Shown: positions 1 to 64,000 of the stretch, piece after piece
How the letters are laid out: each line of letters starts with the position of its first letter
Position numbering within the stretch: position 1 is the stretch's first letter
Assembly: GCA_033065855.1 (NCBI GenBank)
Contig: JAVXUO010003051.1
Coordinates: 124,001-188,000 of the forward strand
DNA: 64,000 nucleotides
Origin: Escallonia rubra
Lineage: Eukaryota; Streptophyta; Magnoliopsida; Escalloniales; Escalloniaceae
Reading direction: 5' to 3'
Notes under the pieces: generated by a model
What the model saw: the letters and a program-made list of their open reading frames with translations, nothing else
The model's database searches: none
What the model was told of the DNA's origin: nothing
Position numbers and translations under genes: made by a program

Positions 1-848
1 CTCTCAGCGCTCCAAATTCTCACTCAAAAACCTTGCTCCGCTTCACTATTTCTTAGGCATTAAAGTTTCTAACCATCAATCTGGCTTGTTCCTGTCTTAG
101 CGTCGTGACCAAGACTGGCATGATTCTTTCCAACCATGTTGTCACCCATGTCTCTCATCCTCTAAAGTCATTTGTGTCAGGGGGTAACCCCTTCTTCGAT
201 CCCACATAGGTGCCTTATAATATTTAACCCTTACCTGACCTGATATTGCCTTTGCCATCAACAAGGCGTGCCAATATATGCACTCTTCAACTGAAACTCA
301 TTGGACTTACATCAAAAGAATCCTTTAGTATCTCTGTGGCACCATCGATTATGGTTTTATATTTACTCGTTCCCGCTTTTGGGAGTCCAAGCCTTTACTA
401 GTGATGATTGGGCTGGTAGCATTGACGACTGCAAATCCAGGGGGGTCTTTGCCGTATTTTCTCGGCGACAATCTTATCTCCTTGTCTTCTCATAAAAAGC
501 ACACTGTGTCGCTCTTCGACCGAGGCTGGATATAAAGCTCTTGTAGATTGTGCCACTGAACTCACATGGCTATGTTCTCTTCATACTGAACTTAACTTTT
601 CTCTCCAACAAACTCCCATTCTCTGGTGCGACAATATAGGTGAGACATATCTCTCTGCCGATCCCATGTACCATGATCAAGATAGACTTTCACTTCATTC
701 GTGACAAGAAACGTCAAAAAGAACTCAGTGTTTAGTTCATCTCTACCAAGAACCAAATTGCAAACATTCTTACAAAGGCCTATTTCTCTTTCCGACAAGC
801 TAAAGGTCGTCTCACGACCCCCTTCATCTTGAGAGGGTTTATTAGATA
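1..848 (+). pseudogene. Ty1/Copia pol remnant (RT end and RNase H)
   Basis: This is the 3' end of a Copia polyprotein; the window opens inside it. Nucleotides 23-102 read FSLKNLAPLHYFLGIKVSNH and then GLFLS, the conserved Copia reverse-transcriptase tail. At about 210-330 comes PDIAFAINKACQYMHSS, and at about 400-480 the RNase H start DDWAGSIDDCKSRGV. The stretch QIANILTKA near 760, followed by a PPFILRG-like ending near 830, is the usual Copia C-terminus. The frame is broken by several stops; those after FLS and at AL*YL fit CAG/CAA to TAG/TAA changes. It is a dead element. Domain identity is clear; the exact end is not. Confidence 0.85.
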
Positions 849-869
849 ATAGATCATTCATACATATTT

Positions 870-1300
870 TGTTAGATAATGGAGAGATTTTGTACAGATT
901 TGTGTTATATTATTTAGTTGTAAAGATAGCTAACATCCTGGTTAATTAGGCTAGTATTTACAATTCAACCTTGTATTAGGATAGGATTCAAATTTTAAAC
1001 TTGTATTATCCTCACATTTTTTATCTTGTTAAATCTACACATATATAATTGTACGAATGGAATTAAATGTCTAATCCTTTTTTACCTTAAAATGTCCCTT
1101 TTAAGTTGAAGTCTTCAGAAAAGATTAGTGGTAATTAGGGTTGTTTTTTTACTTAAAACTTTCTTTTTCCATTAAATATCCTTTTTGGATTAGAGTGTCA
1201 TTAGAAAATTAATGGTATTTGTGACTTCCTGTACGATATCAAGCGTCTTTCTTTAGAATACACTTATTGGAATATATGCTTTTTGTTAGAGTTAAGGGTT
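870..1300 (+). repeat. Putative Copia 3' LTR (end not determined)
   Basis: A TGTTAGATAATGG start lies 22 bases past the end of the Copia coding remnant. The AT-rich sequence that follows contains TAGTATTTAC and CTTGTATTAGGATAGG, which look like typical Copia LTR promoter sequence. The right end is a guess, because the matching 5' LTR lies outside the window. Confidence 0.45.
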
Positions 1301-1960
1301 TAACAAATAGTATATTGAATAGAATGGAGAGAGCTCGTTGCGGGAATTCTTTGCACATCTCGGGCTATTTGGAAGTGAAAGCTCTGCAGGCTATGTTGGA
1401 GATGGCAAATGTGGAAGCAGAAATGGCGTGACACTACTATTATCACCACACCACCACCATAACACGTTGTTGTTGCCACCACAATCATCGTTACCACCGC
1501 TACCACTACGATGTTATATCACTACAACAACCACCATTATCATCACTGCCACCACCATTAGACCGCTATGTTGTAGTCGCCTCTACCAATCTACTCAACT
1601 TAGAGTTGGAAAAAGGAAAGAACAGTAAAAAATGTAGAAATCCTTCCATTAACTTGCTCTTAATGCTCTATGTATCCCAACATATTGATGCTAGAGCTTG
1701 TTACCTCGAGAAAGAAAAAGGAAAATATTTTGAACTCTTAAAAAAATCTTTTTTATTTTTAAATTTTTTTAATTATTATTCCTTTTTTTTTTTTTGGTGT
1801 TACGCTAAGGATTGGTCATAGATCTTAAGCGAGAGAATAAAAAAATTGACCTTCTATTTTTTACCCTAAGGATTAAAGGAAAATAACTCAAGTTAGAAAA
1901 CTAAAGTCTAGATAGGACTACACTATTAGATGACGCATATAAGCACACCATAGTATAAAA
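1301..1960. other. Non-genic: trinucleotide-rich and T-rich sequence
   Basis: Positions 1,430-1,580 are rich in CAC/ACC triplets and give spurious open frames on both strands. A T-rich tract follows at 1,740-1,795. No recognisable protein or RNA gene is visible. Confidence 0.5.
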
Positions 1961-1974
1961 CATTAAACTGGCCA

Positions 1975-2560
1975 ATTTATACTCGTACATCAATTGGACA
2001 CTGATCAACCGGTTGGTTAACCTTGTGGGTTAACCGTTGGGTTGTTCAATGGGTAAATCTGGGATTTTGGGAGAATGTCTGAAAAATTGGGTACTGATTA
2101 ACCGTCTGGTTAAGCTTGCAAGTTAACTAGCCGGTTGGTAAGTAAGATTAACCAGACCGTTGGTAAGTGGGATCATTGTGGATCTTCGTAAAATTCAGAA
2201 AAAGTTTGGGGTGCTGACAAACCGTTCGGTATGTGTTGAAGGTTTGGAATGCTGAGAAATTCTGGGAGGGTCAGAATTCTGACTAATCGTGTGGTAAGCT
2301 TTGGGATTAAACAACCGGTTGGTCAGTGGGCTGGAAGTTCAGGGGTATGAAAAACTTTGGGAAGATCAGTATTTTGACTAATTGTCCGGTAATCTTAGGG
2401 GTTAACCGGCTATTTTGGTCAGTGGTTTGGAGGGTCTAGGGTATAAGTCAGCTATTTTAATTTTTTGCAAATATAACAATTACTGACTAACCGTCCAGTT
2501 ACTAGATTGATAAACCGACCGATTAGTCTCAGTCTCTCCTTTTTTTTTACAAGATTACCA
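1975..2560 (-). repeat. Degenerate AACCG-n-CGGTTA palindrome array in the leader
   Basis: Short motifs such as AACCGTCTGGTTA, ACCGGTTGGTTAACC and CCGGTTGGTAAG recur about every 20-60 bases. Each is a near-palindrome built from AACC and GGTT halves. A comparable array occurs in the leader of the plus-strand relative at about 27,100-27,460, so it belongs to the element rather than the insertion site. Confidence 0.6.
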
Positions 2561-3043
2561 ACTAGCTTACTGAATATTGGTTGGTTTTCCTACCAATATG
2601 CTATAGGCTAAAACAGGTATTCTCCCATAAATAAAAGTAGAACACTGAAATGGTCTGGGTGTGTGGTTTTCTCTCAACGCAGATGTAAGGTCACTCTCTC
2701 GGCTGGACTTATACTATATACCTCCCATCTGTAACTCAAGCAATTAATAATGGGTGATCACCAGTACGTGTACAAGTCGTTTAATAAACCAGGAAACTAG
2801 GCGGTCCCTTTAGTACGAGGCCTTAAAGCTAAGAGTACAGTCGAATTTGCCTCGCAACTAGGAAGTTCAAGGCTTTCAACCATTACACTCGAATGGGTGT
2901 GTTAGGGACGAACGTGCGTCATGTGTGAGGCAGCCAAAATAAGAACACAATCACGATAATTGTAGCACAACAACACAAAGAAGATACAACAAAGGCCAAA
3001 AAGCAATAGGAAAATTTTCAAGTCCAGTCCTCTTAGTTTTTAG

Positions 3044-3061
3044 TCCTCAGTGGAGTTGCCA
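3044..3061 (-). other. Primer-binding site (TGGCAACTCCACTGAGGA)
   Basis: On the minus strand TGGCAACTCCACTGAGGA begins one base after the LTR terminus ...TACA. It resembles the TGGCGACTCC...GGGGA primer site known from Ogre/Tat retrotransposons, reported to pair with a tRNA-Arg 3' end. The homologous site is at 26,598-26,615. Confidence 0.75.
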
Positions 3062-3062
3062 C

Positions 3063-3660
3063 TGTAGCGAACTGCTTCAAAAAAATCCCTAGGACCCCAA
3101 AAAATGGGTCTGAATATTTTAGGAGTCGACATATTTTTTAATTAAGCAAAAAGAAAAATAAGAAAAACCTGAAAATGTCCAAAAGATTAACTAGTCTATT
3201 GAAAACAAAGAAAATGGGTTCGGAGATAAGTTATAGGACGGGAAGGTGTTAGCCACCTATCAATATGCAATAAATTGAACTTTAAGTTTTTCCCTATATT
3301 TGACAGCAGGGGTCGAATGGCCTACGTATTCAGTCGAACAAATCATAATCAAAATCATCGTAGTTCGACCGGACCCTATCGGAGGCGACCTGAATCTCGG
3401 TCTTTGACTCTTATGATGACTCAACTTCTTCTAGTCGAATGGACTTAGAACTCTAAATTGACTACTCTTCTAGTGGTCTAGAATTCTAAACAAATTGAAA
3501 TAGAAGACTTTGAATATAATTTTATATTTTTAACTGAAATCCAGTCCACCCATGAAGCTTATCCTAAAAGGGAAGGCGTGCCAAGCCCGAGGAGGGAAAA
3601 CATCTAGACTTTTCTAATCTAGAAATGAAAATACTGAGAAGAAGGATAAGAATCATACCT
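3063..3660 (-). repeat. Tat/Ogre-like LTR, 3' part only
   Basis: Minus-strand sequence from about 3,660 to 3,063 aligns with the last 600 bases or so of the LTR at 25,288-26,596. Shared blocks include GAACTACG...CGGTTTTGATT, TACGTAG and GTGGCTAACACCTTCCCGT (GGTGCCTAACACTTTGTCGT in the other copy). The LTR start is absent. Confidence 0.65.
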
Positions 3661-4660
3661 TAGTCCGGATTGTCTAATGGGTTTGTTCAACAATCAAATT
3701 TTGACGTCGAAAACCAAGAACAACAATCTGCTCGATTAGAAAATTGCTATTGTGGGCCTACAGATAAGTCAAAATTGGACAGACCCACTCAATCTCCTCC
3801 AATCTCCATTGCCTCTTTTTCTCTACCCTACTCTCTCACTCTCACTTAGACGGCCAGACACAATAAGGCACTCATTCACTGGTAGTGACGATGACGGCGA
3901 CGGGGGATGCCGCCTTGCTCTGTCTCTCTCTGCCAGTGCCCGACTTTCCTCTAATCTTCATTTCCTCTCTCTATCTGTCCTACTTTCTCACTCTCATCCA
4001 GACGGTCAAACACCCATGCACCGGCAGAGGTGGCGGCAAAGGGCGATGTCGAATGGCTACGCAAAGGCAGGGGCTCTCTCTCTCTCTGGCCTCAGCTCAG
4101 TCTATTTTTCTCATTTACTTCAAGACAACCGAGATTTCTACAATTATGTCAATTTGATTTCTTCAAGGCATGGGCTCTCTCTCTCTCTCTTGATTTGAGG
4201 TATGCATTTCTACAATTCTGCCAATCTGATTTGGGTTTATGTTACATGAACATATGCATTCTGAAATTCTGATTCTTAAACAGAATTTTAGTAAATTGTG
4301 TGTTGAACTTTTGCAGTACAATATCGTTATATGGATGTAAACCTCCTTAGCATGTCTGTATATTTTTTCCCAGTTTTGCTTTTTTTTGCAATTTGAATAA
4401 TTTATGATATGGGAACTAGAAACTTGGGGATGTATGTGCTCTGAACTCTTTCGGAGTATGGAGAAATGAGAAATCTGGATTGCATGGAAGAGTGGAGAAA
4501 TAAGAAATGTGCTATAACATGTGCTCGATAATATCTCATCAAACCTAAAAACACTGTCAATTGGTTAGGGCAGATCCAACAAGATCAACCTAAAAACCAT
4601 GAAATTTTGGTAAATTCTTCATAAACTCCAACAAGATCAACATAAAAACATATCACTCTA
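3661..4660. other. Non-genic: CTCTCT-rich sequence
   Basis: Positions 3,780-4,200 are rich in CTCTCT and contain several overlapping low-complexity frames. The rest is AT-rich. No domain was recognised. Confidence 0.5.
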
Positions 4661-4972
4661 TTGAGGTAGCGTTTGAAATCTATTTCGTTTCTAGTTTTTT
4701 CTCAAGTTTAGTAAACTTGGAGAAAAAAAACGTGTTTGGCACACAGGAAAAAAACGTGTTTGGTACATAGTTTTTGTTTTTTTTTCTTTAGTTTTGAAAA
4801 CTAGTTTTTAAAACAAGGCTGTTTTTGAAAACTACTATTTTGGAGATTTGGGTTTCCAGTTATGGTTTTTGTTTTGAAACCACCACTGCCACCCCCCCCC
4901 CCCCGGCATCACCGCCACCACCACCCGCCACTGCTGCCCACCACCACCTGCCAGCACATTGCTGGGCATCGC

Positions 4973-5449
4973 TGTCATGACCCGAACCCACAGGTGAGCC
5001 CATGAACTAGGCACATGACCGGCGGCAGGCCCACACGAACACCCACTAGGCCTTACTACAATCCTATGACTCGAAATTAATTCCAACTTACAGACTTCCA
5101 ATAATCCAAATAAAGACCCTCATTACATGTCTTTAGAATATATGAAGGAAACCCGAGGAGACCTAAGCTGCTTACATTAGTTCAAGCATAACGTTAATTA
5201 ACCATAGAACTAAAATTCTCAAAACGCTAAACACTCATTATTCTAATAATTCTCTTCAGGCACTTCTCCCCCGTGATGCTCATACGGCTCCGCTTCCCTT
5301 AAGTCATCACCTGAAAAATAAGGAATGAGCGAAATCCCAGCAAGTACACCAACCATGTTCCTAAAATAATTTTGAAATTTCAAAACATGCCATGGATTCT
5401 CTTTTAACAAATCAGTAATTTTTTTTAATACACACACACACACACACAT

Positions 5450-5495
<46 letters not shown>

Positions 5496-7741
5496 GAAGA
5501 TTCAAAAAGGGTTTTCAAATCAGAGTACAATCATCGATAAATCCATTCGCGTCAAACACATATATTTCATTCCTTAGGTATGCTGCGGTCAGCGTACGAG
5601 CCCCCCTGACTAGGGCCCGAAATCCCTCCTACACCCGGGATAAAAATTTTGTGGCCTCAAGGGCGAAGTGCCAGCAACAGTACTGTGCATCAACGTACAA
5701 GCCCCGTTGACCAGGGCCCAATATCCAACATTCCCTCGTTGGATATGGGGGCACAACAACCAAGTCGAGTTTCATTGCTCATTCAACATGTACTCAGTAA
5801 AATTCTATGATTCACATAGCATTCCATGACATTCTTTTAAACTATTTTTCTCATCAAATACTTAGGAAATAAAACATATGCAGAACAAAACTTTAAACTT
5901 TAATTTGATCAAATCATATGTACATATATAGGTTTTACAAATAAGTATACGGAGGAACATGGTAAGAGTACTTACTTGGATGGCTAAGCGATTCTGATTC
6001 TCATTCTCAAGCTTGCCCTAACTCTTGTCTATCAGAATCTAAACAATAAACCATACCGATATTATTTATTGCCACTCAATTATGCCTAGCTGCTAACTTT
6101 CCCTTACATGAAATTATAAAAAATGCTCTCGGACTTGTGCCAAATTACCCAAAATACCCTTAATGCCTAACATACCATTTCACCCCTAAAATAACTCAAA
6201 CCACTCTTGTAAACGGCTAGGTGGGTTTTCCAGACAAGAAGGACCTTTCTGGGAATTTTCCGTTCGAAACCCCAATCCGCTCCTTAAATTGAGTGCTGTG
6301 GATCCTACTTCAAAAGTATATAAAAGGGTGCCATAATGATACAAAATTTTAGATGCTCAAGCGTCTCAGTAAGATCAGATCACTGTAAAATGCTTAGCTA
6401 AAAATAATTTCGTTTACTATGCCAATTAATTCAAAAACCTATTTTAAAAGTAAAATCATTTGAGGCCCTTCACATGACCATAAAAATCTCAGAAAATTCT
6501 ACATTGAAGGTTTCACAAAAATAATGGGAGTTTTAGTTTCATATTTTACCCAAATATGCTCAGAATTGCATAAAACGTTTTGGCAATGGATTGATAAGTA
6601 ATTCTAGAAACAACAATTTTTCAGCAAATCCTAGTTTTGTATATTGACCATTTTGAGGCAGAAACATGATGAATCTTAGCAAACTCAAAACTATAAAGTT
6701 AAATTATACTTTCTAAGGTTTTCATAAATATAAGGGTCACAAAAATCCAACGAGTAATGACTTCTCTACAGTAAATCAAAGTGGCTGATCAAAACAGCAC
6801 ATCTTTGTGCAGACCATTTTTGTTCAATAGTTATTTTGGAGTAGAAAAAATAGGAATCTCAGAAAACTCAAAACTAAAAAGTTGAAGAGGACTTTTTGAG
6901 CTTTCTAGAAATATAAATTTAAAAAAACTTTCATAAGTAATTAATTTGCTATGATAAATCGAAGTGGCTGCCAGAAACCTAAAATTCTGGACTTCCACAA
7001 TGAATTCAATTTAAGGTCGTTTTTCATTGTACAAAAGTGGGAGTACGAGAAAACTATAAACTAAAAAGTTGAAGAGGACACAATGAGGTTTTCAGAAACT
7101 ATAAAATCATCTTAATTGGATTTGAAATCAAGGAGATATGATAAAAACTCTAACCCACTCTTATGCTGCTCTATAGTAGTCTTCTTCTCAAACATACCCG
7201 CAAAAGATAACAATTTCACGACAAATACATATATAACATCCAAATTCATGGCTAAAATAAATAAAGAGTTTAGGGATTTCATTACCTTGAATTTCTCCTT
7301 GCCCTAGCTTGATTTACCCCTCCCTTCTCTCTCCTTTTTCACGTGAAACAAGGGCTGACAGATCTGCTAGGACGGCTGCCCTCTTAAGACTTCCTTTATA
7401 TATGGTTATTCTAGGTTGAAATACTTCAAAAGACCCCACACACTTAGCTAGTGTTATCATCTCACCCACATTCCTTTTAAAAGGCCACAATAGTCTTAGA
7501 TTAAGGTTAAAAATAAAAATTTCATCGACAAATGAAACGTTCAGGGCATTACATTCTTCCCACCTCATTAACTTGCAAGCTTGAAAGCATTATTAATGGT
7601 CGCTAAAGGTCACAATCAATACTTTTGGTGATAATCGTCGCTAAAGGCCCCAATTAATGTATACTTCCACAAATGCCACTAAAGGAATAACTAAAATTCT
7701 AAGATTCACTGTAAACCGTATTCTAGGTGCGGGGTATTACA
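4973..7741 (-). repeat. 3' LTR of the minus-strand chromovirus-like element (about 2.8 kb)
   Basis: In minus orientation the LTR starts TGTAATACCCCGCACC at 7,741 and ends GGGTCATGACA at 4,973. The last 960 bases or so match 9,774-10,690. A second LTR-start-like sequence, TGTAATGCCCTGAACG, preceded by GAGGTGGGAAGAA, lies inside at 7,553. The true start could be either; 7,741 is preferred because its purine tract is stronger. Confidence 0.65.
5431..5495. repeat. (CA)n followed by (TA)n microsatellite
   Basis: Alternating CA units run from about 5,431 and pass directly into TA units to about 5,495. The homologous place in the other LTR copy (about 10,235-10,270) lacks this tract, so it expanded or was gained in one LTR only. 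Confidence 0.9.
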
Positions 7742-7758
7742 TTATCTTCCCCTAAAAA
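7742..7758 (-). other. Polypurine tract
   Basis: On the minus strand TTTTTTAGGGGAAGATAA directly abuts the LTR start TGTAATACCCC. This is the expected plus-strand primer position for a Gypsy element. Confidence 0.65.
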
Positions 7759-9757
7759 AACAATTCTTCCTCAAAATTTGGTTCCTCATAACCATTCTTG
7801 ATCTCAATATCCACCAACATATACACCAATCTATCTACATCTATTTAAACAACCCAAATGTAGTTTCAAGCACTTTACAAAGTATATGTACGAAAGTCCT
7901 CAAAGTATAAATTGCATTCATCACACTTGACCCACCGATCAATATTACCTCAAGGAATCACAGGTTCCACCTTGTTGTAAGTACTATCTCTATTTTTTAA
8001 TCTATCTACATTTGTACCACTAAATCATCGTTATAATGTAAGGTCTAGCCAACATCCCATGACGATTAATGTAAAATATTTCACCATACTAAGAAATTTT
8101 GATTATTACCTCGGATTCCATAATTCAACCGACATTATTATCAATCAAGTTCGAAATACTTATGACTTAGCTAGTATGGAACTCACTTAATTAAATTTCT
8201 CCGCTCCAAATTAAATGCATATACCACACGTCAAATCAATCTCTAATCCATCATGCTTCCACTGCACCACTATAGTAATATACCTTATAATATTGAAGCA
8301 CTACACTTTCACTACATAACTCCCAAACGAAGTGGTCATCGACTCTTACACATAACCTCCAAACTACGAGTCGAGAACATCAATAACAGTTTCAGTAAAA
8401 TTTATAGCAATTTTAAACATTTCACCATATTGTAAGATTTCAGATTATAACCTAGGATTCCATAATCCAACTGACGTCACTACACAACCTCAAAATAGTT
8501 AAACTTAGCAAGTACGACTCTCAGTGAACTATATTTACTCCACTTCAAACTCAACCAATTAAATAAGTTTCTAATTATCATGCTTCCGCTATGTTTTTCA
8601 GATAACATGCCAAGCTGTACTTCTCGCATAATCTACTTAATAATAGCAAACTTAACTTCAAGCATATGGCGTACTAATAAGGTACTAAGCAATTATCTCA
8701 CATGACTTTCACTCTAAAGGATCCCACCATGAGTTCCCACTATAACTCTTATCAGCCCAGTCACAAGTCTATAGAATCATATACCTCTCCACACCGCACC
8801 ACAATTCATGCCTATGAAAATCTAACCGTTAAAATTTTCATGTGAAAATGTAACGCTTAGCTCGAACATATTAGATTGCCACTTATACTCCTCTAGTCGC
8901 CAACTTTAAAAGACCCTTTCACCTTTCAAAAGTCCTCAAATATTTCACATAAAAAAATATACTCTTAACTTTGTGGCTCAAATCATAATCATTCTATAAA
9001 CATAAATTGCTTTTTTTTTTGCTCTAAAAGGATAAAACACTTAATCCCGTCAAAGATGGTGAGCAACTAATTCTAGTCCTTAATTACCTCCTTTTATCCT
9101 ATGGTAGTTCACACCTCAAAGTCAGATAAAGTCGTGCATGCCAATCAATGTAGGACCCTGGGCTACAGCTAAAACCCAAAATGCACGCTCAAAACATTTT
9201 TACTCATAACCTCAATTCATCTCCGCCATAGTCCAATATATGCACATAACTTGTACCTAGTGAAATGAGGATATAAGATCCAAAGCCAAAGTGCATTCAC
9301 AACAAAGTCAACCCAGTGGCTCTATGCTCTCAGACAAAAGGTTGCTCGTCCCAATCATGCATTTCAATTCAAAGTACTACTATTCTACGAAACCTTGTTT
9401 CAAAAACTTATAAACTCAGAAACCTCACTATAACAGAAATTTTTTGACTTAGCGCTCTAACGGTTGCAACTAAGAGCTAAGAGCTCCGAGTTACAAGCTA
9501 CAAGCTCCAAACTTCATGCTATTATGCTAATGTTGTTCTACAACCTTGATTAGGTTTTGACAACTAGAAGCATATCTCTCTAGCTTTACCAATGAAAATG
9601 AGTCCTCCTAATGATATCTATAACTTTCGAAACATGAGTCATAATCACTAATAGCAACCTAAAGAAACTTCGCCAATAAAATTTGGATCATCACTTAGGG
9701 TTCTATAACCTAACAAGCAAAATCATTACTTAAACTCTAATATTCCAAGATCGTAAT
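7759..9757 (-). other. Retrotransposon internal region without coding capacity
   Basis: About 2 kb between the purine tract and the primer site. Frames are short and no gag, protease, RT or integrase motif is visible on either strand. It may be a replaced internal domain, as in large retrotransposon derivatives, or a heavily deleted one. Confidence 0.55.
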
Positions 9758-9769
9758 GCTTTGATACCA
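9758..9769 (-). other. Primer-binding site (TGGTATCAAAGC)
   Basis: On the minus strand TGGTATCAAAGC begins four bases after the LTR end at 9,774. It is one base off the initiator-Met tRNA primer site TGGTATCAGAGC used by many plant Copia and Gypsy elements. Confidence 0.75.
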
Positions 9770-9773
9770 TTTT

Positions 9774-10690
9774 TGTCACGACCCGAACGCACAGGTGAGC
9801 CCATTAGCTAGGCACGTGACCGGCTGCAGGCCCATTTTAACACCCACCAGGGCTCTGCCAGGCCTTACTACAATCAAGTGACTCGAAATTAATTCCAACT
9901 TACAAACTTCCAATAATGCAAATAAAGACCCTCATTACATGTTTTTAAAATTTATGAAGGAAATTCGAGGATACCTAAACTCCTTACATTAGTTCAAGCA
10001 TAACGTTAATTAACCATAGAACTAAAATTCTCAAAACGCTAAACACTCATTATTCTAATAATTCTCTTCGGGCACTTCTCCCCCGTGATGCTCATACAGC
10101 TCCGCTTCCCTTAAGTCATCACCTGAAAAATAAGGAATGAGCGAAATCCCACCAAGTACACCAACCATGTTCCTAAAATAATTTTGAAATTTCAAAACAT
10201 GCCATTGATTCTCTTTTAACAAATCAGTAATTCGATATTATCATCCTTAAAACATTTTTTTCAATATATATGAAGATTCAAAAAGGGTTTTCAAATCAGA
10301 GTACAATCATCGATAAATCCATTCGCATCAAACACATATATTTCATTCCTTAGGTATGCTGCGGTCAGCGTACGAGCCCTCCTGACTAAGACCCGAAATC
10401 CCTCCTACACCCGGGATAAAAATTTTGTGGACGCAAGGGCGAACCACCAACAACAGTACTGTGCATCAACATACAAGCCCTGTTGACCAGGGCCTGGAAT
10501 CTAACATTTCCCCGTTGGATATGGGGCACAGCAACCAAGTCGAGTTTCATTGCTCATTCAACCTGTACTCAGTAAAATTCTATGATTCACATAACATTCC
10601 ATGGCATTCTTTTAAACTAATTTTCTCATCAAATACATAGGAAATAAAACATATGCAGAACAAAACTTTAAACTTTAATTTGATCAAATC
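9774..10690 (-). repeat. 5' LTR remnant (3' part of the LTR)
   Basis: This stretch matches 4,973-5,930 closely, with shared blocks such as GGTATGCTGCGGTCAGCGTA and the run-up to TTTGATCAAATCA. Homology stops abruptly at 10,690, where an inverted copy of the LTR end begins. The LTR start region is missing. Confidence 0.75.
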
Positions 10691-10856
10691 AGTAATGAGG
10701 GTCTTTATTTGGATTATTGGAAGTCTGTAAGTTGGAATTAATTTCGAGTCACATGATTGTAGTAAGGCCTGGCAGAGCCCTAGTGGGTGTTCGAATAGGC
10801 TTGCGGCCGGTCATGTGCCTAGATCATGGGCTCACCTATGGGTTTGGGTCATGACA
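10691..10856 (+). repeat. Inverted copy of the LTR 3' terminus
   Basis: These 166 bases are a close reverse complement of 9,774-9,935 (GTAATGAGGGTCTTTATTTG to GGGTCATGACA). The segment supplies the CA-ending right terminus next to the ATCGC duplication. Confidence 0.8.
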
Positions 10857-11129
10857 ATCGCCCCCATCCGGCCACCGCCACCGCCACTCCCACCACCGCC
10901 ACCTCAACCACCACTAAAGAAAATACTTGAAATCAAAGCTGGGTAATCAAACACCCAAAAGAAAAAACTCAAAATAAAAATTGTGTAATCAAACACCCAT
11001 TTATTTTTGTAAAAAATAAAAACTAAACTGGTTTTGGTTTTGATTTTTGTTTTTTGTTTTTTTGGAAACAGAAAATCAAAACTGGAAGTGATTTCAAAAA
11101 GACCCTTAGTTTGGAGTTTAACCAATCAA

Positions 11130-12722
11130 ATTGCATACTCTTAGCAAATTGGTAGAAGTGTTTGATGAGTACCACACACAAATACAAGTTCACAAGTTTT
11201 TTTTAGTACCATCGAGTGGAATTTTAGGCGACGCCATTTAATCGAGAGCAACAGAGTCAAAGAATGATGTTGAAAGCGGAATATGAGTCCCCCAATAAAT
11301 GTATGCAGGTAAATAGAGATGAAAACAAGAGCAAGAAATCAAATCTGAGGCTCTGTCATTAAGCACTAAGGGTCGATCTATTTATCGCTATGAAGTTCGT
11401 TTTCACAACAATGAAGATAATTATGCTATTTATATGATAGTAACAAATTGAAATGGGAAGATTTGACGCCATGATTAGGAAGTGAAGTTTAGATCTTTGT
11501 GGAAAATTCAACTCTAGGATCCTTTTTTGTGTCTTCGTTCTTCATCTCGTTCACTTGTGCCAAATTTTTAATATTGTTTTAGCGCTGGGCTTATCCATGC
11601 AGTATTGTCATTGACTCATTCATTGCATAGTGTTGTTATAGAAGTGGAAGTCAAGCTAAGCATAAGTATATATACGATTTATTACATGTTATTTTCTTCA
11701 TAAAGGCCTCATGGGGAACCAAGTCTCCCTCTAATACTTTTGTCGTAGGATTGCTTACATCTTTTAAGCTACCATTTATTTACATTTTTTGTTGAAGTAA
11801 AGATTAGCACCTTTGAAGAATGATATGGGAAATTTTGAATATTTTTGAAGTTCTATTAGTATATCCCATGCTTTTCAGCCTTTGCCTTAAATTCCTTTTT
11901 CATCGCCTTTTTTCGCTAGACATGAAATTTTGCTTAACGTCGTGGACAAGTAATACATCTTCTAAAGATACATATGCCACATAGCGACAAAACTTAGGAC
12001 TTCAACAAGATCAACCTAAGGATACAAGTAATACTCCCCTGGTGTATTATTTTACTTATAAAAAAATTTAGTGACTTCGATATATTTTTTGCACCCCCTA
12101 GAGTGATATCTTGCTTCCGCCACTAGTCGGCCGATATTGATACGACATTGATACCTATGACCTAAAACAATTGGATGTGAGGCAAATCTGTGTAGATCTC
12201 AAGTCACTACGAGTGCTTAATTATTGTATAATGAATGACCATCACTACGAAAACAATTTTGATAACAAATGGAACTGAAAGTTCTTAATGATTGTATTTT
12301 GAGCTTTAGTTCAGATAGAAAAAAGGGCTAAAATGTTAAAAGTGAGTGATAGAAAACTTAGAAGATCCTTGAAAGCTACAACTTATATATTTGTTGCCTA
12401 CGCAACTGAGTTTTGTATGTGCCCTGTTAGGTCTCTTGAGTTTATTTGATTCTCGATTTTAAAGATGCACGTTTAAGCTTCTAACTCATTTGGTTGCAGA
12501 ATTAATCGTAGTTTTTGGACTAATTGCAGCCAAAAATTTCTTCTTATGCCAAAAATACTAATTACTTTTGTACTGGCATTTGGAATGGTATTAACTCCTA
12601 TTTATTCACTATCTATTACAAAATTTGTTATACATTTATTAATCCTAGCTCTTTCCAATTGGAGACTTTATTTTCTACGATCCTTTTTGGGCTACAGATT
12701 TTAAACTTTTGTTAATATCACT
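11130..12722. other. AT-rich intergenic sequence
   Basis: No domain-bearing frame, RNA gene or clear repeat boundary was found. The open frame at about 12,524-12,715 is low-complexity and unrecognised. Confidence 0.5.
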
Positions 12723-12731
12723 TAGTTATAA

Positions 12732-13015
12732 GGCTTAATCCCAAAACTGTACCCTCAAGTTTACCTCCAGTATAACTTTAGTATCTAAGTTTGAAGGTGC
12801 GCCAAAGAAGTACCCAACTTTGAAAAAGCGTACTAAATCAGTACCTCGGCTGACGGACGACGGATGCCGTTAAAAAGCCCGAGGGGTAGGACCGTCAATA
12901 ACAGAAAAATAGATCTAAAAAACACGCCAATTTTCAAAGAAGTACCTAACTTTGAAAAATCGTACCAAATCAATACCTCGATTTTTTGTCTTCCTTAATT
13001 TAATCAAAACAAAAA

Positions 13016-13095
<80 letters not shown>

Positions 13096-14402
13096 GTATG
13101 ACCAATTTATACATGTTACCCATCATCCCTATTACCACCATCACCCACTAAAACCACTTGACCACTACCACAACCACCACTGCCGTCGCATAACACCGCC
13201 GTCGACCACTGCGTTCACCACCACTGTCATAAACCTAACACCCGTGTGGCCATCGCCATCACAAACCCAATATCGTCGCCTCAAACCTCACATCGTCGAC
13301 CACCGCACACTACCAACACCACAGCACACGGTAAGTGGCTTGACGCAAAATACATAACCTTGGAATGAAATTAGTAGGTGCCTGGTCTCCCCCGCATTCA
13401 GTCCATTGTTAAGGTTCTCCCAAATCCCTAAATCAGCTCAACCAGTACCATTCAAACTCTCTCTGCAACCAAGCTACGGATTTTATAGAACCATGTCACT
13501 CGAAAGGAGAAGAGTATGCAGAAATGTCGTGTTATCACGAGTACCCCAGTTTTCAAAAATTGGTGCTCAGTCAACCGACGGTGATGATGTCGTTGCGTAG
13601 AAGTTAAGTTGGTGGTGATGTTAGATTGTGGTGGTGTTGGGTGCACCGGTGCCAGCTGGTCTTGGGTCTTGGATGTGAGCATTGGCGGTGACTGGAGATT
13701 GATCTGGACGCCGGCGGTCAGAGACGATGGTGGTAAACAGGTTGGTAAGTAATGGTGGTCGCTAGATTGGTGGTGATGGTGGTGCGTTCGCTGGTGTGGG
13801 AGGTGGCAATGGCTAGATAGGTGGTGATGGGTCACTTATGTAAGTGGTGCAGTGGCAAGACCGGTGGTGATGGCGGTGGGTTGTTGTGTGGACAATGAGG
13901 ATGACAAATGAATACGATGATGGCTCCAAGATGACAGGGAGACTGTGGCTTATATGGAGGGGGGAGAGAGAGAGAGTGTTTTTTAATGATTCATTAAGGA
14001 GGATAATTTTAATGATTAATTAAGGAAGATAAAAAAAATCAAACAATTAAGATAGTGCCACGTGTTTTTTATTAACCTAAGGAAGACAAAAAAATCGAAT
14101 GTTTTTTGTAATGTATTTTTCTGTTTTTTTATTAAATTAAGGAAGACAAAAAAATCAGGTACTGATTTGGTACGCTTTTTCAAAGTTAGGTACTTCTTTG
14201 AAAATCAGCGTGTTTTGTAGATCTATTTTTCTATTATTGACAGTCCTACCCCTCGGACTATTTAACGACATCTGTCGTCCGTCAGCCGAGGTACTAATTT
14301 GGTACGCTTTTTCAAAGTTGGGTACTTCTTGGCGCACCTTCAAACTTGGGTACTAAAGTTATACTGGAGGTAAACTTGAGGGTATAGTTTTAGGAATAAG
14401 CC
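12732..14402. mobile_element. Mutator-like non-autonomous element with long TIRs
   Basis: A perfect 9-bp direct repeat TAGTTATAA flanks the element (12,723-12,731 and 14,403-14,411). The ends GGCTTAATCCCAAAACTG and the reverse complement of ...TTTTAGGAATAAGCC start inverted repeats of about 280-300 bp (12,732 to about 13,010; about 14,115 to 14,402). The repeats share blocks such as AGTACCTCGGCTGACGGACG. A 9-bp duplication with long TIRs is the Mutator hallmark. There is no transposase. The interior holds CTCTCT, a long (TA)n tract at 13,039-13,093, a CACC-rich half and a GGTGG-rich half, so the whole unit can fold. Confidence 0.85.
13039..13093. repeat. (TA)n microsatellite
   Basis: An uninterrupted alternating TA tract of roughly 55 bases directly follows a (CT)n tract inside the long-TIR element. 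Confidence 0.95.
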
Positions 14403-14411
14403 TAGTTATAA

Positions 14412-16106
14412 TTCAAACTTTTTCTCAGTTTCATTTCCTAGTCTTGGATACATGCCATAGAAATAGATTACAACAAATTGGACAGCTCCAATATATACAC
14501 TTCATATTAAATTTTATGTGTGTCAAATTGTCTCTAAAACAATTTCTTCACTTAATTACCGTAATGCTAACTTGTAGTGTTTGGTGAGAATTATGCATAC
14601 GTGGAAAATGTTTGAAGCTAATTACAATGTCAGTGCACCTTAGGTAACGAGATATACTATGGAATACATGATTTCTTTAGTAACAACTTGATGTGACAAA
14701 AGAAAGAAGTATGACGAATAGTGCCAAATATTGGTGGTAGTTTACATTTGCAATTCGCTTTTGAAAGTAAGATCATGTTTAGTACAATAAACTAATCTAT
14801 TCTTCAGGTCATTGATTAGCTGTTCAGACTTGGTTTATTATTATGGTTTAGTAAAAGTAGTCGTACTAATTAAGTTTAATTATCTTTTTTTATTAAGGCG
14901 GATGATCTCTTTATTTAGAATCATTATTTAACGTGCAAAACACGTGATTCTTACTGGTATATTTAAACGAACAGACCTCAAAACCTTTTGGTGTGAAAGA
15001 CTCGTTATCAATATCAAAGTGTCTAGTGCAATAAAGGTCACTCACTTACTCTGCTCACCAATTGGGAAGAGGACATAGAGATATTCAAAGAGAACACCCA
15101 ATGTAACTTAAAACTTCATGTTCTTGCACCTTGAACCCTACATATCAATAGATTAACTAGCTTTTTACAACCTTATATTATAACTTCTAAAACATGCAAA
15201 CAAACTACTAGTAACACATACTTTATCGACTTATTAGCACACTACACTCAAAATCACCACAACAATACACTTGTAACATATGCACCACTAGCACGTCATC
15301 AATGACTCACTGACACCACTAATACATCACTCAAATGACCAATAAAATAAATCAAGTTAATTTTTCAACAACTTTATGACTACCTTCATAATACATCTTG
15401 GTCAGGGAAGCTGCAACAGGTGCATGTACCACATCTGCCAACACCTTTAGCCATTTCCAACAGTGAAGAAACATCCATCATTTTGGAAGCTGTTTATCTT
15501 TCACGCATATCTGCACCATTTTACTAGTAGCTATAACAGTGATGTCCCATAGCATTCACTAATTACGAGCTAGTAGTAGCATCTAACTATACCTAGAGAC
15601 TGCATCCTTAAACGTTGGTACCCCAAACCAGACCTAAGCACTTCAATTCAACCATTGACAAATTTCTCCGTTATGGATTGGGGTAGGTTCACGTTGCAAA
15701 AAGAGGCAACTGAGAGTTGCAAAAAAGGTATAAATTCATTTTGGCCATAACTTGATCTCCCATTTGTGCAAACTCTACGTATCCTAAGCATTGCCAAAGA
15801 TGTCCGCAAGGTATGCATCAACGTAATAAAGTTCCACGGGTAGCGAGCAAACCTCTTTGAATGTTTCCAAGAACTTTGAAATCGGATGACAGGAAGCCAA
15901 ATTCGTCTCTAAGCGATAAAAAAGTCGTGGGGGATTTGTTGGAACAAGCCAAAAAAGTATGGGTTTAGCCAAAAAAAAATTAAAACCAACAGCCACCCCA
16001 TTGATCTACTTCATGGTATTACATGATCATGACTCACCGATTACTTAGCTGAGCTAACAGCTCGACTATGAAAGAGTGAGCTTTTCCTAAGGATCTTTCC
16101 TCCTAG
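14412..16106. other. Intergenic, no gene recognised
   Basis: AT-rich sequence with short frames only. The minus-strand frame at 15,784-15,996 (70 codons) matches no family I know and carries no domain motif. No repeat boundaries are obvious. Confidence 0.45.
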
Positions 16107-16114
16107 AGTTAACT

Positions 16115-16866
16115 ATACTATTACAAAAATTCAACTTTAGTCGCTGGACATCGATTTCTATCAAAGTGACCACTAAATTTTCAAATTCATTTAAATCAGG
16201 TCATTCCGTTAGCTTATACCAATCCAAGTCCGTTTAGGGGCAAAATTGTCATTTCCCTATTCTCCTTCTTCTTTCTTCTTCCGTCTTCTTCTCCTCAGAT
16301 TTCCCTTCTTCTTTCTTCTTTTCCCAAGTCTAACACCACCATTACGTCTCCACCACTTACCACACACACACACACACACTGTCAAGCACACTCGCGCGCG
16401 CAAGCGTAGACACACACACACACACTGTTACATGCACACACAATGATAATATGCGTTGTGTGTGTGCGTGTGTGTACGCGCACGCGTGCACACATGTGCG
16501 TTTGTGTGTGCGCACGCGTGTGTGTGTCTCTGTGGGTATGGGAGGGGGTGTGACAGTATGTGTGGGGGTGGGAGGTAGGGTGTGATAGTGTGTGTGGGGG
16601 GTGACAGTTTGTGTGTCGCGCGCGTGCGTGCGACAATGTGTATGGGTGGGTGAGAGAGAGACGGAAAGGGAAAAGAGAAAGAAGAAGGAAATAGATAAAT
16701 AAGAGGGTAAAAAGACATATATACCCTTAACTAAATGGATTTAATGGGGGCAATTTGACGGAGTGACCTGATTGAAATGAATTTCAGAATTTAGTGGTCA
16801 CTTTGACACAAATCGATGTCTAGTGACCAAAGTTGAATTACCTGATAGTACAGTGGTCAATCGAGT
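16115..16866. mobile_element. Foldback/TIR element with CA/GT microsatellite core
   Basis: The left arm (about 16,131-16,215) and right arm (about 16,755-16,845) are inverted copies over about 85 bases, sharing for example AAAGTGACCACTAAATT and TCAGGTCA. The 8-bp palindrome AGTTAACT lies at both flanks (16,107-16,114 and 16,867-16,874) and may be the target duplication, although a palindrome could also be part of the TIR. Inside, a CT-rich then CA-rich half faces a GT-rich then GA-rich half, so nearly the whole 750 bp can pair with itself. No coding capacity. Confidence 0.7.
16362..16540. repeat. (CA)n / (CGCG) / (GT)n alternating purine-pyrimidine tract
   Basis: CACACA runs at about 16,362-16,442 are followed by GTGTGT and GCGCACGCG runs to about 16,540. 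The sequence alternates almost perfectly and is self-complementary, so it could adopt hairpin or left-handed forms. Confidence 0.85.
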
Positions 16867-16874
16867 AGTTAACT

Positions 16875-17730
16875 CATCCTCCTATGACCTGGCAGAACCT
16901 TGGAAGATGGACTTCAAGCTAGCCTCCCAAAACCGTAGCTTTGATGTATTCTAAGAGAAAGAGAAACTTGAAATTGATTTCCAGTGGCTCAAAAAAAAAA
17001 CCACCTTCTCTCTCCCTTTAACCATGACCAAACCTCCGTTCAACCACCACCACCGTCTCTAATTAACCACTGCTACTGCCATCATTCTACCACTGGTTTC
17101 CCTCAACCACCGTCACAGCTGGCCTCTCCAACCAAGCACCAAGTCGCACAATAATTGTTTGCGTCCATTAGCCACTACACTCTTCGCAACCACCTCCTCT
17201 AAATCAATATGCGATCTTACCATAAATATCTTCCAAATTTGTTTTTATCAAATCTTGTTCCATTACATTCTCGTGGTAACAAGCTAAGATTACTTGGGTG
17301 ATGAAGGTGACAGGTGGGACTAATGGTGTCACGTAAAAATTAGTCTGTCGTGACTAGGTGTGGGGCAAGTAGGCATTTAAGGTGTTTAACAATGTGGAAA
17401 ATAAGGCGTTTTAGGCGACTAGGCATTTGATAATTCGATGAGTAAACGTTTAAGGCGTCAGGCAATGCAGCTGAAGAAGCTGTGACGATTTTGCTTCTTT
17501 CTTCTTTATTAAAAAATAAGTCCAATTCCCAAATTGGTAATGTTATCTAGTGTATGTAATTAGGTTTTTGTGTTAAGAGATCATGATGAAGGTCCATGAT
17601 TTAGTGGCCTTTTGTGCTATGGTGGTTGTACTAGTTAAAGAGAAGGATATTGAAACACTAGTTGTATCACAAAGAAAACATACCTAGCTAGTAGATGGGT
17701 GATGAAGCTCAAGAAGTAATTATTGGTATC
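16875..17730. other. Intergenic, CACC-rich and AGGCG-rich fragments
   Basis: Positions 17,035-17,110 are CACC-rich. Positions 17,310-17,480 hold repeated AGGCGTTTAGGCG-like motifs also seen near 22,550-23,170 and 39,110-39,560. No gene recognised. Confidence 0.45.
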
Positions 17731-18052
17731 TGATGCCAAGGAAGTGGCTTCATAGCTTACTTGGAGGTGCCACAAATGATACAGTCCAAGTCAGCTGCCA
17801 GGTGTACAATAGTGGGACACAATGAGGGTGGAGTAAAGGCAGAGAGCAAGACATCCCAGACAGGGCCTGAGGAGTGGCAATGCTGTGAGGACGAGGGCTG
17901 AGGCGAATAGGGCTGATAGTCGATTGTCCAAGCTGAGGTCCAAGTCAAGGTCCAATTATGTTTCTTTCTCTAGGATTATATAGCTCAGGATTCTAGAGTG
18001 GGAAAGCGATTTTAGCAAATGGTGTTTTGTGTCCAAATGAAGTCCAAAGTCC

Positions 18053-18062
18053 ACTATTTATC
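18053..18062 (-). promoter_or_regulatory. Putative TATA box of LTR B1
   Basis: The minus-strand sequence GATAAATAGT aligns with TATAAATAGT in copy B4 (63,289). The first base of the box has changed, so this promoter may be weakened. Confidence 0.4.
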
Positions 18063-18677
18063 GGCAAAAGTATGCTTGTGTCATCAGCTAACACGCGTCG
18101 CCCTCTGGGAGTGACACATCACCAGGGGTGTCCATAAATGTCATGCTCTTTTGGACTATCGGTTCCTATATTTGTACTGCCTGCCCCACACAGCGTTGCT
18201 CTACCTGTCTGAAAAGACTGACCACACAGCGTTGGCATGATTAGAGAACGCCCTTGCCTTAACCACCGGTCCAAAGCCCTTACTAAGTCCCACAGGGGGG
18301 CGTTAAGAGACGCGGAGAACCTGATAGTGGTGGCGGAGGATCCCTAAGCCCGATTGTCAAGCAGACTAGGCACAATGCCTACCGAAGACTTGCTCCCGTA
18401 TCAGAGTGACCCGAAGGTCATCGTCTTGGGGGCGTTGGCGATCATCAGTAACGTGAGTGCGTCGTGGTCACAGCTCAGGCGTGCTTAGTGTCATGCAAGC
18501 CACCCTAAGTGGAGATAGTGTCTTTGAAAGCGAGCCTATCCCGCTGCGAAGGGTCCTCATGCCGGAGCTTTGTGAGCGGAGCCCCTCGCAATGCTACACA
18601 CTTCAAAGAGCGGGTCAAAGCATGTTTTATGTCAAAGGCGGGGGTGCATGGTATGGTGAATAGATGGATCAACGTCG

Positions 18678-18693
18678 GGGGGGGGGGGGGGGG
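18678..18693. repeat. Poly-G run (about 16 G)
   Basis: A homopolymer of about 16 G residues inside family-B copy B1. It is capable of quadruplex formation and prone to length error in sequencing. Confidence 0.9.
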
Positions 18694-19404
18694 CGTGGTA
18701 GTGTGCCAAAGAGCTAGGGGCACGACTGTATTAGTAGCGCGGTGCTTGTGTGGTGCCCTGGGGCCCACAACATGGGGGCATTGTGTTAGGGGCACATGAC
18801 ATGAATGCGACGCATGGGTGCGACGTCTTCTGTCGCCGAGGTGGGCATCATGCCAGGGGCACGTGATGCGAGAACAGTGCACGGGCACGGCAATGTCTGT
18901 CGCGAAAGTGAGCGTCGTGTCGAGGGCACGTGACGCATGAACGGCGCACTGACATTATGACGATTGTCGCGGAAGTGGGCCTCGTCCGTGGGCACGTGAT
19001 GCAAGAACAGCACACGGGCACGGAGAGGAGTGTCAGCAGAGTTGGCGCGCGAGTGTTCCCATTGCACTAGACCAAAGAAGAAAGAGTGGTGGTTCATAGG
19101 GGAAGGCCAAGGCCAACCCTTGGGGGGTAGGTCGACCCCTAAAAGGGGAAGGCAGGCCGACCCCTAAAAGGGGAAGGCAGGCCGACCCCTTAAAGGGGAA
19201 GGCCGCTGACCCGTAAAAGGGAAGGCATGCAGAACCACCTCCGACCCCGGGAAGATCGAGGGGCGCCGAAGTCAAATGCTTTAGTGCGCGCGTTGCTTTG
19301 ACCGGTTTGAACGTTGAATATTAATCGTTGACAATATCGACGTGTCGCGCAAAACGGGACTCCAGTAAATTCATGGATGTGACCAAGATAGGTTGGGAAC
19401 GACA

Positions 19405-20020
19405 TCTAAAACTAATAATTTTTAAATGGCGGGATGTTTAAATGTATAAACCGATAATAACATCATTATCGTCCATTACGGAAAACCCATCTTGGTATTC
19501 CATTTTTTTGGGGGTTGCAGCGGTGGAGTTCAATCGAGAGAGACACGTTAGAGATAAAAAAAAGAAAGATAAAGAGTAACCCCATCTATAAACTGACCGA
19601 AACATGCGTGCTATTCAAACTCGAGCAACATTTTGGGAAGGAAAGAAAACACGTACGAGTATCCTTATGTTTGGAATAGAATGAGCAAAAGTTATATCAT
19701 TATATGGGTTAACAGCACACGCATAGCCTTATTCTAAAATCGTAGCAACCATGGAGTGGGATCGTTGCCTCGCTTTCCTGTTTTGGTCAATTTCTTGCAA
19801 GCTCTTCGTTAACCACCCACAATCTGGGATTTCCTTATAATTAATACCGCCGGATCATTCCACATTCAACATTGCAAATCCAATCAAATCAATCCAAAAA
19901 CCATTTTCTCTGACACTAATTCATTTCTGAACAAAACCCACAAATTTATTACACCAATTACTATCCACACAAAAACCCCTCAACCCTAATCTCTATCACG
20001 CCCGTCAACCAAAGAGACAA
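19405..20020. other. 3' flank of the zinc-ribbon gene
   Basis: Low-repeat sequence between copy B1 and the zinc-ribbon gene. On the minus strand it would contain the 3' UTR of that gene. No clear polyadenylation signal could be fixed by eye. Confidence 0.4.
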
Positions 20021-20344
20021 TCACAGAGCAGATCCACAGAACGGGCAGAAGTTGAATTCGGCATCGACCTCGCGAGCACAGAACTGGCAGCGGAGCACAT
20101 CCGGCGCCGCCGGCAGCGGCGGAGGAGGAGGAGAGAAGGGCGGGGGGAAGAAGAGGCCGCAGCTGTCGCAATGCATGAGCCGCTCTTTTCCCGGGCGCCG
20201 CCAGACGGGGACGAAGAAGAGATTGAGGACCTTGTCGTACTCCACGAGGTCGGCGGGTGACCCGCAGCTTATGCACCGCCCCGCACCGGCCTTCACCACC
20301 TGCCGCACCTGTTGCTCTAGCCCTCCCACAAAGAAGAAGAACAT
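20021..20344 (-). CDS. Zinc-ribbon protein, 107 aa (zinc_ribbon_15-like)
   Basis: This single-exon frame starts MFFFFVGGLEQQVRQVVKAG and ends in CPFCGSAL. It has four CxxC pairs at residues 24/27 (CISC), 59/62 (CDSC), 86/89 (CQFC) and 100/103 (CPFC), which can make two zinc ribbons. A proline run (about 67-78) separates them. The pattern matches a small, conserved, functionally uncharacterised plant family; the start methionine with FFFF and the GAGRC...LFFVPVW region are typical. It is intact, with no premature stop, and the length agrees with the family. It is the only frame here that looks like a functioning host gene. The role is unknown; protein or nucleic-acid binding is only inferred from the ribbons. 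Confidence 0.88.
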   Translation of the reverse strand: MFFFFVGGLEQQVRQVVKAGAGRCISCGSPADLVEYDKVLNLFFVPVWRRPGKERLMHCDSCGLFFPPPFSPPPPPLPAAPDVLRCQFCAREVDAEFNFCPFCGSAL

Positions 20345-20720
20345 GTTCTTGTCTTGCTAAGAATTATTTTTGCTGTTCTTTTGTTGTTGTTGTTGATTTG
20401 TTTGTCTCTATTGAGGGGGTTTTGAGTTTGGGTTTGGATTTGAGCTTGGGTCTGTACTGTTATTAGAAAGGAGAAGAGGAGGCTGCTAGGCAAATAGAGA
20501 AATTTCTAGAGGGATCTACTCCTCACCGTTCTCTCTTTTTGTTTCTTCTTATTGTTTTTGGAAATCAAATACGAAATTCAACTACTATTAGCATCGAATA
20601 CTAGCACTGTATGCATGCAAGCATACATTCCGTGTTCGTCCACAAGAGTTGACTTATAGCCTAGTAGTAAACCAACCGAGTGTGGCTAGACATTACTATC
20701 AATTTGGGGAAAGCGAATAT
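20345..20720 (-). promoter_or_regulatory. Upstream region of the zinc-ribbon gene
   Basis: On the minus strand this is the 5' side of the gene. Directly before the start codon lies CAAGAACAT preceded by an A/C-rich leader, then AGAGAGAACGG-type purine-rich sequence near 20,520. No certain TATA box could be assigned. It ends where a TIR element begins. Confidence 0.4.
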
Positions 20721-20721
20721 A

Positions 20722-21687
20722 TTGCTAGCCGTAGATAATTTGCCTAAGGCTAGCACAAAAACTACGTAGTTTTAAGGGTTTTAATTAAAAAAAATTCTTA
20801 CTCCTTACTGATTCTAAATCCTTATATTTTGTTCTCACACACTTCAACTCTCCACTGCCGACCTCCATCTTCAACCTCCACTGTCCATCTCTGTTTGCAA
20901 ATTTTGAAATGCAAATGTAACTTGATAAACTATTATAATCGTTTTTTGATAACTAATGAAATAATTCTTTCAACAAGAACCAAAAAAGATATGATCAGAT
21001 GCCCATCAGTTTTCCACCACCACCACCAACACCGAGCTCACCACCTTTCCTCCCACCGACGGGTCAACCACCACCACCGTCGCCATCTATTCCAGATGAG
21101 AACCCCACCCTAAACTCTATACAATTTTCATAATCAATTCATCACAATAAAACCCAATTCAAACCAAGTCCACAAAATTGCAATGAGCCCAAAGCTCAAA
21201 TCTGCAACTTGTTGTCGGTTGTGTAAATCAAAGTCGATGGTAGTTAGTCGGTATAGCTGGTGATCGGTGTGGTGGGCTTCGCGGTGGTGGTGGATTGATG
21301 GCGGCGCAGTTGATGTCCAAAAGTCGCGGAGTTGGGCGATAGGATTTGTGGCAGGCGGTGGTGGGTCGGTTTTGTGGGTGGGTTCCCGGTATTGTGATGG
21401 CGGTTTGCGGTGATTGTGGGCTTGGTGGGTTGCCACTGTGGAGATTGGGTGAGGCGGCAATGGCTGATCTCGCTTGGAGGAGAGACTGGGAGAGGCTTGG
21501 CAGTGGTGGGTAACTGGTTTGTGATGGTGGGGTGCTGGCCTGGAGGCTAGCCGGAGATGGGATTATCTGGTGTTGACTGATCTAACGAGAGAGAATATGA
21601 CGGGGAGAGAGAAAATACAGAACGAAATAAGTTTTAAGAAGCTGACCAAAACGACGTGTTTTCGTCGCTTTGCCTAAGGCTAGCAAC
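20722..21687. mobile_element. TIR element, probably Mutator-like, non-autonomous
   Basis: A perfect 17-bp direct repeat TTTGCCTAAGGCTAGCA occurs at 20,739-20,755 and 21,669-21,685. Read as inverted ends, TGCTAGCC...AAAACTACGTAGTTTT on the left matches TGCTAGCCTTAGGCAAA...AAAACACGTCGTTTT on the right. The AAAACGACGTGTTTT-type palindrome is common in plant Mutator-like TIRs. The interior is CACC-rich on one side and GGTGG-rich on the other. No coding sequence. The exact boundary and target duplication are unresolved. Confidence 0.5.
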
Positions 21688-22006
21688 ATATTTGCTATTC
21701 CCTATATATATATATATATATTGAGAGAATGTAAAAACAAATACCATAATTAAGAGGATCAGAATATACATCATCAAATAGATTGCCGTTAAAAAAAAAG
21801 AGAAATTGGATAAAAACTCCATCCACTAAGTAGCTGACTACGAACCAAAATAACCACTGGAACTAAAACACCACAAGAAATTATCCGAACGACATGCCAA
21901 TTTGAGGAAAGGGCTTCCCAGGCTGTACATTGTCAAACCTTTCTTGTTGACCTCCTTTGTTAGATCGGCAAATAAAAGTCGCAAAAGCTGATGAGAGATA
22001 AAACAC
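21688..22006. other. AT-rich spacer with (TA)n
   Basis: Contains a short TA microsatellite at about 21,702-21,721. No gene recognised. Confidence 0.5.
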
Positions 22007-22278
22007 TTAGGCCCTATACGTTTACCATATTCGTTTTCTGTTTTTAGCAATGATGACGAAAAAGATTCTTTTTTTTGCGTACTTTTACCATTTTCTGTTT
22101 TTGTTTTGGATAAAATTACTCAAATAGTAACAAAAAACTGAAAACTTAACCCAATATAAGAAAAAATAGCTAATTTTTTTTTGTGAAAATGATCATTTTC
22201 AAACTGAATATGAAAATCATGAAAATAAAAATAAAAAATGAAAACATAAAACAAATATGGCAAGCGTACATGGCCTTA
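22007..22278. mobile_element. Small TIR MITE
   Basis: The left end TTAGGCCCTATACGTTTACC, continuing with ATATTCGTTTT, is the inverted counterpart of the right end AAACAAATATGGCAAGCGTA followed by CATGGCCTTA. The roughly 30-bp ends and AT-rich interior of 270 bp fit a hAT-type MITE. No sure target duplication. Confidence 0.55.
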
Positions 22279-22527
22279 CTTTCCCTTGGCTGACATGCAT
22301 AGAGTGCAACCCCCTACAGTTAGAAGTCATTTTACATAAAAAATTCTATAAATGACGGACTCGTCTTTACATTAGTGCTCCTCTACATCATGAAGACACG
22401 CCAGGAAGTAGCACACTAACATGAAGACAATGTAACTAATTTACCCAGTTTATTCCAGATAACATAGCTAACTCAATTGCAGTAAATTCATGAGCAGAGG
22501 CAAGGATGTCAATTCCACTCGGGACTA

Positions 22528-23178
22528 GTGTTATCAAAGGCGTGCTTAGGCTCGTGCCTACCCACTCCTTGGTGCAAGGTGCACTCCCTACGCCTCGCCT
22601 AGGGTTAGGCACAGCCCCTTCGAAAAGGCGCGCCTAGGCATCTAGGCGCAATGCGGTGGTGAAGGCGCCAAAAAAAGCCCAAAAATCCTAATTTTTTAAT
22701 TCTTATATCGTGACATTATCTCAACCGTTCATTTTTTTTTATTCTTTGATTCATAACATAATAAATCAATATCTAAATCACAAAAATAAAAATAAAAAAA
22801 CTTCGATTCTCTTATTGTTGTTCATTGTGCTAGCGTCTCGTCTCTAATTGTTACTCTCTTTTAAGTAAATGCACTCACTCTTTCATTTCACTTTGTAGAT
22901 AAAGAAGAGAGCATATGATTCCCTTTTGTGGAAAACATTGTTGCCTTAGCCCTCACTGATACTTATGATTAACTACTTCTAATTGGATTTGAAACTTTTT
23001 TTAGTGCTAAACATTTGTTAAATTGCCATGTTTTGATTTTTTTTACGTGATTTTATTAGTTTAATGTACTAATATCTATCTATTTTAATTTTGTGCCTCA
23101 CTTCGAAAAGGCAAGCGCTTGCGCTTAGGCTCCAGGGACCCTTTGCGCCTTAAGTGCGCTTACGCCTTTAATAACTAT
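22528..23178. mobile_element. TIR element with GGCGCCTAGGCG-type ends
   Basis: The left end TTATCAAAGGCGTGCTTAGG mirrors the right end TTAAGTGCGCTTACGCCTTT followed by AATAA. Internal copies of CGCCTAGG and AAGGCGC occur near both ends. The interior is AT-rich and non-coding. It resembles widespread plant non-autonomous elements, possibly hAT-type. Confidence 0.45.
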
Positions 23179-23329
23179 GATCATGACCCATTTACAATTA
23201 AACATTACTATACCCAGGTCAAACTACCCATCAACTGGAGAACCAACTACCAAAATGGCACAAAAGACTAGAGATAACGGAACAGTACAATCACAACTAT
23301 CAGAAAAATAGATGGCTTGAAGATAAAAA

Positions 23330-24730
23330 TGATCATAACAATCTATCATGTCTAAAAGTAGTTTCAAAGTAGAGTGTGCCTGTGATGTTAGGAATCAGAA
23401 CTTGACTTTGGTGAATAATTAGAGGGGAAGGGAATTTTTTCCCTTGAAAGATCATTGTATTCCTATGAAGCCAGATAATCCATAAAGCAACAAAAATGCT
23501 CACTAACCAAAGCATGTCACTGCATTTTTTAAAGACTGGCTTAGCTAACCAAGTTAGAAGCCAATTTGTAGTCGAGGAGGTATTCAAGCTAGAAAGTTGT
23601 TGTCTCACTAGATAAAATTCTCAAATCTGACGCACATAAAGGCATTCTAGAAAGAGATGTTCATCCGTTTCAGAATGAATCAAACAAAAAAGGCAGTAAT
23701 CTCTAACAGGGCAATGACGTTTAAGAAGTTTAAATGAATGAGGTAATCTATGATGGATATACTGCCATAAAAACATTTTTATTTTATCAGGGATTGGAAG
23801 TTTCCAAAGTTTAAGCCTGAGATCAGGGGTCATACAGAGAATAAGATTAGGAAGTGGGGTGTTCCTGTTAGTTAAGAACCGATAGGTAACAGGTATAGAG
23901 AAAACATTCCCCTTGACAAAAGACCAAAGGCGCTTGTTCCTTGACCCAGAAGGTAGAAATTTGAGGTTCAAAATTTGAGAGACAATTTCTATGGGGAATG
24001 TATTAAAAAGGACTTCCAAGTTCCAAGTAATTGTGTTAGAGATAAATAGATCTGAGATGATCCAACAAGCATTCTCACTATTACAATAATTCTAAAGAAG
24101 CGTACGAGGAAAAAAAGGCAACCATCAATCTATCCTAACTGAAATCAATCTGCCATCTCCTTTGTGCCACTGCAACCCCTGTTTGAGAATACATTGTCCT
24201 AATAACAAACTTTGCCAATTCCTAAGCAAGTTCTAGGTTGATTCGCTTGAAGAAAATGATGCCGAACAAAATATCTTCCTTTAAGCACTTAAGGTTCGGT
24301 TCGAGGCTGTGAGGGTTAGACCAAATTTTTCAGGCCTATTTGATAAGCAAATCTTGATGAAAAAATTTAAAATCTCAAAAATCCAAACCTCCTAGCTTTT
24401 TGGGGAGACATAAAGTAGGCCACGCAATCCAATGAACTAAATTTATGAGACGCTTCCCCAAACAACCAGAAACGAACAAAAATTTGATCTAGTTGATTAC
24501 AAACTGAAACCGAAAATTGTAAACTTAATTCACCAGAATAGAGGAAAGAACTGAGTGAATAAGGGTAGCACGACCAACTTTATTTAACATAAGCCTAACC
24601 AATGCGCACACTGATCTTGAACTCGCTGGATAATACCCCTGAAAATCTCTTTTTTTTTCCCGAGACCACATCCAATTGAATACCCAAATATTTCTCGAAC
24701 TCTTAATTTTCAGAAAATTCAAAACTTATT
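23330..24730 (-). pseudogene. LINE (L1-type) RT C-terminus and zinc-binding domain remnant
   Basis: On the minus strand, broken frames give the end of a plant LINE ORF2. Near 24,700-24,530 stands KVGRATLIHSVLSSI, the conserved post-RT block (normally ...GR..LI.SVL.SIP.Y). From 24,019 to 23,621 follows LWKLPIPDKIKMFLWQYIHH with HCPVRDYCLFC and ETDEHLFLECLYVRQIW, the zf-RVT pattern. From 23,608 to 23,333 comes IFVALWIIWLHRNTMIF, the typical tail (WxIWxxRNxxIF). Several stops and frame changes mark it as dead. No poly-A or target duplication was identified. Confidence 0.85.
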
Positions 24731-24806
24731 TCAGTTCATACACGTGAAAGATAAAAATGAAAGTGGGTCAGCTTTCTTACTGGACAGACATAGAATCTTT
24801 CATACT

Positions 24807-24845
<39 letters not shown>

Positions 24846-25287
24846 CCAATGCTAAGAAAAATGTTGTCACGCCACGACTTATGTGGACATTCTCTTCTTT
24901 CGCCAGGTGGAAAATTTTTTTTTACCTTCAAGATAGATTGCATGGTCAGTTCTCTCTCGAATCTTGATTTCAAAATTTGCACTTTTAAAAGATCTGATGA
25001 ATTGTGTATTAGTACTAAATAAGTGGTAAACATGATAAATCCATTTTTACGAATATTTAGCCCTAAAATCTTGCCTTATCCCCTTCATTTTCTCTCTCCA
25101 ATCGCTAGCTCCTCTATTTACCACCTGAAATCTTGCTCTTCCTCAGTTTTTAATTAAATTTAAAAACATGATAACCTTAAAACCCTTCGCAATTATCTCA
25201 TTACAAATTCCCTTTCAGATTTAGATGAATCCACAATTATCTCATTGCAAGTTGGTATTATAATATCCTTTTCTGAAAAAATGTCCC
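24731..25287. other. Intergenic with (AT)n at 24,812-24,842
   Basis: AT-rich sequence between the LINE remnant and the Tat-like LTR. It contains one TA microsatellite. No gene recognised. Confidence 0.5.
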
Positions 25288-26596
25288 TGTAGACACCTCA
25301 TTTTTTGTAGTTTTATTTTATTTTTTTGTTAATTTGTGTTGGACTTTTTTTAATAAATGAATTTTATTATTTAATGTTGGGTGTAAACCTAATAATAAGT
25401 AATAGGCCTTATTTACTTAATTCAGCTTAGTTAGTCCAATCATGTAGTCTGTCTGTCAATCTAGTCCAATCAGTTTGGCCCAAATTAATTAGGTTCGGTC
25501 CATTGGATAACTAGCCTAGTTAGTTAGGGTTTAATCCAAATTAAGGTCAAAACATTGTGATTGATTAGATGACTTGGTAATATCTTGTGATTGATCATTG
25601 ATATATGTGATTAATCCTTGATTTATATGAGATATGAAGATAATTTATGAATCTAGTACATCTAATCTAATAAATCAGAGATAATTATCGAATTAGGATA
25701 AGATAATATCTCAAAATTTGGGAAAAAATATTTTTAAGATATGGGATGAACCGGCTGGTTAGTTGACTTCTATCAATCTAAGATTTCTATCACATATTAT
25801 ATCTTATCCTCAAATCACAGATTGATATGGTCATCCTTACTATTTCTGGCATCCTAGACCATTATAAATAAGGCCCTTGGCCTTCATTTTTTAGGGACAA
25901 ACTTTTCCTCTATTGAGCTTTTAGACCATTTCTTTCATAGAAGTGGTAGATCATCTTTAAGGGGAATTTAGCACTTCATATTCACTTCTACATAGTCTTT
26001 AAGTTACATGCATCATGGTTTCATCATAAGGAGTTCTGAAGTCTTCTAACCAAGCTCCTTCTTGAGGTATATTTACAGTTTTCTATATTAGCTTAGATTA
26101 TAATAATCTAGAAGTGTCCCCCAATCCCGTAGTCAAATTTCTATTAAAAAATACAAAAAGCGTCTATTACATTTCTGAGTCTAGTTCTAAGTCTCGAAAT
26201 ATAGACTACTTCTCGCAGTACCAGAGTTGAACTACGTCGGTTTTAATTCCCATTAGTCTTATCAGATACGTAGACGATTCCACCCCTGATGTCGAGTTCA
26301 AGCCAAAAACCTAAAAATTAATTTAGGGTTAGTTTTATCATGTTTTACATGCTATGTGTTTTTAAGGCCAAAATTCAATTAAAACGAAGTAGAATCCAAA
26401 AAGGCGCGGCGGGTGCCTAACACTTTGTCGTTGTGTAACTTAGTCTTTGGATCCCTTCTCTTGGTCTCGATAGACTAGTCGTACTTTTGGACACATTTTG
26501 AGTCATCTATAGGTTTTTCTTATTTTCTTTTAATTAAATAAGATGACGACTTCATAAAATTATTTTTAAGGATTTTTCTTGAGGCGGTGCGCCACA
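25288..26596 (+). repeat. 5' LTR of the Tat/Ogre-like element
   Basis: Starts TGTAGACACCTCATTTTTTG and ends GGTGCGCCACA. It aligns along its length with 42,791-44,110 at roughly 85-88% by eye, and in its last third with the minus-strand LTR at 3,063-3,660. Confidence 0.75.
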
Positions 26597-26597
26597 G

Positions 26598-26615
26598 TGG
26601 TAACTTCACTGGGGA
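26598..26615 (+). other. Primer-binding site (TGGTAACTTCACTGGGGA)
   Basis: One base after the LTR end. It matches the Ogre/Tat primer site TGGCGACTCCGCTGGGGA except at three C/G-to-T/A positions, as expected of a decayed methylated copy. Confidence 0.75.
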
Positions 26616-27481
26616 CTTGAAACACTAAGAGGACTAGACTCAAAAATCTTGGTCTTTGGCCTTGTAGTATTTTTTTGTGGTATGTACAATGTGACATAAT
26701 TGGGGTACTTGTACTTTTATTTTCATACCTCACACAAGCGCACGTCTCAGCCTGACCCATCCATTGGAGAGCCACACATTCAAGGCCCTTGGTCCTTCTG
26801 GGCTCAAGGCGATCTCTCGATTAAGTTTTCAACTCTACGTGCCTTGTATTAAAGATTTCTCCTGGTTTCTTGGTATATTAAATGACTTATATAACTGGTG
26901 ATCACCCATTATTAACTTTCTAGTTACGAGCGAGAGGTATATGATATAGTCGAGCCGATGGAGTGACCTTTAGACCGATGTTATAAGGAGAAAAACTCAC
27001 ACCCAGACTATTCGGTATTCTGCCCTTTGTTGGGAGAATATCATGTCTTGGGCTATGGCATGTTGGCAGGGAAACCACCAGCATTTTGTAGCTAAACTAG
27101 TAATTTGGCAAAAAAGGGAGACTCTGACTCCGACCGATTATCTGTGCTCCCAACTGAACGGTTAGTCAGTATGTGCATACACTTGAAAAAATCCAAAACT
27201 AGCTGGCTTATACCCTACACTTACCAATGGGCCAGTTCACTCACCGAGTAACCGGACAGTTAGTCAGAAACCTGACCTTCCTAAAAAAATTTAAATCCAA
27301 AACTTCCAACCCACTAACCAACTGGCCGGTTAATTCACTCGGTAACCGGATGATTAGTAATTAATCCACTTTATATATATAACTTACAAGGTTAACAGGT
27401 CAATTAATCAGTATTCAATTACTGTAGGGGTATAAGTTAGCCGGATTGATGTTTTGTGCTCTGATTGTGTGATCCTAACTA
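26616..27481 (+). other. Tat/Ogre-like leader with AACCGG-type palindrome array
   Basis: This leader is homologous in inverted orientation to 1,980-3,040; both contain GGTGATCACCCATTATTAA. From about 27,100 to 27,460 motifs such as CCGACCGATTA, AACTGGCCGGTTAATTC and TAACCGGACAGTTAGTC recur. The CACTA element follows at once. Confidence 0.65.
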
Positions 27482-27495
27482 GGCTACAAGAAAAA

Positions 27496-27880
27496 GGACC
27501 TTTAGCGACGGACACTTCCGTCGCTAAAAGTCTGACATCCGTCTGAAAAACGTTTTAGCGACGGACACCCCGTTGCTAAAACTTCGTTGCCTACAACCCC
27601 GTCTCTAAAAGTTTTGTGACGGAATTTTTCAATATGTCGCCTAAAGTTACCTTCAACGACGGACATACAAATACAATTTGCGACGGAATTTTGTCCCTAA
27701 TTCTATCTTCAGTATTTTAATTTATTTTCTTTTTTCGAAAATAATTTATTACCTAAAATATTTAGCAAAGAAATTCCGTCGCTAAACGTTTGTCGTTAAA
27801 ACTTTAGCGACGGAATTTTTGTCACTAAAAGTCGTTCATTTAATAATAGTTAGACTATTAGCGACGGAATATAGTCTGTC
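27496..27880. repeat. CACTA left subterminal repeats
   Basis: About ten copies of TTAGCGACGGA or its complement TCCGTCGCTAAA, spaced 15-60 bases apart. In known CACTA elements such subterminal arrays are bound by the transposon DNA-binding protein. Confidence 0.8.
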
Positions 27881-28058
27881 ACTAAAAAGTCAAACTAATT
27901 TAAAAAAAAAAATCATTTTTAATACCTAAATCTATAATCACAATCCAACAATTCACAGTCAAATAATCACAATCCAACAATAAAATGTATACAAAATTCA
28001 GGAGGGCACGGGAGCGGGGTACATTAGTAGAGTATAGGAGGGGAGTACAAGTCGGGCA

Positions 28059-28087
28059 GGCGGGGGGGGGGGGGGGGGGGGGGGGGT
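28059..28087. repeat. Poly-G run (about 26 G)
   Basis: A G homopolymer of about 26 inside the CACTA element. It has quadruplex potential, and its length is unreliable in any assembly. Confidence 0.9.
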
Positions 28088-28169
28088 GCACGGGAGCGGG
28101 ATACAAAGAGCTAGCTAGGAGGGGAAGGGCTGATCAGGGTTCAGCGTGTTCTGGATCTAATGGGTCCTG

Positions 28170-28398
28170 CTAATCGTCCTCGTCCATGGGGGCACTGTGA
28201 TCCGGATCCGACTCGGCATGTCCAGTAGCAGTTCCCTATATGTAAAGGCACGTACACATTAATCTCGATAGCAATCGTATGTAGTGTTCACTAATTAAAC
28301 GTATATAGTGGTTGTACCTGATTATGCACCGTGATACTCCAATAAACCTTTGCAGCAAAGCGACGAACCTCGTCCTCATGTAACAACGAGCGCTCCAT
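28170..28398 (-). CDS. Possible two-exon C-terminal gene fragment in CACTA
   Basis: Minus-strand exon 1 (28,398-28,318, 27 codons) reads MERSLLHEDEVRRFAAKVYW and then SITVHNQ. An 82-bp GT...AG intron (28,317-28,236) follows, and exon 2 (28,235-28,170) reads GTATGHAESDPDHSAPMDED then D and a stop. The phase is kept across the intron, the donor is CAG|GTAC and the acceptor TATAG. The upstream exon frame reaches a stop 17 codons before the ATG, so more exons may exist 5'. The acidic tail and its place in a CACTA element suggest the end of a transposon or captured gene. I do not recognise the family. Confidence 0.3.
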
Positions 28399-28472
28399 GG
28401 TCGATGTCTGCGTCTGTGGAGTTGCAAGGGGGTGGGGAAGCTCCTATCACGGCACATGCAATCATACCGAGG

Positions 28473-28490
28473 AGGCCGCGTACGCGGCCT
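28473..28490. repeat. 18-bp perfect palindrome at the edge of the left arm
   Basis: AGGCCGCGTACGCGGCCT is its own reverse complement. It stands just outside the AATTAACCC-rich outer end of the left gene-fragment arm. Confidence 0.9.
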
Positions 28491-28559
28491 AATTAAAACT
28501 AATTAACCCTAATTAAACTTTAGTTTACAATAATTATTCCTACTTAAACCGAACTAACT

Positions 28560-29350
28560 CCGATTAGCCCAAATTAAAATTGATGAACCCTAATTAACAT
28601 TAATTAACCCTAATTTAATCTCTAATTAGCCCTGATCACCGCTGATTAACCTAATTAAATCCTGATTGTCCTGATAAATCATAGACAAACCCTAATTAAA
28701 CCCAATTAGTGTAATTGACTGTAATGTATTCTAATTAGGCTCAACTAGCCCTAAGTAGCCCGAATTAGCACGAATTAATCCCTGATTAACACTAATTGAG
28801 TCTAATTAAACGCAATTAACTGTAATCAACCCTAAATAGCTTGAATTACCCTAATTACCCCTAATTAACGCATTAACTCGGCATGTTCACCTTAATTAGT
28901 TATTATCTATTTATGTTCGGTACAAAATGTTTTGGTTATAGTGAACTTGAGAGGAGAAAATCATCATTCCTAAATCCTTTAATATCTAATGATCCACCAA
29001 ATTGGGATTCTCAAGTAAACCTGGTGCTTTTGGTTGTTAAGTAATGGACTCAAAAACATTTTTTAGCTCGTCATGTTGAACCATCTCGTCTAAGATCTTA
29101 TCTTCTAGGGCCTCAAATAACACTTTTGGCTCGCAACTCTCCATGTCTACAGAAGAGAAGACTTTCTGAGACAAAAGATATTTCTCAGCCTGTCGCAGAC
29201 ATTTCCTGCCCTCCATTGTTCCTGAGGTAATTAGATGGTAAATATACACAGTTTTCTTCAGACTGATCTCATATCCCCGACATATGGCTTGCCTTTCAAC
29301 TGATGGATTGCAACCAATATCAAGCAACACAAATCTCGACGGCTCAACCA
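28560..29350 (-). pseudogene. Captured CLASSY-like SNF2 gene 3' end, left arm of the inverted repeat
   Basis: The minus-strand frame 29,387-29,037 encodes the C-terminus of a SNF2-family remodeler of the CLASSY/DRD1 group, which in plants brings RNA polymerase IV to target loci for RNA-directed DNA methylation. Visible features are CNPSVERQAI followed by a degenerate helicase motif VI (RGYEISLKK where RAYRIGQK is usual), then VYIYHLITSGTMEG, LSQKVFSS, EDKILDEMVQHDELK and FESIT. The stop after FESIT stands where the right arm has TAC, so the tail (QPKAP...) has been cut. Helicase motifs I-V are absent. About 450 bases of gene 3' flank are included. It cannot encode a working remodeler. Confidence 0.75.
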
Positions 29351-29446
29351 AATTTATGCCCCACATAGCTTGCCTTTCAAACCTCATTTAGCTCGAGTTA
29401 GCCTTCATTAGCATTAACCCTATTTAGCTCGAATTAACTCTAATCG

Positions 29447-30250
29447 GCCCTTGTTGGGGCGTCGAGAGTTATTTTGCTTGATATTGGTTGGAACCCATCA
29501 GTTGAAAGGCAAGCCATATATCGGGAATACAAGATTGGTCAGAAGAAAACTGTGTATATTTACCATCTAATTACCTCAGGAACAATGGAGGCAAGAAATG
29601 TCTACGACAAGCTGAGAAAGACCTTTTGTCTCAGAAAGTCTTCTCTTCTGCAGAGATGCAGATTTGCGAGCCAAAAGTGTTATTTGAAGTCTCAGAAGAT
29701 AAGATTTTATACGAGATGGTTCAACAAGACGTGCTATGAAAAATTTTTGAGTCCATAACTTACCAACCAAAAGCACCGGATTTACTTGAGAATTCTGATT
29801 TGGTGGATCGTTAGGTATTAAAATATTTAGGAATGATGATTTAATTTTTCTGCTCAAGTTCACTATAACCAAATCATTTTGTACTGAACCTAAATAGATA
29901 ATAGCTAATTAAGGTGAAAATGCCGAGTTAATGTGTTAATTAGGGGCAATAATTCGAGCTATTTAGGGTTGATTATAGTTAATTGCATTTAATTAGACTC
30001 AATTCATGTTATTCAGGGATTAATTTGAGCTAATTTAGGCTACTTAAGGCTAGTTGAGCCTAATTAGAACATATTATAGTTAATTACCCTAATTGGGTTT
30101 AATTAGGGTTTGTTTACGATTTATCAGGACAATCACGATTTAATTAGATAATCGGCGTTAATTAGGACTAATTAGAGATTAAATTAACAGTAAATTAGGG
30201 TTGATTAATGTTAATTAGAGTTAATCATTTTTTATTTGGGCTAATTAGGG
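29447..30250 (+). pseudogene. Captured CLASSY-like SNF2 gene 3' end, right arm of the inverted repeat
   Basis: This is the inverted partner of 28,560-29,350, about 85-90% identical by eye. It includes a 50-base perfect block (29,542-29,591 against 29,210-29,259). The frame from 29,474 reads LDIGWNPSVERQAIYREYKI and GQKKTVYIYHLITSGTME, closer to the normal motif VI than the left arm. A one-base deletion just after TMEA (near 29,592) breaks the frame. Downstream, in the restored phase, SITYQPKAPDLLEN and a TAG stop at about 29,812 look like the natural gene end. The 96-base spacer between the arms is short enough for a hairpin transcript. Confidence 0.75.
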
Positions 30251-30870
30251 CCGATTAGGGCTAATTCGAGCTAAATAGGGTTAATGCTAATGAGGGCTAA
30301 TTCGACCTAAATAGGGTTAACTAGAGTTAATTGGGTTTAATTAGACTTCTTTATTGTTAATTAGGGCTTAAGGAAGAGCTAATTAAGGTTAATTAGGATT
30401 GAGGCACTTTAGAATTCGTTGAGTTCATTCGTAAAGTTGATATTGTCCCACCTGTGATTGAGTCCAGGGTTTAAGTATATAATTAGGTTTAGATAGTATT
30501 TAGGATAATTAGGAATATATTAATAGGGTTTAATTAGAGTTTAGTTGGGGTTAATTGCGTTTACTTAGGGTTACTCAGGATTATTTAGGTTTAATAATAG
30601 TTAATTAGGTTTAATTAGGGTTGATCGGGGTTAACTAGGTTTAGTTAGGGTGAATTAGGATTAATTAGGGTTAATTATAGTTAACTAGGGTTACCTAGGG
30701 ATGTGTTAGGGGTTAATCGAGGTTAATCGGGGTTAATTATGTTTACTTAGGGTTAATCAAGGTTATTTAGGTCTAGTCAGGGTTACTTAAGGTTAATATT
30801 ACAGTTAATCGGGGTTAATTAGGATTGACCGGGATTAACTAGGTTTAATTAGGGTGAATCAGGGTTAATA
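29880..30870 (+). repeat. Degenerate TTAATTAGGG-type repeats
   Basis: GGTTAATTAGGG, AATTAGGGTTAATT and similar 10-12 base units fill nearly 1 kb. The inverted version fills 28,500-28,890. The first part belongs to the inverted repeat; 30,250-30,870 is extra. The unit is not the plant telomere TTTAGGG and is too variable to be telomeric. Confidence 0.75.
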
Positions 30871-31690
30871 CAATCTTCTTTTGAGATTCCGCTACGCATG
30901 CTCTATATTTCCAGAAATATACTCAATCAGACGTCAATAAAAGTAGCACATCCAAGAAAGTAACCAGTAGAAATCAAGAAATGGGCCCTAGTCATTAAGT
31001 AAATAGACACGAAACGCCAAAAAAGTAACTTAGAAATACTTGCGAGATCAAGGCGGTCACATTAGTTTTACAACTCATAAACGTTATTCTAGAACCACGT
31101 ACCAAAATTTCAGCATGACTTGATACTAAGCAACTAAAAAAACATTTCAACCTTCCAATCTTAAAACGAAATGACCGAACATGCTGAAGCTCAAGTACAT
31201 GGAGAATTCTAATGGCAAGTTTGAACAGTAACCTAACTCGTAAGCAACTATATTGAATTTTAATTACCTAATGTGATGTGCAATTAGTTAATTTTGGTTT
31301 ACTTGAGAAAGATGCGCACTATGTGCCATATTGACGTTTAAACTAAAATGAGTCTGAATAGATCGTAAACAATCCGCATTTAATCAATTTCCAAACAAGA
31401 AGAACACCAATATAATGTGTTTCCCAAATGAAAATTAATGTTTAATTACCTAATTTGATATGCAATTAACTATGAAAAATGAAATTAAGTCACATATTTC
31501 AATCCAATTAGGTCACAAATCTTAATCAACAATCTGAAATGATCAATCTAACAATTTGAAGTGCTCAATTAACAACCTAAAATCTTTAATCAATCAACAA
31601 CTTAAAATTCCTTCATGAATACCCAAACCAGTGCATAATCTTTTGTACGTACATGTAACTATACATTAACATTTAAACACATACATTAAA
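30871..31690. other. CACTA interior without recognised gene
   Basis: AT-rich sequence with repeated AATTACCTAAT, CAATTA and TCAATCAACAA motifs. No domain-bearing frame on either strand. Confidence 0.5.
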
Positions 31691-31945
31691 CCAAAATTAG
31701 GGCAAAATGGACGTACCGGCGGTGGCGACAGCAGTGGTGGCGCGGCAGTGGAGGCCCTAATTTGCATAGGAACAGTAGCTTTGCACGGTGTCGTAGGGGG
31801 CTGTCACACGGGGGGGGGGGGGGCGTCGCCGAAAGGGGGGTTGTCGTTGAAGGGGGGTCACCGGGGGAAGAAATTGGGGGTGAGTGAGAACCAAAGAGAG
31901 AGAGAGAAAGAAAGACGGGGAGAGAGAAATAAGGGTTTTTTTTAA
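31691..31945 (+). other. GGC/GGTGG-rich stretch before the right CACTA end
   Basis: GGCGGTGGCGACAGC-like sequence, a run of about 14 G (31,811-31,824), then GAGAGAGAAAGAAAG. The second CACTA end (49,380-49,750) has the same arrangement on the opposite strand, so it is part of the element family. Its open frame is low-complexity. Confidence 0.5.
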
Positions 31946-31949
31946 TAAC

Positions 31950-32350
31950 AGAACTTTTAGCGACGGATATATTCTGTCTCTAAAAGTCCGTCGCTTAAGT
32001 CAACACTTCTAGCGACGAAAGTTTTAGCGACAAAATACTTCGTCGCGAATGGCTACCTTGTGGAGTTTTAGTGACAGAAATTTTAGCGACGGAACACTTC
32101 CGTTGCTAAAACATTTTTACCAAATTTTAAAAAAATCGGCCGAAAATAGGAAAATTTTAAAAACCTTTTAGCGACGGTAAATCCATCGCTAAAAAACCGT
32201 TGGTAAAACAACGTCGGTGAAACTATTTACCCACGGAAGACCCGTCGCTAAAAGTTTTTAGCGACAGAGTTTTACCGACGGATTAATCCGTCAGTAAATC
32301 TACCTTTTAGCGACGAATTACGGTCCGTCGCTAAAATTTCGTCGGTAAAA
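31950..32350. repeat. CACTA right subterminal repeats
   Basis: Repeated TTTTAGCGACGGA / TCCGTCGCTAAAA motifs with variants (ACCGACGGA), mirroring the left end. Confidence 0.8.
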
Positions 32351-32367
32351 GGCTTTTTCTTGTAGTA

Positions 32368-33394
32368 AGTTTTCTAGCTTGAGTCTTTTTAATCCTTAGG
32401 GAAAAGAAGTGTTAAAAAACACAAAAAATTGAAAAAGCCAAAAATAGTTTCTTCTCCTCTTAGAAGTCTCTTTTAGAGTTTGAGTAAAATAGAGTTTGTG
32501 TTTTGAATAAGTCTAAGAGTCCATCCTTAACAAGTTGAGAGCATAACAATTTTCAAAGCAAGAGAGAGTTGCTTGATTTCATATCGGTGTGAATTCATAA
32601 TTGACCAATCACTTAGGGATATTGCACAAAAGATGACTTTGAATATTAAGGCTAGTGGTCTATCTCAGTGATACTTCTTCTTTGTACTTGGGGGTGGTGA
32701 CTTACTGTCTTTTCAAGCATAGAAGTCAGAATTTCATTTCCTTCGAAAGTGAATGTCAGAACCCTAACGGGAAAACTTGATAATTTAGGAAACTCTCATG
32801 AAAAGGCAATGACTTCTTTTGACCAACCTCCTACAACCCTTAGTCACCAGAAGCAAGCCTATTCCTCAAAGATAATGAGGTGTCATGTTGGTGTCAAGAC
32901 TTTCTCCTATGCAAAGCTCATATATTCCCTCCTAGCATGGACCATTTATCTTGAAGAAAATAAAAGAAGAAGATAAAGGCCGCTAGACTAAAAACCCTGA
33001 AAATGGCGATCTAGGCAGAAGTTAGGGCAAGAAAAAAGAAAGAAAGAGAGATCTCGAAAAATGTAAGTTTGCATGAGTCTTCTTTGGAATGAGCCTTTTC
33101 GATGATTGAAGGCCATCATTTGACCACCACATATCATCTTGATTACCCCGTACTAAATTTTTTTCACTCGCTAGCCCTTTGAGATTAAACATTTTGGCCT
33201 TTGTTTTTGAAATCCTATATTTCTAACCTCGGGACGGGTAGTTTCCTCATGTGTGCATATCCCAAGTATTGCTACAAAGTCAACTTAGCATAGAAAGGGT
33301 TCCCTCTCATATGAACCAAAATCTTGAAGATAGATGATCATTGAAATTGTGACGACCATTTGTTTGATCTCAAAAGAAAGAAGAATTATTGAGG

Positions 33395-33396
<2 letters not shown>
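32368..33396 (+). other. Tat/Ogre-like interior, no gene recognised
   Basis: This is the continuation of the leader after the CACTA insertion. The frame at 32,749-32,976 (75 codons) has no recognised domain. A decayed gag is possible but cannot be shown. Confidence 0.4.

Positions 33397-33460
<64 letters not shown>
33397..33460. repeat. (TA)n microsatellite
   Basis: About 64 bases of uninterrupted AT alternation. It ends directly at a GAGCTGATCC sequence resembling the MITE termini downstream. Confidence 0.95.
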
Positions 33461-33463
<3 letters not shown>

Positions 33464-33564
33464 CTGATCCATTCATCACGCGGGCTACTTGGGCTAAGTT
33501 GCCCACACGATCTGCCCGTTCACGTGCGATATGTGTATGTATCAAGTATGAGCTAGCGTTGGTA

Positions 33565-33596
<32 letters not shown>

Positions 33597-33597
<1 letters not shown>

Positions 33598-33724
33598 GGA
33601 GCTGATCCGTTGCTAGCGCTAGCACCGTCCGCTATATAATGTAGCGGACGGTGAATTATCGTCCGCTACATAGCGGACGGCAAAACAGCGCTAGCAACGT
33701 GCTAGCGCTAGCAATGGATCACGA

Positions 33725-33726
<2 letters not shown>
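33597..33726. mobile_element. 130-bp MITE inserted in a (TA)n tract, with GTCCGCTACA hairpins
   Basis: The ends GGGAGCTGATCCGTTGCTAG and CGC on the left, and the reverse complement of GCTAGCGCTAGCAATGGATC...GACC on the right, form an imperfect 27-bp TIR. (TA)n or (TG)n tracts abut both ends. Inside are two GC-rich inverted repeats built from CCGTCCGCTA / TAGCGGACGG (33,625-33,651 and 33,660-33,680). Confidence 0.7.
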
Positions 33727-33760
<34 letters not shown>

Positions 33761-33762
<2 letters not shown>

Positions 33763-33982
33763 GAGCTGATCCGTTGATAGCGCTAGTAAGTTGCTAGCGC
33801 TGTTTGGCCGTCCGCTACATAATGTAGCGGACGATAATTTACCGTCCTCTACATTATGTTGTGGCGCGCGATCTGGCCGTCCATTCTTGCCCGTGGACGG
33901 CCAGATCGCGCTATCAACTTGGGTTAAGTTGCTAGCGCTATATATATATATATATATATACTTACTAGCGCTATCAACGGAT

Positions 33983-34026
<44 letters not shown>

Positions 34027-34055
34027 TTACTAGCGCTATCAACGGATCAGCTCCC
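33761..34055. mobile_element. 295-bp MITE of the same family, with a duplicated right end
   Basis: Starts GGGAGCTGATCCGTTGATAG and ends with its inverted counterpart ...CAACGGATCAGCTCCC, flanked on both sides by (TA)n. The right terminal sequence CTTACTAGCGCTATCAACGG occurs twice (about 33,961 and 34,026), each preceded by (TA)n. This suggests a nested insertion or a slippage duplication. It contains the hairpin CCGTCCGCTACA...TGTAGCGGACG at 33,808-33,833 and a second palindrome around GGCCGTCCA / TGGACGGCC. Confidence 0.7.
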
Positions 34056-34171
34056 ATATATATATATATTTGCATGTGCTAGCATTGTATGTATTATTCA
34101 TGTGCTAGGGTTTGATAAAAGCTTCCAAACTTGACGTTTTTCCATAATTTCAGTCGTTTCAGTCGTGAAAA

Positions 34172-36019
34172 ATGAATTTTAATCGTGGACCAGAAGATCC
34201 CTCCATATTATACGACCAAGAAACCATATTAGTATATCTGTCTGGAATGGACACGTAAGATACTTATTTTTTGTTTATTTTCTTATTCTCACAAACATTG
34301 TATACCGTTTTCTTTGCTTAAATTGTATTTATTAATTCGTAGGAAAGAGCACCCCTCAACAGTGTAGAAGTATCCAAACATTTCGGAACCTGGAAATTGA
34401 ACAAATTCCAAAAAAATTGTTGCGTGAAATTGGGTTTGGGGTTTTTATGCATGGGAATATCTTTCAACAAATTGATCGGAACTTAATAGGTGCCCTTGTT
34501 GAAAGGTGGAGAAGTGAAACAAATATGTTTCACTTCCCTCTTGGAGAGATGACAATAACCTTAGAAGATATAGGGTTCTTCTTAGGGTTATCGGTGACGG
34601 GGCGGCCGGTAATTGCTCCTCCGTCGAAAATAACAAATAAGAGAGCGGCTAGGGACTTCATTACTTTGATATCCGAGAGAGAATTTAGCACTGGTGGGAT
34701 AAAGTTGAGGTGGTTGATAGATAACTTCAAGGTTCTGCCAAAATACTACAAGGATGAGATGCTTGTGTTGCACACAAAGACCTTCCTGCTGTGGGTGATG
34801 GGGACAATTCTATTCCCAATGTCGTCGAAGAATACAATCATCACCAAATGTCTACCGTTGTTGGGTAACTTGCAAGAGGTTGCGGAGTATGCCTGGGGTG
34901 CAGTAACTCTTGCGTACTTGTATCGAGCATTGCACAAGGCAACGAGGCATGACTCCAAAGCTATATGTGCATGTCTTTCATTGTTGTAGGTATATCATAT
35001 AACTGCGGCATAATTACGTTTCCGCTATTTTTTTATTAGTCGGTACATAATAAATTTTGACGACACGACCCTAATATTTTCTCAAGTGTGGTCTTATGAA
35101 CACATTTCTACCGGCGCACCCAACCGTAGGGAGGGAACCGATAATGTGTGCCCTCGGTTGTGCGCTTGGGAGTACAACCGGAGGGAGAGCCACTACCCAA
35201 GGAGAGATGATCCCCATCACAACATTACATTCTATCGGGGGGAGTTCGACTCGCTATCTCCGGGCCAAATACGTTGGGCACCGTACGAACATTTGGAGCG
35301 ACGGGTGGCAGAGTCGTTCATCTTCACGCTCTTCGGGTTGCAACGTACACCACTGATCCACTTCTAGATCGTGGAATGGCAACTACCAGATCGCACAATG
35401 CATCATTTTGACTGCCTGCAGAGGTTATCAGCCGATGCCCAAGATATGAGGGTTAGCAGGAACCCACCGGGTGTCCCATGATTTGGCAAGGTGAATGCGC
35501 ACGAATTGTGGACAAACAAAATTCGACTTTGGGGTTCTTGGCAAGACACGATGTCGGCCATTGTGTCCGAGCCTGACCCCGTGATTAGCATTGAGCAGTA
35601 CAACAACTGGTACTACCGCATCACTCGAAAGAGAATAGCCCCAATAAGGTTTGAAAGAAGGCAGAAATACCACCCTAGGGGTCAGATCGATGAGCGATGG
35701 GCATATGATCTTGTAAGTTGCCCAACCACTGCATTTAATCGAATTAATGTTTACATTCAATCCCATTTTAGTTTGAAGTTACTTATTATCACTTTGGATG
35801 CAGGTCAATGACTCGCTCGCCTTCTTCAAGAAGCTGAGTGAGCAGAATGAAATGGTAGATGCCATGAAAGCAGAACTTCACACCCAGGCTGATGCATTGG
35901 CATTGGGCTGCGGGGATTTTTTGCACCGTTATACGGGACAACCTTTGGGCATCAACCTGGGAATGGATTATTCGGGGTGGCAGCCTCCCCATGTGAGCGA
36001 GGGATACGATGATCCCTAG
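34172..36019 (+). pseudogene. Plant mobile domain (PMD) gene remnant, MAIN-like
   Basis: A plant mobile domain of the MAIN/MAIL type, common in transposon-borne genes. Exon 1 (34,172-34,254) starts MNFNRGPEDPSILYDQ. After a GT...AG intron, exon 2 (34,343-34,989) has the domain core ALVERWRSETNMFHFPLGEM, TITLEDIGFFLGL and GRPV. Exon 3 (about 35,086-35,712) has WAPYEHL and IVEWQLPDR. After an intron (35,713-35,803), exon 4 ends at 36,019. In-frame stops are at 34,987 (TAG where CLSLLQ is usual), 35,365 and 35,479. The exon 1-2 junction is one base out of frame. The exon 3 acceptor reads CAAG|TG, which fits a lost AG. It is decayed. Confidence 0.75.
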
Positions 36020-36497
36020 GTACAAATTTCGAGGGTGAGCGAGGGAGTTGGTGGTCCCTCTGTAGCTGGGATGGGTGGTGCTTGGGGGCCACCATCGAGC
36101 ATAGGAATGCCTCATTGGGTGGAGTTCAGTGGTCCTTCGTTGGGGACTCAGAAGTTACACCCCTCTCTCGGAGTCAAGTCACACAAGACTTCAACTTTGC
36201 AAACTTCAATCTCCCTGAGGCACTGTCACTTGTCCCTTGGGCGGGGCCTTCTGGCCCCCTGGAGGGAAATATCCCCCTGTTGACTCCCCCCCCCCAGGGT
36301 AATATCCCCCTGTCTACGTGCCCCTCCGGAGGATAATATCCCCCGGTCGACCCCCCCTTCATTCTCGCTTATCCCAAAGGGCATCCGTTGAAGCCTTTAA
36401 AGCCAAAAAAATGCTGCCTAATCCACCAACGTTACTTTAACGCCCCCCCAAGCAACGAGCCACAAGTGGTGTGAACTGCCCAAATGACATGCATTAG
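36020..36497 (+). other. C-rich repeat stretch between the PMD and Ulp1 parts
   Basis: Contains three or so units of GGTAATATCCCCCTGT with C runs (36,270-36,355) and C8-type homopolymers. A splice acceptor-like GCATTAG stands at 36,491-36,497, so this may be an intron if PMD and Ulp1 form one gene. Confidence 0.45.
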
Positions 36498-37331
36498 AAT
36501 ATCTTGTGGGGCCGAATGTCCACCCTAGCTCCGGGGGCTTGGTTGAACGACACTGTGATCTCTGCCTACACCCAGCTTTTGAAGCGTCGGGGTTGGGACT
36601 TGCGGAATGCGTATCCCCGTGTTTTTTTGTTGGATGCGGTTTTTCATGGCATGCTCGTTGGAGAATGGGTCGATTTGGTCAAAAAGAGGGGGATGAAAAG
36701 CTTGATCCAGTGGAAACAGTCAGGTTCGCTCATTGCATTTCTAAATAGGGATAGTCCGGTGAGCGCCCGTGATGCGGACGTCTTCCTATTACCATTTTTT
36801 GGTAATAGGAACCAATGGTACTTGGTTATCTATGAACCAACTCACATGGTCGTATCGATCCTCGATAGTCTTCATGACTCCGCCATTGCGATGCCCGTGA
36901 ATGATCTTTTCAAATACCAATTGGATGCTATGGTAATCTTGCGATTGTTGTTTTATGCTTATTGTAATTTGCTTATTGTAATTGTTAACTCGTAGTTTAT
37001 GCCGTTTTTTATTTCTCCACAGGATCTGTTTTGTGCCATGGTCCACTCTATCCGAAAACTAAAAGTACCGGGAAAGTCGAAGCTCGAACTTCGATTAAAG
37101 AGACGGAGGTCCAAGCAAGCTAATCATTCAGACTGCGGCGTCTTCGTCTGCATGTACATGGACTACATTTGTCGGCGTGATAGTTTCAAGGCGGTCGTCT
37201 GGAGCGAAGCAGACATAGAAGCCTTTAGATATAGAATAGCTTGGCAAATTCATAGCGGCCGGCCTAGAGCAGTTATGAATATTGTACATCCGGCTAACGA
37301 CGAGAATCCGGCTCAAGATGAGGCCCAATGA
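36498..37331 (+). CDS. Ulp1-like (C48) cysteine protease domain, two exons
   Basis: Exons 36,498-36,932 and 37,023-37,331 join in phase across a 90-bp GT...AG intron (ATG|GTAATC; CCACAG|GAT). They give about 247 open codons ending QDEAQ. The Ulp1 pattern is clear: LAPGAWLNDTVI near the start, DADVFLLPFF, then NQWYLVIYEP, ILDSL (catalytic Asp) and KQANHSDCGVFV (catalytic Gln and Cys). Where the catalytic His is expected (HW) there is Gln-Trp, so activity is doubtful. Ulp1 domains remove SUMO-like modifiers in host proteins. Fused or adjacent to a PMD or a Mutator transposase they are known transposon cargo. The first ATG in frame is 36,516. Unlike the PMD part there is no stop. Confidence 0.75.
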
Positions 37332-37559
37332 TGACATTGTAAACGATTATTTTTATGACATAGCATTTTTATTTTGAAACATTTGATCTCCTTCTTTGAG
37401 ACATGTATTTTTGTGTGTTGTGGTTTATTTGGGTGTTGTGCGTTGTGGATTTTTTGCCCTTGTTGAGACAGGTTTGATGGTGGTAAGAAAATGTTATGGT
37501 GTGGTTTTTTTGCCCTTATTGAGACAGGTTGATTGTGGGAAAGAAAATAAGGGTAATGT

Positions 37560-38400
37560 CTTAACATGTATGCTGCTACACCGTCTGCTACATAGTGTAG
37601 CGGATGGTGTAAAACACTAGAAAAATTCCAAGAGTTGATGTCTAATGCTTCTGCTACACCGTCCACTACATAGTGTAGCGGGTGGTTATAACACCAGAAA
37701 AATTCTAAGTGTTGATGTCTAATTCAAGGTGGCAAAAAACACCAAAAAAATTCTAAGTGTTTATGTCTAATGTTTCTGCTATACCGTCCGCTACATAGTG
37801 TAGTGGACGACTTAAAACACCAAAAAATTCAAATTGTTGAAGTGTAATTCAAGATGGCCAAAAACACCAAAAAAAATTCTAAGTGTTGATTGTTTCTGCT
37901 ACACCGTACATAGTGTAGTGGACGGCTTAAAATACCAAAAAAAATCTAAGTGTTGATGTCTAATTCAAGGTAGCCAAAAACACCAGAAAAATTCTAAGTG
38001 TTGATGTCTAATGTTTATGCTACACCGTCCGCTACATAGTGTAGCGGACGGCTTAAAACACTAGAAAAATTCTAAGTGTTGATGTCTAATTCAAGTTGGC
38101 CAAAAACACCAAAAAAATTCTAAGTGTTGACGTCTAATGTTTCTGCTAAACCGTCCGCTACATAGTGTAGCGGACGACTTAAAACACCAAAAGATTCTAA
38201 GTGTTGATGTCTAATGTTTCTGCTACACCGTCCACTACATAATGTAGCAGACGACTTAAATACCAAAAAATTCTAAGTGTTGAAGTGTAATTCAAGGTGT
38301 CCAAAAACACCAAAAAAATTCTAAGTGTTGATAACTAATGTTTCTGCTACACCGGCCGCTACATAGTGTACGGACGTGAAAAAAAAACCAACAAAACAAT
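37560..38400. repeat. Array of eight GTCCGCTACA hairpins
   Basis: A 27-bp inverted repeat, arms CCGTCCGCTACA and TGTAGCGGACGG around TAG, occurs at about 37,581, 37,659, 37,784, 37,904, 38,025, 38,151, 38,228 and 38,352. Some copies carry mutations. Spacing is either about 77-78 or 120-126 bases. The long form adds a TTCAAGGTGGCCAAAAACAC block. Between hairpins runs AAAATTCTAAGTGTTGATGT. The same unit reappears at 45,536-45,735. Confidence 0.9.
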
Positions 38401-38508
38401 TTAGTGTTATAGTGTGATGTTCATTGCTCATAAAAGATTATTACAAAAAAATATATTACAAAAAGTCCAACAGACTTGATGGCTCAAAAAAGATTATTAA
38501 AAAAAATA

Positions 38509-39843
38509 CTCCCTCCGTCCCTTAAAAAATGATCAGATTTCCTTTTTTGGCTGTCCCACAAAAATTGATCATTTCTATTTTGGGAAATAAATTTTATGTG
38601 AAGTTACATGTTTGCCCTTAGCTACCTCTTTTTTAATTTATTCTTTTCTTTCTATCACCTGTCACAGTTATCACTCACCTCTATCTATCTATCTCTCTCT
38701 CTCTCACTATCTTTCTCTCTCTCCATCTCCCTCCCCCTCCGAGCTTCGATCACCACTGCCGACTACCGGCATCACCACTGCCAACAACCCCAATCACCCC
38801 TGCTGCTAACACCAATAACCCCGATCACCACTACCGCCGACCCTGACGACGCCGATCATGGTTGCCTCCAACCCCAACGACGCCTATCACCATTGTTGTT
38901 ACTGTATTCTTCCACCACCACGGCTATCGGCTGTCGTCGTATTCTTCCCCATCACCCAGTTGTCGCCGTGTCTTCTACATCCATCATCAACCACAAGTAC
39001 CATCCCCTACATCATCAATCACAACATTTGACTATAAAGAAAAAATTACAGATTTGCTTCTGAAGAAGGGCAGTGGGTATTTTGTTGGTCATGGTGTAGA
39101 TCAAGTGGATCGCGAGCATAGGCGTTCGCTCAGGCACCTTATTTTGAGAATAAGGTGACACAAGGCATTGTTGGGGTTTTAAGGAGGCAATCAGAGGCGT
39201 TCGGGTGTTCGCCTAGGCGGTGTGAAGCGAGACGAAGGCGTGAATGAGGTGGCGAGGTAGCATTTGACCAGGCGATGTGACGGTTGAAGAGGTGAGATTA
39301 GGCGTTCGCCTAGGTGTTCTCATCTTCCTCATCTCCTCTTATTTCTCCGATCTCTCTCCCCTTACTCCTTCTCCACTCACCATAGTAAAATTAGGGCAAT
39401 AAGATTAGGGCAGAAAATCGCCAACATGGTATCAACTCACAATAATGGCAATGGGCATCAATTGGGTGAGCTGCCTGTCCAACCCAAGCGGAGGACTAGG
39501 CGACCAAGGCACACCGCCTAGGCGTAGAGGTAGACAACACTGACGACTAGGCAGGCAAAATGACGCCTTTCTTTCTCATAAAAAAAAGACTTTCAACTTC
39601 ATTGCTGAATCAAAGAACATAGTTCTGCCATTGAAGCCATGAACATGGTGTTTTCTCTCTTTGTTGGAGTTGTTTATGGCATACCACTGAGATGGTGGGA
39701 CCATGGGTCCATGACAACTCCTTATCCGAAAATAGCAAGCATATTTAAATTAGGGGTAGAATGGGAAAGGCAATGGAACATTACCAACCTTCTTAAAGTT
39801 TGTGCAAAAAAAAAAGTGATCGATTTTTAAGGGACGGAGGGAG
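38509..39843. mobile_element. Stowaway/mariner-type element with CTCCCTCCGTCCC ends
   Basis: The left end CTCCCTCCGTCCCTTAAAAA and the reverse complement of the right end TTTTTAAGGGACGGAGGGAG match over about 20-25 bases and are flanked by TA on both sides (38,507-38,508; 39,844-39,845). This is the Stowaway/Tc1-mariner signature. At 1,335 bp it is long for a MITE. The interior has CTCTCT, CACC-rich and AGGCGTTCGCCTAGG-rich parts, the last possibly a nested insertion (39,100-39,560). No transposase. Confidence 0.85.
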
Positions 39844-39850
39844 TATTAGA

Positions 39851-40416
39851 TTAATGGTCGACTGCATCTTCTTCTTCCTCGTCTTCGGCATCATCTTCTT
39901 CCTCGTCTTGCAATGACCCTGGACTTATCCCCAGTGCCTTGTAATGGTTCCGCTTGTCATGGTTGGTCATTTTGTTGCACAGTGCACACCTTCACAGCTT
40001 TTAGGTTGAGTTGCTTGTTCAATAGAGCTATTCATCTGTGTTGATCTCTTGCGGCCTTTTGTTTGTGATATAATTGGATGCAAAGGCCGGATATCATTGT
40101 CCTCTTCCTCAACCGGCTCATCATCTTCTGATCCTTGTGTAGGCTCAGTGTCAACCACATTGCTGACTGAATCTACTTCAAATTGGTCGACGATGGGATA
40201 TTGCTGCTCCGCTATCTCGCGGAGATGTTTATATCTGGTCATTATAGCAGCACCCTTTACGGACAAACGGGTAAACACTGTCACCAGATGATTATACTGC
40301 AACATATCTGATTCTTCAAAGTCAGTATACGGATGCTCCGGAATGGCAATGGTACCGTGCAACCTGTTTGTAACCTTGGTCCACCCCGACAGGAGGAATT
40401 TATCGGGGAATGCCTT
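39851..40416 (-). pseudogene. FAR1/Mutator-like transposase C-terminal fragment
   Basis: On the minus strand the frame begins, cut by a family-B LTR, with GIPDKFLLSGWTKVTNRLHG, the block before the FAR1/FHY3 C-terminal region (usually IP..YIL.RWTK). It continues with MTRYKHLREIAEQQYP and an acidic linker. A one-base frameshift near 39,990 separates this from CALCNKMTNHDKRNHYKAL, which resembles the C-terminal zinc-knuckle-like tail, and an acidic end with the stop at 39,851-39,853. FAR1-type proteins derive from Mutator-like transposases, so this could be a transposase or a host-like gene fragment. The N-terminal and catalytic parts are missing. Confidence 0.6.
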
Positions 40417-40417
40417 G

Positions 40418-41342
40418 TGTTCCCAACCTATCTTGGCTACGCCTATAGGCCCACTGGGGTCTCAATTCTCACGACACGTCGACACATTCAACGGTCAAAG
40501 CATCACATAATAAAGTCATGTGCATTTTCCCTTTGTGAAGCAGCCTTGGTGTGCCTTCCCCCTTAAGGGGGTCGGCCACCTTGGGAGGTCAGCCACCCTG
40601 GGGGTCAGCCACCCTAGGGTGTCGGCCACCTTGCGGTCGGCCACCTACCTTGACGACCGACTACCGTCGTTCACGGTCGCGCGCCGTAGTTGCGATGACT
40701 ATCGCTGCCACCGCGCTCCGTCGTCGCGACAACCGTCGCTCGTCGCCGCGCACCTTCCATGCAACGCTCTCCCGTCGCCCGCGCGCCAGCTTCAAAACTC
40801 CTATCGCCCGCACGCCGTGTTTTGCAACCTTCGTCGCCCACATCCGCGCGCCAGCTCCGCGACTCCAGTCGCCCGCGCGCCCTCTCCCTTACCTTCGTCG
40901 CCCCCATCCTCGCGATGGCTCCGTGACTCCCGTCGCCCGCGCCCGTTTGTCGCCTCTATAACCTTCGTCGCCCGCGTCCGCGTCGCCGTCTCTGCGACCT
41001 TCGTTGCAGGTGCCTGCGCACCGCACTCTCTACAGTGCTCACTCACCACCAGTGGTCGCATGACGCTCGTTGTCGTGACAACCGTCACTCACGGCCGTGC
41101 ATTGTCATCTGGGTACCGTCTCCGCGACAATTATCACCTGCACGATCCTTAACACTCGTTGCCGCGCCCACGCGCCACAATCATGTTACATGTTTCCAAT
41201 GGGGCTCCGCTCGTAATGCTCCGGCACGAGGACCCTTCGCACCGGGATGGACTCGTTACCACAAAGTCATCGCCGCCACGGGATGGGCTCATTACCTTAA
41301 AGCCGAGATGGACATATCAACTGGCTGGGATCCGTTGCCTTA
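40418..41342 (+). repeat. Family-B LTR copy B2 (3'-truncated)
   Basis: Starts TGTTCCCAACCTATCTTGG and continues with GGTCTCAATTCTCACGACACGTCGACA..., as in the other family-B copies. It contains CGTCGCCCGCG-type repeats (40,660-41,040) and CCGGGATGG...CTCATTACC units near 41,250-41,310. The TATA and terminal part are missing. A 6-bp direct repeat TGCCTT brackets it (40,411-40,416 and about 41,336-41,341). It interrupts the FAR1-like fragment. Confidence 0.65.
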
Positions 41343-42790
41343 AATTCTAAGTGATAAAATTATGTATGAAAAAGAGAATAGATCTCCAAGTGAATGGTCA
41401 ATTCATCATAATGGGTAATCAAAAAGATTTTCAATTCAAAACATGCTCTTGAACTGTGAAAGGGTATTATCTTCGTCATATGTTCTTCTTTGTAGATGGG
41501 CTTGGGGGTTTCTCTTGTGATTCCCCTTCCATTAGGGTTATCTAGAGTAAACCCACTTATATTTTGGTCTAGGGGCTACCTGCGATTCCCTTTTCATGAC
41601 AGTCATAATAGAGTATGTCATTCTCCAAATTATTGCATAGTCAATATTCGTTGGTATGCATTCATGTCCAGGGACTCCCTGTGATCCCCCTATATCGACA
41701 ACCAAGGTTAGTGACTTTGTCTCGTCGAAGTCTATGTCTTAAGAGTCTACTTCTCGACCTTAGTCTTGAAAAGATTTTTTTTAAAAAAATATATTTATAG
41801 ATATATACAACATCAAAAAAATTCAAAAATTCAAAAGATAATAAAAAGAGAAAAAATGTGATTCTTGCTGTGACTTTCAGTCACGCTCCTATATTTTCTT
41901 TTTCCAGGTCCAGTTTTGAATTCGAGGGTATCTGACCCTTTCTTCAGGTTAGTACGTAAAGAGTCACATATAGCCTTTTTTCTAAATCCAGTTTCGAACT
42001 ACATTTGGCTTTATCCCTTCTGGATAAGGGTATGTAGGCAGCCTCCATACGATACATCCATTACCCAGTCTAAGTCTGTGTCTGAGGCTATGTAACCCTC
42101 AATTCAGGTTAGTACATGTAGATCATGTATATTCCCCATTTTCCCAGTTCGTATCCAGTCCTAGAGTATTATACCCTTAGTCCAAGTTAGTAAGTGAAAG
42201 TCACGTGCAATATTTTTCCCAGTCTAAGTCCATTATTAGAGTGTAGAAACCCTCAGTCTAGGTCGATATGAGGATGGCATACCTTCTTATCCCAGTTTTA
42301 TTCTCAGTCCAGTTCATTTGGTGTATCCGCAGAATGAACTAGAGATACCTTTTCCCCTTGGTGTCAAAGCGTCCAACCGCTTCCAATTGTTGTTTGCTCC
42401 GATTTTTGCACACGAGTCTTTTCTCAGTGTGTTTAAACGTCCATTCGTTTTTACACGTTTTTTGCTCCGACTTCTACACATGAAGCGTCCAATCGTTACC
42501 GAGTGTCAATGGCTCCGATTTTTACTCATAAGTCTTTTTCGTGTGCCTAAACGTCCATCCGGTTTTACGCGTTGTTGGCTCCGACTTTGAACGGCTCCTC
42601 TTTTCTGAACTGCATTGGTCTTATTCGTTTCTAGGGATACGTAAGAAGCCTTGCAAAGGTTTGACCTCATATTTAAGTGAGTCTTTGAGTCGGTCTTGAG
42701 TAAAGTGATCCTTTTCTATATTTCTACTACAAAAATGTGTTGTTTTACGTTGATGTTCACTCTCATGCGAGCTCTCTTACCAAGGGGCTC
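41343..42790 (+). other. Tat/Ogre-like 3' untranslated region with tandem units
   Basis: Non-coding sequence before the right LTR. Repeated CCCAGTCTAAGTC and AGGTTAGTACG units fill 41,900-42,300. At 42,365-42,595 three or four units of about 80 bases share AAACGTCCATCCG and TTTGCTCCGACTT. It ends with ACCAAGGGGCTC next to the LTR, a possible purine tract. No gene recognised. Confidence 0.5.
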
Positions 42791-44110
42791 TGTAGACACC
42801 CTATTTTTTTTAGTTTTATTTTTATCTTTTTTATTAATTTGTGTTGGGCTCTATTAATAAGTAAAGTTTATTGTTTAATGTTGTGTGTAAACCTAATAAT
42901 AAGTAATGGGCCTTATTTACTTAATTCAGCTTAGTTAGTCCAGTCAAGTAGTCTGACTGTCTGCCTAGTCCAGTCAGTTTGGCCCAAATTAATTAGGCCC
43001 GGTCCATTATATAACTAGCCTAATTAGTTAGGCTTTCACCCATAAGGTTACGAGATTGTGATTGATTAGATGACTTGGGAATACCTTGTAATTTATCCTT
43101 GATATGTGATTAATCCTTGATTTACATGAGATATGAAGATAAGTTTTGAATCTGGTACATCCCATCTAACAAATCAGAGTTACTTATTGAATTAGGATCA
43201 GATAATGTCTCAAAATTCGTAAAAATTTATTTTTAAGATATGGGATGAATCGGTCTGTTTTGGACTAATCAGCCGGTTAGTTGATTTTTGTCAATCTGTA
43301 ATTTTATCACATATTTTGTCTTATCATCAAATCACATATTGATATGCTCATCCTTACCATTTCTGGTGTCCCAGACCATTATAAATAGGACTCTTGGCTT
43401 TCATATTTGAGGGACAAGCTTTTCCTCCTTAGAGCTTTTACACCATTTCTTTCATAGAAGTGGTAGATCATCTCTACGGGGAATTTAGCATTTCATATTC
43501 ACATCTAAATAGTATTAAGTTACATGCATCACAGATTCATCATAAGGAGTTCCGAAGTCTTCTCTAAGAAAGCGCCTTCTTGAGGTATATTTACAGTGTT
43601 CTAGAATAGCTTAGATTATAATAATCTAGAAGTGTCTCCCAATCCCTAATCAAATTTCTATTCAAAAACACAAAAAAAGTCTTTTATATTTCTGAGTCTA
43701 GGTCTAAGTTTTGAAATTTAGGCTACTTCCCGTAGGAACAGAGTCGAACTACGACGGTTTTGATTCGGATTATTTCGATCTAATACGTAGGCAACTCAAT
43801 ACCTGAAGTCGAGTTCAAGCCAAAAAAATAAAAATTAATTTAGGGTTAGTTTTATAATATTTTACATGCTATGTATTTTTAAGGCCAAAATTCAATTACA
43901 ACGAAGTGGAGACTCAAAGGGCGCGGCAGGTGCCTAACATCTTCCCGTTGCGTAACTTTGTTCCCTAACCCCTTCTCTTGGTTTTGTTATACTAGTCATC
44001 CTTTTGGACACATTTTGAGTCATCTATAGGTTTTTCTTATTTTTTTAATTTAATAAGATGACAACTCCATTAAATCCTTTTTAGGGATTTTCTCGAGGCG
44101 ATACTCCACA
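42791..44110 (+). repeat. 3' LTR of the Tat/Ogre-like element
   Basis: Starts TGTAGACACCCTATTTTTTT and ends GATACTCCACA. It aligns throughout with 25,288-26,596. Confidence 0.75.
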
Positions 44111-44115
44111 GTCTC

Positions 44116-45460
44116 TATCCAAATTCCAGATTCAGATTAATCAACATCTTTTAAAGCCTAAATTTTAGCATCTGCCACTAAACTTTATGTGAACTCTGAT
44201 ATTATAGTTTGTATCCTTCACAACGTCATATTTATGAGCTCTTCATCACAGACTAGAAGTTCTCTAATATATCTTTCTGTCATATAATTTCAAAATTTCC
44301 CTTTTTAAATTCATCATACACGGTCACAATGTCAAACGTTTTCTTTTTAAATTCATCATCATTACCAAGTTTTCTCTTTTACTAGATTTTATATTCTCAT
44401 GCTTCTGGCCTAACATATATCTTACAACTCTCTCGCCCTTCTCACATAAATCTCACTTGCTCCAATTTTTTTGTTGGACATGTCCTGGTAAGTTCATAAA
44501 GCAGTTATATGTTCTTCATATATATTTGTACATTTACAATCTTTTTATATCTCTCACAACTATTTTTAATTAAAGTGTCCGTTCTTTATATGTAGGAGAC
44601 ATTGAATGATTGGATTTTTGTTTTCAATGTGGACTTTCTGCTTTGTCTTTACATGTGACATGGTTGGAATATGTTTTCTTTATTTTTATGTTGTTATATT
44701 AAATGTTAATAGTCTTTACCCCCTTATTGTTGCATGTCATCTTTATAAATATTTTTCCTTCATTAAATTTTACCCAATATGTTGGTGTTTTCTTAAAGTC
44801 AATAGGTTTCTCTTTTCCTTTTAATTGTTCCTTTGATGATATATATTTCATGGTAATTTCTTTCCTACTCTTTAGGTAAAAATTTCTCACTCACCACCCT
44901 TTTTCTCACAGTTTAAGAACTCCCCATAATCGAAAAGGTATGTAATCCATATAAAGTTGGATTGTTTATGAACATTTACTTCCATTATTTTTTTTCTTTT
45001 AGTTTTTAACAGTGACATATTTTTCTTCTGATGTTCAATGAAACAACTTGGTATTGAATTCTAAGTCCAATCTAAGGTAGATCACATAGGTTTACTGTTT
45101 AGTATATAATCAAAACAAGAACTTTTTACTTATGGGAAATCTTTTTAGAACACAAGATGTGATCTTTCTTAATCTTTCGCCTTGCAATTGTTGTTGCATC
45201 GGTTTTGATGCCTCTTGACCGGAGACATGATGAAGAACATATGGTTGAGATATTACATGCATGGGTCAATTAATGTATATTTGCAAAACTATTGCATACA
45301 ACTATCGTCTTTGTCTTGGTTTACATTGACGTTGTTGATGATAACTATTGGTGCTAAAAGTACCGAGGTTATACTTCGAATATATGATTTCATGGTTGGT
45401 GTGATTATCTTTGGTTATTTTACTACACATCTTATCACTTAATCATGAAATAACACAACG
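44116..45460. other. AT-rich sequence, no gene recognised
   Basis: T-rich frames at 44,606-44,824 and 45,215-45,442 encode hydrophobic, unrecognised peptides and are probably chance. No repeat boundaries seen. Confidence 0.45.
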
Positions 45461-45806
45461 GTTTGTTTCCAAGCCAAACATGGTCATCTATTATATAAGA
45501 TAGCCAAAAACGTGGTCATCTATTATGGCCAAAAAAATCGAAGTGTTGATGTCATATTCAAGGTGCCCAAAAACATCAGAAAATTTCTAAGTGTTGATGT
45601 CTAATGTTTATGCTACACCGTCCGCTACATAGTGTAGCGGACGACTTAAAACACCAAAAAAATTCTAAGTGTTGATGTCTAATTCAAGTTGGCCAAAAAC
45701 ACCAGAAAAATTCTAAGTGTTGCGTCTAATGTTTCTTAGAATCTCTTTTATGCTTGGAAACAAACCTTGATCTTATATAATAGATGAATAATAGATGACC
45801 ACGTTT
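45461..45806. repeat. Isolated GTCCGCTACA-hairpin unit inside an inverted frame
   Basis: Contains one full hairpin (45,618-45,644) and the AAAATTCTAAGTGTTGATGT linkers of the 37.5-38.4 kb array. The borders are inverted: GGTTTGTTTCCAAGC at 45,461 and GCTTGGAAACAAACC at about 45,752. ATGGTCATCTATTATATAAG on the left is matched by an inverted copy on the right near 45,770-45,803. It looks like a small mobile or rearranged unit. Confidence 0.6.
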
Positions 45807-47039
45807 AGCCAAAAACACAACCTTTTTTTTGGTGTTTTTGGCCACTTAGAATCTCTTTTATGCTTACAACACAACCTATTATTGATCACTTTATTCACCT
45901 TTTTCGTTCGTGTAATTTTTATTTTTTTTCATCTTCTAGGCAAAGAAGTTTGTTCTTTTTTTTTTTTTGGCTCTTCTATATATTTTGTTTCAAAAATGGA
46001 AGCATGTTGTTGCATTTATACTAATTTCATCAATTCGTTATCTTAGCTATCTTTTGACCTTACATATGAAATATAATTTTATATATATTTATTACTGACA
46101 TGTTCAAATAGTGAAATTCTATATGGTTATAAGTACATAATGTCGATACAACGCATGGGTATCAAACTAGTAATCAGATTATTCGTCCCCAAGGACGTAC
46201 CTTACTCTAGAGTCTAGTCCTGACTTACCACATGAGACAACAGAACTCAACGACACCTCCTTGAACATCACTCTTGTAGCTACCTTAGGCTTGATAGCTC
46301 TCGAAATCGGTAGCCCATAACAATTAATTTAAACTAACCATTTAAAAAATGATCAACATAATCCATAACTAAATCGATTGAAATTAGTCAGTCCCTTATT
46401 TTATAAGGATAGTTGGATCCTATTGCAAAACAAAGGAGATGCCAGAAATAATGACTACCTTTTTCATGTCTACCAATCATTGGAACCTCTTAACACCACA
46501 ACAAAAATCTGTGTACATGAAATATATGACAAGAGAATGGGGAGGCAAATAATTAAAACATCTGCAACATTCAATACTACCGATATCCTTATACTATGAC
46601 ATCATCTGTTGTGTATTTCGATACAGGCGCCTCAATCCGATTTTCTAGACAATATTATGCCAAAAATAAGAAAATGGGTTTTGTGAAGCAGTCGACTACA
46701 TTGAGGCAGATTAAAAAATAACAGCTAATTTTTCTTTTAAAAAAACATGTCAAATCTTCTTATAACTGCTATATTTCATATCCTCCCTATAAAAATGATT
46801 TGGGTCTTTCATACACCATGAAAACTACATTATAAGCTCCATTCACCAGAGAAACATAAAGGCTCGTAGATTAAACTTTCTCACTTTATCTTCATAATTT
46901 TACATTATTAAGTACAACATCTTTGTGAGCAATTATTTGGGAATGAGCATTGTTAGAGTCCTCAATTCTCTTATCTTTCTATTGCACTAGAGTTTCATTT
47001 ATACTCATTTCCATTCAAGAGGTTTCTTTGTACACAATT
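45807..47039. other. AT-rich intergenic sequence
   Basis: No recognised protein. The frame at 46,378-46,599 has no domain I know. The sequence GTATCAAACTAGT near 46,157 is weakly like a Helitron end, but no proper hairpin or 5' end was found. Confidence 0.45.
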
Positions 47040-49019
47040 TGTCACGACCCGAACCCACAGTTGCTCCCATGAGCTAGGTCTGTGACTGGTCACAGACCCA
47101 TTGGACTCTTACCAAGAGCTCTGTCAGGTCTTATTTGTTAAAACCAATACAATAGCAGCAAAACTAAAACTTTTACGACTTCAAATATATTTTCATTTCC
47201 AGTTTTTGTATGAAACTTCTTAAAGCAACACTTACGTAGAACTCAAACTCATCTAATGCAGTCTCCAGAGTTTCATCCTAAAATTTCAATCATACGCTCG
47301 TCGCGATCGCCTTTCATCCTGAAATGATAAGCAAGGGGTGACTTTAACTTACTCAGTAAGTAACCAATGACTCAACTAGCTAGACCATAGCATGTCAGAA
47401 AATAACTCACTTTACAAATTAGCAACTTTACGAGATAACATCAAGGAGTAAATAATCATTTCTCAAAGCAAAAAATGAGAAGTTATCTGTAAAATGCACT
47501 ACGGTATAAGGAAAAATTCTGAGGGCATAAAAATCATAAGCACAAAAACGTCTTAACAAGAGAGTTCCAATCGAAGATCAACTCAAACGGTATGTTGCGG
47601 TCAGCACTTTGGTCCCATTGACTTGGACTCAAAATCCCACCTCGGGATGATAATCATTGTGGAATCAAAGGCGACCATGAGTAACAGTACTACCCGTCAA
47701 CATTCTGTCGAGTTGATAAGGACCCAAAATCTAACTTTTTCCCGTAAGATATGGGGCACATCAACCGAATAAGCAAAAACAACCCATTTCATTTATCACA
47801 AATATAATCCTTAAATCACTGATGGTCAAACCATCTCACGATATTTCGTTAGTTTTCCAAAATAATTCATATCCACAATAATGTTAACACCAAAAAAAAT
47901 CTCACTTGCACTAAGCATTTCAAATCCAAATTCCATTAAAATATCAAACAAAATATCGGTTACATGTTGGTCCGGTTTTAACGAGAAATAAGTATCGCTA
48001 CAAGCTTTTTGGCAAAATTCCTTTATTCAAGGCAAAAGTAGATAAACATAACTAAATAGTTCATTGCTGATAAACATTGCTTTTCAAAAATAGATAAACA
48101 TATACGCTTTATATAAGAACACTAGTTGGATCAAGAGGTCACTTACACGAACCGCTAAACGAATCCGAAGTTTCTTTGAGTTCGATCCCAATCCTCTTCT
48201 ACCGAATCTAAAAAGATGAACCAGTGGAAAATTAATTTTTGTAGCATATAAATGTCTCGTAGGGTAAAAAGTGCCTCAATTTTTATCCTTTCCCACTTAT
48301 CAGTTCATAACCTCTTGTAATGGCTAGCTAACCTAACCCGATATCAAGATTTTACTCTAGCCCCCAAAAGTGCATTTATGTCACAAGTTTCTTAATTTTG
48401 AGAGTGTACTAGCATCGTCTCTCAATTTCTATCATCCCCAACGCTCAATATGCATGTCCACTAAATTTTCCACCGGGTATGAAAAATTACCAAAACACCC
48501 TTTGATGTATGTAAAATTTTCAAAATATCCCCAAGCGGCCATTGCACCATAAAAATCCCAAAAACAGTTCAAAACATCTTTTTAAACAAACTACACTGGT
48601 CTTCAGACTAAAAAGTCCTTTGGGGGATTTTATGCTCAAAACCCTTATTAGATACTGAAATGAGCGCTAAATGGCAAACATTGCAAAAAATAGCTAACAA
48701 CACTGAAACGCCAAAACAATTTAGGCATGTCTCAACAGCACAAGGTCACTATAAATTTTCAAGACAAAAATAGTTAGGTTTGCTATTTTAAATAAATTGA
48801 GAACCCTTTTTACAAATAAAATCATTTAACGCCCTTCATGGATTCGAGAAAATCCCAGAAAATTTCAAATTGTAGGTCTTACAAACTAATAGGTGCTATT
48901 GTTTTATACTTAGCCAAATCATATTGGAACAGGCCTTTAAAAATTTAACTAGGAACTACTAAAAGCTTTTAGCGACATTTTTCTGCTCCTCAAGAACCCT
49001 AACCCTAATTTCTTGACCT
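47040..49019 (-). repeat. Chromovirus-like LTR fragment related to 4,973-7,741
   Basis: The plus strand starts TGTCACGACCCGAACCCACA, the LTR 3' terminus in minus orientation. It shares blocks with 4,973-6,900: GGTATGTTGCGGTCAGC, CAACAGTACT-like, GATATGGGGCACA and the later CGAATCCGAAG/CGATTCTGATT region. It is more diverged than the two LTRs near 5-10 kb are from each other. The LTR start is missing, and a CACTA end abuts it at 49,020. Confidence 0.6.
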
Positions 49020-49793
49020 CACTACAAGAAAAACAGTCTTTAGCCGTCGATTTTTAGCGACGGACAACAATCCGTTGCTAAAATTTACTTTTAGCGATAG
49101 AAAAGACCGTCGTTCAAGATCCGTCAGTAACTGTTTTTACCGATGGAGAGTCTCTGTTGGTAAACATTTTTAGGGACGGATATTTACAACGAACTTTTAC
49201 CGACGGAATATCTGTCGCTAAATTTTTTTCCTAATTTTCTATTTTCGATCTAATGTTTTAAATATTTTTTTAAAATATTTTAATGACGGGTTTTTGGCGA
49301 CGAAACATTTTCCGTCGCTAAAAGTCATTTCAAAATTTTCAAAAATGACTTTTAGCGACGGTATTTTCCAGTCGCTAAAAGGTCTTACTATTAACCCTAA
49401 TTTCTTCTCTCTTTACTCCCCGTTGCTTTCTCTTTTCTCTCTCTATTTTTGCCGGCGCCATCCCCCGTCCTCTGTCCACAGCCATCGTCCGTCTTTCGTC
49501 CACTACCACCGTCTGCATCCCGTCATCGTCCCCTGTCCACCGCCACCATCCTCGTCGCCAACCCATCCCTGCCATCGTCCCCATCCCCGCCACCGTCCTC
49601 GTCGCCTGTCCATCCCTGCCACCGTCGTCATCGCCAGCATCTCCGGCCACACCACCACTGCCTAAAAGAGAAGCCACCAATACCGTGGCCTACCACTGCT
49701 CCTGCCACATGTAGATCTGCCATGCACTACCACCTCTCACCGCCCTTGCTCCAGTTGTATGTATTTAATTTTTTTATCATTATAATCACATGT
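49020..49793. mobile_element. CACTA element left end, truncated by a family-B LTR
   Basis: Starts with the canonical CACTACAAGAAAAACAG, followed by TTTTAGCGACGGA / TCCGTCGCTAAA subterminal repeats to about 49,380. Then comes a TTCTCTCTCTATTTTTGCCG and CCGCCACC-rich part, as in the right end of the 27.5-32.4 kb element but inverted. The sequence is cut at 49,793 by TGTTCCCAACC. The rest would lie beyond the nested insertions, outside the window. Confidence 0.8.
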
Positions 49794-49917
49794 TGTTCCC
49801 AACCTATTCTGGTCGTACCCAAGGGCCCAATAGGGGTCCCATTTCATGCGAACACGTCGACATTGTCAACGGTCAATTTTTCAATGCATCGAACCGGTCA
49901 AAGTGCGCGTGCCCAAG
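49794..49917 (+). repeat. Family-B LTR copy B3, first 124 bases
   Basis: Starts TGTTCCCAACCTATTCTGGT and runs, like copy B4, through GTCAACGGTCAATTTT to GCGCGTGCCCAAG. Here element A1 was inserted. Its last five bases CCAAG are the left target-site copy. Confidence 0.75.
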
Positions 49918-50496
49918 TGTCACGGGCTGCCCCTTGCACCCGCCTAGCACAGAACCCGCGCGCCCAACTGCAGTGCCCGTGCACGTCAAAAGCCAACCGT
50001 GAAGATCTGAAGATCCAGGCGTGCGTTTTTGCTCAATTTTGGTGGAGATCACCCTTGTATATATTTAAATTTCCCTGTAAAATTTCAAGTCATTCCGAGT
50101 TGTATTTCTCTAAAAAGGGGCACTATGACTCCTCGCACATAGTGACGTCTACTACTGTCACTTAGGAAAATCCTCTTAGTGGTACTATATGGGAGTACAT
50201 GTACACCCATACCCGAGAGTCCTTTGCTTTGTTTTAGCTTGACTGTTTAGCTAGACTGCACACTATGGATGCAAACAAAGCCTTCTGTAAGTTGTAATGG
50301 TGATGTTAAAGTAATGAGAATATTTGGTACCGTTTTGCCCTTGTGTTGAAATTTACTTCTTTGTGCACTGTTTTATGCAATATTGATGCACTGCTTGCTG
50401 TAGATTGTTGGGATTTGTTGGCAGACACTTCTTGCAAGAGGCAAGTCGAGTGCCACACACGGTTTCCTTTGTGCCATCAAGGGCCACCGTTTGTCA
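49918..50496 (+). repeat. 5' LTR of A1 (579 bp)
   Basis: TGTCACGGGCTGCC...CCGTTTGTCA. Compared with the 3' LTR it lacks 103 bases; the gap lies between short AGCAC repeats, so a microhomology deletion is likely. Confidence 0.85.
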
Positions 50497-50498
50497 GG

Positions 50499-50510
50499 TG
50501 GTATCAGAGC
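50499..50510 (+). other. Primer-binding site (TGGTATCAGAGC), initiator Met tRNA
   Basis: Exact match to the usual plant retrotransposon primer site, two bases after the 5' LTR end. Confidence 0.92.
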
Positions 50511-50577
50511 CGCGGTTGCCCAAGGGACCGTGGCTTCAGCTAAGAGAATAGTGTGGGATAGTTTGTTGAGAAAAACT

Positions 50578-51966
50578 ATGGCCAACACGAAAGAGAGAAT
50601 CGATGCTTTGGAAGCACATATACAGAACACGTTCAAGTGCGACCAGGATGCTCCAGGCATCCTGAAGCAATTCTCCCTTCGCCTGGACGCGTTGGAAGTG
50701 AATCTTAAAGCCACTGATAATGCCCGATATGCTGAGAACATGGATTGGGAGGGCAAGTTTCAGGAGCTTCAGGATCGAATGGAGCACCATACACGGCATA
50801 CTGAAGGTGTAGACTGGGAGTCTAAATTTCAAGAGCTCCAGGATCGAGTGGAGCTTCTTAGTCGTGCAGTGGTTAACACACCCGCAGGGGGTGCGGAGCA
50901 CTCATCGAGGCCCCGAGTGCCAGAGCCCAAGAGTTACGGGGGAGCCCGTGACGCCAAGGAATTAGAAAACTTCATTTTTGATATAAAACAATACTTTCGA
51001 GCCATCAGAGTAGACTCAGAAACGACGAAGGTGTCGATGGCTGCCATGTACTTGGTTGAAGATGCCAAGTTATGGTGACGGAAGAAGTATGCAGAGATCG
51101 AAGATGGGTCTTGCGTCATAAACACATGGGATATACTCAAACGCGAGCTAAAGAGCCAGTTTTTCCCAAAGAACACCGCATTCAAAGCGAGGAAAGCGTT
51201 GTTGGAATGCAAGCACACCGGATCAGTCTGGGAATATTGCCAGGCATTTTTTGCCTTGATGTTGGACATCAGCGACATGTCTGCAGTCGACAGACTTTTC
51301 TTCTTCATGGAAGGGTTAAAACCATGGGCTCGCACCGAGCTTAATAGACATCGGGTAAATGACCTTAATGAAGCCATCATCGCTGTGGAGAGCCTTTCAG
51401 ATTACAACTCCGAACCACAGAGACCCCCTCAGAGAGGGAATCCAAGCAGGCGTAATGGTGGTAAGAAGCCAGGGGGTCAAGCGCCAAACTAAAGTTGGGG
51501 CACTAAAAGCAGTTAGGCGTCAAACTCTTCTACCCAACAGAAGAGTGGAGTTGGGTTCAAAGCCAAGCCTGACGCTAGCACTAGTGGAGAAGTGAAGAAA
51601 CCTGCTTTCAGGGGTTGCTTCTTGTGTCAAGGGCCGCACGTGATTGCTAACTGTCCGCAACGACAGATGATGAATGCCTTCTTTGACAACATTGGGCAGG
51701 TGCAACGTGGGGAACAATTTGGCTCTCAATCGAGGCATCCACCAATAGAGGAACAAACAGACGCACAAGATTACAAAGAGGAAGATGCCGTCGGGGCCTT
51801 TCCTCAGTGGTGTAATGCTGTGACAACGCAGGTTGGGAACCCCGAAGAGAGCTCGACTGGGGAAAAGCCTAAAAACATGCCGCCAAAGAAAAAGAGCGAT
51901 GTACCAGGGAAAGGCTTGATGTATGTGGACATCAAGGTTAACAGGAAGGCCATCAGGGCCATGGTG
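50578..51966 (+). pseudogene. A1 gag region with zinc knuckle
   Basis: The likely start is ATG at 50,578 (MANTKERIDALEAHIQ), after the primer site. It includes two coiled-coil-like copies of W(E/S)KFQELQDR, then the Gypsy gag core FIFDIKQYFRAI, SQFFPKN, ARKALLECKHTGSVWEYCQA and LFFFMEGLKPWA. A zinc knuckle CFLCQGPHVIANC (CX2CX3HX4C) lies at about 51,616-51,654. In-frame stops are TGA 51,076, TAA 51,490 and TAG 51,514. The first fits TGG to TGA and the others CAA/CAG to TAA/TAG. Gag would form the particle and bind RNA; this copy cannot make it. Confidence 0.85.
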
Positions 51967-54900
51967 GACACATGAGCTACCCATAATTACATTTCTAGCA
52001 CCGAAGTTGAAAGACTGGGTCTAACTCTAGAAAAAGGGTGTGGACGGGTGAAGGCTATCAACTCTGCCTCACAGCCAGTAGCGGGGATAGCGAGATCTGT
52101 TTTGATCAAGATTGGCCCATATGAAGGAAGGACCAACTTTTCAGTAGTCATCATGGATGACTTTAAGCTGATCCTTGGGTTGGAGTTTCTACGTGAGACG
52201 AAGACCACCGTGATGCCATGCACCAACTCTCTGGCCATGCTTGGGAGTAAACCGTGTGTCATCCCGACTGTATCTCCTAGGGCGGGAGAGCATTCTATCT
52301 CAGCCCTCCAGTTGAAAAAGAGATTAAAACGAGGCGAAACAACCTACCTTGCCATGCTACGGTGGGACGAGATTGAAGAAGTATCGGGACCATTACCCAA
52401 AGAAGTTAAACTGATATTAAGTGACTTTGAAGATGTGATGCCTGATGAATTGCCGAAGAAATTACCACCTAGAAGGGCAATAGACCATGAGATCGAGCTT
52501 GTGTCAGGCACGAAGCCACCCGCCCGAGCACCGTATCGGATGTCACAACCAGAACTTGCTGAACTTAGAAAACAATTGACAGAGTTGCTAGACGCGGGTT
52601 TGATCACTCCAGCGAAATCGCCTTATCGTGAACCAATCCTCTTCCAGAAGAAACAAGATGGTTCCTGGCAGATGTGTGTCGACTACAGGGCGCTAAACAA
52701 GGTGACTATTCGGAACAAGTATCCTATCCCATTAGTCGCCGATTATTTTGATCAGCTTAGTAGGGCGAGAGTGTTTACCAAGTTGGACTTGAAGTCTGGG
52801 TATTGGCAGGTCCGAATCGCTGAAGGTGATGAGGCGAAGACAACTTGTGTCACCAGATACGGTGCGTATGAGTTCCTGGTCATGCCGTTCGGCTTGACCA
52901 ACGCCCCGGCCACATTTTGCAGCTTGATGAATCAGGTTTTGCAGGACTTCATTGACGATTTTGTAGTGGTGTATCTCGATGATATTGTGATCTACAGTTC
53001 CAGCTTGGACGAGCATCTGAAGCACTTGAGGAAGGTGCTTACCCGACTGAGGGAGCACGAGCTATATGTGAAGCTGTCGAAATGCACCTTTGCCCAGACC
53101 AAGATTAAATTCTTGGGCCATGTGATAGAACAGGGTCAGATCAAGATGGACTCAGCTAAAGTTCAAGTGATACAGGAGTGGGCAGCCACCAATTAATGTT
53201 TCAGAACTGAGATCTTTCCAAGGATTGACCAACTATTATAGGAAATTTGTTCGAGATTATTCGAGAATGGCCCATCCCCTAACCGAACTTCTGAAGAAGA
53301 GCAAAGTTTGGGAATGGTCCAAGGAAATTCAATCGGCCTTCTTGGCCATGAAGCGGGCTATGTCTGAAGATCCGGTACTTGCTCTCCCCGATGTGTCGAA
53401 GTCCTTTGAAGTTCATACAGATGCTTCTGACTTTGCACTATGAGGGGTTCTAATGAAAGAATACCACCCGGTGGCATATGAGAGTACGAAGCTCAACGAA
53501 GCAGAACATCGCTACACGACTCATGAGAAAGAGTTACTCGAGGTAGTGCATTGTCTCAGAGTTTGAAGGCACTACCTGCTTGGTTCAAGCTTCATAGTGT
53601 GGACAGACAACACTGCTGTGAGCCATTTCTTGAGTCAATCTAAGCTCACCTCGAAACAGGCCAGGTGGCAGGAACTTCTGGCAGAATTCAACTTCATGCT
53701 CGAGAACAGGGCAGGCTCAACCAACAGCGTAGCAGACGCCCTCAGCTGGAGAGCCGAACTAGATCAGGTAACATTGATGGCCATGAATGCTATTGTTAGA
53801 GCAGATAGCCGAGTTGCCATCAACATCGGAAAGAAGATCAGGAAGGCCCTTACCAGGGACCCGGTTGCCCAACAACTGCTGAAACTGATCGAGAGCGGTA
53901 AAACTCGACAGTTTTGGCAAGAAGATGGTTTGCTGATGACCAAAGGAAGACGGGTATACGTCCCCAGAGTTGATGATCTGAGACGAACATTAATTCGAGA
54001 ATGTCATGACACCCTTTGGGCAGGCCATGCCGGAGGAGAAAGAACATTAGCTCTCCTTCAACAAGGTTACTACTGGCCCCAAATGGGGGAAGAAGTGCAG
54101 GATTATGTGAAGACATGCCTTACTTGTCAGCAGGACAAGGTGGAGCGTAAGAAGAAAGCAGGGTTACTACAACCGCTGCCAATCCCCAAGAGACCTTGGG
54201 AGAGTGTGTCGTTGGATTTCATCACTGGTCTGCCGAAGGTTGAAGACTTAGGCACGATTCTTGTTGTCGTTGATCGGTTTAGCAAGTATGCGAGCTTTAT
54301 CGCAACACCCAAGTATTGCTCAGCCGAAGACACAGCGTAACTTTTCTTTAAGTATGTGGTGAAGTATTGGGGCATGCCTCAAGACATTGTCAGTGATCGG
54401 GACTCCCGCTTCACTAGAAACTTTTGGACTGAACTCTTTAAGTTATTTGGATCCCAACTTTCGATGAGTTCAAGTTAGCATCCAGAATCAGACGGTCAGA
54501 CGGAGCGATTCAATTCCATGCTAGAAGAGTACCTCCACCATTTTGTCAGTGCAACACAGAAAAATTGGGTCAAGCTACTGGATGTTGCCCAGATGTGTTT
54601 CAACTCACGTAAAAGCTCTTTGACAGGGAAGAGTGCTTTTGAGATTGTGAATGGACAACAACCGTTACTACCCCACACGGTAAATGTCCTCAACGCCGGA
54701 AAATCTCCAAGGGCCATAAGCTTCAGCGAAGAATGGAGGCAGAATATAGATCTAGCTCACTCCTACCTAGAGAAAGCAGCCAGAAGAATGAAGAAACACG
54801 TCGACAAGAACAGGAGATCTCAGGATTTTAACGTGGGCGACAAAGTTATGGTTAAGCTACTGCCACAAGATCGTAAATTTCTAAGGGGAAGAGACTCTCG

Positions 54901-55303
54901 TCTTTTGCAGAAACATGATGGACCCCTGACTATAGTGAAGAAGATAGGCAAGATGGCTTACAAAGTTGATCCGCCAAATTGGTGGAGCCCCCAGCTCCAT
55001 CCCTTCTTTCACGTCAGCATGTTGAAGCCATTCTATGAAGACACAGTAGACCCCTCCAGGGGCCAAATCAGGAGAGCAAGACTCAAACCCAAAGCGGCAG
55101 GAAAGCGAGTTGCTGAAGCTATTTTGAATGATAGAGTGATTACAGCATCCCACAAGCGCCATCTAAAGTACCTAGTCAAGTGGCAGGGATATATGGACGA
55201 AGAGAACACCTGGGAATGAGCAGCAGACTTGTCAGCCTACACCGACAAGATTGAAGCCTACCACATGCAGAAGTTGACGAGGGCGTCAACAGCTCTAGTG
55301 GGG
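51967..55303 (+). pseudogene. A1 pol: protease, RT, RNase H, integrase, chromodomain
   Basis: This continues the gag frame. The protease site DT(G)ATHNYIS (51,967 on) has its Gly codon changed to TGA. RT carries FTKLDLKSGYWQVRI and VVVYLDDIVIYS (YLDD at 52,972-52,983). A one-base insertion near 53,175 shifts the frame. RNase H has HTDASDFAL with TGA at 53,441, and another TGA lies at 53,564. The integrase zinc finger is ECHDTLWAGHAGG...CLTCQQDK, with the core at SLDFITGLP; stops are TAA 54,338 and TAG 54,476. The GPL-type C-terminal module (DGPLTIVKKIGKMAYKVDPP) precedes a chromodomain (YLVKWQGYMDEENTWE) ending at TGA 55,217. Confidence 0.9.
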
Positions 55304-55308
55304 GAGAA
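55297..55308 (+). other. Polypurine tract of A1
   Basis: AGTGGGGGAGAA directly before the 3' LTR start TGTCACAGG. Confidence 0.88.
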
Positions 55309-55990
55309 TGTCACAGGCTGCCACTTGCACCCGCCTAGCACCGCGCCCTCGCGCCCATCCTGCATAGTGCCCCCGCACCCATCCAACACGCGCCCATGCA
55401 CCCTCGTAAGTTCTTCAAGTCTCGCGCCCATGCGCCCGTCAAGCACAGCGCCCGCACGCCCAACTGCAGTGCCCGTGCACGTCAAAAGCCAACCGTGAAG
55501 ATCTGAAGATCCAGGCGTGCATTTTTGCTCAATTTTGGTGGAGATCACCCTTGTATATATTTAAGTTTCCCTGTAAAATTTTAAGTCATTCCGAGTTTTA
55601 TTTTTCTAAAAAGGGCACTATGACTCCTCGCACATAGTGACGTCTACTACTGTCACTTAGAAAAATTCTCTTAGTGGCATTATATGGGAGTACATGTACA
55701 CCCATACCCAAGAGTCCCTTGCTTTGTTTTAGCTTGCCTGTTTAGCTAGATTGCACACTGTGGATGCAAACAAAGCCTTCTGTAAGTGTAACGATGATGT
55801 TGAAGTAATGAGAATATTTGGGACCGTTTTGCCCTTGTGTTGAAATTTACTTCTTTGTGCATTATTTTATGCAATGTTGATGCACTGCTTGCTGTAGATC
55901 ATTGGGGTTTTTTGGCGGACTCTTCTTGCAAGAGACAAGTCGAGTGCCACACACGGTTTCCTTTGTGCCATCAAGGGCCACCGTGTGTCA
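55309..55990 (+). repeat. 3' LTR of A1 (682 bp)
   Basis: TGTCACAGGCTGCC...CCGTGTGTCA. Contains GCGCCC-type units and the AAAAGCCAACCGTGAAGATC block shared with the 5' LTR and with the A2 LTR. Confidence 0.88.
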
Positions 55991-56966
55991 CATGGGCACG
56001 CATCATGAGAATGGTGCACGGGCGCGGCGACGAACGTCGCGGAGCAATACTTGATGACGTGCACGGGCGCGCGTCATGTGTCCCGAAGACGGGATGTGAG
56101 TTGAGTGTGCGTATCATAACAAGATAATGAATGCAACATGTAGTAATGACAAAGTCAGGAGTGATGGTATGCGGTCATCGGCGACGGTTCATTCGGCGGT
56201 AGCGCGCGACTTTGGGCGACGGGCATCGCGGGAGCGGTGCGCGGTCATGGATGACGGACGTCGTGAGGTTGATGTACGACAGACATCACGAGGTTGAAGT
56301 ACAAACGTCCGTAAACATCACGGAGGTGCAAAGACTCGAGAAAATAAGTACGCGCTGTGGGAAAGGCCATAGGCCAAAAATGGGGGGAAGGCCAATGCCA
56401 AGGCCCCTAAGAGGTCGAGGCTAACCCGCTGGGGAGGCCGAGGCCGACCCTAGGGGTGGCCAAGGCCAAATGGCCAACTCCAATGAAGGAGCCCAAGGCC
56501 ACTTCCCCCTTTCGATGAACTTCAGGCACGCCGACGGTAGGTGTTTTGATGGGCAATGACAAACCCGAAAGTTGCATTATGACGAGCGTGCTGCCAAGAA
56601 TCCTACCCACATGATGAACAGGGTGCCAGAATCACATACGAAACGTACGAAGTAAAAAAAGTGCAAAAAGAGGGGTGCACGAAGGGGTGAACCACCGGGG
56701 GAAAATGGCCAAGGCCAACCCCTCCTGGAGGCCGAGGCCGACCCCCTAGCCATGGGGAAGGCCGCGACCTACCCCCTGGGGCTGGCCAAGGCCATTTTCC
56801 CCTTGACCCCGTTTCTCCAAGTGCTCCGTCGGGTGATGTTTTTGGTGAAAAGGTTCTCGGGTGGTTTCGGTGTGACGAACGTGCTAGCGTGAGTGACGTT
56901 GATGTAAAATAATTCGTGACTAAGTCACACGTGAGGCGTGTGAACCAAAGAATGCACGTGACTTGG
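55991..56966 (-). repeat. Family-B LTR copy B3, inverted middle segment
   Basis: Reverse-complemented, this begins CCAAGTCACGTGCATTC and follows copy B4 from about 60,165 onward: GAAACCACCCGAG, GGCCTCGGCCTCC, TGGTAGGTGTTTTGATGGGCA (complement side), the CCTCACGACGTCCGTC units and GCTCCGCGACGTTCGTCGCC. It is therefore the continuation of 49,794-49,917 in the wrong orientation. Its ends carry CCAAG (at A2) and CATGG (at A1), the two target-site halves exchanged by inversion. Confidence 0.75.
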
Positions 56967-57647
56967 TGACACATGGTGGCCCTTGATGACACAAAGGAAA
57001 CCATGTGTGGCACTCGACTTGCTTCTTGCAAGAAGAGTCCGCCAACAAATCCCAACAATCTACAGCAAGCAATGCATCAACATTGCATAAAACAGTGCAC
57101 AAAGAAGTAAATTTCAACACAAGGGCAAAACGGTCCCAAATATTCTCATTACTTCAACATCATCGTTACAACTTACAGAAGGCTTTGTTTGCATCCACAG
57201 TGTGCAATCTAGCTAAACAGGCAGCTAAAACAAAGCAAGGGAATCTCGGGTATGGGTGTACATGTACTCCCATATAGTACCACTAAGAGGATTTTCCTAA
57301 GTGACAGTAGTAGACGTCACTATGTGCGAGGAATCATAGTGCCCCTTTTTAGAGAAATACAACTCGGAATGACTTGAAATTTTACAGGGAAATTTAAATA
57401 TATACAGGGTGATCTCCACCAAAATTGAGCAAAAACACACGCCTGGATCTTCAGATCTTCACGGTTGGATTTTGACGTGCACGGGCACTGCAATTGGGCG
57501 CGCGGGCACTGTGCTTGACGGGCGCATGGGCGCGAGACTTGAAGAACTTGTGAGGGTGCATGGGCGCGTGTTGGATGGGCGCAGGGGCACTATGCAGGAT
57601 GGGCACGGGGGCACGGTGCTAGGCGGGTGCAAGGGGCAGCCGTGACA
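56967..57647 (-). repeat. 3' LTR of A2 (681 bp)
   Basis: Minus-strand TGTCACGGCTGCC...CCATGTGTCA. It is nearly the same length as the A1 3' LTR and retains the 103-bp block lost from the A1 5' LTR. Confidence 0.88.
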
Positions 57648-57660
57648 TTCTCCCCCACTA
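57648..57660 (-). other. Polypurine tract of A2
   Basis: Minus-strand TAGTGGGGGAGAA adjoining the LTR start, identical in kind to A1. Confidence 0.85.
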
Positions 57661-57736
57661 GAGATGTTGACGCCCTCGTCAACTTCTACTTGTGGTAGGC
57701 TTCAATCTTGTCGGTGTAGGCTGACAAGTCTGCTTC

Positions 57737-60041
57737 TCATTCCCGAGTGTTCTCTTCGTCCATATATCCCTGCCACTTGACTAGGTACTCCTGATGGCGC
57801 TTGCGGGATGCTGTAATCACTCTATCGTTCAAAATAGCTTCAGTAACTCGCTTTTCTGCCGCTTTGGGTTTGAGACCTCGTCTCCTGATTTGGCCCCTGG
57901 AGGGGTCTACTGTGTCTTTATAGAATGGCTTCAACATGCTGACGTGAAAGACGGGATGGAGTTGGCGGCTCCACCAATTTGGCGGATCAACTTTTTAAGC
58001 CGTCTTGCCTATCTTCTTCACTATAGTCAGCGGTCCCTCATATTTATGCAAAAGACGAGAGTCTCTTCCCCTTAGAAATTTGCGATCTTGTGGCAGTAGC
58101 TTAACCATAACTTTGTCGCCCACTTTAAACTCATGAGATCTCCTGTTCTTGTCGGCGTGTTTCTTCATTCTTCTGGCTGCTTTCTCTAGGTAGGAGTGAG
58201 CTAGATCTATATTCTGCCTCCATTCTTCGCTGAAGCTTATGGCCCTTGGAGATTTTCCGGCGTTGGGGACATTTACCGTGTGGGGTAGTAACGGTTGTTG
58301 TCCATTCACAATCTCAAAAGCACTCTTCCCTGTCGAAGAGCTTTTGCGTGAGTTGAAACACAGCTGGGCAACATCCAGTAGCTTGACCCAATTTTTCTGT
58401 GTTGCATTGACAAAATGGCAGAGGTACTCTTCTAGCATGGAATTGAACCGCTCCGTCTGACCGTCTGATTCTGGATGATAACTTGAACTCATCAAAAGTT
58501 GGGATCCAAATAACTTAAAGAGTTCAGTCCAAAAGTTTCCAGTGAAGCGAGAGTCCCGATCACTGACAATGTCTTAAGGCATGCCCCAATACTTCACCAC
58601 ATACTTAAAGAAAAGTTGCGCTGTGTCTTCGGCTGAGCAATACTTGGGTGTTGCGATAAAGCTCGCATACTTGCTAAACCGATCAACGACAACAAGAATC
58701 ATGCCTAAGTCTTCAACCTTCGACAGACCAGTGATGAAATCCAACGACACACTCTCCCACGGTCTCTTGGGGATCGGCAGCGGTTGTAGTAACCCTGTTT
58801 CTTCTTACGCTCCACCTTATCCTGCTGACAAGTAAGGCATGTCTTCACATATTCCTGCACTCCATCCCCCATTTGGGGCCAGTAGTAACCTTGTTGAAGG
58901 AGAGCTAATGTTCTTTCTCCTCCGGCATGGCCTGCCCAAAGGGTGTCATGACATTCTCGAATCAATGTTCATCTCAGATCATCAACTCTGGGGACGTATA
59001 CCCATCGTCCTTTGGTCATAAGCAAACCATCTTCTTGCCGAAACTGTCAAGTTTTACCGCTCTCGATCAGTTTCAGCAGTTGTTGGGCAACTGGGTCCCT
59101 GGTAAGGGCCTTCCTGATCTTCTTTCCGATGTTGATGGCAACTCGGCTGTCTGCTCTAACAATAGCATTCATGGCCATCAATGCTACCTGATCTAGTTCG
59201 GCTCTCCTGCTGAGGGCGTCTGCTACGCTGTTGGTTGAGCCTGCCCTGTACTCGAGCATGAAGTTAAATTCTTCCAGAAGTTCCTGTCACCTGGCCTGTT
59301 TCGAGGTGAGCTTAGATTGACTCAAGAAGTGGCTCACAACAGTGTTGTATGTCCGCACTATGAAGCTTGAACCAAGCAGGTAGTGCCTCCAAACTCTGAG
59401 ACAATGCACTACCGCGAGTAATTCTTTCTCATGAGTCGTGTAGCGATGTTCTGCTTTGTTGAACTTCCTACTCTCATATGCCACCGTGTGGCATTCTTGC
59501 ATTAGAACCCCTCCTAATGCAAAGTCGGAAGCATCTGTATAAACTTCAAAGGACTTCGACACATCGGGGAGAGCAAGTACCGGATCTTCAGACATAGCCC
59601 GATTCATGGCCAAGAAGGCCGATTGACATTCCTTGGACCATTCCCAAACTTTGCTCTTTTTCATAAGTTTGGTTAGGGGATGGGCCATTCTCGAATAATC
59701 TCGAACAAATTTCCTATAATAGTTGGTCAATCCTAGGAAAGATCTCAGTTCTGAAACATTAGTTGGCGGCTGCCACTCCTGTATCACTTGAACTTTAGCT
59801 GAGTCCATCCTGATCTGACCCTGTTCTATCACATGGCCCAAGAATTTAATCTTGGTCTGGGCAAAGGTGCATTTCGACAGCCTCACATATAGCTCGTGCT
59901 CCCTCAGTCGGGTAAGCACCATCCTCAAGTGCTTCAGATGCTCGTCCAAGCTGGAACTGTAGATCACAATATCATCGAGATACACCACTACAAAATCGTC
60001 AATGTAGTCTCGCAAAACCTGATTCATCAAGGTGCAAAATG
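57737..60041 (-). pseudogene. A2 pol, C-terminal part (RT end to chromodomain)
   Basis: From 60,041 down: RT with MNQVLRDYIDDFVVVYLDDI, then RNase H (VYTDASDFALGGVLMQ, intact where A1 has a stop), integrase zinc finger (ECHDTLWAGHAGGERTL), core and GPL module, and the chromodomain ending NTRE and TGA at 57,737. Lesions include TGG to TGA near 59,284, CGA to TGA near 59,046, a one-base deletion near 58,800 and TAC to TAA near 57,993. The terminal TGA is at the same codon as in A1. Confidence 0.88.
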
Positions 60042-60339
60042 TGTTCCCAACCCATTTTGGTCATACCCAAGGGTCCACCAGGGGTCCCGCCTCACGCGAG
60101 CACATCAACATTGTCAACGATCAATTTTCCAACGTATCAAACCGGTCAGCGCCCGCACGCCCAAGACACGTCTTTTCCTCGCTTCACGTGCTTCGTACGC
60201 GACTTAGACATTTTTATTTCGCGTCGACGTAACTAACGCTAGCGCGATCGTCACGTCGAAACCACCCGAGCACCTTTTCACCAAAAAATGTCAACCGATG
60301 GCGTAACCGGAGCAACGGGGTCAACGGACAAAGGCCTTG

Positions 60340-60440
60340 GCCAACCCCATGGGGTAGGCCTCGGCCTCCTCCAAGGCCATGGGGTCGGCCTCGGCCTCCC
60401 CCAAGGCCATGGGGTCGGCCTCGGCCTCCCATGGGGGTTG
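60340..60440 (+). repeat. B4 block 1: GGCCTCGGCCTCC units, about 30 bp
   Basis: Three to four units of AAGGCCATGGGGTCGGCCTC type. Similar GGCCTCGGCCTCC sequence recurs at 60,700-60,770 and in copies B1 and B3. Confidence 0.85.
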
Positions 60441-60872
60441 GCCTTGGCCTTCCTCCCTCGGTTCTTCACTTTTTGTGCAAAGTCCTTTCCGTACTTTTTT
60501 CACTTCGTACGTTTCGTACATGACTTTAACACCTTGTTCGTCACATGGGTACGATTCATGTCGACATGCTCGTCGTAACGTAACTTTCGGATTTCCCATT
60601 GCTCATCAAAACACTTACCGTCGGTGCGCCTGAAGTTCACGGAAAGGGGGAGTGGCCTTGGCCTCCCTTCATGGGAGTTGGCCATTGGCCTTGGCCACTC
60701 CCTAGGGTCGGCCTCGGCCTCCCCAAGGGGTCGGCCTCGGCCTCCCCAGGGGTCATGGCCTTGGCCTTCCCCCAATGTTCGGCCTATGGTCTCCCCTCCC
60801 GCGCGCACTTATTTCCTCGAGTCTTCGCACCTCCGCGATGTTTACGAACGTCCGTACGTTAACCTGGCAACG

Positions 60873-61400
60873 TCCGTCGTGCCTCAACCTCGCGACGTCC
60901 GTCGTGCCTCAACCTCACGACGTCCGTTCGTGCATCAACCTCGCGACGTCCGTCGTGCATCAACCTCGCGACGTCCGTTCGTGCATCAACCTCGCGACGT
61001 CCGTCGTGCATCAACCTCGCGACCTCAACCTCACGACGTCCGTTCGTGCATCAACCTCGCGACGTCCATCGTGCATCAACCTCGCGACGTCCGTTCGTGC
61101 ATCAACCTCCCGACGTCCGTCGTGCATCAACCTCGCGACGTCCGTCGTGCATCAACCTCGCGACGTCCGTTCGTGCATCAACCTCGCGACGTCCGTCGTG
61201 CATCAACCTCGCGACGTCCGTCGTGCATCAACCTCGCGACGTCCGTTCGTGCATCAACCTCGCGACGTCCGTCGTGCATCAACCTCGCGACGTCCGTCGT
61301 GCATCAACCTCGCGACGTCCGTCGTGCATCAACCTCGCGACGTCCGTCGTGCATCAACCTCGTGACATCCGTTCGTGCATCAACTTCGTGACCTCCGTCG
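60873..61400 (+). repeat. B4 block 2: about 20 units of 25-26 bp
   Basis: The unit contains CGCGACGTCCGTCGTGCATC followed by AACCT, with one-base length variants (CCGTTCGTG). Open frames over it are repeat translation, not genes. Copy B3 has only about two such units. Confidence 0.95.
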
Positions 61401-61589
61401 TCTGTCACCGCACACCGCTCCCGCGATGCCCATCGCCCAAAGTCACGCATTATCACCGAATGACCCGTCACCGACGACCGCATACCATAACTACCAACTT
61501 TGTCATTACTATATGTTGCATTCATTATCTTGTTATGACAGGCACACTCAGCTCACATCTCGTCTTCGGGACACCCGATGCGCGCCCTT

Positions 61590-62230
61590 GCGCCATCGTC
61601 ATGATACGTGCCCCCGGCACCAACTGTTGCTCCGCGACGTTCTTCGCCGCGCCCTTGCACCATCGTCATGATACGTGCCCCCGGCACCAACTGTTGCTCC
61701 GCGACGTTCGTCGCCGCGCCCTTGCGCCATCGTCATGATACGTGCCCACGGCACCAACTGTTGCTTCGCAATGTTCGTCGCCGCGCCCTTGCGCCATCGT
61801 CATGATACGTGCCCACGGTACCAACTGTTGCTCCGCGACGTTCGTCGCCGCGCCCTTGCGCCATCGTCATGATACGTGCCCACGGTACCAACTGTTGTTC
61901 CGCGACGTTCGTCGCCGCGCCCTTGCGCCATCGTCATGATACGTGCCCACGGCACCAACTCTTGCTCCGCGACGTTCGTCGCCGCGCCTGCGTGCATTCT
62001 CATGATACGTGCCCCGGCACCAAGTATTGTCTCCGCGACGATCGTCGCCGTGCCTACGTGCATTCTCATGATACATTCCCCGACACCAAGTATTACTCCG
62101 CGACGTTCGTCGCCGCGCCCGTGCGCCAGTCTCATCATACGTGCCCCGGCACCAAATATTGCTCCGCGACGTTCGTCGCCGCACCACTTTCACAACACGT
62201 GCCCCAGGCACCAGGTATTGTCTCGTGCTA
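61590..62230 (+). repeat. B4 block 3: about nine units of 67 bp
   Basis: Units carry CATCGTCATGATACGTGCCC, GGCACCAACTGTTGCTCCGC and GACGTTCGTCGCCGCGCCC. The first six are exactly 67 bp apart; later ones are more diverged. Confidence 0.95.
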
Positions 62231-62267
62231 TAGGCACCGCGCTCATGCGCCACAATCATGTTGCATA

Positions 62268-62830
62268 CTACCGGGATGGGCTCACAACCTTATAGCCATC
62301 GCCGTCTCAATCACAAAGGGGCTTCGGCCTCATACCGGGATGGGCTCACAACCTTATAGCCATCGCCGTCTCAATCAAAAGGGGGGCTTCGGCCTCGTAC
62401 CGGGATGGGTTCACAACCTTATAGCCATCGCCGTCTCAATCAAAAGAGGGGCTTCGGCCTCGTACCGGGATGGGCTCACAACCGTATAGCCATCGCCGTC
62501 TCAATCAAAAGGGGGGCTTCGGCCTCATACCGGGATGGGCTCACAACCTTATAGCCATCGCCGTCTCAATCAAAAGGGGGGCTTCGGCCTCGTACCGGGA
62601 TGGGCTCACAACCTTATAGCCATCGCCGTCTCAATCACAAGGGGGCTTCGCCCTCGTACCGGGATGGGCTCACAATCTTATAGCCATCACCGTCTCAATC
62701 ACAAGGGGGCTTCGCCCTCGTACCGGGATGGGCTCACAACCTTATAGCCATCGCCGTCTCAATCACAAAGGGGCTTCGGCCTCTTACCGGGATGGGCTCA
62801 CAACCTCATAGCCATCGCCGTCACAGTCAC
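62268..62830 (+). repeat. B4 block 4: about nine units of 62-65 bp
   Basis: Units carry ACCGGGATGGGCTCACAACC, TTATAGCCATCGCCGTCTC and a GGGGCTTCGGCCTC tail. Copy B2 has about two related units near 41,250. Confidence 0.95.
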
Positions 62831-63288
62831 AGGGGGCTCCGACACAAGGACCCCTCGCCACAGACTCGGAGCACTGAGCTGCGACCATGTCCGCTCATGT
62901 TACTGTCGATCTTCGACACCACCAGGGCAATGACCCCCGGGTCACTTCGGGACGGGAGCAGGTCCTTGGAGGGCATCGCGCCTAGTCCGCCTGGCAGTTG
63001 GCTACAGGGGTAACCCTCACCACTGTCAGGTTATCTGCGCGTCTCTTGACGCACCTCATGGGATTCAGTAAGGGCTTGGATTGGTGGCTGGGGCAACGGG
63101 TTTACTCTGGCCATGCCGTCATGGTATGGTCAGTCTTCTCAGACAGGCAGAGCGACGCTATGCGAGGCAGGCAACGCGAATTTGGGAACCGGCAGTCCAA
63201 CGAAGAACTGGTATTTTGGGACCCCCTGGTGACGTGTCACTCCTGGGGGACGACATGTGGCACTTAATGACATAAGCACACTGTTTCC

Positions 63289-63296
63289 TATAAATA
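63289..63296 (+). promoter_or_regulatory. Putative LTR TATA box (TATAAATA)
   Basis: TATAAATAG stands about 360 bases before the LTR end, conserved in position in copy B1. It probably drives LTR transcription rightward. Confidence 0.55.
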
Positions 63297-63650
63297 GTGA
63301 ACTTTACAAATCAAACGGGGACTTCTTCTTCATTTTCACAAAAATCACTTTCTCACTCTAGAATTGGAGAGCTCTTGGATTCTAGAGAGAGAAACATAAA
63401 ATTGGACATAGCTTAAGATCGTAACATTGGACCTCGACTCGGACCCTAACTTGGACTATCGACTGCCGGCCCTGTTCGTCTTAGCCTTGCCTTCGCAGCA
63501 TTGCCATTCCTCACGGCCTGTCAAGGAAGCCTTGCTCTCAGCCCTTACTCCGTCCTTGCTGTCTCTCACTTTGCATACTTGGAAGTTGACACGGACTGCA
63601 GCCTTTGTGGCACCTCCACGTAAGTACGAACCCACTTTCCTTGGCATCAA

Positions 63651-64000
63651 AATGTTACCGGGGCGTTGGTCAAGCCGAACGGCATGACCAGGAACTCATA
63701 CGCACCGTATCTGGTGACACAAGTTGTCTTCACCTCATCACCTTCGGCGATTCGGACCTGCCAATACCCAGGCTTCAAGTCCAACTTGGTAAACACTCCC
63801 GCCCTACTAAGCTGATCAAAACAATCGGCAACTAAAGGGATAGGATACTTGTTCCGAATAGTCACATTGTTTAGCGCCCTGTAGTCCACACACATCCGCA
63901 AGGAACCATCTTGTTTCTTCTGAAAGAGGACTGGTGCACCATAAGGCGACTTCGCTGGAGTGATCAAACCCGCGTCTAGCAACTCTGTCAATTGTTTTCT
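63651..64000 (-). pseudogene. A2 RT N-terminal part, continuing beyond the window
   Basis: From the window end down to 63,651 the frame reads [20 protein letters not shown], then [35 protein letters not shown] and [11 protein letters not shown], the first half of the Gypsy RT. It is open over the whole stretch and is cut by B4. Confidence 0.9.

Follow-up and report, generated by a model that had tools for sequence, protein, structure and literature searches.

In a 64,000-nucleotide stretch of the genome of Escallonia rubra (contig JAVXUO010003051.1, positions 124,001 to 188,000; hereafter the window), we have characterized a long inverted repeat located within a non-autonomous CACTA transposon. 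Both arms of the repeat stem from the 3' terminus of a CLASSY1/2-like host gene. The reading that we consider best, with a probability of roughly two in three, is that of a decayed CACTA family in which the captured gene end gave rise to an inverted repeat, which spread while its arms were nearly perfect and which by now persists as a passive relic. On comparison of DNA sequences, the CACTA identity of the family, the CLASSY-like origin of the fragment, the shared junction of the capture, the high copy number and the near-perfect state of the hairpin at the time of its spread can be regarded as established.

Anatomy of the inverted repeat

The repeat consists of a left arm of 786 bp (28563–29348, with the CLASSY fragment in sense on the minus strand) and a right arm of 793 bp on the plus strand (29453–30245), separated by a spacer of 104 bp (29349–29452, plus strand), and it thus agrees with a preliminary description of this DNA that had noted two opposed arms of about 800 bp with a short spacer. 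In a gapped alignment of the arms, 693 of 784 columns are identical (88.4%), and this identity is even along their length, with values of 88.0% for the coding portion, 89.6% for the 3'-flank and 89.3% for the minisatellite. The perfect blocks of 50 and about 27 bases described previously were recovered as exact inverted matches of 50 nt (48 nt in the gapped alignment) and 28 nt, the former being the longest found between the arms, compared to a maximum of 20 nt over 200 single-base shuffles of the same stretch. As a signal of constraint the perfect block was rejected, since a run of at least 48 arises in 14% of simulations in which the mismatches are placed at random.

Both arms encode the same C-terminus, and neither is open to the ancestral stop. 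The CLASSY1/2-like coding end of the left arm (28986–29357, minus strand; ancestral stop at 28986–28988) is interrupted by a premature TAA at 29037–29039, and that of the right arm (29450–29814, plus strand; ancestral stop at 29812–29814) by a deletion of one nucleotide near 29590 and a TGA at 29737–29739. The repeat extends beyond the gene fragment into a 3'-flank and a 10-bp minisatellite that are common to both arms. On the left side, the flank (28895–28985, minus strand) matches the 3' flank of the host gene and is followed by the minisatellite in degenerate form, which prolongs the arm (28488–28894, minus strand). Beyond the right arm, a minisatellite of the TTAATTAGGG type (30247–30869, plus strand) begins with a segment (30247–30318) that sits just outside the outer end of the arm and whose inverted copy fills the spacer (29380–29451; 65 of 72 positions identical), an arrangement that may have originated from template switching during break repair.

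The predicted RNA fold of the region 28500–30320 has an energy of –1109 kcal/mol, compared to –394 ± 8 kcal/mol for 24 shuffles, and 761 of the 780 pairs in the minimum-energy fold link one arm to the other. No known RNA family scored above its gathering threshold between 27000 and 33000.

The surrounding CACTA element

The window copy of the element extends from 27482 to 32367 (plus strand) and carries the ends GGCTACAAGAAA and TACTACAAGAAA, CACTA-like termini whose terminal bases have degraded so that the first bases are altered (GGCTAC, TACTAC). Subterminal repeats of the TTTAGCGACGGA type are found on the left (27501–27908) and on the right (31940–32335), and there are 24 matches to this type in the whole window, six of them in the left block, against 0.24 expected by shuffling. 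No target duplication is recognisable at this copy (flanks CTA/AGT), and no transposase or other domain gave a Pfam match above cut-off among the eight ORFs scanned, which come from 14 ORFs of at least 60 amino acids within or overlapping the element. Non-autonomous members are usual in the CACTA superfamily.

The classification is carried by relatives of the element in the same genome. Twenty copies were fetched as the next best matches to the window arm by score, a choice that favours its subfamily, and in 14 of these the alignment with the window element starts at its left terminus. Thirteen of the 14 left ends read CACTAC (with CACCAC in L018 as the exception) and four of the five paired right ends read GTAGTG (with GTACTG in L026). 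A matching 3-bp target site duplication was present in all five copies for which both ends could be placed (L009, L015, L023, L024 and L026; in L015 the outer of two possible left ends was taken), which together with the CACTA-type termini assigns the family to the CACTA elements and bears out the earlier proposal that the repeat lies inside such an element. Upstream of an inverted-repeat copy, we observed an ORF (L013:125–832) that presumably resembles the transposase-associated domain of CACTA elements and that might belong to an autonomous relative.

The window also contains other repetitive features. The region 34336–37330, which encodes a plant mobile domain (Pfam PMD, 3e-45) and, in a second ORF, a Ulp1-like peptidase (C48, just below cut-off), is a separate mobile element flanked by TGTAGCGGACGG-type repeats at about 33.6–33.9 kb and 37.6–38.4 kb. 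A third CACTA end at 49018–49448, whose CACTACAAGAAA terminus is intact and which has related subterminal repeats, adjoins a series of retrotransposon-like ORFs, and a satellite-like array at 60579–61738 contains repetitive ORFs in several frames ('RRPSCINLATSV' variants).

Origin of the captured fragment

The preliminary description had assigned both arms to a CLASSY-type SNF2 protein. In Pfam, the reading frame of the left arm found no match above the cut-offs, and among solved structures its best matches are RAD54 (E 3e-9) and ATRX (1e-8). A search of the genome itself (566 Mb assembly) with the tail of Arabidopsis CLSY1 identified two near-identical places with a long stop-free frame (55% identical to the query; contigs C2428 and C1563) and a third, more distant open relative (42%; C2685). 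The first two, L029 and L030, are 98.7% identical over 3.4 kb and are probably alleles or haplotigs of one gene. Within L029 this gene is intact, with a frame that is open for 631 codons to the stop, and its translation contains a SNF2 helicase sequence followed by a CLASSY1-type tail as found in the arms.

Against the two arms, the tail of CLSY1 scored 100 and 112 bits, that of CLSY3 66 and 71 bits and that of DRD1 47 and 54 bits, and the label CLASSY depends on these reference tails of AtCLSY1, CLSY3 and DRD1. An origin from another SNF2 subfamily, such as DRD1, RAD54 or ATRX, could draw on the structural matches to RAD54 and ATRX and on the provisional nature of the CLASSY and DRD1 reference tails used for comparison. 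We nevertheless consider it very improbable, as the gene matching the whole coding part of the arms has a CLASSY1-type tail and the tails of DRD1 and CLSY3 score below that of CLSY1 in both arms. The earlier assignment is therefore upheld, now with an intact CLASSY1/2-like gene as the host counterpart.

Copy number and history of the family

When a portion of the left arm served as DNA query, 39 of the best 40 of 228 candidates show both arms in the same order. A protein search, of which the best 150 of 469 candidates were considered, located 113 loci beyond the three places of host genes, at least 34 of them with both orientations among the scored matches. With four loci added by the DNA search, there are at least 117 fragment loci among the matches listed, including that of the window, a count that seemingly includes some loci twice, as haplotypes, and in which a small number of weak matches may stem from other SNF2 genes. 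These searches suggest that the genome holds about a hundred or more remnants of the family. Further CACTA copies with the same inverted repeat, the search for which had been recommended in the preliminary description, are thus abundant, and all five copies that could be completed are CACTA-ended.

The state of the repeat during its spread can be approached from column majorities. Over 21 copies, the majority sequences of the two arms are identical at 766 of 786 positions (97.5%), with a perfect run of 248 bp and with coding ends that are open in both arms, and when 40 copies are used, the coding parts agree at 342 of 359 positions. Since the arm majorities are about 97% identical, the family spread while the hairpin was near-perfect.

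Four loci (L055–L058) contain a longer capture, in which the host flank extends from 2587 to approximately 2909, numbered on the reverse of L029. In L055, L056 and L057 one arm reaches back to host position 1412, and in L058 the arms reach back to 1471 and 1534. These loci and the window family lack the same 688 bases of the host 3' flank, and the junction is identical in L055–L058 and in the arm majority of the 21 copies, which together points to one capture. An intron in the 3'-UTR or a cDNA origin was considered as an explanation of the 688-base gap, at whose junction neither an unambiguous splice nor a neat deletion is apparent. The outer limit in the host 3' flank differs between the two subfamilies, being 2909 in both arms of L055 and about 2666, followed by minisatellite, in both arms of the window family. 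Because the arms share this limit within each subfamily, either the repeat formed anew or a rearrangement affected the two arms jointly.

A search with the tail of the element placed 16 of the best 40 of 222 candidates within 6 kb of a listed CLASSY-fragment locus. Four of the other 24 places were inspected over 2.3 kb each: L061 and L062 contain a single arm of CLASSY sequence, L063 has kept the outer pieces and lost the middle, and in L060 the left interior is joined to the minisatellite, with no match to CLASSY. In some relatives, the complete hairpin was thus either lost or never present. At L059 (C1907:114600–117400), we observed four CLASSY pieces in alternating orientation, which constitute a double hairpin.

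Similarity to the host gene and pairing potential

The identity of the arms to the coding end of the host gene, which the preliminary description had proposed to measure as a value that might turn out too low for pairing of siRNAs, amounts in ungapped comparison to 84.6% for the left arm of the window (of 356 positions) and 88.3% for the right arm (of 360) and is in our view high enough. Exact 21-mers of the host remain at 8 of 443 positions in the left and 21 of 442 in the right arm (coding part and 3' flank), 145 and 175 21-mers match with no more than two mismatches, and exact runs extend to at most 28 and 38 nt. With these exact and near-exact 21-mers, siRNAs from the window arms could in principle pair with the host mRNA. 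The arm majorities are closer to the host coding end, with 88.4% and 90.4% identity (of 363) and exact runs of 45 and 51 nt.

The host gene and the arm majorities differ at 16 of 240 first, 18 of 240 second and 47 of 238 third codon positions, and this excess at third positions indicates that much of the divergence arose in a working gene. The captured sequence may stem from a sister copy of today's host gene. The host coding end also contains a short in-frame tandem duplication that is absent from the arm majorities. Among the best 40 of 235 candidates, the best match to the host gene outside its own loci does not exceed 89%, so that no recent capture is seen among the matches listed.

Tests for maintenance of the hairpin

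If the hairpin served a function, its arms or their pairing might be expected to be preserved among copies. The copies used here are best matches to the window arm and no random sample. The mean distance between copies is.099 and.108 for the left and right coding arms (21 copies),.085 for both the spacer (17 copies) and the tail (only five),.126 and.124 for the arm minisatellites (20 and 19 copies),.176 for the first interior segment (12 copies) and.20 and.28 for the ends (14 and 7 copies). Conservation of the coding arms thus exceeds that of the minisatellites, the first interior segment and the ends, but it does not exceed that of the spacer and the tail. In the ends, GCGACGG motifs are frequent, and mutation may be faster there.

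Constraint on the coding sequence was rejected, with a dN of.109 and a dS of.177 between the window arms (Fisher P=.22) and near-equal substitution rates at the three codon positions after the spread (.074/.063/.071; 40 copies). In 21 copies, the arms within a copy appeared slightly more alike (P=.04 in one test, P=.08 in another) and shared derived bases numbered 92 versus 74.8 expected (P=.04). This weak signal of gene conversion or covariation between arms vanished with 40 copies, where the distance between left and right arms was.1530 within and.1533 between copies (P=.39) and 46 shared derived changes between arms of one copy were found versus 53.3 expected. Between the window arms, CG sites show transitions more often (13 of 60) than CHH sites do (37 of 404; P=.007), as in methylated DNA. 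With no signal for the maintenance of the hairpin or its pairing, passive capture, which the preliminary description had named as the null explanation, is favoured, at least for the time after the spread.

Discussion

The history that would best account for these observations begins with the capture, most likely once, of the last approximately 120 codons and the 3' flank of the host CLASSY1/2-like gene. A duplication, by fold-back or by template switch, would have made an inverted repeat of the captured fragment, and the family would then have multiplied, starting with arms of about 97% identity, to leave the hundred or more remnants estimated above. Read-through transcripts could have formed long double-stranded RNA to be diced into siRNAs of 21–24 nt, which would mainly silence the family itself and might have acted weakly on the mRNA of CLASSY or on its 3' end for as long as the arms still resembled the gene. 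Once the family had spread, the hairpin would no longer have been maintained, and the copy in the window would be a passive relic. The family could thus once have produced small RNAs against the host CLASSY gene, and to the idea of a maintained weapon we prefer the view that the captured hairpin was carried along by a successful CACTA family and is now in decay, possibly as a source of siRNAs.

CLASSY proteins recruit Pol IV to transposons, with CLSY1/2 acting together with SHH1 (PMC11603163), and the preliminary description had proposed that a transcript through the repeat could give siRNAs against the host CLASSY gene, as a counter-silencing device. Such siRNAs would lower the amount of CLASSY1/2-like protein, which would weaken the recruitment of Pol IV and RNA-directed DNA methylation and so permit the spread of the CACTA family. 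The repeat has the shape expected of such an anti-silencing hairpin, it belongs to a numerous family with at least 117 fragment loci among the matches listed, it was near-perfect when this family multiplied, and the similarity of its arm majorities to the host gene and the exact host 21-mers left in the window arms would suit such a role, as would the direct precedent of miR820 and OsDRM2 in rice CACTA elements (PMC3459959). Simple passive decay also does not predict that the arms were altered alike between the subfamilies (2909 vs about 2666). Against this proposal stand the conservation of the arms, which does not surpass that of spacer and tail, the absence of covariation within the 40 copies and the relatives L060–L063 in which part or all of the hairpin is missing. 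Moreover, siRNAs made from a transposon usually silence that transposon. We therefore regard a counter-silencing function as unlikely. The same doubt applies to the view that the family would have arrived at the strategy of miR820 a second time, independently and at a different point of the pathway, and a weapon that has decayed by now or that is still active in younger copies appears no more probable.

A further reading, which we hold to be less likely than not, is that the hairpin chiefly triggers the silencing of its own family and that its homology to CLASSY is incidental, a view that overlaps with our best explanation. It would resemble Mu killer of maize, a partial inverted duplication that silences MuDR by a proposed hairpin RNA route (PMC3440606), and the enrichment of transitions at CG sites is consistent with it, although such decay is usual for any methylated transposon. 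The family did spread despite its hairpin, and the arms hold no terminal sequence, so that their siRNAs would reach only members that carry the fragment.

At the level of titles and listings, we encountered no account of a transposon that bears a CLASSY hairpin in the open-access literature, which is weak evidence of absence, and no paper containing the motif VERQAISRA. As small RNA that is borne by a transposon and directed against the plant DNA-methylation machinery, only miR820 was found in these listings. If the hairpin did act against its host, it would represent a second such family, aimed at Pol IV recruitment and present in many copies, and it would suggest that the capture of silencing genes as hairpins is a repeatable route of escape. 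Even a passive family would offer a natural series of hairpins at varied stages of decay next to an intact target gene in the same genome, in which the onset of donor silencing by captured fragments is testable with ordinary small-RNA data.

The closest precedent is rice miR820, a fold-back within CACTA elements that targets and possibly originated from OsDRM2 and of which Nipponbare has five copies and a BB genome at least 18 (PMC3459959). Both cases involve a CACTA element with a fold-back that resembles a piece of a gene for RNA-directed DNA methylation and that has multiplied with the element. Here, in contrast, the gene is CLASSY1/2-like, the structure is a long hairpin of about 790 bp per arm instead of a miRNA precursor and the fragment loci are more numerous. 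A small RNA, target cleavage and co-evolution, which distinguish miR820, would be putative for the CLASSY hairpin. With Mu killer, it shares the partial inverted duplication as proposed source of long hairpin RNA and siRNAs, yet Mu killer duplicates transposase and terminal sequence and silences a transposon (PMC3440606), while here it is the transposon that bears part of a silencing gene of the host in inverted copy. As in Pack-TYPE and Pack-CACTA elements (PMC8903248, PMC13317346), a non-autonomous TIR element contains a captured fragment of a host gene, but here the capture is an inverted repeat and its source is a silencing gene. Finally, like the captured fragments of maize that were described in a review as siRNA reservoirs (PMC13317346), the fragments may act on their donor gene via siRNAs, with the difference that the donor in our case itself belongs to the siRNA pathway and that the fragment is already self-complementary.
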